A stretch of DNA of 41,714 nt from Acidimicrobiaceae bacterium (GTDB lineage: Bacteria > Actinomycetota > Acidimicrobiia > Acidimicrobiales > RAAP-2). Both the position numbers and the translations under genes were made by a program. How positions within the stretch are numbered: position 1 is the first letter of the stretch; each line of letters begins with the position of its first letter. Where the stretch lies: the NCBI GenBank assembly GCA_003155915.1, contig PMFA01000001.1, positions 1 through 41,714 of the forward strand, read 5' to 3'. Positions 1 to 41,714 of the stretch are shown here, piece by piece. The notes beneath the pieces are model-generated. The model searched no databases and was not told the origin of the DNA. It saw only the letters and a program-made list of their open reading frames with translations.

Positions 1-1
1 T

Positions 2-1028
2 GACCAATGTCGAACTCTCACAGGCTTGAAGGACTGCCGACCTGAAGTCGTCGCTTCGGGAATCACTCTCTGTCGAGGTACGTTGAAGAGACTCGATCTC
101 GCATACAGTGCCTTCTTTTGACGAATGCAGCGCGGTGAAACACCAGGGTCTCCTCGATTCAAGCCCGCGAGCCGATTCGACTCACTCTATTGGGGAGATC
201 GTGGTGGCGGGAAACTGAAAACTCAGCAACGACGGCTCTATCTGATGGGGATTGGCGAGATCAAGTCCAACTATCACCGTCCAATGAAGGGCGAGCCAAA
301 GTCGATCATCGTGAAGCGCGAAGGAATCAAATGGTGGTTATGCGTGCAATGTGAACGTGCCCGCGATGCCGTTGGAGCGAACATGTTGTGAGATTGGCAT
401 CGATCTCGGGGTCGTGAATCAGATTGCCACAAGTGACGGTGAACTCAAGAAAGGTGATCATTTCGGCTCCAAAGCGCAGAGTGACCTCGCTCGAGCCCAG
501 CGTGAGCTCGCGACCAAGCAACGCGGATCGAACCGTCGGCGACGTCAAGTCGAAGAGGTCGCGCGTCTTCATCTCAAGATCAAGAATCAACGGAGGAACG
601 CCGCTCACCAACTGAGCCGACAGCTCATCAACGACTACGACTTCATCGCTCTCGAGGACTTGAAGATCACCAACATGGTGCGTGCACCGAAAGGAAAACC
701 CGATCCGGATCAATCGGGAGCACTTCTACCCAACGGTGCCAGCAAGAAGGCCGGTCTCAATCGTTCCATTCTTGACGCGGGGTGGGGACAGTTCATCTCA
801 CTACTGTCCGACAAGGCTGAGAGTGCCGGTAGGACGGTAGTGAGTGTTCATCCTCGCTACACCAGCCAAATGTGTGCCGAGTGCCATTATGTCGATTCTG
901 ACAACCGGGTCAGCCAAAAAGAGTTTCGATGTCGTAGGTGTGGTCATTGTGACTTCGCCGACATCAACGCCGCACGCAATATTCTTAGGACCGGTAGAGC
1001 CCTGCAGGCTTCGGCCTGCGCCGGCTGA
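2..1028 (+). pseudogene. tnpB: IS200/IS605-type TnpB (RuvC-like RNA-guided nuclease) remnant, 5'-truncated by the window edge
   Basis: TnpB proteins are compact RNA-guided DNA nucleases carried by IS200/IS605 elements. The frame open from base 2 reads a typical TnpB N-terminal part (KRLDLAYSAFF near 84-118; PRFK, YLMGIGE, HRPMKGEPK further on). It is broken by TGA at 119-121, exactly where homologues have arginine (CGA would fit). A second lesion follows: the frame ends at 389-391, while the C-terminal half continues in another frame from about 351. Removing one base near 356 joins CVQCE to the expected VPAMPLER. The C-terminal part keeps all hallmarks: GIDLG (RuvC Asp), ALEDL (Glu), a CxxC...CxxC zinc finger (MCAEC, CRRCG) and DINAARN (last Asp). 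No tnpA or left end is visible. It is probably a decaying insertion. A 225-codon C-terminal ORF (351-1028) remains open, but the bridge and wedge region would be missing. Confidence 0.9.
1004..1019 (+). repeat. Hairpin at the 3' end of the tnpB relic
   Basis: GCAGGC-TTCG-GCCTGC is a perfect 6-bp stem with a UUCG tetraloop, lying inside the last codons of the tnpB remnant. In IS200/IS605 elements the tnpB 3' end and right end form the guide (omega/re) RNA and a subterminal hairpin recognised by TnpA. This hairpin is therefore a candidate right-end or guide-RNA stem. No T-run follows, so it is not a clear intrinsic terminator. Confidence 0.5.
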
Positions 1029-1044
1029 CTCTGGTTCACTGCCC

Positions 1045-1050
1045 TAGGCT
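1045..1050 (+). promoter_or_regulatory. Candidate -10 box for proS
   Basis: TAGGCT lies 24 bases before the proS GTG. The same hexamer occurs before miaB and the siderophore-interacting protein gene. No convincing -35 is seen. Transcription would begin near 1057, leaving a short leader with an AAAGGAG ribosome site at 1064-1070. Confidence 0.4.
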
Positions 1051-1074
1051 GTCGCCACGAATCAAAGGAGAATC

Positions 1075-2481
1075 GTGGCCCAGAGTGTGCTGACCCCCCA
1101 GAGCGAAGACTTCCCGCGTTGGTATCAAGATGTCGTCGCCAAGGGCGAGATGGCTGACAACGGTCCGGTGCGCGGCACGATGGTGATCCGCCCCTACGGG
1201 TGGTCGATCTGGGAGCGGATGCAGTCCGAGATGGACGCGCGCATCAAAGAGACCGGCGCGCAGAACGCCTACTTCCCGCTCTTCATCCCACTGAGCTACT
1301 TTCAGCGCGAGGCCGAGCACGTCGAGGGATTCAGCCCGGAGCTGGCCGTGGTCACGCACGCCGGTGGCGAGGAGCTGGCCGAGCCCATCGTGGTTCGACC
1401 GACCTCGGAGACCGTGATCGGCGAATTCATGGCCAAGTGGATCCAGAGCTACCGGGACCTGCCGCTGCTGCTCAACCAGTGGAGCAACGTCGTTCGCTGG
1501 GAGCTGCGCCCGCGCCTGTTCTTACGCTCCTCGGAGTTCCTGTGGCAGGAAGGTCACACGGCGCACGCGAGTTACAAGGACGCCAACGCCTTCGCCACGA
1601 AGATCCACCTCGAGGTCTACAACGATTTCTTGGAGAACGTGCTCGCGGCCCCCACGTACCTCGGTATCAAGCCGGCCAGCGAACGCTTCGCTGGCGCGAT
1701 CAACTCGATGACCGCCGAAGGCATGATGCGTGACGGCAAGGCGTTGCAGATGGCGACGAGCCACGAACTCGGTCAGAACTTCGCGCGGGCCTTCGACATC
1801 TACTTCCAGAGCGAAGAAGGTCAGGCCGAACTGTGCTTCACGAGTTCCTGGGGCGCCTCGACGCGCATGGTCGGCGGGCTCATCATGCTCCACGGTGACG
1901 ACGACGGACTCGTCGTGCCGCCGCGACTCGCCCCGATCCAGGCGGTCGTCATCGCCGTGCGCGACGAGTCCGAGGTGAACGACGCGTGCGAGCGCGTCGC
2001 CGCGTCCTTCAAGTCGGCCGGCCTGCGCGTGCGGATCGACCACGGTCGCGGTAGCTTCGGTCGGCGCGTCACCGATTGGGAGATCAAGGGCGTGCCGCTT
2101 CGCGTCGAGGTCGGTCCCCGCGATCTCAAAGAGGGAGTCGTCTCGCTCGTTCGCCGCGACAACGGGTCGAAGCTCACCCTCTCACTCGACGTCGTGGCCG
2201 AGACGGCGCGCACCCTGTTGGAAGAGATTCAGTTCGACATGTTCAATGCGGCCAAGGCCCGCTTGGCGGACAATACGCACGACGTCGCGAACGTCGCCGA
2301 AGCGACCGAAGCGGCCGAGGACGGCTTCGCGCGTCTCGACTGGTCCCAAGTGGGCGAGGCCGGCGAAGCGCAGTTGAAGGTGAACGCGATCACCGTTCGC
2401 TGCCTGCAGCGCCGCGACGGATCGATGCCGCTCAACGACACTGAAGACGACCTCGTGTGCATCGTCTCCAAGTCGTACTGA
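1075..2481 (+). CDS. proS: Prolyl-tRNA synthetase, short type without the INS editing domain
   Basis: ProRS charges tRNA-Pro with proline in the cytoplasm. The 468-residue protein is a class II synthetase. RPTSE is at about 108-112 and motif 2 (RWELRP, then FLWQEGHTAH) at about 141-162. The motif 3 region (GASTRMVGG) lies near 260, and the anticodon-binding domain runs from about 287 to 390. The C-terminal domain ends in KSY, as in archaeal/eukaryotic-like ProRS. Bacterial-type ProRS is about 570 residues, with a roughly 180-residue INS editing domain between motifs 2 and 3; here that region is short. Start choice: GTG preceded by AAAGGAG four bases upstream. It follows the tnpB relic and precedes the rimP-nusA block, a common actinobacterial order. 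Without INS, Ala-tRNA-Pro clearance probably depends on a separate deacylase such as the YbaK-type protein at 33765. Confidence 0.95.
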   Translation: MAQSVLTPQSEDFPRWYQDVVAKGEMADNGPVRGTMVIRPYGWSIWERMQSEMDARIKETGAQNAYFPLFIPLSYFQREAEHVEGFSPELAVVTHAGGEELAEPIVVRPTSETVIGEFMAKWIQSYRDLPLLLNQWSNVVRWELRPRLFLRSSEFLWQEGHTAHASYKDANAFATKIHLEVYNDFLENVLAAPTYLGIKPASERFAGAINSMTAEGMMRDGKALQMATSHELGQNFARAFDIYFQSEEGQAELCFTSSWGASTRMVGGLIMLHGDDDGLVVPPRLAPIQAVVIAVRDESEVNDACERVAASFKSAGLRVRIDHGRGSFGRRVTDWEIKGVPLRVEVGPRDLKEGVVSLVRRDNGSKLTLSLDVVAETARTLLEEIQFDMFNAAKARLADNTHDVANVAEATEAAEDGFARLDWSQVGEAGEAQLKVNAITVRCLQRRDGSMPLNDTEDDLVCIVSKSY

Positions 2482-2494
2482 GCTCTCTAAGTCC

Positions 2495-3097
2495 TCACAA
2501 CTGGGTCGGGGAGGAAACGATCGGCGAGATGTCGAGGGACTGACCGGGTCCGCGCGACGAACCCTTGCAGTAGTCCATCCGTGACACCTCAGAACCGCTG
2601 ACGTGTCCGACCCAGGGCGAACCCGCCGTGTACGGCGCCAGCACGTAGAAGAAACTCGACAGGTAGCGGTTGCCGGTCGCACAGCGACTCTTCGCCACTT
2701 CGAAGTAGGCGTGGGCGTGCGGCGCAAGGTTCAACGACCGCGGTGACGCGTGAGTGAAATACGGACTGGTGTGCTTGTAGGTGAAGGTGAGTAGTCGACC
2801 TTTACTCGTATAAAAGTGCACCAGGGGATAGCCGTGGACCTGACACAACCGGCCGCTCACGTTCGTGAGCGTGATCGTGAAGGCCTGCCCGCCGCTCTGG
2901 GGAGAGAGCGCACTCGGGCCGGCGAAGGACAGCTGTGGGGCACTGCACTCGAGGGAGGGTTTGGTCGTGGTGGTCGTCGATCTCGAGGTCGTCTTGGCCG
3001 CCGAGGCCGCGAGGGCCGGTCCGAGGAGCGTGGCGATGATGACGAGGGCGGCCAAGGTGACTGGCGCGCGCTGTAGTCGGCGAGAGTTCGGCGTCAC
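2495..3097 (-). CDS. Secreted DUF4232-like protein
   Basis: A 200-residue protein with an N-terminal signal segment (hydrophobic about 12-34, AxA-type sites around ASAA), a Ser/Thr-rich linker (about 36-47) and a compact domain. That domain carries four cysteines (C51, C85, C139, C177), probably two disulfides outside the membrane. The pattern of C-x-L, LTNVS-x-x-C-x-x-x-GYP and a later YC motif resembles the actinobacterial DUF4232 family, whose function is unknown. Its 3' end lies only 13 bases beyond proS, so the two genes converge. The GTG start at 3097 has no Shine-Dalgarno, but a -10-like TACATT ends 7 bases upstream, suggesting a leaderless mRNA. The family call rests on motif memory. 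Confidence 0.75.
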   Translation of the reverse strand: MTPNSRRLQRAPVTLAALVIIATLLGPALAASAAKTTSRSTTTTTKPSLECSAPQLSFAGPSALSPQSGGQAFTITLTNVSGRLCQVHGYPLVHFYTSKGRLLTFTYKHTSPYFTHASPRSLNLAPHAHAYFEVAKSRCATGNRYLSSFFYVLAPYTAGSPWVGHVSGSEVSRMDYCKGSSRGPGQSLDISPIVSSPTQL

Positions 3098-3104
3098 GGG
3101 CTCG

Positions 3105-3110
3105 AATGTA
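3105..3110 (-). promoter_or_regulatory. Leaderless-type -10 box for the DUF4232-like gene
   Basis: On the reverse strand TACATT is followed by 7 bases and then the GTG start at 3097. This places the transcription start at or next to the first base of the coding region. One of ten such arrangements in the window. Confidence 0.55.
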
Positions 3111-3191
3111 ACACCGGCATTCTCGGGGGACTCGGCGGCCAGTAGATAAGAATTTTCGATGAATTTTGTCGCTCCGGCGAGCCGATTCCGA

Positions 3192-3220
3192 TTGTCATCA
3201 GGGGCGAGAAATGCTACAAT
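3192..3220 (+). promoter_or_regulatory. Sigma70-type promoter of the rimP-nusA-infB block
   Basis: TTGTCA (3192-3197) and TACAAT (3215-3220) are separated by 17 bases. This is the best consensus promoter in the window. Transcription would start near 3227, about 100 bases before rimP, and run into the hairpin at 3260-3282. It could instead, or also, make a short RNA ending there. Confidence 0.8.
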
Positions 3221-3259
3221 TGTTGGCTACAGTCCGCTCAGGACGTATGGACTCGTTTA

Positions 3260-3290
3260 AGCGCGGGCCTCGGGCCCGCGCTTTTTCTTT
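3260..3290 (+). terminator. Intrinsic terminator or attenuator in the rimP leader
   Basis: AGCGCGGGCC-TCG-GGCCCGCGCT is a perfect 10-bp GC-rich stem (3260-3282) followed by TTTTCTTT, a textbook rho-independent terminator. It lies between the promoter at 3192-3220 and rimP at 3329. It should therefore either end a roughly 60-nt RNA or act as an attenuator for the operon. Upstream, GTCC at 3232-3235 can pair with GGAC at 3241-3244 or at 3249-3252, so the leader has alternative folds. Confidence 0.8.
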
Positions 3291-3328
3291 GTCCGGACGT
3301 CCGAACGGCAAAGGGAGAGGAGAGGGAC

Positions 3329-3826
3329 GTGGACTTAGAGACACCGCTGCGCTCCCTCCTATCTGAACTCGGACTGGACCTTTATGACCTCGAAATGGTC
3401 AGAGGGACCCTGAACGTCGTCGTGACCAAGCCCGGCGGGGTCGATTTAGAGGCCCTCACCAAGGCCAATCGTCAGATCTCGGAGTGGCTCGACGTGAACG
3501 ACCCCATCGCCGGGCGTTTCACCCTGGACGTCTCGAGCCCCGGGTTAGAGCGCAAACTTCGCACGCCCGCGCACTTTATTTCAACGATCGGTGAAATCGT
3601 CACGCTGCGCGAGATTCGCAGTGACGCACCGACGCGTCGCCTCGAGGGAACCGTCCTCGCGGCCGACGAGACCTCGGTCACGCTCGATGACGCCGAACAC
3701 GGGCGCGTCGTCGTACCGATCGACGCCGTGGAACGTGCGCGCACCGTCTTTAAGTGGGGCGCCGAAGCGAAGCCTTCGCCTTCACGCGCGAAGCCAGTTG
3801 CTTCATCGACGAGGAAGGGAGGGTAG
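3329..3826 (+). CDS. rimP: Ribosome maturation factor RimP
   Basis: RimP assists late maturation of the 30S subunit. The 165-residue product has the family signature SSPGLERKLRTP near residues 70-81, an N-terminal alpha/beta domain with GLDLYDLE near its start and a small C-terminal SH3-like beta domain (LEGTVLAADE, then VTLDD). The tail after about 140 is basic and low in complexity. The start is GTG after a purine-rich GGGAGAGGAGAGGG stretch. It is first in the block and is followed two bases later by nusA, the usual rimP-nusA pairing. Its leader holds a strong terminator-like hairpin, so its transcription may be attenuated. Confidence 0.95.
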   Translation: MDLETPLRSLLSELGLDLYDLEMVRGTLNVVVTKPGGVDLEALTKANRQISEWLDVNDPIAGRFTLDVSSPGLERKLRTPAHFISTIGEIVTLREIRSDAPTRRLEGTVLAADETSVTLDDAEHGRVVVPIDAVERARTVFKWGAEAKPSPSRAKPVASSTRKGG

Positions 3827-3828
3827 GC

Positions 3829-5022
3829 ATGGCGAACTTTGAATTCCTAGAAGCGTTAGGACAGATTGCTCGTGACCAGAACATCGACGAAGGGGAGTTG
3901 CTCATTGCACTCGCCAACGCGCTCCTCGCCGCCTACAAGCGTCGTCCGGACTCAGCCGAAGACGCCGAAGTCGAGATCAACCCCGAGACCGGAGAGATCA
4001 AGGTGTGGGGACTCGAGCTCGACCTCGAGGGCAACGTCACGCGCGAGTGGGACGCGACGCCCGAAGACTTCGGACGCATCGCGGCCCAGACCGCCAAGCA
4101 GGTCTTAATGCAGCTCATTCGAGACATCCAGCGACGCCAGATGTACGAGGAGTTCGCGAACCGCGAAGGTGACATCGTCTCGGGCACCGTGCAACAGAAC
4201 GACAACCGCTATACGTTGCTCGACCTTGGTCGCGTGGAAGCCCTCTTGCCCCAGGCCGAACAGATCGCCTTCGAGCGCTACGAGCACGGCGCGCGCATCA
4301 AGGTGTACATCGTCGAAGTGCGCAAGACCAACAAGGGTCCCCAGATCGTGGTGAGCCGCACCCACCCGGCCCTCGTCGCCAAGCTCTTCGAGATCGAGGT
4401 GCCCGAGATCGCCAACGGCATCGTCGAGATCAAGGCGCTGGCGCGCGAACCCGGTCACCGCAGCAAGATCGCGGTGGCGTCGAACGATCACATGATCGAC
4501 CCGGTCGGTGCGTGCGTGGGCGCGCGCGGTAGTCGCGTTCGAAACATCACGAACGAACTGCGCTCCGAGCGCATCGACGTGGTGCCCTACAGCGACGATC
4601 CCATCGAATTCATTCAAGCGGCGCTGCAGCCGGCGAGAGTGCGCGAGGTGCGACTCGATGAGACTGAGGGCATCGCAACCGTCATCGTGCACGACCAACA
4701 GCTCTCGCTCGCCATTGGCAAAGAGGGACAGAACGCCCGACTGGCCGCTCGCCTGACTGGCTGGCGCATCGACATCCGTTCGGAGAACGAAGGGGCCGAA
4801 GAAGTGGTCGTCGAAGAGGTCTGGACCGACGGCGACGTCGTCGCGGACGAGACCATCGCGGTCGCGCCCGGTGAGGACGGTGAGGCGGTGGTCGTGATCG
4901 ACGAAGTCATCACCGACGCCGAAGGCGACGTCGAAGAGGTCGTCCTGGTCGAAGAGGTCGAACTCGAACCAGAAACAGTCGACGAGGCGAGCTCCGAAGC
5001 GGTCGTGGAGGACGAGGCATAG
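3829..5022 (+). CDS. nusA: Transcription termination/antitermination factor NusA
   Basis: NusA binds RNA polymerase and nascent RNA and modulates pausing, termination and antitermination. The 397-residue product has an N-terminal polymerase-binding domain (about 1-110), an S1 domain (about 112-180), KH1 (about 205-270) and KH2 (about 275-340, with [14 protein letters not shown]). A long acidic Glu/Asp/Val-rich tail follows from about 345 instead of the E. coli acidic repeats. The ATG at 3829 is chosen because [14 protein letters not shown] aligns with NusA N-termini and a GGAAGGGAGGG site precedes it. The frame stays open upstream to 3754, but that part overlaps rimP. The TAG stop overlaps the proposed AUA start of ylxR. 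Confidence 0.96.
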
Positions 5023-5264
5023 CGCCCCTACGCACGTGCGTGGTCTGTCGAAGGATCCGTGACGACGCCGAGATGACCCGAGCCGGGAGGACCGAAGGCC
5101 GGTGGTATCTCGGTCGAGGACCGGGCCGCGGACTGTGGTGGTGCGACGTCGAGTGTTCGAAAGGACTGCGCGTGGGACATCTCGCTCGGGCCCTCAAATC
5201 GAGTGCGAACGAGGGTGACCTCGAGGCCGTGCGCGCTTTAGAAGCGGGTCGCGGACTGCTTTAG
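5019..5264 (+). CDS. ylxR: YlxR family RNA-binding protein (DUF448), probable AUA start
   Basis: YlxR is a small basic nucleoid/RNA-binding protein usually encoded between nusA and infB, as here. The conserved N-terminal signature (RTCVVCRR) is encoded at 5031-5054, upstream of and across the first GTG of the frame (5040), so the true start must be earlier. No ATG, GTG or TTG occurs in frame between the upstream coding region and 5040. ATA at 5019-5021 overlaps the nusA TAG stop (ATAG) and has GGAGG at 5007-5011 with a 7-base spacing, ideal for initiation. The product would be 81 residues: [12 protein letters not shown], a basic central region and a C-terminal helix (HLARALKSS). The start is inferred; family and position are solid. 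Confidence 0.8.
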
Positions 5265-5328
5265 CGGTGATTGTGGAAGAATAGATAACTGTGCTCGCGA
5301 AAGCGGGTACGAGAAGCAAGGGAAGGTT

Positions 5329-8049
5329 TTGGCCCAGAAGAAGATCCGTGTGCACGAGCTCTCCAAAGAGCTCGGTCTCACGAGCAAAGAGTTGCTCACG
5401 CTCGCCCAAAAACTCGGCATTGGTGCCTCGAGCCCCTCTGCGTCGATAGAGGACGCCCAGGCCGACCGGATCCGACGTCGAGCCGACGCCGACGGTCTGC
5501 GTCGAGAGGTCCAGCCCGAAGAGGCCGCGAAAGCCGCCAAAGCGGTTAAGGCCACCAAGGCCACGGGCGTGAAGAAGGCCGCCGTCGCCGCCGAACCCGA
5601 GGTCGTCGAAGCTGCTCCCGCGCGCGTCAGTCGCGTCACCAAAGCGGTCGAGCCGAGTGCCACGGCACCCGAGACTCCGGTACCCGAGACGCCGGCCCCG
5701 GCTGTCGCCGAACCCAAGGTCGTGCGAAGTCGTGCACCGATCGTGAAGCCGGCGCCGACGCGCATCGCCTCACCGAGTGGGCCGACGACGATTCGCCCGA
5801 CGCAACGTTCGGTCTCGGGAGAGGCCGGCGAGGGCGGTGCCCCGTCCACGCGACCGCCCCTTAGCTCGACCGGTCGACCCATACCGCCGCCGCCCGGGCG
5901 ACCGATGAGTGCCACGGGCCGACCTATCCCGCCGCCACCCGGCGCGCGCCGTCCGATGGGTGCCCCGAGTGGACGACCGTCGGGTCCCGGTGGCCCGCGG
6001 CCAATGAGTCCTCGACCCAATCCCGCCTCACGACCGGGTGGCCCGACGTCACGACCCGGTGGTGCCGGGGGAGGATTTCCCGGTCAGCGTCCCGGTGCAC
6101 CGGCGAGCGGCGCCGCGGGCGGACCGAACCGCGGGGGCCCGCCAAGTCGAGGAACCGGGGGTCCTCGCGGATCCCAGCGCAAGGCCACGCGACGTCGCCG
6201 TCGCAACGTGGAAGAGCTCGAGCCGACGCAGATGACGACGTGGCAGCCGAGCAGCCTGCCCGTGCCCGACGGTGAAGTCATCATCGAACGCGGTTCGACC
6301 GCCAAGGACGTCGGACCGAAGCTCAATCGCAGCGCCGCCGACATCATGCGATTCCTCTTCTTGCAGGGTGAGATCATCACCGCGGTCCAAAGTCTCAGCG
6401 ACGACATGATCGAGCTCTACGCCGCCGAAGTCGGCGCGACGGTCCACATGGTCGATCCCGGGGAGCAACAAGAGGCCGCGTTGCTCGCCAAGTTCTTCGA
6501 CGAAGACGACCAGGACGACGAGATCCCCGCCGCACCGCGCCCGCCCGTGGTCACCGTCATGGGCCACGTCGACCACGGCAAGACACTGCTGCTCGACAAG
6601 ATCCGCAAGACCGACGTGGTCGCCGGCGAAGCCGGGGGTATTACCCAGCACATCGGTGCGTACAGGGTGCAGTGGAAGGGCAAGGCGATCGCCTTCATCG
6701 ACACGCCCGGTCACGAAGCCTTTACCGCGATGCGCGCCCGGGGCGCCAAGGTCACCGACATCATCATCCTCGTGGTCGCCGCCGACGACGGCGTGATGCC
6801 CCAAACCGTGGAGGCGATCAATCACGCCAAGGCCGCCGACGTGCCGCTCATCGTGGCCGTGAACAAGATGGATAAGGCCGACGCCAATCCCGACCGCGTG
6901 CTCCAACAGATCAGCGAATACGGACTCGTGCCCGAGAAGTGGGGTGGCGACACCATCTGCGTCGAGATCTCGGCCCTGCAGGGCACCGGTATCGACGAAC
7001 TGCTCGAGCAGGTCCTGCTCGTCGCCGAAATCGCCGAGCTCTCCGCTCGCCCGAGCGGTCGAGCCGTGGGCACCGTGCTCGAAGCGAACCTCGAAGTCGG
7101 ACGCGGACCGGTCGCGACCGTCATGGTGCAAAAGGGACTGCTCGCGGTCGGCGACCCCGTCGTCGCCGGGGCGGCCTTCGGCAAGGTGAAGGCGCTCATC
7201 AACGACCAGGGCAAGTCGATCAAGTCGGCCGGACCCTCGACGCCGGTGCAGATCCTCGGCTTCAGTGAGCCGCCGTTCGCCGGGGACGAAATGCGCGTCG
7301 CCCACGACCTGGCCCACGCGAGGTCCCTCGCCGAGGCCCGCGCCCAGCGCGCGCGTCTCATCGGACACCAGCCCGTCGCCTCGACGAGCGGTGCGCGTCT
7401 CGAGGACCTGTTTGAACAGATCCAGCGTGGTGAGACCGCGACGCTCAACATCGTTTTGAAGGCCGACGTCCAGGGTTCGCTCGAAGCCTGCACCGAGTCG
7501 CTGCGCAAACTCGAGCGCGACGACGTGAAGCTCGTCATCGTGCATCGCGGCGTCGGTGGCATCACCGAGAACGACGTGCAGCTCGCCAAGGCCTCCAACG
7601 CGACGATCATCGGCTTCAACGTTCGACCGGACAAGCGCAGTCGTGACCTTTCGGAGAGCGAGGGCGTGCAGATCCGAACCTACGAGATCATCTACAAGTT
7701 GATCGAGGAGATTGAAGCGGCGATGCTCGGCCTGCTCTCACCGGTCTTCGAAGAGATCGTCACGGGCGAGGCCGAAGTTCGAGAGGTCTTCCGGGTACCG
7801 AGGATCGGCGCGATCGCCGGTTGCTTCGTACGCGACGGCGTCATCACGCGCGGATCGAAGGTTCGCTTCCTCCGTGAGGGGACCATCATCTGGAAAGGCT
7901 CGATCACGTCGCTGCGTCGCTTCAAGGACGACGCGCGCGAAGTGGCGTCCGGCTTCGAGTGCGGTATCGGGCTCTCCGACTACCAGGACCTCAAGCCCGG
8001 CGACATCATCGAAACCTTCGAAGAGCGCGAGATTCCCAGAACGGCCTAA
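5329..8049 (+). CDS. infB: Translation initiation factor IF-2
   Basis: IF-2 is the GTPase that brings initiator tRNA to the ribosome and drives subunit joining. The 906-residue product has an N-terminal IF2_N module (about 1-50) and an Ala/Lys/Glu stretch. A long Pro/Gly/Arg-rich disordered linker follows (about 130-290), including a duplicated GRPIPPPPG unit, then a second IF2_N-like module (about 310-365). The GTPase has G1 GHVDHGKT 412-419, G3 DTPGHE 458-463 and G4 NKMD 512-515. Domains II, III and the C-terminal tRNA-binding domain follow. The start is TTG at 5329 with AAGGGAAGG just upstream. rbfA begins three bases after its stop. Confidence 0.97.
5871..5951 (+). repeat. Tandem Pro-Gly repeat within infB
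   Basis: Two nearly identical coding units (ACCGGTCGACCCAT... and CACGGGCCGACCTAT...) encode [10 protein letters not shown] followed by RPM or ARRPM. They form the core of the disordered IF-2 linker. The repeat is in frame and coding, so length variation between strains is plausible. Confidence 0.6.
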
Positions 8050-8052
8050 CCC

Positions 8053-8415
8053 ATGGCCCGTCCATCAGGAAAACACCATCCCTACCCCCGTTCGGCGCGG
8101 GTGAATCAGATCCTGCGTGAAGTCATCTCAGACGAACTGACGCGGATCTCGGACATCGACGACCGCATCGGCATCGTGACGGTGACGGGGGTCGAGACCA
8201 CGCAGGACCTGCGCCAGGCAATGGTGTTCTTCGATTCACTCACCCCCGAGACGAGGATCGCGCTCGAAGAGCGACGAGCGCAGATCCAATCGGCGGTCAA
8301 CGTGCAGACCCGCTTCAAGCGCACGCCGAAACTCTCATTCATGGCCGATCCGGCCGTGGCCAGCGGCGAGGCCGTTGAAGAGATCATCCGTCGCCAAAAC
8401 CATGACGACGAGTAA
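8053..8415 (+). CDS. rbfA: 30S ribosome-binding factor A
   Basis: RbfA is a small KH-like cold-shock protein that binds the 30S subunit and helps mature the 5' end of 16S rRNA. The 120-residue product starts MARPSGKHHPYPRSARVNQILREVIS, with the second helix around DELTRISDIDDRI. A strand/helix pattern typical of RbfA follows (IVTVTGVETTQDLRQAMVFF), and then RFKRTPKLSF. It lies in the infB-rbfA-truB order seen in many bacteria, three bases after infB. truB begins inside its last codons (8402), which implies translational coupling. Confidence 0.94.
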   Translation: MARPSGKHHPYPRSARVNQILREVISDELTRISDIDDRIGIVTVTGVETTQDLRQAMVFFDSLTPETRIALEERRAQIQSAVNVQTRFKRTPKLSFMADPAVASGEAVEEIIRRQNHDDE

Positions 8416-9304
8416 CGGTCTGCTCCTCGTCGACAAGCCGCGGGGACTCACGAGCCACGACGTCGTCGCTCGCGTGCGCCGAATCCTCCACGAGAAGAAA
8501 GTCGGCCACGCCGGGACCCTCGATCCGATGGCGACCGGACTCTTGGTGCTGGCCGTCGGACCGTCCACGCGACTCTTGCGCTTCGCGCAGTCCGAGACCA
8601 AACGCTACGCCGGCGCGGTCAAGTTCGGGGTCGCGACCGACTCACTCGACGCCGACGGTGCGGTCGTGGACGAACAGCCCGTTCCGACGATGACGCGCGA
8701 GAGCGTCCAGGACGCCGCCTCGACGATGCTCGGATCACAGCTGCAAACGCCGCCGATGGTGTCGGCCATCAAGGTCGACGGCCAACGACTCCACGAACTC
8801 GCTCGTCGCGGTCTCGAGGTCGAACGCGAAGCGCGCGCGATCACCGTCACGTCGTTCACGCTCGCGCCAAGCGATGACGACTCGATCTGGCGATTCGACG
8901 TCGTGTGTTCCGTGGGAACCTACGTGCGCGTGCTCTTGAGCGATTTGGCGCAACGCCTCGGCACCGTCGGTCACCTCGTCGAACTACGACGTTTGGCCAG
9001 TGGTTCACACACGGTGGAGGACGCCCTGACACTCGATGAGCTCGCCGACAGGGTTCTCGGCGGCGGTGACGTCCTGGCGCCCCCGTCGTCATTCGTCACC
9101 GGTCTCGAACACGCGACGCTGAGCGACGACCAGACTCGTGCGATGCGCATGGGTCAGCGGGTCACGCTCGATGGGACCTTCTCCGGCGATGAGATCGCGT
9201 CGATGGATTCCGCGGGCAACCTCGTCGGTATCCTGCAGCGCCGACAGGATTCGTGGAAGCCCGAGTTGGTCCTGGCACCTCGCGACGATTCGACGCACGG
9301 GTAG
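8402..9304 (+). CDS. truB: tRNA pseudouridine(55) synthase TruB
   Basis: TruB converts U55 of the tRNA T-loop to pseudouridine. The product is 300 residues. The catalytic motif GHAGTLDPMATG places the nucleophilic Asp at D41. LLVDKP near residue 8, a KRYAG motif near 68-72 and a VGTYVRVL strand near 170 also fit the family. The ATG at 8402 gives MTTSNGLLLVDKP, the usual N-terminus. An upstream in-frame start at 8375 lies inside rbfA and adds nothing conserved. The gene overlaps rbfA by 14 bases, and its TAG stop (9302-9304) is part of the -10 box proposed for ribF. Confidence 0.96.
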   Translation: MTTSNGLLLVDKPRGLTSHDVVARVRRILHEKKVGHAGTLDPMATGLLVLAVGPSTRLLRFAQSETKRYAGAVKFGVATDSLDADGAVVDEQPVPTMTRESVQDAASTMLGSQLQTPPMVSAIKVDGQRLHELARRGLEVEREARAITVTSFTLAPSDDDSIWRFDVVCSVGTYVRVLLSDLAQRLGTVGHLVELRRLASGSHTVEDALTLDELADRVLGGGDVLAPPSSFVTGLEHATLSDDQTRAMRMGQRVTLDGTFSGDEIASMDSAGNLVGILQRRQDSWKPELVLAPRDDSTHG

Positions 9305-9307
9305 TTT
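9302..9307 (+). promoter_or_regulatory. Leaderless-type -10 box for ribF
   Basis: TAGTTT is followed by exactly 6 bases and the ribF ATG (9314). Its first three bases are the truB stop codon. No Shine-Dalgarno precedes ribF, which fits a leaderless transcript. Confidence 0.55.
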
Positions 9308-9313
9308 GAGCTC

Positions 9314-10276
9314 ATGATTGTCGTGCGCGATGGGGAGACCTCGAAGCTGTCCTCGAGTGATTCGGTGATCGCCATCGGCGTCTTCGACGGACTGCACCGG
9401 GGCCATCAAGCCGTCATCGACATGATGTTGCACCTCGACGGCGAGCGAGCCAGGGACGCGGTGCCGACCGTCGTCACGTTCGATCCTCATCCCGCGCGGG
9501 TCCTCGCCCCCGAACACGCGCCACGGCTGATCGGCACGCTCGACCAACGACTCGAGGGATTCCGGGCGCTGGGCATCGAACAGGTTCGCGTGCTCACGTT
9601 CGATCGACGCCTCGCGGCGGAATCGGCACCGGACTTCGTCGCGCGCGTCCTGGCCGGTGAGTTGCACGCGTGGGAGATCGTGGTCGGCGCGGACTTTCGC
9701 TTCGGCCGCGACCGGATCGGCGACGTGGCGCTACTGAGCGCTGAAGGGCAGCGTTACGGCTTCGGGGTCTACGAGGCGCCGACGTTCGGCGAGCCGCGTT
9801 GGAGTTCGAGCGCCGTGCGCGCGGCCCTCGAAGAAGGCGACGTCGCTTCGGCGAACGAGACACTGGGTCGTCCCTTCGTGCTGCGCGGGCGCGTCGAGCA
9901 CGGTGACGCGCGCGGGGGAGAGCTCGGCTACGCGACCGCCAACCTCGCTACCGAGGCGTTCCAAGTGGTGCCGCTCGAAGGTATCTACGCCGGAGCGGCG
10001 AGGACGCCCGATCGCACGTGGCGCCCGGCGGCGATCTCTATTGGCACGCGCCCCCAGTTCTACGAGAACGGCCCTCTCCTCGTCGAGGTCCACCTGCCGG
10101 GCTTCGAGGGCGATCTCTACGACGCCTCGCTCGACGTCGCGTTTCTGGCGCGTCTTCGAGGTGAGGAGGTCTTTTCCGACGTGGACGCGCTGGTGGCCCA
10201 GATCGGACGAGACGTCCAGCAAACCGTGGAGTTATTCAAGAAGTTCTCGGAGTTCACCTCGGCACTGCTAGAATAG
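9314..10276 (+). CDS. ribF: Bifunctional riboflavin kinase / FMN adenylyltransferase
   Basis: RibF phosphorylates riboflavin to FMN and adenylates FMN to FAD. In the 320-residue product the N-terminal adenylyltransferase domain has the nucleotidyl-transferase motif GVFDGLHRGH (22-31), TFDPHP near 55 and GADFRFGR near 120. SSSAVR near 160 closes it. The riboflavin kinase domain (about 180-300) has GRVEHGDARGGELGYATANL, in which a PTAN-like motif appears as ATAN, and the IGTRP strand. ribF next to truB and rpsO is a common order. The ATG at 9314 lacks a Shine-Dalgarno but sits 6 bases from a TAGTTT box. Confidence 0.95.
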   Translation: MIVVRDGETSKLSSSDSVIAIGVFDGLHRGHQAVIDMMLHLDGERARDAVPTVVTFDPHPARVLAPEHAPRLIGTLDQRLEGFRALGIEQVRVLTFDRRLAAESAPDFVARVLAGELHAWEIVVGADFRFGRDRIGDVALLSAEGQRYGFGVYEAPTFGEPRWSSSAVRAALEEGDVASANETLGRPFVLRGRVEHGDARGGELGYATANLATEAFQVVPLEGIYAGAARTPDRTWRPAAISIGTRPQFYENGPLLVEVHLPGFEGDLYDASLDVAFLARLRGEEVFSDVDALVAQIGRDVQQTVELFKKFSEFTSALLE

Positions 10277-10298
10277 ATATTCGGTCAGCGACGCTGAC
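10269..10298 (+). promoter_or_regulatory. Candidate rpsO -10 box and leader hairpin
   Basis: TAGAAT at 10269-10274 (5 of 6 matches to TATAAT) overlaps the end of ribF. A hairpin GTCAGC-GAC-GCTGAC follows at 10284-10298, inside the leader that would start near 10281. rpsO mRNAs are autoregulated through leader structures in several bacteria, so the stem may be an S15 site. No good -35 is visible. Confidence 0.35.
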
Positions 10299-10362
10299 TA
10301 TGTGGGTCGTCACGTTGGCGACTTGCGACGAGACATCCGACTCATAAGGCAAATAAAACGTT

Positions 10363-10620
10363 ATGGCTGAGAAGCAGCAGATCATCAAGGACTACCAGGC
10401 TCACGCGACGGACACGGGTTCACCCGAAGTCCAGGTGGCGATCCTGACAGACCGGATCGCCCACCTCACCGAGCACCTCAAAGTCCACAAGGGTGATCAT
10501 CACACCCGCCGTGGACTGATGAAGCTCATCGGCCAACGACGCCGTCTGCTCGACTACGTGCAGCGCGGAAATGTCGAGCGCTATCGCGCTTTGATCGGCC
10601 GTCTCGGCATTCGTCGCTAG
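10363..10620 (+). CDS. rpsO: 30S ribosomal protein S15
   Basis: S15 is a primary binder of the 16S rRNA central domain and contributes to an intersubunit bridge. The 85-residue product is close to the usual 88-89 and contains the family motif [15 protein letters not shown] followed by [26 protein letters not shown]. It precedes pnp, the classical rpsO-pnp pairing. The start is ATG at 10363, with only a weak AAGG far upstream. The 86-base gap after ribF holds a -10-like TAGAAT and a small hairpin. Confidence 0.97.
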
Positions 10621-10630
10621 CCGAACGGTA

Positions 10631-10715
10631 CGTTGACGCCGTCAACGCACCCAACACATCCGATTCCTCGGAGGCCAGTGGAGAACAGTCGCGTTTCGCG
10701 AAGGTTGCCCACTGG
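10631..10715 (+). promoter_or_regulatory. Structured rpsO-pnp intergenic RNA
   Basis: Three nested or tandem stems are visible. CGTTGAC-GCC-GTCAACG (10631-10647) has 7 bp just after the rpsO stop. CCAGTGG (10675-10681) pairs with CCACTGG (10709-10715) and encloses TCGCG-TTT-CGCGA (10689-10701). None is followed by a T-run. In E. coli the equivalent region is an RNase III-processed stem used for PNPase autoregulation, so a processing role is likely here by analogy. Confidence 0.6.
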
Positions 10716-10756
10716 GATCCGGGCGGAGTGTTGCTAACCAAATAGGAGCAATACCA

Positions 10757-13228
10757 ATGACTGACGCAATCCGCGTAAGTAGCCCCATAACGGGCACCGA
10801 AAAGACTTTGAGTTTTGAAGCGGGCCACCTGGCCCAACTGGCCGACGGAGCCGTCGTGGCTCGCCTCGGCGACACCATGTTGTTGGCGACCGTCGCCGCG
10901 GCCAAGAGCGTTCGAGAAGGCATCGACTTCTTCCCGCTCACGGTCGACATCGAAGAGCGCGCCTACGCCGCCGGCAAGATTCCCGGGGCCTTCTTCCGCC
11001 GTGAGGGCAAGCCCTCGGACCAGGCGGTCCTCACCTGTCGTCTCATCGACCGACCGCTTCGCCCCTCGTTCCCGAAGGGCTTTCGCAACGAGGTCCAAGT
11101 CGTCGGCACGATCTTCAGCGCCGACCAGGAGAACCCCTACGACGTCCTGGCCATCAACGCCGCTTCGGCCGCGTTGATGATCTCGGGCATCCCCTTTGAG
11201 GGGCCGATCGGTGCGGTGCGCATGGCGTACACCACCGATGGCGAGTGGGCCCCGCACCCGACGTACCAAGAGGGCGACGCCGCGACTTTCGAACTGGTCG
11301 TCGCCGGACGGGCCCTCAGCGATTCCGCTGACGCCGACGTCGCGATCATGATGGTCGAGGCCGGCGGTACCGAGGGTTCCTTCGAGAAGTACGCCGACGG
11401 CGCGCCGAAGGTCTCTGAAGAAGTGCTCTCGGCCGGACTCGAAGCCTCCAAGCTGTGGATCCGCGAATCGATCAACCTCCAGCGCGAACTGGTGAAGAAC
11501 TTCGTCGCCGCGCGCGGGGAGATCACGCCGATGCAGTTCCAGGCGATCGCCGACTACCAAGATGACGTCTACGAGAGCGTCGAGGCCATGGGCGCGACGT
11601 CGCTGACCGAAGCGAACAAGTTGACGACCAAGACCGCGCGCAACACGGCCCTCGAAGTCGCGACGGCCTCGATCATCGAGCACCTGAAGGACGAGTTCCC
11701 GAACCGTCTGAGCGAGATCAAGGCGGCCGTGCGATCGGTCACCAAGAAGATCGTGCGAAAGCGAATCGTTGATGAGGGCGTGCGCATCGACGGACGAAGC
11801 GTCACCGACATCCGACCGCTCTCGGCCGAGATCGACCTCTTCCCGATGACCCACGGCTCGGCGTTGTTCCAGCGCGGCGAGACCCAGGTCGTCAACGTGA
11901 CCACGCTCGGCATGCCGCGCATGCGCCAGCAGCTCGACACGATCGGCCCGGACGAGTGGCGTCGCTACATGCACCACTACAACTTCCCGCCCTATTCGGT
12001 CGGTGAGACCGGTCGCGTCGGAATGCCCAAGCGCCGCGAGATCGGACACGGCATGTTGGCCGAGCGCGCGTTGATCCCCGTACTGCCGAGCGAAGAGGAC
12101 TTCGCCTACACGCTGCGCGTCGTCTCGGACGTCTTGCAGTCCAATGGCTCGACGTCGATGGCCTCGGTCTGTGGCTCGACGCTGTCGCTCATGGCGGCCG
12201 GCGTGCCGATCAAGGCGCCCGTCGCGGGTATCGCGATGGGACTGGTCTACGACGACGGCAAGTACGTGACCCTGACCGACATCCTCGGAGCCGAGGACGC
12301 CTTCGGCGACATGGACTTCAAGGTCGCCGGTACCGCGGACGCCGTGACGGCGTTGCAACTCGACACGAAGATCGACGGCCTCCCGGCCGAGGTCCTGTCG
12401 AACGCGTTGGACCAGGCCAAGACGGCGCGATTGCTGATCCTCGAGGTGCTCACCAACGCGATCGCTGAGCCTCGGGCCCAGGTCGCAGAAGTGGCGCCGA
12501 AGATCGTGTCGCTGCAGATTCCGATCGACAAGATCGGTGAAGTCATCGGCCCCAAGGGCAAGGTCATCAACACCCTGCAGCAAGAGACCGGTGCGGACAT
12601 CGCGGTCGACGACGACGGCGTCGTCGGTACCGTCACCATCGGTGCCAAGGACGGTCGCGCCGTGGAAGAGGCTCGTCGACGTATCGCGATGATCCTCGAC
12701 CCGCCCACGCCCGAAGTCGGTGCGACCTATCAGGGTCGCGTCGTCAACATCGCCAAGTTCGGCGCGTTCGTGAGCATCATGCCCGGACGTGACGGCCTCT
12801 TACACATCTCGAAGATGGCGCCGCTCAACGGCGGCAAGCGCATCGGTCAGGTGGAGGACGTCCTCGAACTCGGTCAGGCGATCGAGGTCAAGGTTGACGA
12901 CATCGACCCCCAGGGCAAGGTCTCGCTCTCACTCGTCGGTGACTTCCCGGAGTCCGAAGAGGACGCTCGTCCTCCTCGTCCCCGTGACGCGGACCGCGGT
13001 GATCGAAGTGACCGTGGCGACCGAGGCGGTCGTGACCGTGATCGTGGGCCGCGCGAGCGCGCGCCGCGCGAGAACACCAACGATTCACGCTCCAGCGCGT
13101 CGTCGTCGTCCTTCGAAGCGGCCTTCGAGGCCGAACTCGCAGGCGAAATCGGCGACTTGGGCCCTGGTGGCCCGGCCTTCGTCGATGGCGACTCCTCGCG
13201 TCGTAGTCCTCGACCGCGTCGCCGATAG
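10757..13228 (+). CDS. pnp: Polyribonucleotide nucleotidyltransferase (PNPase / guanosine pentaphosphate synthetase)
   Basis: PNPase degrades RNA 3' to 5' phosphorolytically. The 823-residue product has a first RNase PH domain (about 1-215, with RPLRPSFPKG) and an all-helical linker. The second, catalytic RNase PH domain spans about 330-545 (FQRGETQ, SNGSTSMASVCG). A KH domain (about 575-640, GPKGKVIN) and an S1 domain (about 655-725, GRVVNIAKFGAFV) follow. The tail of about 95 residues is rich in Arg/Asp/Gly (repeated DRGDR) and is longer than in E. coli. It follows rpsO with a structured leader and has TAGGAG (10743-10748) before the ATG. A terminator-like region lies just after the stop. 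Confidence 0.97.
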   Translation: MTDAIRVSSPITGTEKTLSFEAGHLAQLADGAVVARLGDTMLLATVAAAKSVREGIDFFPLTVDIEERAYAAGKIPGAFFRREGKPSDQAVLTCRLIDRPLRPSFPKGFRNEVQVVGTIFSADQENPYDVLAINAASAALMISGIPFEGPIGAVRMAYTTDGEWAPHPTYQEGDAATFELVVAGRALSDSADADVAIMMVEAGGTEGSFEKYADGAPKVSEEVLSAGLEASKLWIRESINLQRELVKNFVAARGEITPMQFQAIADYQDDVYESVEAMGATSLTEANKLTTKTARNTALEVATASIIEHLKDEFPNRLSEIKAAVRSVTKKIVRKRIVDEGVRIDGRSVTDIRPLSAEIDLFPMTHGSALFQRGETQVVNVTTLGMPRMRQQLDTIGPDEWRRYMHHYNFPPYSVGETGRVGMPKRREIGHGMLAERALIPVLPSEEDFAYTLRVVSDVLQSNGSTSMASVCGSTLSLMAAGVPIKAPVAGIAMGLVYDDGKYVTLTDILGAEDAFGDMDFKVAGTADAVTALQLDTKIDGLPAEVLSNALDQAKTARLLILEVLTNAIAEPRAQVAEVAPKIVSLQIPIDKIGEVIGPKGKVINTLQQETGADIAVDDDGVVGTVTIGAKDGRAVEEARRRIAMILDPPTPEVGATYQGRVVNIAKFGAFVSIMPGRDGLLHISKMAPLNGGKRIGQVEDVLELGQAIEVKVDDIDPQGKVSLSLVGDFPESEEDARPPRPRDADRGDRSDRGDRGGRDRDRGPRERAPRENTNDSRSSASSSSFEAAFEAELAGEIGDLGPGGPAFVDGDSSRRSPRPRRR

Positions 13229-13233
13229 TCGTT

Positions 13234-13288
13234 CGAAGCCCGTGTTGTCCGGTCCGCGTGACCGTGCAGCACGGGCTTCGTGCTTTTT
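13234..13288 (+). terminator. pnp terminator with two alternative hairpins
   Basis: CGAAGCCCGTG (13234-13244) can pair over 11 bp with CACGGGCTTCG (13270-13280). The smaller stem AGCACG-GGCTT-CGTGCT (13268-13284), followed by TTTTT (13284-13288), is a standard intrinsic terminator. The two share bases 13270-13280 and cannot form together, so one may modulate the other. It ends pnp transcription just before the yfhO-like promoter. Confidence 0.75.
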
Positions 13289-13290
13289 CG

Positions 13291-13296
13291 TAGCGT
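13291..13296 (+). promoter_or_regulatory. Leaderless-type -10 box for the YfhO-like gene
   Basis: TAGCGT is followed by 7 bases and the ATG at 13304, directly after the pnp terminator T-run. There is no ribosome binding site. This supports 13304 rather than the upstream GTG at 13280 as the start. Confidence 0.5.
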
Positions 13297-13303
13297 AGAG
13301 CCA

Positions 13304-16003
13304 ATGAGCCTGATCGCCCCCGCGCATTCCAAGCAGTGGTGGCGACCACTCCCACGAGGTGATCGACGCGCACTGATGGCGATGTTGGCGGTACCGATCC
13401 TGCTCTTCGTCATCCCGGCGCTGTTCGGTCACCCGGCCATCGACGGCGACAATCTGATTCAGAACTTTCCGCTCCGGGTCCTGAGTGGCCAACAGATCGC
13501 GTCGGGCCACCTGCCGCTCTTCAACCCCTTGGCGAATTCCGGTACGCCGTTGCTCGGGGGGCTCAACGCCGGGGCGCTCTATCCGTTGACGGTGATCTTC
13601 GCCTTCTTGCCGCCGATCGCCGCGTGGCTCATAAACTGCATCGCCGTCTACGTGATCGCCGCGACCGGTATGTTCGCGCTGCTGCGCTGGCACGGCATGC
13701 GCTCGCTGTCGTCCTTCGCCGCCGCGATGGCCTTCGCCTACTCGGGCGCGATGATCGGACAGCTCGTGCACCTGGGCGTCGTCCAGGGCTTCGCCTTCAT
13801 TCCCTGGGCCGCGCTGATCTTGGTGTCGCTCTCTCGTCGGCTCTCCCTCGAGCCGGCCACGACCACGTGGCGCCACTACGCCCGGGTCTCCCAGCCCTGG
13901 ATCTGGGGTTACGCGCTGTTGTGGGGACTGACCTTTCTTACGGGCGAGCCCCGGGGCATCGCCGAGATCGAGCTCTTGACGTTGACCATCGGTCCGTCGG
14001 TGTTGTTGATCCGCAGTTCGTACTGGATCCAAACGTGGCGCGGTCGCGTCTCCTACGTCGTCGCGCTGGCGGCGGGCCTCGCGTGGGGGTGCGCCATCGG
14101 TCTGGTGCAGCTCTTGCCCGGGTGGTCGTTCATCGGCTTCTCGCAACGCTCGTCGATCAGCTACAGCTTCTTCGGCGCCGGTTCGCTGGTGGTGCGCTGG
14201 ACGTCGCTACTCTTCGTGCCCGACATCTTCGGCGGCAACGGATCGGCGGGACAGCCCAACTACTTCGCCCATTACAACCTGCCCGAGGTGACCGGCTACG
14301 TCGGCGTACTGGCACTCATTGCGACCTTCGCGTTCATCTCCAAGTTGACGCGTCGCGGATGGGATGGCGAGGACCGTGACTACATCCTCTACTTCGTGAT
14401 CCTGGTCGTCGGTCTCTTCGCGACCTGGGGCTCGTACACGCCGCTCGGTCACCTGTTCCGTGACATCCCCCTCTACGGCAGCACGCGTCTGCAGAGCCGC
14501 AGCGTCATCCTCGTGGACTTCGCGATGACCGCGCTGCTCGGCTGGTGGCTCCATCGTCTCGAGACGCGTCGCACGGCCGCGGCCGGGCTCGAAGGTCGAA
14601 TGAAGTGGCTCACGCTCGCGCCGGCCTTCGCGCTCATCGCGCTCTGTATTGGACTGTTCCTCTGGGGCGCGCGAATCGTCTCGTGGCTCGGGGTCTTTCC
14701 CCAACAAGAGGACCTCGCTCAGGACATGCACCTCTCCTACGGGCTCCACCTCGTCATCGCGGTCCTCACCGTGCTGGCACTGGTGCGCTGGCGGCATTCG
14801 AAGAATCTCATGAAGGTGGTCATGGGCGTCATGGTGGCCGACGTCCTGGTGTTCTTGCTCTTGAGTGCCACGGGGCTCATCGGTGGTTCGGGACCGACGG
14901 AGCCATCGAGCGCGTACGCCACGGCGCTCTTGGGCAACAACGGCCGCACCGCGCTGGTCGATTCTGGCGGCGCCCATCAAAAGCAGTTCCACGCGCTCGG
15001 GGTACCCAACATGAACGTCTTCACGAAACTGCCCAGCGTGCAGGGCTACGGCTCGCTCATCTCGACCATCTACGACAACTCAACCGGCACGCACCCGCAG
15101 GCGGCGGTCGATCCCTGTCGACTCGCCGACGGGACGTTCGTGCAACTACGCCTCTCGGCGATCGCGGTGTCCTACGCGCAGTTGAGCCACAACGTCATCG
15201 TGGCGGTGCCGTCGGCGCCCAACTGTCGTAGCGCCGCGCCCTCGGCGACGACGGATCGCTACTTCGGTCAACTCCTTCGCGTCACCACGCTGAGCCTCCA
15301 CGGACGCGGTGCTCGGCCGGTCTCGTCGGGCCCGGTCTACCTGTCCCTGCTCGACGCGAAGGGCCGCCGCGTCGGTTCGGTACTCCACGAGCCCGGCGCG
15401 AACGATATGACCTTCACGTTCAAGGGCCGTATTCACGAAGCGGCCGGCTTCGAGTTGACCGCTTCAAAGGCCGTGTCCGTCGGTGACGCCTTCGTCACGC
15501 AGATCACGCCCACGAAGGTCACCTACCAACTGAACTCGCCAATGCAAGAGGCACTCGACAGTTCGCTGTGGCGTCTCACGAATACCGTCGGTACGTTCTC
15601 GGTCTTCAAAGCGGTGACGGTGAAGCCGACCGTGTGGTTGACGTCACCCTCGAGCGGCACCGTGTCGCACGTGAAGAACGTCGCCTACGGCGATACGTGG
15701 GCCGACGTGCGTGCGACCTCGCCGGTGACACTGGTTCGTTCCATGGCCTATCTCCCCGGTTGGCGCGCGACGGCGCTCAACACCACGACCGGTAAGAGCG
15801 AAGCGCTGAAGGTGTCGCGCAACGGTCTGATCCAGCAAGTGACCGTACCGAGCGGCGAGTGGACCATCCATTTCCACTACCACGCGCCCTACATCGAACT
15901 CAGTCTGGCCGCGTCGATCGTGGGCGTCGTGCTGATCATCGGCGTGGGCGCGTATCTCATCGTCGACGAACGTCGACGGCGCGAGGATAAGGTGCGGTCG
16001 TGA
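13304..16003 (+). CDS. YfhO-like multi-pass membrane protein (GT-C fold glycosyltransferase-like)
   Basis: An 899-residue integral membrane protein. The first part has a TM segment at about 24-42, a conserved extracytoplasmic loop with DGDNL...NFPLR...PLFNP...G.P, then many TM helices to about 530. A large C-terminal beta-rich extracellular part follows (about 540-860, with YLPGWRA), and a last TM segment lies near residue 870. This layout matches the bacterial YfhO family, thought to be lipid-linked sugar transferases that modify cell-wall polymers. The substrate here is unknown. Start choice is ATG 13304; an in-frame GTG at 13280 would lie in the pnp terminator. Its stop overlaps the dapB start by 4 bases (GTGA), so the two are translated together. 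Confidence 0.75.
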   Translation: MSLIAPAHSKQWWRPLPRGDRRALMAMLAVPILLFVIPALFGHPAIDGDNLIQNFPLRVLSGQQIASGHLPLFNPLANSGTPLLGGLNAGALYPLTVIFAFLPPIAAWLINCIAVYVIAATGMFALLRWHGMRSLSSFAAAMAFAYSGAMIGQLVHLGVVQGFAFIPWAALILVSLSRRLSLEPATTTWRHYARVSQPWIWGYALLWGLTFLTGEPRGIAEIELLTLTIGPSVLLIRSSYWIQTWRGRVSYVVALAAGLAWGCAIGLVQLLPGWSFIGFSQRSSISYSFFGAGSLVVRWTSLLFVPDIFGGNGSAGQPNYFAHYNLPEVTGYVGVLALIATFAFISKLTRRGWDGEDRDYILYFVILVVGLFATWGSYTPLGHLFRDIPLYGSTRLQSRSVILVDFAMTALLGWWLHRLETRRTAAAGLEGRMKWLTLAPAFALIALCIGLFLWGARIVSWLGVFPQQEDLAQDMHLSYGLHLVIAVLTVLALVRWRHSKNLMKVVMGVMVADVLVFLLLSATGLIGGSGPTEPSSAYATALLGNNGRTALVDSGGAHQKQFHALGVPNMNVFTKLPSVQGYGSLISTIYDNSTGTHPQAAVDPCRLADGTFVQLRLSAIAVSYAQLSHNVIVAVPSAPNCRSAAPSATTDRYFGQLLRVTTLSLHGRGARPVSSGPVYLSLLDAKGRRVGSVLHEPGANDMTFTFKGRIHEAAGFELTASKAVSVGDAFVTQITPTKVTYQLNSPMQEALDSSLWRLTNTVGTFSVFKAVTVKPTVWLTSPSSGTVSHVKNVAYGDTWADVRATSPVTLVRSMAYLPGWRATALNTTTGKSEALKVSRNGLIQQVTVPSGEWTIHFHYHAPYIELSLAASIVGVVLIIGVGAYLIVDERRRREDKVRS

Positions 16004-16767
16004 AAGCTCTCGCGATCAACGGTGGGGCCGGACGCATGGGCCAGACTCTCGCCGGCGGTCTCAGCGCGCTCGGCCGCTTCTCGATTGGCGCCCTCGTTGA
16101 CGCGCGTGAACCGCATGAACTCTTCGGTGCTTCCTACGCCTCGTCGTTCGACGAGGTGGACGCTGACTCGATCGACGTCGTCATCGACTTCTCGTCGCCC
16201 GAGGGCGTCGTGGCCGCGGCGCGGTGGTGTGCCGACAACGCCAAGGGCCTCGTCATCGGCACGACGGGCTTGACGAACGAACAACGTCGCGTGGTCGACG
16301 AGGCCGCGACCAAGGTGGGGGTGGTGATCGCGGCGAATTACTCCGTCGGGGCCGTGCTCTCCGAGAAATTCGCCGCCCTGGCGGCACCGTATTTCGATCG
16401 GGTCGAGATCATCGAACTGCACCACGACAAGAAGGTCGACGCCCCGTCGGGAACGTCGATCGCCGCGGCGAAGGGTATCGCGGCAGCGCGCGCGGCCGCC
16501 GGTTTGCCCGAGATGATTGACCCGACACTTCGCCACACGCTCTCCGGCGCGCGCGGTGCCGACACGTTCGGCGGCGTCAAGATCCACTCGGTGCGCTTGC
16601 CGGGTCTCGTGGCGCACCAAGAGATCCTCTTCGGCGGACCGGGCGAGGGCTTGACGATTCGTCACGACTCCTTTGATCGCGTGAGTTTCGTCCAGGGTGT
16701 GGCGCTCGCCGCCGACGCCATTGACGCGACCCCGCGACTCATCGACGGGATTGAATCGCTGATCTAG
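16000..16767 (+). CDS. dapB: 4-hydroxy-tetrahydrodipicolinate reductase
   Basis: DapB reduces hydroxy-tetrahydrodipicolinate to tetrahydrodipicolinate with NAD(P)H, the second committed step to diaminopimelate and lysine. The 255-residue product has the nucleotide-binding GGAGRMG loop (8-14), VIDFSSPEG near 61-69 and GTTG at 87-90. The substrate-binding ELHHDKKVDAPSGT has catalytic His141/His142 and Lys145. The start is GTG at 16000, overlapping the stop of the YfhO-like gene by 4 bases. dapA follows after 119 bases with its own promoter-like box. Confidence 0.96.
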   Translation: MKALAINGGAGRMGQTLAGGLSALGRFSIGALVDAREPHELFGASYASSFDEVDADSIDVVIDFSSPEGVVAAARWCADNAKGLVIGTTGLTNEQRRVVDEAATKVGVVIAANYSVGAVLSEKFAALAAPYFDRVEIIELHHDKKVDAPSGTSIAAAKGIAAARAAAGLPEMIDPTLRHTLSGARGADTFGGVKIHSVRLPGLVAHQEILFGGPGEGLTIRHDSFDRVSFVQGVALAADAIDATPRLIDGIESLI

Positions 16768-16874
16768 GAGTTTTGAGGGTCGTCGATTCGCAAATCGTCC
16801 GCACGTCCGATTCCCTTAGGGTGCGGCGCGTCGTCGCACCGGCGCTCGTTCGTGGCTCCGATGAGAATGACTGG

Positions 16875-16880
16875 TAACTT
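16875..16880 (+). promoter_or_regulatory. Leaderless-type -10 box for dapA
   Basis: TAACTT is followed by exactly 6 bases and the dapA ATG (16887). No Shine-Dalgarno is present. The rest of the 119-base dapB-dapA gap holds only two weak dyads (CGATT/AATCG at 16784-16797; GTGCG/CGCAC at 16821-16839). Confidence 0.55.
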
Positions 16881-16886
16881 CGAAGT

Positions 16887-17783
16887 ATGACGACACCTCG
16901 TTTTGGGCGCGTTCTCACCGCCATGGTGACGCCATTTCGAGCGGACGGCGCCATCGATTTTGACGTCGCGATCGAACTCGCCACGTACTTGGTCGCTGAA
17001 GGGTGCGACGGTCTGGTCGTGGCCGGATCGACCGGGGAAGGTTCGTCACTCTCGGATAAGGAGAAGCTCGAACTGTTCGCCTGTGTCGCGGGTGCCGTCG
17101 AGGTTCCGGTCCTGGCCGGATCGACCTTCGCCGACACCGCTCGCTCGGTGGAACTCACTCGTCAGGTCCTCGACACGGGTGTCACGGGCGTGTTGGCGAC
17201 CACGCCGGCGTACGCGCGTCCCAGTCAAAAGGGCATCGCCGCGCACTTCGCCGCCATCGCCTCGTGCACGGAACTCCCGATCATGCTCTACGACATCCCG
17301 GTGCGCACCGGGAGAAAGATCGCCGCGTCAACGACGATCGACCTCGTCACGTCGCACGCGAACATCGTCGCGATCAAAGACGCGTCGGGCGACCTCGTGA
17401 GTGCCGCCCACTACAAGGCCGTGCTCGGCGACGACATCGACCTCTACAGCGGCGACGACTCAGTGCTGCTGGCGTTCATGGGCGTCGGCGCGATCGGCAT
17501 CGTGTCGGTCGCCGCGCACTGGGCCGCTCGAGAGTTCGTGCAGTTGGTCGAGAGCGTCGAACGAGGCGACTGGGCCCGGGCGAGAGCGTTCAACGAACGA
17601 CTCGCGGCGAGTTACGCCTTCGAGTCCAGCGACACGTATCCGAATCCCATGCCCTCCAAGGCGGCATTGCGCTATCTCGGTATCAACGTCGGCCAGTGCC
17701 GACTACCGCACTCTGAGAGTGATGACACTCTCGATGCGGACGCGGCGAAGGTCGTGGCCGCGCTCCAGGCATCGCGTGGCTAA
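16887..17783 (+). CDS. dapA: 4-hydroxy-tetrahydrodipicolinate synthase
   Basis: DapA condenses pyruvate with aspartate semialdehyde, the first committed step of the diaminopimelate pathway. The 298-residue TIM-barrel protein has GSTGE at 47-51 and TTPAYARPSQKG with the triad Tyr near 109. The second tyrosine is in LYDIPVRTG (Y135), and the Schiff-base lysine is K164 in AIKDASGD. The ATG at 16887 has no Shine-Dalgarno but a -10-like TAACTT six bases upstream. rnj starts inside its last codons, an arrangement also known in mycobacteria. Confidence 0.96.
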   Translation: MTTPRFGRVLTAMVTPFRADGAIDFDVAIELATYLVAEGCDGLVVAGSTGEGSSLSDKEKLELFACVAGAVEVPVLAGSTFADTARSVELTRQVLDTGVTGVLATTPAYARPSQKGIAAHFAAIASCTELPIMLYDIPVRTGRKIAASTTIDLVTSHANIVAIKDASGDLVSAAHYKAVLGDDIDLYSGDDSVLLAFMGVGAIGIVSVAAHWAAREFVQLVESVERGDWARARAFNERLAASYAFESSDTYPNPMPSKAALRYLGINVGQCRLPHSESDDTLDADAAKVVAALQASRG

Positions 17784-19437
17784 AGACACCGTTCGCGTCA
17801 CCTTCCTCGGCGGTCTCGGTGAGATCGGTCGTAACTGCTGCGCGATCGAGCAGGACGGTCGTATCGTCGTCGTGGACGCCGGACTGATGTTCCCCGAGCC
17901 GACGATGTACGGCGTCGACCTGATTCTGCCGGACTTTCGATGGCTCATCGAACGGCGCGACCGCGTCGACGCGATCGTGTTGACCCACGGACACGAGGAC
18001 CACACGGGCGCGCTGCGCTACCTCGTGAAGGACATCAACGTCCCCATCTACGGCTCGGCGTTGACGCTCGGATTCGCGCGTCACCGCCTGACCGAAGCCA
18101 AGGTCGCCAAGGACCTCACGTTCATCGAAGTGAGCGACGGTGAGAAGCGCAAGATCGGACCGTTCGACGTCGAGTTCATCCCCGTCACGCACTCGGTGCC
18201 GAGCGCCATGGCGCTCGCGTTTCGCACGAACGCCGGCATCGTCGTGCACTCGGGTGACTTCAAACTCGACCTCACGCCGATCGACGGACGACGTACCGAC
18301 ATCTCTCGCCTGGCGGCCCTCGGCGACGAGGGCGTCGCGTTGTTGTTGGCCGACTCCACCAACGCCGAGGAGCCCGGTTTCACGGCGTCGGAGCGCTCGG
18401 TCGGGGGAGCGTTGCGTCGACTCTTCCTCGAGCGACCGGAACGTCGCATGGTGGTCGCCTGTTTCGCGAGCCACATCCACCGCGTCCAGCAGATCATCAA
18501 CGTCGCACTCGAGCAGCACCGCAAGATCGTGTTGATGGGTCGCTCGATGGAGGCGAACGTCAAACTGGCGCGCAAGCTCAACCTCCTGCACGTCGACGCC
18601 GCCGACCTGATCGACATCGAGAACATCGATCGCTACGCCCCCGGCGAGGTCTGCGTGATCTGCACCGGCAGCCAGGGCGAGCCGCTCGCGGCGCTGTCGA
18701 AGTTGTCGCGAGGCGACGCGCGGTTCTTGAAGGTCGGTGCCGACGACACCGTCATACTGAGTTCGCATCCGATCCCGGGCAACGAGTGGACCGTCGGTCG
18801 AGTGATCGACGACCTGCACCGCGCCGCCGCCGAAGTGATCCACTCGGGTCACGAGCCGGTCCACGCCTCGGGCCACGCTCGCCAGGGCGAACTGCGTACG
18901 TTCCACCAGTTACTGCGACCACGGAACTTCGTTCCGGTCCACGGGGAGTACCGCCACATGGTGCACCACGCCGAGTTGGCCCACTCCATGGGGCTCAGTC
19001 CCAAGCACGTCTTGATCTGTGAAGACGGCGACCAGATCGAGGTCAACAAGACCGGCATCAAGCGCGCGGGCCAGGTTCCGGCGGGGTTCCATTACATCGA
19101 CGGCAGCGCGGGCGATCTGGACGAACGACCGCTCGAAGAGCGCCGGATGCTCGCCGAGTTCGGGGTCCTGCAGATCTCGGCCGGCGTCGATAAGGACCAC
19201 GCCAAGATCATCCAACCGGTGCGACTCACGGCGCGCGGATGGTTTGAGGGCGAACAGGACCGAACCGTGCTCGACGCGGTGACGAACGAAGTGCGCGCGG
19301 CGCTGGAAGTGGCACTTCGAGAGGGCGCGCCTGACGAGGACGCGCTCAACAAGATCGCCCAGCGCGCGGCCGGCCGCTTGCTCGGACAGAAGTACCGCCG
19401 CCAGCCGATACTGCTCGCGGCCGTCGTCGTCCTCTAG
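17776..19437 (+). CDS. rnj: Ribonuclease J
   Basis: RNase J is a metallo-beta-lactamase/beta-CASP ribonuclease with 5'-exo and endonuclease activity in mRNA decay and rRNA maturation. The 553-residue product has FLGGLGEIGRNC at the N-terminus and the zinc motif HGHEDH (71-76). Further motifs are VTHSVPSA with the next His ligand, HSGDFKLD, STNAEEPGFT, the beta-CASP region with CTGSQGEP, and HASGHA. The C-terminal oligomerisation domain follows. The start is GTG at 17776 (VAKDTVRVTFLGG), overlapping dapA by 8 bases; the frame is open further upstream inside dapA. Its end overlaps the convergent siderophore-interacting gene by 4 bases. Confidence 0.95.
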   Translation: MAKDTVRVTFLGGLGEIGRNCCAIEQDGRIVVVDAGLMFPEPTMYGVDLILPDFRWLIERRDRVDAIVLTHGHEDHTGALRYLVKDINVPIYGSALTLGFARHRLTEAKVAKDLTFIEVSDGEKRKIGPFDVEFIPVTHSVPSAMALAFRTNAGIVVHSGDFKLDLTPIDGRRTDISRLAALGDEGVALLLADSTNAEEPGFTASERSVGGALRRLFLERPERRMVVACFASHIHRVQQIINVALEQHRKIVLMGRSMEANVKLARKLNLLHVDAADLIDIENIDRYAPGEVCVICTGSQGEPLAALSKLSRGDARFLKVGADDTVILSSHPIPGNEWTVGRVIDDLHRAAAEVIHSGHEPVHASGHARQGELRTFHQLLRPRNFVPVHGEYRHMVHHAELAHSMGLSPKHVLICEDGDQIEVNKTGIKRAGQVPAGFHYIDGSAGDLDERPLEERRMLAEFGVLQISAGVDKDHAKIIQPVRLTARGWFEGEQDRTVLDAVTNEVRAALEVALREGAPDEDALNKIAQRAAGRLLGQKYRRQPILLAAVVVL

Positions 19438-20204
19438 TCCCCTTTTTCCGGTTCGCCGTGGTCGGCGTTATTGCGTCCGACGCGCCAAAACGCCTTCACG
19501 CTGATCGACTCGTCGTCGAGACCCCGATCGAGTAGCGCCGAGCGGATGGCCTTCATCACGTGGAACTCACCGAAGAGGTAGGCGTGGCCGCGGTCCGGCG
19601 GAAGGGCGAACGCCGAGAGGCCGCTGAGGAGGCCGGCGGGGTCATCCTTGGCGCGACCCATCCGGTCGACGAAAATGCCGGTGACGGCGATGCCCTCATC
19701 GAACGTCGTCGTTAACGCATCATCGCATTGGTCGGTCTCGACGACGAAGACGACCCTCCCAGGCGCTTCGACGCTCTGGGCCATTCGGTAGGCCGAACCG
19801 AGGCAGGTGATATCACCCATGAACAGGTGCCAGTCGGCGTCGGTATCGAGGACGATCTTGCCCCGGGGCCCCACGATGTCGACTTCGTCGCCCGGCTGGG
19901 CACCGCGCGCCCACACACTGCCCGGTCCTTCGTGGGCCGTCGTGATCCAGAGGGTGAACTGATCGCGCGCTTCGTCAACGTCGTGGACGCTGTAGCGACG
20001 TCGGACCAGTTTGCCGGCGCCATTGGTGAGCTGCACCATGACGTCGTTGCCCGGCACGCCGCACAAGAGGGCGGCCTGACCTGCGAGAACGACCTCGTGG
20101 ATCGAAGAACTGAGCGGCGTGGAGGAGACCACGTGACAGACGCGCGCGTGGGCGTCGAGGCGCGCGGCGAGCTCAATGGAGGAGTTGTGGGGAGTTGTTG
20201 GCAC
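19434..20204 (-). CDS. Siderophore-interacting protein, FAD-binding ferric-siderophore reductase family
   Basis: Proteins of this family (ViuB/YqjH-like) use NAD(P)H and FAD to reduce iron in imported siderophores. The 256-residue product has an N-terminal FAD-binding barrel with the RRRYSVHD flavin motif (about 68-75) and GPGSVWA near 110. The C-terminal part ends in a K-x-x-WRxGR-like motif (VKAFWRVGRNN). Some members with charged C-termini act in redox or stress roles. The GTG start has a TAGGCT box exactly 6 bases upstream and no Shine-Dalgarno. It converges on rnj with a 4-base overlap and stands alone, with no siderophore genes nearby. Confidence 0.85.
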   Translation of the reverse strand: MPTTPHNSSIELAARLDAHARVCHVVSSTPLSSSIHEVVLAGQAALLCGVPGNDVMVQLTNGAGKLVRRRYSVHDVDEARDQFTLWITTAHEGPGSVWARGAQPGDEVDIVGPRGKIVLDTDADWHLFMGDITCLGSAYRMAQSVEAPGRVVFVVETDQCDDALTTTFDEGIAVTGIFVDRMGRAKDDPAGLLSGLSAFALPPDRGHAYLFGEFHVMKAIRSALLDRGLDDESISVKAFWRVGRNNADHGEPEKGD

Positions 20205-20210
20205 CGGTTC

Positions 20211-20216
20211 AGCCTA
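20211..20216 (-). promoter_or_regulatory. Leaderless-type -10 box for the siderophore-interacting gene
   Basis: On the reverse strand TAGGCT is followed by exactly 6 bases and the GTG start at 20204. Same hexamer and spacing as before miaB. Confidence 0.6.
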
Positions 20217-20250
20217 GGGCGATTGGCACCGACTACGAAAGAATGACCGG

Positions 20251-20256
20251 TAAGTT
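20251..20256 (+). promoter_or_regulatory. Possible leaderless-type -10 box for ftsK
   Basis: TAAGTT ends 8 bases before the in-frame GTG at 20265. If it is the -10 box, initiation at 20265 is more likely than at ATG 20259. The spacing is looser than at the other genes. Confidence 0.35.
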
Positions 20257-20258
20257 TG

Positions 20259-22571
20259 ATGGTTGTGGCACAAGCACGACATAAGAAAAAGCCCGTAAAG
20301 AAGACGGCGCGCGCTTCGGCGGCGCAGAATCCCAGTGTCTGGGAACGCCACACTCGCGACCTCTGGATTCTCCTGCTCATCGTGATCGGCGCGTTCTGTG
20401 CCCTCGCCGAGGCCGGCGCGCTGGGACCGGTCGGTCGCGGCATCTCCAAGGGACTCGCGATCGCCTTCGGCGTAGGGCGATTCGCCCTGCCCGTCATGCT
20501 GCTCGTACTGGGCGCGGCCTTGATCGTGGGGAAAATCGAAGTCGAGCGCCCAAGGGTCGTCTGGGGAATCGCGCTCGGCTTGATCAGCATCTGCGGTATC
20601 GGCGATCTAGCCGGGGGACGACCTCATCTGCACGACACGACGAAACATTTCGCGCACGCCGGCGGGTGGCTGGGCGCGGTGATCGGCGGCGGCCTCGACA
20701 AGGCCATCGGCATCGCTGGTGCGCTCGTGGTGTTGCTGGCGTTGCTCGTCATCGCCATCATGATCGGCACCGGTATCGGCCTTCGCGCCCTCTACAGCGG
20801 CACGGTCACGTTCCTTCGCGCCTTCGGTTCGTGGCTCGTCCGGTGGTGGTCGAGTCGTGAACCGCGCGCGACGCCCGACCAGGAGGAGCCGGCGGAGGAA
20901 CCGACACCCCGACGAGTTCGTGCGCTGCCCCCGGAACCAGAGGTCTTCGACGCGCCCGTCGAATACGAAGAGGAGTACGAGCAAGACCAGTACGAAGAGG
21001 AAGAAGAGGAAGAGGACTCCGATACCGAGTACGAGGAGTACGCCGAGATGGAGAGCGACTGGGAACTGCCCTCACCGTCGCTGCTCGTGCGCACCAAAGA
21101 CGTCAAGCAGGACCGCGCGGCCATCGAAGACCTCGGCGGCGAACTGGTCGAAGCGCTCGCGGCCCACGGCGTCGACACAACGCTCGTCGGCTTCACGGTC
21201 GGTCCGACGGTGACGCGCTACGAACTCGAACTCGGGCCGGGCGTGAAGGTCTCCTCGGTGACGTCACTCAACAAGGACATCGCCTACGCCATGGCCTCGC
21301 CCGACGTGCGGATCCTCGCGCCGATTCCCGGGCGATCGGCGATCGGTGTCGAAGTGCCGAATCGACAGCGCACGCTCGTGGCCCTCGGCGACCTGCTGGC
21401 CTCCGAAGAGGCGATGAACTCCAATCACCCGCTGGACGTGCCGATCGGTCGCGACATCTCCGGTAAGACGCTCGTCGCCAATCTGGGCGAGATGCCCCAC
21501 GTGCTGATATCCGGCGCGACCGGCGCCGGCAAGAGTTCGCTGATCAACTCAATCGTCACCTCGCTCGTGATGCGCGCGACGCCGGACCGACTCCGTCTGA
21601 TGCTGGTCGACCCCAAGCGCGTCGAGATGGGTCAGTACAACGACCTGCCGCATCTCTTGGCGCCGGTCGTGGTCGATCCGAAGAGGGCCGCCGGGATGCT
21701 CGCGTGGGCGGTGAAGGAGATGGAGCGCCGTTACGACATCCTCGCCGAGAGCGGCGCGCGTGACATCACCAGCTACCAGCAGATGATCGCGCGAGGCGAG
21801 TTAGAGCCCGAGACCACGGACGACGAGCGCGTGGCCGAGATCTTCGAACGAACGACGGGCCTCGAGTCCGACGTGGAACGACCACCCGGGCCGGAGGAAC
21901 TGCCCTACATCGTGATCGTCGTCGACGAGTTGAACGACCTGATGATGGTGGCGGCGCGCGACGTCGAAGAGTCGGTCGTGCGCATCGCCCAGATGGCCCG
22001 CGCCGTGGGCATCCACCTGGTGCTCGCCACGCAACGACCCAGTGTCGACGTGATCACCGGCGTCATCAAGGCCAACATCCCCAGTCGCATCGCCTTTGCG
22101 GTCTCGTCACTCGCGGACAGTCGGGTCATCCTCGACCAAGCGGGCGCCGAACGCCTCATCGGCAAGGGCGACATGTTGCTCGTGACCGCGTCGTCGAACG
22201 TCGCGCGGCGCCTTCAGGCCCCGTGGGTCTCCGAGAGCGAAGTGCAGCGCGTCGTCGAAGCGTGGCGCGCGCAGGGCGGACGCCGCGAGAGCGTGATCGC
22301 GCTCGACGTGCCCGCCGGCCGCGGCGGATCGATGGGCGGTGGATCGAGTGACGATGACGACGAGATTCTCGCCCAGGCCCGTGACCTGATCATTCGCACG
22401 CAGTCCGGTTCGACGTCGATGTTGCAACGCAAGCTGCGCGTCGGTTTCGCTCGGGCCGGTCGCATCATGGACCAACTCGAGCAAGAGGGCGTCGTGGCCG
22501 CCGGCGACGGTTCCAAGGCCCGCAAGGTGCTCGTGACGCCCGAAGAGTACGACGAACAGACTTCGCTGTAG
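20259..22571 (+). CDS. ftsK: DNA translocase FtsK/SpoIIIE
   Basis: FtsK anchors at the division septum and pumps chromosome DNA so sister chromosomes separate. The 770-residue product has a basic N-terminus and four TM helices (about 32-170). A short linker with an extreme acidic run of Glu/Asp/Tyr follows (about 230-265), and then the motor domains. Walker A GATGAGKSS begins at G419 and Walker B VVDEL has D556. The C-terminal winged-helix gamma domain (about 700-765) should read polar KOPS-like sequences. Start choice is uncertain between ATG 20259 and GTG 20265; TTG 20256 is less likely. The stop is three bases before the next gene. Confidence 0.94.
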   Translation: MVVAQARHKKKPVKKTARASAAQNPSVWERHTRDLWILLLIVIGAFCALAEAGALGPVGRGISKGLAIAFGVGRFALPVMLLVLGAALIVGKIEVERPRVVWGIALGLISICGIGDLAGGRPHLHDTTKHFAHAGGWLGAVIGGGLDKAIGIAGALVVLLALLVIAIMIGTGIGLRALYSGTVTFLRAFGSWLVRWWSSREPRATPDQEEPAEEPTPRRVRALPPEPEVFDAPVEYEEEYEQDQYEEEEEEEDSDTEYEEYAEMESDWELPSPSLLVRTKDVKQDRAAIEDLGGELVEALAAHGVDTTLVGFTVGPTVTRYELELGPGVKVSSVTSLNKDIAYAMASPDVRILAPIPGRSAIGVEVPNRQRTLVALGDLLASEEAMNSNHPLDVPIGRDISGKTLVANLGEMPHVLISGATGAGKSSLINSIVTSLVMRATPDRLRLMLVDPKRVEMGQYNDLPHLLAPVVVDPKRAAGMLAWAVKEMERRYDILAESGARDITSYQQMIARGELEPETTDDERVAEIFERTTGLESDVERPPGPEELPYIVIVVDELNDLMMVAARDVEESVVRIAQMARAVGIHLVLATQRPSVDVITGVIKANIPSRIAFAVSSLADSRVILDQAGAERLIGKGDMLLVTASSNVARRLQAPWVSESEVQRVVEAWRAQGGRRESVIALDVPAGRGGSMGGGSSDDDDEILAQARDLIIRTQSGSTSMLQRKLRVGFARAGRIMDQLEQEGVVAAGDGSKARKVLVTPEEYDEQTSL

Positions 22572-22574
22572 TTC

Positions 22575-23795
22575 GTGAGCAGAAGATCGTCCCGGCGTCC
22601 GGCCCTTCGCGGCCTCGTGACTCGTTTCCTCTCGATTCTCCTGGGTGCGGTGGTCGCCAGCGCCCTCATTTTCTCGATGCAGCTGCCGTTCTTGCACGAA
22701 CGACCGTCGATACATCTTTCGCTCAGTTCCTACGGAAGCTTCGACTACACGGCGCCGCCGTTGGCCTGGCCGAGCGGGGGCAGCGCCGCGCTCGACGTGC
22801 CGGCCCTGGGGATCATTCGCGCCTGGCACAACCACGTCGTTCCGATTGCGAGCCTCACGAAGATGATGACCGTGTACGTGGCCCTCAAACGCTTTCCCCT
22901 GGGAATCGGTCTCACGGGTCCCTGCGTCGAGGTCACCAACGACGACGTCCTCAACTACGAAGCGGACAAGTCAGAAGGCGACTCGTCGGTCATCGTCACC
23001 GAGGGCGAGCAACTCTGTGAGATCGACCTCTTGAATGGCGTGCTCGTCCACTCCGCCGCCAACTACGCCGACATGCTCGCGGCAATGGTGTCGCCGACCC
23101 CGCAGGCCTTCGTAGACCGGATGAACGACACCGCGAGATCACTTGGACTGCACAACACGCACTACGCCGATGACACGGGCGTCTCGGTCCATTCGGTCTC
23201 GACCGCACTCGACCAAGCGAAACTCGCGTCGATGCTGATGCGCTCACCCCTCGTGCGCGCCATCGTCGATCAGACCGAGGTCGACCTTCCGGTTGCGGGT
23301 TTCGTCAACACGTTCACCCCGCTCGTCGGAGCGAACGACGTCGTAGGCGTCAAGTCTGGACGGACCGCCGAAGCCGGCGGCTGTGACGTGATGGCTGTCG
23401 CCTATCGACTCAACGGGCGACGGCACCTCGTCTACACCGTCGTGCTCGGTCAACAGGGCGGCAACGTGCTCGCCACCGCGGGCGACGCGGCGTACGCGTT
23501 GGCCATCTCGGCCGAAGCCAGCCAGGCCGACGTCGTGTTGGCCAAGGGTGCGGTCTTGGGAACGATCGGCTTCGGCAAGGACGTCGCGCCATTCGGTCTG
23601 GCGCGCGAGAGTCACGTGTACTGGTGGGATCAACACAACGACCACCCCTTGAACGTTCGCCTCCGCCACCTCGGTGACACGATTCATCGCGGTGAAGTCG
23701 TCGGTTGGATCGAGATACACAGCGTGGAGAAGCCCGTGCCGTTGGTCGCGCTTCGATCGGCCGCCGCGCCCACACTCTGGCACCGCATACTGTAA
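22575..23795 (+). CDS. D-alanyl-D-alanine carboxypeptidase-like protein (S11 family, DacA-like) with altered SxN motif
   Basis: S11 carboxypeptidases trim the terminal D-Ala of peptidoglycan stem peptides outside the membrane. The 406-residue product has an N-terminal TM or signal anchor (about 16-36). It keeps the nucleophile motif SLTK (S93, K96). At the SxN position it reads SAA followed by N (160-163), where family members usually read SAN or SGN. The third motif is KSG (260-262) instead of KTG, a conservative change. The remainder (about 310-400) is a divergent extracytoplasmic domain. Start choice is GTG at 22575 (MSRRSSRR), three bases after ftsK. The product could be an active variant or a substrate-binding relative. 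Confidence 0.85.
   Translation: MSRRSSRRPALRGLVTRFLSILLGAVVASALIFSMQLPFLHERPSIHLSLSSYGSFDYTAPPLAWPSGGSAALDVPALGIIRAWHNHVVPIASLTKMMTVYVALKRFPLGIGLTGPCVEVTNDDVLNYEADKSEGDSSVIVTEGEQLCEIDLLNGVLVHSAANYADMLAAMVSPTPQAFVDRMNDTARSLGLHNTHYADDTGVSVHSVSTALDQAKLASMLMRSPLVRAIVDQTEVDLPVAGFVNTFTPLVGANDVVGVKSGRTAEAGGCDVMAVAYRLNGRRHLVYTVVLGQQGGNVLATAGDAAYALAISAEASQADVVLAKGAVLGTIGFGKDVAPFGLARESHVYWWDQHNDHPLNVRLRHLGDTIHRGEVVGWIEIHSVEKPVPLVALRSAAAPTLWHRIL
23788..23793 (+). promoter_or_regulatory. Leaderless-type -10 box for thrB
   Basis: TACTGT, overlapping the end of the carboxypeptidase gene, is followed by exactly 6 bases and the thrB ATG (23800). No Shine-Dalgarno is evident. Confidence 0.45.
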
Positions 23796-23799
23796 AGCC

Positions 23800-24648
23800 A
23801 TGTTCGCGCGCGTACCCGCCAGTTCGGCCAACCTAGGACCGGGGTTTGATTGCTTGGCCGTGGCGCTCGCGCTCTATCTCGAAGTCACCGTCGAGCCGGC
23901 GGACGCCTTCGCCATCACGAGCGAGGGTTGCGGCGCCGGTGAATTCGACGACGAACGCAATCTCGGCGCCCGGGTCATCGCCGACGTCCTCGGGCATTCG
24001 AACTTCGCGATGCACGTGACATCGCAGATCCCGCTCTCGCGAGGCTTGGGTTCTTCGGCCGCGTTGACCGTCGCCGCGGCCGTCGCGGCCGGCGCGAGCG
24101 ATCCCCTCGCCATTAGTACCAGAATCGACGGACACGCCGAGAACGCGGCGGCGTCGTTGCTCGGCGGACTCGTCGTCGCGCGCGCCGATTCTCGAGACGG
24201 CGTCGTGGCGCGGCCCCTCGCGCTGGACTACGAGTGGCGCTTCGTCGTGGTCATACCGGATGAGGAACTCTCGACCGTTGGCGCGCGCCGGGTCTTGCCC
24301 GAACGAGTGCCCTTCGCCGACGCGGTCCGTAATCTGGGTGCGATGGGACTCCTGCTCGCCGGTCTGGCCGATCACGACGCGTTCGTCGACGGTGCGATGG
24401 ACGACTACCTGCACCAGCCGTACCGCATGGGTCTACTGTCCTTCGCCCAACCGCTCCTCACGACCCTTCGAGAGAGTGGCGCCGCGGGTTCGTGTTGGTC
24501 CGGTGCCGGCTCCACCATGTTGGGGCTCGCGACCTCGGACAAGGCCGAAGGCGTCGCCGCCGCGGCGAAAGCGTTTCTCCACGACCAGGGCGTCGCCGGA
24601 ATCGTGCACGTGCTCGAAGCCGACCGGACCGGCCTGGTGACGAATTGA
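23800..24648 (+). CDS. thrB: Homoserine kinase
   Basis: ThrB phosphorylates homoserine on the way to threonine. The 282-residue GHMP-kinase protein has the N-terminal VPASSANLGPGFDCLA motif (5-20), the phosphate loop PLSRGLGSSAAL (78-89) and a C-terminal SGAGSTMLG motif near 240. The ATG at 23800 matches homoserine kinase N-termini; the frame extends upstream inside the preceding gene without conserved sequence. It sits alone without thrA or thrC. It overlaps by 4 bases (TTGA) with an RhtA-like exporter, so homoserine or threonine metabolism and export appear coupled. Confidence 0.93.
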   Translation: MFARVPASSANLGPGFDCLAVALALYLEVTVEPADAFAITSEGCGAGEFDDERNLGARVIADVLGHSNFAMHVTSQIPLSRGLGSSAALTVAAAVAAGASDPLAISTRIDGHAENAAASLLGGLVVARADSRDGVVARPLALDYEWRFVVVIPDEELSTVGARRVLPERVPFADAVRNLGAMGLLLAGLADHDAFVDGAMDDYLHQPYRMGLLSFAQPLLTTLRESGAAGSCWSGAGSTMLGLATSDKAEGVAAAAKAFLHDQGVAGIVHVLEADRTGLVTN

Positions 24649-25520
24649 TCGAGGAGACCCACCAGAAGGCTCAAGCGCTGAAGGGTGCCGGGTACATGTT
24701 GCTCGGCGCGTCACTGATCCAATGGTCGGCGGCGATCGTCACGCGCGTCTTTGGACAGATCGGTCCATCGGCGACGAGCGCGTGGCGCTTCTTCTTGGGC
24801 GCGATCGTCCTGATGGCCTTCACGCGACCGGACCTGCGCTCGTGGACGAAGCAACAGTGGCTGGGGGCTTTGGCCCTCGGCGTGTCGGTCGCGTTCATGA
24901 ACCAGTGCTTCTACCAAGCGATCGCGAGGATCCCCCTGGGCGCCGCCGTCGCCATTGAGTACCTCGGGCCGTTCATGGTGTCGGCGCTCGGGAAGCGCTC
25001 GGCGCGTCACTTCGCCTTCGTGATCCTTGCCGGACTCGGCGTGCTCGCGATCGCGCGCCCCGGCGCCGGGCTCAACTACGAGGGCGTACTCTTCGCGGCC
25101 GGTTCCGGTCTCGGGTGGGCCTCGTACGTGTTCGCCGCGCACCGGGTCGGGGGACAGGCCGAGGGGTTCGGGGGACTCGCGGTCTCGATGTCGATCGGTG
25201 CGGTGTTGACGTTGCCGATGACGATCGGTTCGTCGCACTTTGTGCTCACCCATCCCGCGACGCTCGGGCGTCTGGCCCTGGTCGCGGTGATGGCGATCGT
25301 GTTGGGCTTCGCCTGTGAACTCCAGGCGCTTCGACGACTGAAGCCGTCGACGGCCGGGGTGCTCTTCGCGCTCGATCCGGCAGTCGCCTTCGCCATCGGA
25401 CTCATCGTGCTGAGCCAGAGCATCCACCCGTGGGATCTCATCGGCATGGTCTGCGTGGTGATCGCCGGGGCCGGCGTCACCTACGACGCGGCCAATCCGA
25501 AACCGACCCTCGTTCAGTAG
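24645..25520 (+). CDS. rhtA: EamA-family transporter, RhtA-like (threonine/homoserine exporter type)
   Basis: EamA proteins have ten TM helices in two repeats and export amino acids or metabolites. The 291-residue product matches the length of E. coli RhtA (about 295). It carries the similar stretch MNQCFYQAIARIPLGAAVAI then EYLGP at about 86-110, close to the RhtA first-repeat end. A second EamA repeat spans about 145-285. The probable start is TTG 24645, which overlaps the thrB stop (TTGA); no better in-frame start is near. The thrB neighbour supports homoserine or threonine as substrate, but that is inference. The gene symbol is tentative. Confidence 0.75.
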   Translation: MIEETHQKAQALKGAGYMLLGASLIQWSAAIVTRVFGQIGPSATSAWRFFLGAIVLMAFTRPDLRSWTKQQWLGALALGVSVAFMNQCFYQAIARIPLGAAVAIEYLGPFMVSALGKRSARHFAFVILAGLGVLAIARPGAGLNYEGVLFAAGSGLGWASYVFAAHRVGGQAEGFGGLAVSMSIGAVLTLPMTIGSSHFVLTHPATLGRLALVAVMAIVLGFACELQALRRLKPSTAGVLFALDPAVAFAIGLIVLSQSIHPWDLIGMVCVVIAGAGVTYDAANPKPTLVQ

Positions 25521-25523
25521 GCT
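25518..25523 (+). promoter_or_regulatory. Leaderless-type -10 box for miaB
   Basis: TAGGCT, overlapping the stop of the RhtA-like gene, is followed by exactly 6 bases and the GTG of miaB at 25530. Confidence 0.6.
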
Positions 25524-25529
25524 GACTAG

Positions 25530-26924
25530 GTGGCAACGCCAAAGAAATTCGCCATTCGGACCTTCGGGTGCCAGATGAACGAGCACGATTCGGAGCGTCT
25601 CGCCGGGCTCATGGTCGCCGACGGCATGGTCGCGACCGCTGACGAGGCCGAGGCCGACGTCGTCATCTTCAATACCTGCACGATCCGCGAGAACGCCGAC
25701 CTGAAGCTCTACAGCGCGCTGGGACAGATGAAGGCGATCAAAGAGGCCCGGCCCCAGATGCAGATCGCGGTGGGCGGGTGCATGGCCCAAAAGGACCGCC
25801 ACCAGATCCTGGAACGCGCCAACTGGGTCGACGTCGTGTTCGGGACGCACAACCTGGCTTCGGCACCGCGGTTACTCGAGCGCTCACGTTCCGAGGGCCC
25901 GATCGTCGAGGTCCTGGACGCCCCGGACCACGAGGTCAATCGCGACATGGCCCCCGCGCTCTACGCGGTGCGCGAGCTCGCCTTCGCGGCCTGGATCACG
26001 ATTCAGACGGGGTGTGATAACACCTGCGCCTACTGCATCGTGCCGTCGGTGCGCGGCGAAGAGATCAGCCGACCGTTCGACGATTTGGTGCTCGAAGCCG
26101 AGATGCTCGCCGCCTCCGGGGTCAGCGAGATCACGTTGCTCGGCCAGAACGTCAACTCCTACGGGCGAGACATCACCCGTCGACGCCCCCTCTTCGCCGA
26201 TCTCTTGCGCGCGGTCGGGCGGGTCGAGGGGATCGAGCGGATCCGCTACACGAGTCCCCACCCCAAGGACCTGAGTCCCGAGACGATCGCGGCGATGGTC
26301 GAAACGCCGGCGGTCTGCCCGCAGCTGCATCTCCCGCTGCAGTCCGGCTCGGACCGGGTGTTGAAGGCGATGCGCCGAAGCTACAAGGTCGATCGCTACG
26401 TGGACCGGCTGGCTCGAGCGCGCGCCGCCATTGACGACCTCGCGGTCACGACGGACTTGATCGTGGGATTTCCCGGTGAGAGCGACGCCGACTTCGACGA
26501 GACGCTCGAGGTCGTGGCGGCCTGTGAGTTCGATTCGGCCTACACCTTCATCTTCTCGCCGCGCGAAGGAACGAGGGGCGCATTGATGAGCGCACAGTTC
26601 ATCCCCGAGGACGTCATCAAGTCGCGCTTCGAGCGGTTGAAGAAGGTCCTCGACCGCTCGGCGTTGCGTAAGCACGAGGCTCGTGTCGGGCGCCGTGAAG
26701 AGGTGCTCGTCGAAGGACCGTCACGACGAAACGAACGGATGCTCTCGGGACGCACTCGTCAGGGAAAGCTCATTCACTTCGCCCAAGTGGACGAGTCGCT
26801 ACGCGCCGGCTCGCTCGTGATGGTGGACGTCACGCACGGCGCGCCGTACCACTTGCTGGGGGAGTACGTCTCGACGGTGCGCGCGCCTCGTCACAAGGTT
26901 CGGATTCCCCTGCTCCACTCGTGA
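25530..26924 (+). CDS. miaB: tRNA-2-methylthio-N6-dimethylallyladenosine synthase MiaB
   Basis: MiaB adds a methylthio group to i6A37 in tRNAs reading UNN codons. The 464-residue radical-SAM enzyme has an N-terminal UPF0004 domain whose cysteines C14, C50 and C84 bind the auxiliary iron-sulfur cluster. The radical-SAM triad is CxxxCxxC (C162, C166, C169, in GCDNTCAYC), and a C-terminal TRAM domain spans about 385-455. It is followed, with a 4-base GTGA overlap, by miaA, whose product makes the substrate i6A. GTG start with a TAGGCT box 6 bases upstream. Confidence 0.96.
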   Translation: MATPKKFAIRTFGCQMNEHDSERLAGLMVADGMVATADEAEADVVIFNTCTIRENADLKLYSALGQMKAIKEARPQMQIAVGGCMAQKDRHQILERANWVDVVFGTHNLASAPRLLERSRSEGPIVEVLDAPDHEVNRDMAPALYAVRELAFAAWITIQTGCDNTCAYCIVPSVRGEEISRPFDDLVLEAEMLAASGVSEITLLGQNVNSYGRDITRRRPLFADLLRAVGRVEGIERIRYTSPHPKDLSPETIAAMVETPAVCPQLHLPLQSGSDRVLKAMRRSYKVDRYVDRLARARAAIDDLAVTTDLIVGFPGESDADFDETLEVVAACEFDSAYTFIFSPREGTRGALMSAQFIPEDVIKSRFERLKKVLDRSALRKHEARVGRREEVLVEGPSRRNERMLSGRTRQGKLIHFAQVDESLRAGSLVMVDVTHGAPYHLLGEYVSTVRAPRHKVRIPLLHS

Positions 26925-27856
26925 GTACCGAACACGTCGCGGTCGCGTTGGTCGGTCCCACCGCCTCGGGCAAGTCGGCGCTCGCGCACGCGTTGGCCTT
27001 CGATCACCACGACACCGTCGAGATTCTGGCCGTCGACGCGATGACCGTCTATCGCGGCATGGACATAGGGACCGCCAAACCGACGCGCGCCGAACGCGCC
27101 GAGGTGAGCTATCACCTCCTCGACCTCGTCGAACCGAGCGACGAGTTCACGGTGGCCCAGTATCAAGAAGCCGCACGCCTCGCGGCCGCGGACGTCTGGC
27201 GAGCCGGCCACAAGGTCCTCTACGTCGGCGGCACCGGGCTCTACGGTCGTGCGATTCTGGACAACCTCGCGATACCGGGTCAGTACCCGAATGTTCGCAC
27301 GCTGCTCGAAGCACGGGCGAAGGATGAGCTGCCGGCGCTCTACGGCGAATTAGAGGTGCTCGACCCGCTGGCCGCGAGTCGCATGGAGGCGACCAACGCA
27401 CGGCGCGTCGTGCGAGCCCTCGAAGTCACCCTCGGGGCGGGGCGACCGTTCTCCTCCTACGGTGAGGGTCTCCTCACCTACGGTCGTGCGCGAGTCGTGC
27501 AAATTGCGTTGCAGAGTGATTTCGAGCAGTTGGACCTGCGCATCGCGAATCGTTTTCGCTCGTGGATGGACCGGGGACTACTCGAAGAAGTGACCGCGCT
27601 CGCCAGTGCGCCCGGCGGCCTGAGCCGCACGGCGCGCCAGGCCGTGGGCTACCGCGAGCTGTTGCGACACGTGGAAGAGGGCGCCGATCTCGAGGCGTGC
27701 GTCGAGGACGCGATCATCCAGAGCCGACGACTGGCCCGTCGACAACGCTCGTGGTTCCTGCGCGACCCTCGAATCGAGTGGTTCGACGACGCCCACGAAG
27801 CGCGCTTACGACTGCTCGGCGTGCTGAATGGTCCCGACGGGTTCGTGCGAGACTAG
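26921..27856 (+). CDS. miaA: tRNA dimethylallyltransferase MiaA
   Basis: MiaA transfers a dimethylallyl group from DMAPP to A37 of tRNA. The 311-residue product has the P-loop GPTASGKS (12-19), DAMTVYRGMDIGTAKP around 41-56, with DAMTVY where many MiaA have DSMQVY, and VGGTGLY near 101. RQAVGYREL lies near 230 and the C-terminal RQRSWFLRDPRIEW near 270. The GTG start overlaps the miaB stop (GTGA). dapF follows after 5 bases, so miaB-miaA-dapF-hflX-dapC reads as one operon. Confidence 0.95.
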   Translation: MSTEHVAVALVGPTASGKSALAHALAFDHHDTVEILAVDAMTVYRGMDIGTAKPTRAERAEVSYHLLDLVEPSDEFTVAQYQEAARLAAADVWRAGHKVLYVGGTGLYGRAILDNLAIPGQYPNVRTLLEARAKDELPALYGELEVLDPLAASRMEATNARRVVRALEVTLGAGRPFSSYGEGLLTYGRARVVQIALQSDFEQLDLRIANRFRSWMDRGLLEEVTALASAPGGLSRTARQAVGYRELLRHVEEGADLEACVEDAIIQSRRLARRQRSWFLRDPRIEWFDDAHEARLRLLGVLNGPDGFVRD

Positions 27857-27861
27857 AAGAA

Positions 27862-28629
27862 ATGGCCTTGCGATCTCTCCAAAAATGGCACGGTGCGGGG
27901 AACGATTTCCTCGTAGAAGTGAGCGAACACGGAACTGCGCCGTGGTGGGACGCCGAACGGGCCCGAGCGGTCTGTGATCGAACGACCGGCGTCGGCGCCG
28001 ACGGACTCCTGCTCGCGACCTTGGGCTCTGAGGTCTCGATGACGCTCTACAACGCCGACGGCTCCGCGGCCGAGATGTCGGGCAACGGCATTCGCTGCCT
28101 CGCCGCCGCCGTTCGCCGCACGACGAACGGCACCTGGGACACGCTCGAGGTGCACACGATCGCGGGAGTGCGCACGGTGACCTTGAAGATGGAAGACACC
28201 TCCGGCTACGGCAGTGTGGAGATGGGCGACGTGACGTTCGGTGAGACGCTGGCCGGTACCCTCGGGGTCGCCTACGTGGGCAATCCGCACGTCGTGGTGC
28301 GCGACGACCCCAAGTGGACCGACGAGATGCGATCAGAACTCGCCGAAGAACTCTCCCTCGACTTCGACGGCGTCAACGTCGAATTCTTGACCGTCGAAAG
28401 CGAGGATCACCTCTCGATCAAGGTGATCGAGCGCGGCGTCGGCTGGACCAGGGCCTGCGGGACCGGTACGTGCGCGGTGGTCGCGGTCGCGCACCGCGAC
28501 GAGATGTGTGGCACCGACGTCACCGTCGACAATCCCGGCGGCGCGCTGCACGTGACGCTGAATGGCGCGGCGGCGACGTTGAGCGGTCCGGTGCAGTTCG
28601 TGGCGAACGTGGAATGGCTCGAAGCGTGA
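27862..28629 (+). CDS. dapF: Diaminopimelate epimerase with Ser at the usual Cys73
   Basis: DapF interconverts LL- and meso-diaminopimelate using two cysteines as acid/base. The 255-residue product starts LQKWHGAGNDFLV and has NADGS near 64-68. At the first catalytic site it reads SGNGIRC with Ser73, where E. coli has CGNGARC with Cys73. The second cysteine is present (C199 in RACGTGTC). A cysteine remains at 79. The codon is TCG, two changes from a cysteine codon. ATG 27862 is preceded by AGAAGA; the frame is open further upstream inside miaA. hflX overlaps its stop. The substrate is supplied by dapE at 31850. Confidence 0.92.
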   Translation: MALRSLQKWHGAGNDFLVEVSEHGTAPWWDAERARAVCDRTTGVGADGLLLATLGSEVSMTLYNADGSAAEMSGNGIRCLAAAVRRTTNGTWDTLEVHTIAGVRTVTLKMEDTSGYGSVEMGDVTFGETLAGTLGVAYVGNPHVVVRDDPKWTDEMRSELAEELSLDFDGVNVEFLTVESEDHLSIKVIERGVGWTRACGTGTCAVVAVAHRDEMCGTDVTVDNPGGALHVTLNGAAATLSGPVQFVANVEWLEA

Positions 28630-29906
28630 CCTATATACCCACTACCCTCATCGATCGCACGATCCGCGAGAAGATCGTCCTCGTCGGAGTGCAGTTCCCG
28701 GGCGTCACCCAAGACGAGCTCGATTACCAGCTCGACGAATTGGCACTCCTCGTCGACACGGCCGGTGCCGACGTGGTCGCGCGAGTCCTCCAGCGACGTG
28801 ACTCGCCCGATCCCGCGACGTTCCTCGGTTCGGGCAAGGTCCAAGAACTTCGTGAGATCTGCCTCGCGGTCGACTCCGACACCGTTGTCTTCGAGCACAA
28901 CCTCTCACCGGCCCAGCAGCGCAACCTGGAGAAGATCCTCGGGCGAACGGCGATCGACCGCACGGCCGTGATCCTGGACATCTTCGCCCAGAACGCTCGC
29001 ACGCCCGAGGGCAAGGCGCAGGTCGAGTTGGCACTGTTGCAGTACCGCCTGCCGCGTCTGCGTCGGGCCGAGGGATCGTTCTCCCAACAGGCCGGGGGTA
29101 TCGGTACGCGAGGACCGGGCGAGACCCAGCTCGAGACCGACCGGCGCCGCCTCGTGAATCGAATCCACGCTATTCGCCGCGAGTTGAAAGAGATCGACCG
29201 CACGCGCAACGTCCAGCGTCAGGGCCGCCAACGCGGACGTCACCGCGAGGTCACCCTCGTCGGCTACACCAACGCGGGGAAGTCCTCGATGCTGAACGCC
29301 ATCACCGACGCCGGCGTGGAGGCCGAGGACCGACTGTTCGTCACACTCGATCCCCGCACGCGTCAGCGCCAACTGTCCGGCGGTGAGACCGTCCTCTTTA
29401 CTGACACGGTCGGCTTCATCTCGAATCTGCCGCACGACCTCGTGGACGCCTTCATGTCCACGCTGAAGTCGGTCCAACTGGCGGACCTCTTGGTGCACGT
29501 CGTCGACGGCTCGAACGACCACGCCGAGGAACAGATCGCCGCCGTGCGAGAAGTGCTGCGCGAGATTGACGCCGACCGCGTACCCGAACTACTGGTGTTC
29601 AACAAGGCCGACGTGCCGGGATCACGGGCCCGCGATTTGGCGAAGCTGCACGAAGGCAGCGTCTGGGTCTCGGCCGTGACCCACGAGAACTTAGAGGCCG
29701 TGATCGCCACGATCGGCGATCGCCTCCGGGCCAACGACCGGGTGGTGACCCTGCACTTACCGCTCGACCGCGGCGACCTTCTGGCGCGAGCACACCGCGA
29801 AGGCGAGGTGGTCGACACGTCGATCACCGACGACAGCGTCGTGGTGCGGGTGTTGCTCGATTCGGTGAGCGTGGCCCACTTCGACGAATGGCGGGTACCG
29901 GCGTGA
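28626..29906 (+). CDS. hflX: Ribosome-splitting GTPase HflX
   Basis: HflX binds 50S/70S ribosomes and splits stalled ribosomes under stress. The 426-residue product has the N-terminal HflX domain (about 15-150, with GSGKVQEL near 65), a coiled linker with GGIGTRGPGETQLE (about 155-170) and the G domain. That domain has P-loop GYTNAGKSS starting at G213, DTVGFI near 260 and NKAD near 325. A short C-terminal domain closes it. GTG 28626 is preferred because it makes a GTGA overlap with dapF, like the other junctions here; ATG 28614 in the same frame is the alternative. Confidence 0.94.
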   Translation: MTYIPTTLIDRTIREKIVLVGVQFPGVTQDELDYQLDELALLVDTAGADVVARVLQRRDSPDPATFLGSGKVQELREICLAVDSDTVVFEHNLSPAQQRNLEKILGRTAIDRTAVILDIFAQNARTPEGKAQVELALLQYRLPRLRRAEGSFSQQAGGIGTRGPGETQLETDRRRLVNRIHAIRRELKEIDRTRNVQRQGRQRGRHREVTLVGYTNAGKSSMLNAITDAGVEAEDRLFVTLDPRTRQRQLSGGETVLFTDTVGFISNLPHDLVDAFMSTLKSVQLADLLVHVVDGSNDHAEEQIAAVREVLREIDADRVPELLVFNKADVPGSRARDLAKLHEGSVWVSAVTHENLEAVIATIGDRLRANDRVVTLHLPLDRGDLLARAHREGEVVDTSITDDSVVVRVLLDSVSVAHFDEWRVPA

Positions 29907-31006
29907 GCTTCACGCCACCCCCGTACCCGTACGAGCGCCTCGACGTCATACGAAAACTCGCGTCGGTTCACGACGGCGGCGCCATCGAGTGTTCGATCGG
30001 GACACCGATCGACGCGCCACCGGACGCGGTGCTGCGGGAGTTGGCGAAGGGCATCGGAGCCCGCGGCTATCCGACGTCACAGGGTTCGAGCGATCTTCGA
30101 GACTCGGCGGCCGCGTGGCTGCAGCGACGATTCGGTGTCACGATTTCGAGCAACGACGTGGCGGCCTGTATCGGCACCAAGGAGTTCGTCGGCACCCTCG
30201 CGGGCTACCTGCACCTGCGAACGCCCGAGCGCGACACGGTGTTGTACCCGGCGATCAGCTATCCGACCTACGCGATGGGCGCGACACTCGCCGGTCTGCG
30301 CCCGGTGCCGGTCAAGATGCGCGATGGTCGACTCGACCTCGCGTCAATCGATGCCGAGGACGTCGCGCGCGCGCTCGTCCTGTGGGCGAACTCGCCATCC
30401 AATCCGACCGGATACCTCGATGACCTGGAAGCGATCGCTGAGTGGGGCCGCCGCCACGGCGTGCCCGTGGCGAGTGACGAGTGCTACGCGGAGTTCACCT
30501 GGGCCGGGGCGCCGAGGTCGATCCTCGAACACGGCAGCGCCGGCGTACTCGCGGTACATTCGTGTTCCAAGCGCTCGAACCTCGCTGGCATGCGCGCCGG
30601 TTTCTACGCCGGCGACGAGGAGTTGGTCGGCTACCTCAAACTCGTGCGCCAGCACGCGGGCTTCATGGTGCCCGCGCCGGTACAGGCGGCGGTCGCCGTC
30701 GCCTTCGACGATGACGAGCACGTCAACGTCCAACGCGAGCGCTACCGCGATCGTCTGACGCAGATGTCCGGCGCACTCCAGGACTTCGGTGTCGAGGCCC
30801 CGATGCCCGAAGGCGCCTTCTATCTCTGGTGCTCGAAGGAGGGCCTCGACGGCTGGCAACTGGCGAGTGAGATCGCCGAGCGCTCGGCGCTCGTGACCAG
30901 CCCGGGCGAACTCTACGGCGAGGATGGGCGCGATTTCGTGCGGCTCGCGGTCGTCCAGAGCGACGAACGACTCGCGCTGGCCGCCTCGAGACTTCGAGGC
31001 GTTTGA
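29903..31006 (+). CDS. dapC: Succinyldiaminopimelate transaminase
   Basis: DapC transfers an amino group from glutamate to N-succinyl-2-amino-6-ketopimelate in the succinylase lysine route. The 367-residue fold-type I PLP enzyme has NSPSNPTG near 168-175, SDECYAEF near 193-200 and the PLP lysine K223 in SCSKRSNLAG, as in the actinobacterial DapC family. GTG 29903 overlaps the hflX stop by 4 bases; ATG 29888, five codons upstream, is an alternative. dapD follows 22 bases later. Position between dapF and dapD/dapE supports this assignment over other aminotransferases. Confidence 0.9.
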   Translation: MSFTPPPYPYERLDVIRKLASVHDGGAIECSIGTPIDAPPDAVLRELAKGIGARGYPTSQGSSDLRDSAAAWLQRRFGVTISSNDVAACIGTKEFVGTLAGYLHLRTPERDTVLYPAISYPTYAMGATLAGLRPVPVKMRDGRLDLASIDAEDVARALVLWANSPSNPTGYLDDLEAIAEWGRRHGVPVASDECYAEFTWAGAPRSILEHGSAGVLAVHSCSKRSNLAGMRAGFYAGDEELVGYLKLVRQHAGFMVPAPVQAAVAVAFDDDEHVNVQRERYRDRLTQMSGALQDFGVEAPMPEGAFYLWCSKEGLDGWQLASEIAERSALVTSPGELYGEDGRDFVRLAVVQSDERLALAASRLRGV

Positions 31007-31016
31007 ACCTCGCCAG

Positions 31017-31022
31017 TACGAT
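31017..31022 (+). promoter_or_regulatory. Leaderless-type -10 box for dapD
   Basis: TACGAT is followed by exactly 6 bases and the dapD ATG (31029), in the only non-overlapping gap of the dapC-dapD-dapE cluster. Confidence 0.5.
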
Positions 31023-31028
31023 GGCGAC

Positions 31029-31853
31029 ATGAGCGATCTCGAAACGCGCATCAGCCAGTGGTTCGACAGCATCTCGGAGATGACGCCGGAGAACGTCGAG
31101 GCTCGCCGCGACGTGGAGCTCGTGATCACCAAACTCGACGACGGACAAGTCCGCGTGGCCGACGTTGGGCCGACCGGCGCCGTCGTCGTGCACGAGTGGG
31201 TGCGCAAGGCGATCCTGCTGCTCTTCCGTTTGCGCGGTTTGGAAAAGTCCGAAGTCGGTCCCTTCGAATACCTGGACCGATTGGAGTTGAAGCGCGACTA
31301 CGAACGGCGCGGTGTTCGCGTGGTGCCGGGAGCCTCGGCGCGCCGGGGGAGCTTCCTCAGCCGCGGGGTCATCTTGATGCCGAGTTACGTCAACATCGGC
31401 GCGTGGGTCGGGGAGAACACGATGGTCGACACGTGGGCGACCGTGGGCAGCTGCGCCCAGATCGGGGCGAACGTGCACCTTTCCGGTGGCGTCGGAATCG
31501 GTGGCGTCCTCGAACCAGCCAACGCCCTGCCGGTCGTGATCGAAGATGACGCGTTCATCGGAAGTCGCTGCATGGTCACGGAAGGCGCGCGCGTCGGGCG
31601 AGGATCCGTACTCGGTGTGGGCACGGCACTCGGACCTTCGATCCCAGTGATTGACGCCGCCACGGGCGAAGAGGTGTCGCGCGGCCACGTGCCCGACTAC
31701 TGCGTGGCGGTGTCGGCTAATCGCAAGCGGGTATTTGATGGCGGAGAGTTCTATTTGCCGTGCGTACTCATCATTCGTCGCTTGAGCGAAGGTGAGCGTC
31801 ACAGCAAGACCGCCCTCAACGACATTTTGCGCGAACACGGTGTGGCGACGTGA
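31029..31853 (+). CDS. dapD: Tetrahydrodipicolinate N-succinyltransferase, E. coli-type
   Basis: DapD succinylates tetrahydrodipicolinate using succinyl-CoA. The 274-residue product equals the E. coli enzyme in length. It shares the diagnostic block MPSYVNIGA, MVDTWATVGSCAQIG, NVHLSGGVGIGGVLEP in the left-handed beta-helix (about 118-165). The N-terminal helical domain has WVRKAILLLFR near 57-67. Mycobacterial DapD proteins are longer (about 317) and quite different in sequence, so this is the proteobacterial-type form. ATG 31029 has no clear Shine-Dalgarno but a TACGAT box six bases upstream. Its stop overlaps dapE by 4 bases. Confidence 0.95.
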   Translation: MSDLETRISQWFDSISEMTPENVEARRDVELVITKLDDGQVRVADVGPTGAVVVHEWVRKAILLLFRLRGLEKSEVGPFEYLDRLELKRDYERRGVRVVPGASARRGSFLSRGVILMPSYVNIGAWVGENTMVDTWATVGSCAQIGANVHLSGGVGIGGVLEPANALPVVIEDDAFIGSRCMVTEGARVGRGSVLGVGTALGPSIPVIDAATGEEVSRGHVPDYCVAVSANRKRVFDGGEFYLPCVLIIRRLSEGERHSKTALNDILREHGVAT

Positions 31854-32899
31854 GCCGATTGGACGACGCGCTCGAGCTCGTGGCGATCGATTCGGTGAGC
31901 CGCGGCGAGGCGGCGATTGCTCATCACGTGGCGGTCGTGCTCGCACGTAACCCCGATCTCGACGTGGAGCGAATCGGTGACAATGTGGTTGCGCGAACGA
32001 CGGGCCACCACGCCACACGACTCTTGGTCGCGGGTCACCTCGATACGGTGCCCGGCGACGCGAGTTCGGCCACGATCGTGGGCGACGAACTGCGCGGCGT
32101 CGGCGCGTGCGACATGAAAGGTTCGTTGGCGGTGATGCTCGAGCTGGCGTCCGCACCGACGCCACGCTCGGTTGAGGTCACCTGGGTTTTCTACGCCCGC
32201 GAGGAGATATCGCGAAGCGACTCCGGGCTTCTCGAGATCAAGGAACTCCGTCCGGACCTGTTGGACGCCGACGCCGCGATCCTCGCCGAACCGACCGACG
32301 GTCGTGTCGAAGCGGGATGCCAAGGTTCGTTGCGCGTGTCGGTCGTGATGAAGGGCGCGAGGGCTCATACGGCGCGACCATTCACGGGACGAAACGCCAT
32401 CCACCGTCTGGGTGACGTGATAACGAAAGTGGCCGGCTACGAGCCGCGAGCGACCACGATCGACGGGATCGAATTCGTTGAACAGCTCCAGGTCGTGGAC
32501 ATATCCGGGGGAGTGGCGCCGAACGTGGTGCCCGATCGAGCACTGTGCACGCTGAACCACCGATTCGCTCCCGATCGAACCAAGGACGAGGCGTTCGCCT
32601 GGATCGTCGAGTTTCTCAGCGACGTCACCGACACCGGCGACACGGTGCGACTCGTGGACTGGGCACCGCCCTCTCCGCCGTCGATGACCAATGAACGCCT
32701 CGCCTCACTGGTCGAACTGACCGGCGAGCGACCCAAGGGGAAGCTCGGCTGGACCGATGTCGCGACCTTCACCGAATTGAGTATTCCCGCGACGAATTTC
32801 GGTGCGGGCGATCCGTTGCTCGCTCATCGGAGCGATGAGTTCGTGACACTGGCGCAACTGGACCAGTTTGCTTCTGTGCTGTCAGCGTGGCTTAAGTAG
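31850..32899 (+). CDS. dapE: Succinyl-diaminopimelate desuccinylase
   Basis: DapE hydrolyses N-succinyl-LL-diaminopimelate to LL-diaminopimelate and succinate. The 349-residue M20-family metallopeptidase has GHLDTVP (H63, D65), ACDMKG (D88, bridging), AREE (E118 catalytic, E119) and AEPTD (147-150). The last zinc ligand is in AHRSDE near the end. A dimerisation lid lies at about 170-280. The start is GTG 31850, overlapping the dapD stop (GTGA). It converges on lexA across a 44-base gap in which no clear terminator is seen. Confidence 0.93.
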   Translation: MSRLDDALELVAIDSVSRGEAAIAHHVAVVLARNPDLDVERIGDNVVARTTGHHATRLLVAGHLDTVPGDASSATIVGDELRGVGACDMKGSLAVMLELASAPTPRSVEVTWVFYAREEISRSDSGLLEIKELRPDLLDADAAILAEPTDGRVEAGCQGSLRVSVVMKGARAHTARPFTGRNAIHRLGDVITKVAGYEPRATTIDGIEFVEQLQVVDISGGVAPNVVPDRALCTLNHRFAPDRTKDEAFAWIVEFLSDVTDTGDTVRLVDWAPPSPPSMTNERLASLVELTGERPKGKLGWTDVATFTELSIPATNFGAGDPLLAHRSDEFVTLAQLDQFASVLSAWLK

Positions 32900-32943
32900 C
32901 CGACGCCATGTCGAGGGGTCGCTACGACAAGGAGACGTTTCGA

Positions 32944-33567
32944 CTAGTAGCTTCGCAGGACTGAGATGACCTTGCCGAAGAGGAAGACGTCGCGAGCGTC
33001 GAACTCCATCGGTTCCATGGTCGCGTTTTCTGGTTTGAGAACGACACGGGTGCCCTGGGGAAAATAACGCTTCACGGTCGCCTCACCGCCCGGAATCTCC
33101 GCCACGACGATCTCGCCCTTATTGGCGGTGGTCTGGCGTTGCACGACGAGGTAATCGCCCGGCAGGATGCCCGCTTCGACCATGGACTCACCGCGAACTT
33201 CCAAAACGAAACTGTCACCGCGACCGGCAAACTGCTCGGGGATCGACATGAGTTCGTGCGCGATCTCCTGGGCGAGGACGCCGGTGCCGGCAGCGACGTC
33301 ACCCACGAAGGGGATGTAGCGGATGCGCTGATCGGGCGCGGGGTTCTCTACGTCGAGTCGAACCGTCAACGTGCGCGGCTGCTGGGGATTCTTTTCGATG
33401 TACCCGGCACGCTTCAGCACCTCAATGTGGTTGGCCACGGTGGCCGGTGATTTCAGTCCGACGTGATCACCAATCTCCCGGATGGTCGGTGGGAAGTTGC
33501 GCTCGCGCTGACAGGTAATGATGAATTCAAGGATCTGGCGACGCATGGGAGTGAGTACTTCGGCCAT
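32944..33567 (-). CDS. lexA: LexA SOS repressor
   Basis: LexA represses DNA-damage genes and cleaves itself when RecA is activated. The 207-residue product has a winged-helix DNA-binding domain (about 1-70, with PPTIREIGDHVGLKSPATV), the Ala93-Gly94 cleavage site (VAAG), and the catalytic dyad Ser128 (RGESM) and Lys166 (TVKRYF). The start is ATG at 33567 with a strong GAAAGGAAG ribosome site. A consensus promoter upstream is flanked by two LexA boxes, so autoregulation is clear. It is divergent from the YbaK-type gene and convergent with dapE. Confidence 0.97.
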   Translation of the reverse strand: MAEVLTPMRRQILEFIITCQRERNFPPTIREIGDHVGLKSPATVANHIEVLKRAGYIEKNPQQPRTLTVRLDVENPAPDQRIRYIPFVGDVAAGTGVLAQEIAHELMSIPEQFAGRGDSFVLEVRGESMVEAGILPGDYLVVQRQTTANKGEIVVAEIPGGEATVKRYFPQGTRVVLKPENATMEPMEFDARDVFLFGKVISVLRSY

Positions 33568-33582
33568 GGGCTTCCTTTCAAG

Positions 33583-33600
33583 TACGAACAGTTGTTCGTA
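33583..33600. promoter_or_regulatory. LexA operator 1 (SOS box)
   Basis: CGAAC-AGTT-GTTCG at 33585-33598 is a perfect Cheo-type box inside an 18-base palindrome TACGAACA-GT-TGTTCGTA. It covers the lexA transcription start region, so binding should block initiation. Confidence 0.9.
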
Positions 33601-33628
33601 GGATACTCCAGACGCAAATGGAAATCAA
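33600..33628 (-). promoter_or_regulatory. lexA promoter
   Basis: On the reverse strand TTGATT (33623-33628) and TATCCT (33600-33605) are 17 bases apart. One LexA box overlaps the -35 box and the other lies immediately downstream of the -10 box. Confidence 0.75.
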
Positions 33629-33639
33629 ACACCTGTTCG
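33626..33639. promoter_or_regulatory. LexA operator 2 (one mismatch)
   Basis: CAAAC-ACCT-GTTCG differs from the consensus at one base and overlaps the lexA -35 box. It starts 41 bases from operator 1, close to four helical turns, so two LexA dimers would lie on the same DNA face. Confidence 0.65.
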
Positions 33640-33750
33640 TAGTTCATTGGGCCCCGGGAATCGGTTCCCTTCCCTTTATTCCGTCCCGATGGATCGATGA
33701 ACGCTTCAACCAACCGCCGCCACTCAGGGACTACTGGTCGTGGAGGAGGC

Positions 33751-33756
33751 TACGTT
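33751..33756 (+). promoter_or_regulatory. Possible leaderless-type -10 box for the YbaK-type gene
   Basis: TACGTT ends 8 bases before ATG 33765. A GGAGGAGG run at 33742-33749 is too far upstream to serve that start well. Spacing is looser than at the six 6-base cases. Confidence 0.35.
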
Positions 33757-33764
33757 TTTGAGGT

Positions 33765-34247
33765 ATGTCTGATATCGAAGCACTGCATCCGAGCGCTCGA
33801 CGGGTCGCCGAAACCCTCGTGTCACGCGGGGTCCACGGACCATTTTTCGAGTTTCAAGCGTCGACGAAGTCCGCCGCCGACGCGGCCCGGGCGCTCGAAT
33901 GCGAAGTGGGCGCCATTGCCAGCTGTCTTGTCTTCGCGCTGGACGAGGAGCCGGTCGTCATCATCAAGAGCGGTGCCAGCCGAGTTGACACCGAGAAGTT
34001 CGCCATGCTCGCTGGTGGCGAGGTCGTTCGCCAAGCGACGCCCGACGAAGTTCGAAGCGCGACCGGTCAACCGATCGGCGGCGTGTCGCCCAGTAACTGG
34101 CCGGCGGACCTACCTGTGTATATCGACGATTCGCTAGCCCAGTACGAGCGAATCTGGTCCGCGTGCGGCACACCCAATGCAGTGTTCGCGACGTCGTTCG
34201 ATGAATTGCGGACATTGACGGGGGCCACCGTACTGACGTTGCAATAG
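33765..34247 (+). CDS. YbaK/ProX-type aminoacyl-tRNA deacylase
   Basis: YbaK/EbsC-fold proteins hydrolyse misacylated tRNA (Ala- or Cys-tRNA-Pro, and others). The 160-residue single-domain product begins LHPSARRVAETL. It has SCLVFALDEEPVVIIKSGASRVD with the conserved lysine near 68, ATGQPIGGVSP near 98-108 and VYIDDSL near 117. This is the typical actinobacterial EbsC-like layout. The substrate cannot be read from sequence. The short ProRS of this genome lacks an INS domain, which makes a trans-editing role attractive. It is transcribed divergently from lexA. Confidence 0.85.
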   Translation: MSDIEALHPSARRVAETLVSRGVHGPFFEFQASTKSAADAARALECEVGAIASCLVFALDEEPVVIIKSGASRVDTEKFAMLAGGEVVRQATPDEVRSATGQPIGGVSPSNWPADLPVYIDDSLAQYERIWSACGTPNAVFATSFDELRTLTGATVLTLQ

Positions 34248-34585
34248 GTCAGACTCGCCCGAGCGCAGTTGAATCCCACTTCGTTCGATAGTTGAGAAAT
34301 ACGTACTGGCCACGAGGTACCGATTGCTGCGAACAATTGTTTGCACGGTCGCCATGTCGAGAATCCGAGTGAATCCATGGCTCGAGATTTCATGTGTGTT
34401 TCGAGTCCTTTTCGGGTGCGTTTCGCAATATGGGCGCCATTTACTTGGCATTTGATGCTGCTATCGTTCTACGAAAGTCAGATTGACTTAGGCGTCTTCG
34501 ACTGATTCTCTTACGTGTCTCTTAGGTGACGGGTAAGTGGCGGTGGCGAGAAGTGAATCTATCTAGTTAAGGAAGGACGTTGCAC
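34248..34585 (+). promoter_or_regulatory. liv operon upstream region (338-base gap)
   Basis: This AT-richer gap has no convincing ORF. Two dyads stand out. GCGAACAA-TTGTTTGC (34329-34344) is a near-perfect palindrome that is one base off a LexA box (CGAAC-AATT-GTTTG). AAGTCA-GAT-TGACTT is at 34475-34489. A TTGACT at 34483-34488 inside the second dyad could be a -35 box, but no good -10 follows at 17 bases. AAGGAAGG at 34569-34576 is the livK ribosome site. Confidence 0.5.
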
Positions 34586-35803
34586 ATGAGTCAACGTTGG
34601 AATAAGGCAGTGTCGATTTTGTCAGTCGGGGCGCTGGCGATGGCGGTAGTGCCACTCGCCATGGGAACCGCGACGAGTTCGGCCTCATCGAAGCCGACCT
34701 TCGTCATTGGAGTTCAGGGACCATTCTCCGGCGCTGACGCCGAGTACGGAAACTACGACTTCGGTGGCGCTGAGTTGGCCGCGAACACGGCCAATGCGAG
34801 CGGCAAGGACCCGTTCACCATCAAGATCGAGAAGTTTGATGACCAGGGCAGTCCGACACTGTCGCCGGCCGCGGCTCAAAAGGCCACGGGAACGAAGAAC
34901 CTGGTCGCCATCATCGGCCCAGCGTTCTCCGGTGCCTCTGAGAGCGCAGCGAAGTACTACAAGGCTGCTCACGTCGCCGAAGTGAGCCCCTCGGCAACCG
35001 CCGTGGCGCTCGCCACGAGTGGGAACACCAGCTGGTTCCGTGACGTCGCGGACGACTCGGTGCAGGGCTCGGCTGACGCCAAGTTCCTCGTCACCACGAA
35101 GAAGGTCACCACGTTGCTCGTCATCGCTGACGGTTCGTTCTACGGTGACGGCCTCGCGGCCGTTGTTGCGGCGGACGCCACGAAGCTTGGTGCGACCGTA
35201 ACGACCGAGACGATTGACGCGGTCAACAACGGCGGCAGCGGCGTAGCCACTGAGTACCCGACCGACGCGACTCAAATCGCGGGCAAGGACCCGTCGGCCA
35301 TCTTCTATGGCGGTTACGACGCGGACCTCGGCCTGTTGCTGGGTGCGCTCGACAGTGCTGGCTACTCCGCTTCAAGCCACACCATCATGTCGGGTGACGG
35401 ATCGAACGTTTCGGCCCTGTACTCCACTGACACGACGCCTCAGACGGCCGCCAATGACGTCTACTTGAGTGAGTCGGCGACCGGCAAGGTGAGTTTCTTC
35501 ACGGGCAAGCTGGCCACGGCGTACAAGGCGTTGACCCACATCAAGGCGTCAACGGCCATCTACGCCGCGCAGGCTTACGACGGCACCAACGCGATCATCA
35601 AGTCGTTGCTGAAGTTGAAGGCGTCATCTTCGATTAAGAGCTTGCGCTCGGGGGTTGTCACCCAGCTGCACAAGATCTCCTTCGAAGGCGTCACGGGGGC
35701 GATCTCCTTCCAGAAGGACGGGAACCTCAAGGACGACACCGGTGCAGTGGCTGTCTCACAGATGCAGAACGGTGTGATCACTTTCGTCGCCAACGAGGGT
35801 TAA
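34586..35803 (+). CDS. livK: Branched-chain amino-acid type ABC transporter substrate-binding protein
   Basis: A type I periplasmic-binding-fold protein (405 residues) that should capture the transported ligand outside the membrane. It has a Sec-type signal (hydrophobic about 9-27, then SSAS). The mature part begins FVIGVQGPFSGADAEYG, with IIGPAFSGAS near 110, a two-lobed fold and QAYDGTNAI near 330. No cysteine occurs in the protein, so it has no lipobox. Substrate is assigned by family only: amino acids, urea or short amides are all possible. ATG 34586 sits 9 bases from AAGGAAGG; TTG 34580 would be too close. It heads the liv cluster and is separated from livH by hairpins. Confidence 0.88.
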   Translation: MSQRWNKAVSILSVGALAMAVVPLAMGTATSSASSKPTFVIGVQGPFSGADAEYGNYDFGGAELAANTANASGKDPFTIKIEKFDDQGSPTLSPAAAQKATGTKNLVAIIGPAFSGASESAAKYYKAAHVAEVSPSATAVALATSGNTSWFRDVADDSVQGSADAKFLVTTKKVTTLLVIADGSFYGDGLAAVVAADATKLGATVTTETIDAVNNGGSGVATEYPTDATQIAGKDPSAIFYGGYDADLGLLLGALDSAGYSASSHTIMSGDGSNVSALYSTDTTPQTAANDVYLSESATGKVSFFTGKLATAYKALTHIKASTAIYAAQAYDGTNAIIKSLLKLKASSSIKSLRSGVVTQLHKISFEGVTGAISFQKDGNLKDDTGAVAVSQMQNGVITFVANEG

Positions 35804-35813
35804 TCACTTTTTG

Positions 35814-35828
35814 GCCCACCTAGTGGGC
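35814..35828 (+). repeat. Small hairpin after livK
   Basis: GCCCAC-CTA-GTGGGC forms a 6-bp stem with a 3-base loop, 10 bases after the livK stop. It is preceded, not followed, by a T-run. Confidence 0.5.
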
Positions 35829-35830
35829 TC

Positions 35831-35864
35831 GCCAGGGCCGGGGTATTCTTACCCCGGCCCTGGT
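35831..35864 (+). terminator. 13-bp stem-loop between livK and livH
   Basis: CCAGGGCCGGGGT pairs with ACCCCGGCCCTGG around the loop ATTCTT (core 35832-35863). No T-run follows, so full termination is unlikely. Such stems between a binding-protein gene and its permease genes usually protect the upstream mRNA end or reduce read-through, giving more binding protein than permease. Confidence 0.7.
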
Positions 35865-35899
35865 GCCGTACATCGACAAGTTGAGGAGCACATTCGCGC

Positions 35900-36874
35900 A
35901 TGGGATTCGCCCATTTCTGGCTGAGCGGGTTCGACCAGATTCGTATCAGTTTTTGGGCGTACCTCTTCGTCGGGCTCCAGAACGGCGCGCTCTACGCGAT
36001 GATCGCGGTCGGCTACACGCTCGTCTACGGTGTGCTCGGTCTCATCAACTTCGCTCACGGTGACGTGTTCATGTGGGGCGGCTTTGGTGCCGCCTTCCTG
36101 ACCCGCGGCATCCTTGGCCCGAGCGTCGCGACTGGATGGGCGACCGTTGGTTTGGTATTCGCAGGATTGATTATGGGCGGACTGGTCAGTATCTTGGTCG
36201 CCGTCGGGGTCGAACGCGTGGCGTACCGGCCACTTCGGCGAAGACACGCCCCAAAATTGGCGTTTTTGATCAGTGCAATCGGGGCGTCGTATTTCTTGGA
36301 GACCCTCGCCGGCAAGGAGTTCGGCTACGGCACGAACCTTTTTCCGGCCCAAGTGTTTCCGGTCGGCCAAACGATGTTCACGGTCTTCAACACACCCGTT
36401 CGGACACTCACCATCATCACGGTCGTGGCGGGCGCCGCAACCTTGGTCGTCGCGGACCGACTGGTGCGCGCGACGAAACTCGGTCGAGGAATCCGCGCGG
36501 TGGCCCAGGACTCCGAAACGTCGTCACTCATGGGGGTCAATATCGAAAAAACGATCACCCTTACGTTCATCGTTGGCGGCGCCCTCGCGGGCGCGGCCGG
36601 TTTCATGTATTCGCTCCAGAGCGGAATCGAGTGGAACTCGGGCGTCGAACTGGGTATCTACGCGTTCACTGCGGCCGTGCTGGGCGGCATCGGCAACCTT
36701 CGTGGCGCCGCTCTCGGCGGAATGGTCATTGGTTTGTTCGGAAGTTTCGCCGTGCCCTTCGCCTTTGAAGGCAACACGCAGTGGGTCGAAATCTACACGT
36801 TCTTGATCCTCATCGGGGTACTGATCTTCCGGCCGACCGGCATTCTCGGTGAGAAACTAGGGAGGACCGCGTGA
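35900..36874 (+). CDS. livH: Branched-chain amino-acid type ABC transporter permease LivH
   Basis: The LivH permease forms one half of the membrane channel. The 324-residue product has about eight TM helices and the family stretch LVYGVLGLINFAHGD (about 42-56). An ABC-contact EAA-like loop near 195-215 reads GRGIRAVAQDSETSSLMGVN, followed by AAVLGGIGNLRGAALGG (about 256-272). The N-terminus carries a short extension before the first TM. ATG 35900 has GAGGAG about 12-17 bases upstream. livM overlaps its stop by 4 bases. Confidence 0.93.
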   Translation: MGFAHFWLSGFDQIRISFWAYLFVGLQNGALYAMIAVGYTLVYGVLGLINFAHGDVFMWGGFGAAFLTRGILGPSVATGWATVGLVFAGLIMGGLVSILVAVGVERVAYRPLRRRHAPKLAFLISAIGASYFLETLAGKEFGYGTNLFPAQVFPVGQTMFTVFNTPVRTLTIITVVAGAATLVVADRLVRATKLGRGIRAVAQDSETSSLMGVNIEKTITLTFIVGGALAGAAGFMYSLQSGIEWNSGVELGIYAFTAAVLGGIGNLRGAALGGMVIGLFGSFAVPFAFEGNTQWVEIYTFLILIGVLIFRPTGILGEKLGRTA

Positions 36875-38217
36875 ACCTAATGCGACGTCCCGAAGTGAAG
36901 CGCTTGGTGACGGTCTTGATGGTCATGGCGATGGTTACCTTGATGACGGGCGAGTCGGGCGACGCCTCAACACCACCCACGACCGGTCCCCACGGCGCAT
37001 TCTTTGAGAAGGTCTCCTACTTCGGTCTGTTTCGCGCGCGGCGTTGGATGGTCTTCCTGACGCTCGGCCTGCTCGCCTACGGACTCATGTTTCTCTATCA
37101 GCGCTACAGCCCGCCAGTGCGAAAGCGAATCCGTACGGTGACGGCCACGCCAAAGCGTCTCGTGCAAATGCGCTCGTCGAGATTCGCGGTGTACGCCGTC
37201 GTGATTGTCATCGCCCTTTCCATCCCACATCTCGTGACGCAGTCCTATTGGATGTATTTGATCGTCGAACAGGTCGGCGTCTGGATCCTGCTGGCCGAAG
37301 GCCTCAACGTTGTCGTGGGATTCGCGGGATTGCTCGACTTGGGCTACGTGGCCTTCTACGCCATCGGCGCCTACATCACGGCGTGGATGACCGGTGTCTT
37401 GCCGGCGCCGCCCCTCTTCCACCACGCGATTCCTACGCTGTGGGTGATCCCGATCGGGGTGCTCGCGGCGATGGTCGTGGGCATCATGCTGGGCATTCCC
37501 ACGCTGCGCCTGCGCGGTGACTATTTGGCCATCGTGACTCTGGGCTTCGCGCTCATCATCGATGACTACGTAGGAAACCAGAACGGCATCACCGGTGGCG
37601 GCGAAGGGAGTCTGACCGTCCCGCATTTCTCGGTCAACCTCGGTGTCTGGCACTACCACTGGGGTCTCAATCCCGTGCCCTATTACTACCTCTGTCTGAT
37701 TTTCGTCGTGCTCTTCGTCGTCGTCTTCTCGCTGCTGGAACATTCTCGTGTCGGACGATCGTGGGTGGCGCTGCGTGAAGACGAAGTAGCCGCGGAATCG
37801 ATCGGCATCAACCCCCTCAAGTACAAGGTCATGGCCTTCGCGGTCGGCGCCGCGAGCGGTGGATTCGCTGGGGTGCTGAGCGCCGGACTCGTGGGAAATA
37901 TCAATCCGACGATGTTCCAGTATCAGGCCTCGATCAATATCCTCATCCTGGTCATCTTCGGCGGCATGGGTTCGATCTGGGGCGTGGCGTTGGGCGCGGT
38001 CTTCGTTCAGGTGATCACGAGCTACATGGACAACTACCAACCGTGGGGCTTCCAGATCAACGACCTGTACATGTACATCGGAGCTCTGTTGATCATCATG
38101 ATGATCTTCCGACCAGCCGGTCTGATGCCCTCTCGTCGCAGAAGACGCGAGATCAAGGACTTCGAGGAAACCGGCGAAGGTCACCTCGATGAAGTCCTGA
38201 CCGGAGACGAAATATGA
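36871..38217 (+). CDS. livM: Branched-chain amino-acid type ABC transporter permease LivM, N-terminally extended
   Basis: LivM pairs with LivH in the membrane. The 448-residue product is longer than many LivM proteins (about 300-420) because of an N-terminal extension. The extension has a signal-like segment at 10-30, a TM helix at about 62-75 and a basic stretch near 80-105. The core then shows LNVVVGFAGLLDLGYVAFYAIGAY (about 148-171), GIPTLRLRGDYLAIVTLGF near 208-226, SWVALREDEVAAESIGIN near 300 and FGGMGSIWGVALG near 366. GTG start overlapping livH (GTGA); livG overlaps its stop (ATGA). Confidence 0.92.
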   Translation: MNLMRRPEVKRLVTVLMVMAMVTLMTGESGDASTPPTTGPHGAFFEKVSYFGLFRARRWMVFLTLGLLAYGLMFLYQRYSPPVRKRIRTVTATPKRLVQMRSSRFAVYAVVIVIALSIPHLVTQSYWMYLIVEQVGVWILLAEGLNVVVGFAGLLDLGYVAFYAIGAYITAWMTGVLPAPPLFHHAIPTLWVIPIGVLAAMVVGIMLGIPTLRLRGDYLAIVTLGFALIIDDYVGNQNGITGGGEGSLTVPHFSVNLGVWHYHWGLNPVPYYYLCLIFVVLFVVVFSLLEHSRVGRSWVALREDEVAAESIGINPLKYKVMAFAVGAASGGFAGVLSAGLVGNINPTMFQYQASINILILVIFGGMGSIWGVALGAVFVQVITSYMDNYQPWGFQINDLYMYIGALLIIMMIFRPAGLMPSRRRRREIKDFEETGEGHLDEVLTGDEI

Positions 38218-39032
38218 CCGACGCCGCGACCACGACCGAGACCGTCTTTGACGTGAGGGACATCACCCTGCGCTTCGGCGGTGTCGTCTCGTTGCGCAAC
38301 GTCTCGATGCACATGAACCGCGGCGAGATCCTCGCCGTCATCGGTCCGAACGGCGCCGGTAAGACGTCGCTGTTCAACTCACTCACCGGTGTCTACGAAC
38401 CCCAGGAGGGGCAGATCGACTTCACCAATCGCAACGGGCGAACCATCGCGGTCATCGGAAAGAAGACGCATCGTATCGCGAGGGCCGGCGTGTCGCGAAC
38501 CTTTCAGGCGTCACGCGTCTTCAGCGCGCTCACCGTATTTGAGAACGTCAAGATCGGGGCCGAGGACCACGGCGGCATCGGCGTGGTGGGCGCCATCCTG
38601 CGAGGACCAGCCACGAGGCGAGGAGAACACGCCTCGGACCAGTTGACGCTGGAGTTGCTCGACTTCGTTGGTTTGCGAAAAGACGCCAACCTGATCGCGT
38701 CCGCCCTCTCCTACGGCGGACGTCGACGCCTGGAGATCGCGCGGGCCATCGCCACCGATCCCGACGTCATCTTGTTGGACGAACCGGCGGCCGGCACGAA
38801 CCCGTCGGAGAAACTCGAGCTGGCCGCGCTGATTCGCCGTGTCCGCAATGAGCGCAACGTCAGCGTGCTGCTGATCGAACACGACATGAAACTCGTCATG
38901 TCGCTGGCCGAGCGCATTTACGTTCTCAATTTCGGTGGCGTGCTCGCCGAGGGCACGCCGGCCGAGATCCGCTCGAACCAGGCCGTCGTGGAGGCGTACC
39001 TCGGTACGTCAACCAATGAAGGAGCGGCCTAG
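38214..39032 (+). CDS. livG: Branched-chain amino-acid type ABC transporter ATPase LivG
   Basis: LivG is one of two cytoplasmic ATPases that power the transporter. The 272-residue product has Walker A GPNGAGKT (44-51). The signature appears as LSYGGRRRLEIARA, with YGGRR in place of SGGQ as is usual in LivG, then Walker B VILLDEPAAGTNP and an H-loop in LLIEHDM. The LivG-type C-terminal tail (LAEGTPAEI, AYLG) is present. ATG 38214 overlaps livM by 4 bases. livF begins on the last base of its stop codon. Confidence 0.95.
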   Translation: MTDAATTTETVFDVRDITLRFGGVVSLRNVSMHMNRGEILAVIGPNGAGKTSLFNSLTGVYEPQEGQIDFTNRNGRTIAVIGKKTHRIARAGVSRTFQASRVFSALTVFENVKIGAEDHGGIGVVGAILRGPATRRGEHASDQLTLELLDFVGLRKDANLIASALSYGGRRRLEIARAIATDPDVILLDEPAAGTNPSEKLELAALIRRVRNERNVSVLLIEHDMKLVMSLAERIYVLNFGGVLAEGTPAEIRSNQAVVEAYLGTSTNEGAA

Positions 39033-39742
39033 TGCTCGAAGTGCACGACGTCGTCGTTCGCTACGGGTCGATTGAAGCGCTGCACGGCATTTCATTCGAA
39101 ATCCAGCAGGGCGAGATCGTGACGCTGCTCGGCGCCAACGGCGCCGGAAAGTCGACGACCCTGCGGATGCTGTCGGGACTTCGGGCGCCGGTGAGCGGTT
39201 CGGTCACCTTCGAAGGTCGTGACATCACACAGGTGAAGGCCCACGAGTTTGCCGCGATGGGCATCAGCCACGTTCCCGAAGGTCGGCGCATCTTCCCCGT
39301 GATGACCGTGCAAGAGAACCTCGAGATGGGCGCGTTCGCACGTAAGGGTTCGCTCAGCGACGATCTCGAGGAGATCTACGCGACCTTTCCCATTCTGAAA
39401 GATCGTCGTAAGCAGTTGGGATCGAATCTCTCGGGGGGCGAGCAGCAAATGCTCGCGATCGGTCGCGCGCTCATGTCCAAGCCTCGTCTGCTCTTGCTGG
39501 ACGAGCCATCGATGGGGTTGGCGCCCATGATCATCGATCAGATCTTCTCGATCATCAGCCACATCCGCGAGAACGGTACGACAATTTTTGTGGTGGAGCA
39601 AAACGCAGCGCAGGCGCTTCGCCTCGCTGACCGCGGGTACGTCATGGAGAACGGCCGCATCGTCTTCGGTGAGAGTGCCGAGGACCTCTTGAAGGACCCT
39701 CGAGTGCGCGCGGTCTACCTCGGTGAGTCCGAAGAGGACTAA
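39032..39742 (+). CDS. livF: Branched-chain amino-acid type ABC transporter ATPase LivF
   Basis: LivF is the second ATPase of the heteromeric pair. The 236-residue product has Walker A GANGAGKS (34-41), HVPEGRRIFP near 85, signature NLSGGEQQMLAIGRAL near 131-145, Walker B LLLLDEPSMGLAP and the H-loop region FVVEQNAAQAL. GTG 39032 shares one base with the livG stop. It ends the operon. A weak stem (GACGAG/CTCGTC, 39753-39778) follows without a T-run. Confidence 0.95.
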   Translation: MLEVHDVVVRYGSIEALHGISFEIQQGEIVTLLGANGAGKSTTLRMLSGLRAPVSGSVTFEGRDITQVKAHEFAAMGISHVPEGRRIFPVMTVQENLEMGAFARKGSLSDDLEEIYATFPILKDRRKQLGSNLSGGEQQMLAIGRALMSKPRLLLLDEPSMGLAPMIIDQIFSIISHIRENGTTIFVVEQNAAQALRLADRGYVMENGRIVFGESAEDLLKDPRVRAVYLGESEED

Positions 39743-39811
39743 CTGTTCGCGCGACGAGCGTTGACGAAGCCACTCGTCATACCATTAGTCCGTAGGTGTG
39801 CCGCCGACGTT

Positions 39812-39834
39812 TCCACGTGGAGCGAAGGTAGAAT
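39812..39834 (+). promoter_or_regulatory. Candidate promoter and palindrome for the small secreted protein
   Basis: TAGAAT (39829-39834, 5 of 6 matches) lies 65 bases before the proposed ATG. TCCACGTGGA (39812-39821), a 10-base perfect palindrome, occupies the spacer/-35 side and could be an operator. No normal -35 is seen. Confidence 0.35.
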
Positions 39835-39898
39835 TATTCCGACTGTGCCTGCCAATTGCGAGACCGTAATCCTTGGTCGGCCAGTCGCGAGGACGCTG

Positions 39899-40483
39899 AT
39901 GACCATGAATATTCAATTGGAGAGGGCACGCGTTCTCGCTGTCTCACGTGTTGACGTGAATCGGAGCGTGGGCCCTTCACTACGGCATCGTTCATGGTTG
40001 GCCGTGCGCCACGCCATCATTTGTTCACTCTCGATAGGTCTGATCGCGGGTGTTCTGGGCGGTGCGTGGGCGTCGCCTTCGTTCGCGGCCACGACGAGCA
40101 AGGACAAGTCGCTCTTCGTCACCGTCGCAAGCTCCTATAACGCCGCCGTGACCGAATTCAACGTCGTCATCGATTCCTTCCCCGCGTGCTCCTCACCGAC
40201 ATGTGTTTCGGACGCGATCGAGGGGGCGGGTGACACAAGTTTTTACAAGGCCACGCTCGCGCTGGAGAAGAAGGGGCCGTATCCCTCCGGCGTCTCGAAG
40301 GACGTCATTGAGTACGTGGGCACTATCGTCAACATCCAGAAGGACGTCAATGCCATCGCGAAGGCCAAGACGATCGCTCAACAGAAGCAGCTGGTGTCGA
40401 CCAAGCTCGAGATCGACGTCGAGAACTTGGCGTTCCGGGGGATGCAGATCCTTATCTACCTGGGCGAGCAAAAGAGTTATTGA
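39899..40483 (+). CDS. Unrecognised secreted or membrane-anchored small protein
   Basis: The family is not recognised. From ATG 39899 the product is 194 residues, with a basic N-region and a hydrophobic segment (about 39-57) ending in WASPSFAA. This looks like a long signal peptide or anchor. The remaining roughly 130 residues are mostly helical and polar, with one close cysteine pair (C97, C102 in ACSSPTC) that may form a disulfide. A Lys/Ala-rich helix (NAIAKAKTIAQQKQL) lies near 155-170. CGAGGA lies just upstream of the ATG. The frame is open back to 39761, and GTG 39845 is another possible start. It lies between livF and a convergent hydrolase. Confidence 0.65.
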   Translation: MTMNIQLERARVLAVSRVDVNRSVGPSLRHRSWLAVRHAIICSLSIGLIAGVLGGAWASPSFAATTSKDKSLFVTVASSYNAAVTEFNVVIDSFPACSSPTCVSDAIEGAGDTSFYKATLALEKKGPYPSGVSKDVIEYVGTIVNIQKDVNAIAKAKTIAQQKQLVSTKLEIDVENLAFRGMQILIYLGEQKSY

Positions 40484-40529
40484 ATCGCGACGCGCCGCAC
40501 GGGTCGCGATGTGCACGACGAGTTCGTGC
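40484..40529. terminator. Two stem-loops between convergent genes
   Basis: ATCGCGAC (40484-40491) pairs with GTCGCGAT (40503-40510), and GCACGA (40513-40518) pairs with TCGTGC (40524-40529). Both are symmetric on the two strands and lie between the stops of two convergent genes. No T-run is present, so any terminator role is tentative. Confidence 0.4.
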
Positions 40530-40550
40530 TCGCGTCCGATCGTTCGCGGA

Positions 40551-41681
40551 TCAGAGATATTTGCGAACGAAGATCTTCAGGGCGCTGTCGAGCTGCGGTG
40601 AGAACGGGAGATTCTTCGTGTACTGCGTTCCCGTGAGACTGGAGTCGACCTTGAGCACGTGATCGACGCCCCGAAGGTGTACGAAGTCGAGAGAAGCCCC
40701 CGATGATGTGAACCCGCTCGCCACTCGATCGACCTCAGTGCACGAGACCTGGACGTCGTCGTTGCTGCACGTGAGAAGGACCGGTGTTCCTTGGTCGACG
40801 TGACCCGCCAACACTTTCGGATCGAACTTGTCGGCCTGGGCCAAGAACAAAGCGTCCGATGGATTGAGGAGGGTCGCCAGTCCGTAGGGCAGGTGGGCCT
40901 TGACGGTGCCCTTCGCGCGCAGTTGGGTGACCGCCGTCGTCAGATCACTTTCGACGGTCTTTTCCAACGACTTCGTGATGGCGCCCGACTTTACTTGGGT
41001 CTTCAATGACGCATCGACCTGGGTGGTGATGAGGTCGAGGTACCGCTGGCTCAGCGGTTCGAAGAGACCCAGCGCGTGAATCGGCGGCGTCGATCCGGCG
41101 TGCCCGGTCGCCAAGAGCAGCGCGAACAGGCCACCTTCGCTGTGACCGAAGACGCCCAGTTCGTGGTCGTTGACGTCCTTTTCCTTGGCGAGGAACTCCA
41201 ACGCACTGCGCGCCTCTTGCTCGTAGACCGACACGCCGATCGACGCGGGGTCCAACGTGTAGGGACCGAGTCCCGTCTTCCCGCTGCCGAGCTTGTCGTA
41301 GCGCAGACTCGCGACACCGTCTTGGGAGAGCCAATCGGCCAGGGTCTTCAACGTGTTGACCGGACCGGCCTCGAGTGAAGAGTTGCCGTTTCGATCCGTC
41401 GGTCCACTCCCGGCGATGAGCAAGACTCCGGGCACCACGTCGGCGCTGTCGCGGGGATGACGAAACGTGGCGTAGAGCGTCATCGTGCCGGAGGTGAATG
41501 AGACATTCTGGTCGACCCACACACTCTTGGAACTGCTCGACGCGGTAGCCGAAAGAGCCGGCACCAAAAGCGCCGACGAGATCATTGCCACGAGGACGAG
41601 GATCACCGACCTGCTGATTTGGAATGAGCGGCGTGATCGAATCGACGCGGTGTATCGACTCCGTGATCGCAGTTGCGACAT
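40551..41681 (-). CDS. Secreted alpha/beta hydrolase
   Basis: A 376-residue alpha/beta hydrolase with a basic N-terminus and a signal segment (about 25-46, ending PALSATAS). The fold motifs are GSGPTDRNGN (91-100, oxyanion region), RYDKLGSGKT (128-136) and the nucleophile elbow GHSEGG (S181). A cap domain spans about 210-290. The acid is probably in CSNDD near 305-309 and the histidine is H341 (GVDH). Two nearby cysteines (C305, C314) may form a disulfide outside the cell. The closest general type is the dienelactone-hydrolase/acyl-esterase group; the substrate is unknown. ATG at 41681 has no clear Shine-Dalgarno. Confidence 0.8.
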   Translation of the reverse strand: MSQLRSRSRYTASIRSRRSFQISRSVILVLVAMISSALLVPALSATASSSSKSVWVDQNVSFTSGTMTLYATFRHPRDSADVVPGVLLIAGSGPTDRNGNSSLEAGPVNTLKTLADWLSQDGVASLRYDKLGSGKTGLGPYTLDPASIGVSVYEQEARSALEFLAKEKDVNDHELGVFGHSEGGLFALLLATGHAGSTPPIHALGLFEPLSQRYLDLITTQVDASLKTQVKSGAITKSLEKTVESDLTTAVTQLRAKGTVKAHLPYGLATLLNPSDALFLAQADKFDPKVLAGHVDQGTPVLLTCSNDDVQVSCTEVDRVASGFTSSGASLDFVHLRGVDHVLKVDSSLTGTQYTKNLPFSPQLDSALKIFVRKYL

Positions 41682-41714
41682 CTGGGAAGAGGAGCGGTGG
41701 ACAATGGCCGGGTC

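What the first reader, a model, noticed from the sequence alone, without database searches (positions are those of the whole stretch)
28078..28098. DapF has Ser73 in place of the catalytic Cys73
In well-studied diaminopimelate epimerases two cysteines (E. coli 73 and 217) abstract and donate the proton. Here residue 73 is serine (SGNGIRC), coded by TCG, two substitutions from a cysteine codon. The second cysteine (C199) is intact, and a cysteine remains at 79. All other lysine genes nearby look intact, and meso-diaminopimelate is needed for the wall. Either this lineage uses a Ser/Cys pair or Cys79, or a second epimerase exists.
Basis: partly seen in the sequence, partly recalled or inferred. 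Interest (0 to 1): 0.55.

Follow-up and report, generated by a model that had tools for sequence, protein, structure and literature searches.

The report
Diaminopimelate epimerase with serine replacing cysteine
An enzyme thought to make a building block of bacterial cell walls has serine in place of one of the two sulfur-bearing amino acids that do its chemistry, as do its relatives across a whole order of actinobacteria; some other groups have lost both, and at least one of those is reported to contain the building block.

Summary
DapF (27862-28629, +) has Ser73 (TCG, 28078-28080) where characterised enzymes have the first catalytic Cys; the second (Cys199) is intact. It is not an error: in all 59 genomes with a dapF hit, among the window's own and 60 relatives, the residue is Ser, from both codon families. 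A 92-row clade covering its order and ten more families of the class has 90 Ser, 2 Thr, no Cys. Substrate-contact residues are kept. The genome has one DapF, LysA, and no Ddh over cut-off. Best reading: a working epimerase with a Ser/Cys acid-base pair, as in a solved hydroxyproline epimerase of the same fold. Cys79 is unlikely; no second epimerase was found. No activity was measured; function is inferred. New variant of a known kind.

The parts
27862..28629 (+). dapF, diaminopimelate epimerase, 255 aa, Ser73/Cys199 type
   Evidence: TIGR00652 180.5 bits vs cut-off 114.65; model pLDDT 93.9, best Foldseek hits are DapF structures
28078..28080 (+). TCG, Ser73, at the position of the first catalytic Cys (E. 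coli 73, Anabaena 75); directly before helix 74-87 of the model
   Evidence: alignment to solved DapFs
28096..28098 (+). TGC, Cys79, common in ordinary Cys/Cys DapFs too; not a likely replacement base
28456..28458 (+). TGC, Cys199, second catalytic Cys (E. coli 217, Anabaena 224), directly before helix 200-212 of the model
   Evidence: C in 92 of 92 rows of the Ser73 clade
28429..28434 (+). Glu190-Arg191, equivalent of Anabaena Glu215/Arg216, which bind the distal end of DAP
   Evidence: invariant in 252 of 252 aligned sequences; role from PMC12039745
26921..27856 (+). miaA, ending 5 bases before the dapF start
   Evidence: TIGR00174 220 bits over cut-off 148.65
28626..29906 (+). hflX; probable GTG start at 28626, overlapping the dapF stop
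   Evidence: TIGR03156 430 bits over cut-off 216.75 for 28629-29903; overlap read
29888..31006 (+). dapC, succinyl-DAP transaminase (actinobacterial type)
   Evidence: TIGR03539 best model, 334.2 bits, a little under its cut-off of 355.65
30924..31853 (+). dapD, tetrahydrodipicolinate N-succinyltransferase
   Evidence: NF008808 312.2 bits over cut-off 204
31850..32899 (+). dapE, succinyl-DAP desuccinylase
   Evidence: TIGR01900 382.5 bits over cut-off 304.2

Best explanation
The gene encodes a working LL-DAP epimerase whose acid-base pair is Ser73/Cys199 instead of Cys/Cys. LL-DAP is bound as in ordinary DapF (shown: the contact residues are kept; binding itself is inferred). Residue 73 faces the L side of the reacting carbon, since LL-aziDAP alkylates the equivalent Cys75 in Anabaena DapF; residue 199 faces the D side. 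So (inferred) Ser73, at the N-terminus of helix 2 in a closed, nearly dry site, takes the alpha-proton in the LL-to-meso direction and Cys199 supplies one on the other face; Cys199 thiolate is the base in reverse. The polarity is that of the Ser93/Cys236 hydroxyproline epimerase. The state became fixed in the ancestor of the clade (inferred from the tree).
For: Ser73 in 59 of 59 genomes with a hit and in all 29 sampled families of the order. In the 92-row clade: 90 Ser, 2 Thr, 0 Cys; 63 of the 89 rows with a codon read have a serine codon one substitution from Cys; at least 11 changes of codon class on the tree with the hydroxyl kept; Cys199 92 of 92. Contact residues N14, N64, N75, N141, N172, E190, R191, G200 are the same in all types apart from 1 gap at N14 and 2 Ile at N141 among 252 (roles from PMC12039745). 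One DapF-family gene in each of 20 genomes checked. LysA over cut-off in 24 of 24. Ddh over cut-off in 0 of 61, 0 of 30 and 0 of 20 genomes (overlapping sets), with the control over cut-off in 2 of 14. meso-DAP is tabulated for Iamia majanohamensis (PMC12263773), whose genome length equals that of G038, a Ser/Cys genome. Ser/Cys precedent in the same fold: PMC4113996; an A. vitis hydroxyproline epimerase with bound substrate, 4lb0, probably that protein, is among the fold hits. dapF lies with dapC, dapD and dapE.
Against: Cys-to-Ser mutants of this fold are poor: turnover of HisR C67S and C209S is greatly reduced (PMC11602996), and such mutants of DapF-like enzymes are used because catalysis is hindered (PMC12039745). 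From memory, C73S of H. influenzae DapF does not epimerise. Serine is a much weaker acid than cysteine, and no compensating change was shown. Ddh searches gave sub-threshold matches in 22 of 61, 5 of 30 and 6 of 20 genomes (at most 29.8 bits against 180.6), which I read as unrelated dinucleotide-binding proteins without testing it. No assay of a natural enzyme of this type came up in my searches.
Confidence: 0.66

Rival explanations
1. The enzyme epimerises DAP, but Ser73 is not the base: a water or hydroxide held where the thiol was, or Cys199 alone as shuttle, moves the proton.
For: Anabaena DapF keeps two waters in the closed site (PMC12039745), and Ser/Ser enzymes exist, so some non-thiol route may be available.
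Against: Residue 73 keeps a hydroxyl (Ser or Thr) in all 92 rows of the clade, never Ala or Gly as a mere water pocket would allow. The precedent structure assigns the Ser a catalytic role.
Confidence: 0.14
2. This DapF no longer epimerises DAP (kept for another role), and an unknown enzyme, for example a PLP-dependent racemase, makes meso-DAP.
For: Laboratory Cys-to-Ser mutants of the fold have greatly reduced turnover. Family searches cannot see an unknown family, and PLP-dependent racemases were not searched for.
Against: The DAP contact residues are kept, the gene sits with dapCDE, no Ddh over cut-off was found and no second DapF-family gene in 20 genomes. Counting all Ser types, it would have to have happened on several separate branches.
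Confidence: 0.15
3. Cys79 (or another cysteine) has taken over as the base.
For: Cys79 is present in the window protein and in 87 of 92 clade rows.
Against: Cys79 is also the usual residue in Cys/Cys enzymes (58 of 82) and is absent from some Ser73 enzymes. In the model it lies inside helix 74-87, while residue 73 stands directly before that helix.
Confidence: 0.03
4. Sequencing or assembly error.
For: None.
Against: A 94% identical homologue (L064) and all other relatives with a hit carry Ser, with TCN and AGY codons, among them single-contig genomes whose lengths match published type strains.
Confidence: 0.01

Closest known systems
Diaminopimelate epimerase DapF, Cys/Cys type (H. influenzae, E. 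coli, A. thaliana, Anabaena, C. glutamicum; TIGR00652)
   Same: Passes the curated model, same fold, same substrate-contact residues, same pathway neighbours, second catalytic Cys kept.
   Different: First catalytic Cys is Ser73, so no thiol/thiolate pair can form.
4R-hydroxyproline 2-epimerase Avi_0518 (B9JQV3), proline racemase superfamily, Ser93/Cys236
   Same: DapF-like fold, with a natural Ser on the face that serves the L-configured substrate and Cys on the other.
   Different: Other substrate and family (Pfam PF05544). The window protein is not a member; PF05544 finds nothing in G000 at E 0.001.
trans-3-hydroxyproline dehydratase B9K4G4 (Ser90/Thr256)
   Same: Active-site Ser replacing Cys in the same fold; loosely comparable with the Ser/Ser DapFs.
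   Different: A dehydratase that needs one base, not an epimerase.
H. influenzae DapF C73S mutant (PDB 2q9h)
   Same: Same residue pair at the two catalytic positions.
   Different: Engineered; natural Ser/Cys enzymes have evolved with it.

Membership tests
DapF (TIGR00652 equivalog) | Score over the curated cut-off | tested here: met
   180.5 bits vs 114.65; a Ser/Ser member, P0002, also passes with 192.8
DapF | DapF-like two-domain fold | tested here: met
   pLDDT 93.9; Foldseek ranks 1-26 are DapF entries (some as RppH-DapF complexes) except O-ureidoserine racemase 7vdy
DapF | First catalytic cysteine (E. coli Cys73) | tested here: not met
   Ser73
DapF | Second catalytic cysteine (E. coli Cys217) | tested here: met
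   Cys199
DapF | DAP-contact residues (Anabaena N13, N66, N77, N164, N197, E215, R216, T226) | tested here: met
   N14, N64, N75, N141, N172, E190, R191, T201 all present in the window protein
DapF | LL-DAP epimerase activity | not testable with these tools
   indirect only: single DapF gene, LysA present, no Ddh over cut-off, and meso-DAP reported for a Ser/Cys isolate
Proline racemase superfamily (PF05544) | Match to the family model in the window's genome | tested here: not met
   no match in G000 at E 0.001

The most novel reading that the evidence does not exclude
DAP epimerase does not need thiols. Through repeated Cys-to-Ser switches Actinomycetota evolved Ser/Cys, Cys/Ser and fully thiol-free Ser/Ser DapFs that all epimerise LL-DAP, so the thiol/thiolate mechanism taught for cofactor-independent racemases is one solution among several. 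Such enzymes would also be proof against a disulfide between the two positions and against reagents that attack the lost thiols.
Probability: 0.45. Interest if true: 0.82.

Novelty: new variant of a known kind. Interest (0 to 1): 0.62.

Why it matters
Deprotonating an amino-acid alpha-carbon (pKa about 29) without a cofactor is explained in DapF by an unusual thiol/thiolate pair (PMC12039745). Natural enzymes that keep the binding residues but have serine at one or both positions, in lineages for which meso-DAP is reported and no other known route was recognised, put the need for the thiols directly to the test. DapF is a long-standing antibacterial target (same paper), and the aziDAP inhibitors react with these very cysteines. 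The curated model TIGR00652 passes both Ser proteins that I tested as ordinary DapF, so the change does not show in such annotation.

Tried and rejected
1) I first took residue 195 (Trp in the window, Glu in most Cys/Cys sequences) for the equivalent of H. influenzae Glu208 and saw it relaxed in Ser73 enzymes. Reading PMC12039745 showed that Glu208 is Glu190 here (the E of ERG, 252 of 252); residue 195 also varies in proven enzymes (Ile in Anabaena, Ala in A. thaliana), so that idea is dropped. The pair test was not significant either.

2) Residue 62 is aliphatic in 161 of 162 non-Cys73 sequences and Tyr, Phe or His in 72 of 90 Cys73 sequences. But Cys/Cys relatives near the Ser/Ser groups are aliphatic too, and there are only 4 independent pairs, the trait going the same way in 1.8 of them on average, so I claim no compensation.

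3) Cys79 as replacement base, a second DapF, Ddh and (for 19 genomes) a proline-racemase-type enzyme were looked for and not supported. PF05544 did hit 3 of the 19: the two f88 Ser/Ser genomes strongly, and G042 weakly. For f88 a second racemase-fold protein therefore exists; its role is unknown. Outside the 20 genomes some relatives do have more than one DapF match: of the 59, G060 has two full copies (both Ser/Cys), G014 has a second fragmentary copy (also Ser) and G027 is split over two contigs.

4) A one-clade (AU) test of all non-Cys73 rows did not finish, so the number of origins rests on the quick tree (SH-aLRT only).

5) Plasmid records with DapF relatives were listed (107 records) but not read at residue 73. 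Phyla other than Actinomycetota were therefore not surveyed.

6) Rows dropped before counting: of 292 loci with a DapF match, 9 were left out (two duplicate copies of the window gene and seven fragments or second copies) and 31 near-identical duplicates, leaving 252. The tree used 196 of these: all rows outside the window's genus, and a part of the genus and of the named loci. The sample is not random: relatives of the window are over-represented, and part of the phylum sample was chosen for low DapF score, so row counts are not frequencies. In the phylum search 22 of 246 genomes had no DapF match.

Full report
What is there. The window holds miaA - dapF - hflX - dapC - dapD - dapE on the + strand. 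dapF (27862-28629) starts after a gap of 5 bases behind miaA, and a GTG that probably starts hflX overlaps the dapF stop. The DapF protein has 255 residues and passes the curated DapF model at 180.5 bits against a cut-off of 114.65. In the alignments to solved DapFs that I viewed (7 of 17 distinct sequences) the residue is Cys in six and Ser only in 2q9h, which is titled a C73S mutant of diaminopimelate epimerase.

It is a lineage trait. Of 61 genomes searched (the window's own and 60 relatives), 59 have a DapF match. All 59 have Ser at this position: 57 by the motif script and G027 and G037 by eye. Two genomes carry a further copy (G060, full; G014, fragmentary), again with Ser. The second Cys was read in all 58 distinct motif loci. 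Both serine codon families occur. Of 80 named homologous loci, 78 have Ser, L090 has Thr and L133 gave no motif. Among 252 non-duplicate sequences from the order, class and phylum the types are Ser/Cys 149, Cys/Cys 82, Ser/Ser 11, Cys/Ser 8 and Thr/Cys 2. By family, for the rows with a family code: Ser/Cys in all 29 sampled families of the window's order; in the rest of the class 10 families Ser/Cys (one also Thr/Cys), 11 Cys/Cys and one mixed Cys/Cys and Cys/Ser; in other classes 34 Cys/Cys, 5 Cys/Ser, 5 Ser/Ser and 1 Ser/Cys. The sample is not random.

Tree. With the two catalytic columns removed, 196 of the 252 sequences give one Ser/Cys clade of 92 rows (SH-aLRT 96) covering the sampled rows of the window's order and the Ser/Cys families of the class: 90 Ser, 2 Thr, 0 Cys. 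A separate Ser/Cys group (f73, 3 rows), three Ser/Ser groups (f84+f87, f77+f85, f88) and Cys/Ser in four places complete the picture; the fewest changes are 7 at residue 73 and 6 at residue 199. Support is SH-aLRT from a quick search, and several deep branches are weak. Within the clade the codon class (TCN, AGY, ACN; read in 89 of 92 rows) changes at least 11 times while the residue keeps a hydroxyl, and Cys199 is unchanged in 92 of 92. 63 of the 89 codons (AGC 50, AGT 9, TCC 3, TCT 1) are serine codons one substitution from Cys, so the lack of reversion suggests that Ser is held by selection (inference).

What else is kept. PMC12039745 (introduction and sections 2.1-2.3 read; passages elsewhere) lists the residues of Anabaena DapF that touch DAP. 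Their equivalents here (N14, N64, N75, N141, N172, E190, R191, G200, T201) are present in the window protein and are the same across Cys/Cys, Ser/Cys, Cys/Ser and Ser/Ser sequences, apart from one gap at N14, two Ile at N141 and Thr/Ser exchange at T201, which the Cys/Cys type shows too. At Gly74 three Cys/Cys sequences of one family have Val, and Gly202 is Ser in one Cys/Ser and two Ser/Ser sequences. Thus the atom that moves the proton changes and the substrate pocket hardly does. The predicted structure (pLDDT 93.9) puts Ser73 and Cys199 directly before helices 74-87 and 200-212, the arrangement the paper describes for the catalytic cysteines, and its best PDB matches are DapFs.

Is meso-DAP made, and by what else could it be? 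LysA is over cut-off in 24 of 24 genomes checked, including the window's. DAP dehydrogenase over its cut-off was found in 0 of 61, 0 of 30 and 0 of 20 genomes (these sets overlap). Short matches under the cut-off occurred in 22, 5 and 6 of them (at most 29.8 bits against 180.6); I did not follow them up. The control genomes passed in 2 of 14. Each of 20 genomes has one DapF-family gene, seen as two domain matches in one frame. PLP-dependent racemases were not searched for. Three Ser/Cys genomes have contig lengths equal to published genomes: G038 4,576,919 (Iamia majanohamensis F12, PMC12263773, passages), G086 4,830,181 (Ilumatobacter coccineum, PMC3910706, passages) and G073 2,158,157 (Acidimicrobium ferrooxidans, PMC3035218, passages). 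PMC12263773 tabulates meso-DAP for Iamia. The same table gives dd-DAP for Dermatobacter hominis and no entry for Aquihabitans daechungensis, while the text names Actinomarinicola tropica as the exception, so the paper disagrees with itself on one strain, wall chemistry in the group may not be uniform, and whole-cell DAP typing is coarse. From memory, Ilumatobacter has been described with LL-DAP; I did not see this in a call.

Ser/Ser enzymes. In the order of G285, 119 of 121 genomes matched its DapF. I read 49 further loci there (48 distinct genes: the next best 29 and 20 chosen lower down, one of them a repeat); all are Ser/Ser. With f105 and f106 from this order, Ser/Ser was seen in seven families. 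One genome, G479, has a single contig of 6,359,369 bases, the length of the Conexibacter woesei genome. PMC3035278 (passages) gives its wall as A1-gamma with meso-DAP and says that meso-DAP is diagnostic for all members of Solirubrobacterales. G479 has no Ddh over cut-off (best 22.9 bits against 180.6) and one DapF gene; its LysA was not searched. The Ser/Ser protein P0002 of G285 passes TIGR00652 at 192.8 bits and aligns over nearly its whole length with A. thaliana DapF at E 1e-48.

Mechanism. In Anabaena DapF, LL-aziDAP alkylates Cys75 and DL-aziDAP alkylates Cys224, so residue 73 serves the L face. In the window enzyme Ser73 should therefore be the base in the physiological direction and Cys199 the acid. 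A close precedent is the Ser93/Cys236 hydroxyproline epimerase Avi_0518, with Ser for trans-to-cis and Cys for cis-to-trans (PMC4113996, passages; the paper's text and legend give different accessions and Cys numbers for this protein). Shown: sequence, conservation, pocket residues, genome content. Inferred: activity, the role of Ser73 as base, the reason for the switch. One possible reason is protection from a disulfide between the two cysteines; a structure titled oxidized DapF of C. glutamicum exists (5h2g), but I did not read that paper.

Against. Cys-to-Ser mutants in this fold are impaired (PMC11602996, passages; PMC12039745). No assay of a natural Ser DapF turned up in six searches of the open library, of whose listed papers I saw passages or sections of three (PMC12039745, PMC11602996, PMC6254735) and only the listing of the rest. 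That library lacks most subscription journals, so absence from print is not shown.

Verdict. The most likely function is ordinary (LL-DAP to meso-DAP) by an altered acid-base pair. It is a new variant of a known family, of interest because it makes the need for thiols testable with natural enzymes.

Noticed in passing
DAP-contact residues were checked in the 11 Ser/Ser sequences and are kept.
   Followed up: partly
L208, L210, L243, L269, L276, L281, L292, L293: DapFs of the opposite kind, Cys at the first and Ser at the second catalytic position, in four places of the tree.
   Followed up: partly
L090, L164: Threonine (ACC) at the first catalytic position, twice inside the Ser73 clade; a possible step between the TCN and AGY serine codons.
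   Followed up: no
L239, L240, L274: Small-genome family f33 of the class has CVNG instead of CGNG: Val where a Gly backbone amide binds the substrate carboxylate, on a very long branch.
   Followed up: no
L112, L079, L108, L127: Contigs titled Saccharibacteria or Acidobacteria(ota) carry DapFs 56-67% identical to the window's; probably mislabelled or misbinned actinobacteria.
   Followed up: no
window 29888-31006: dapC scores 334.2 bits with the actinobacterial DapC model, a little under its cut-off of 355.65, so automatic naming may miss it.
   Followed up: no
L301, L302: The two f88 Ser/Ser genomes also carry a strong proline-racemase-family gene (PF05544), unlike the other nine Ser/Ser genomes.
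   Followed up: no
residue 62 of DapF (window 28045-28047): Leu/Ile/Met/Val in 161 of 162 non-Cys73 sequences but Tyr, Phe or His in 72 of 90 Cys73 sequences; too few independent pairs to claim a link.
   Followed up: yes
PMC12263773, table and text of its chemotaxonomy section: The table gives dd-DAP for Dermatobacter hominis while the text names Actinomarinicola tropica as the strain that differs; wall DAP in this order deserves re-measurement.
   Followed up: no
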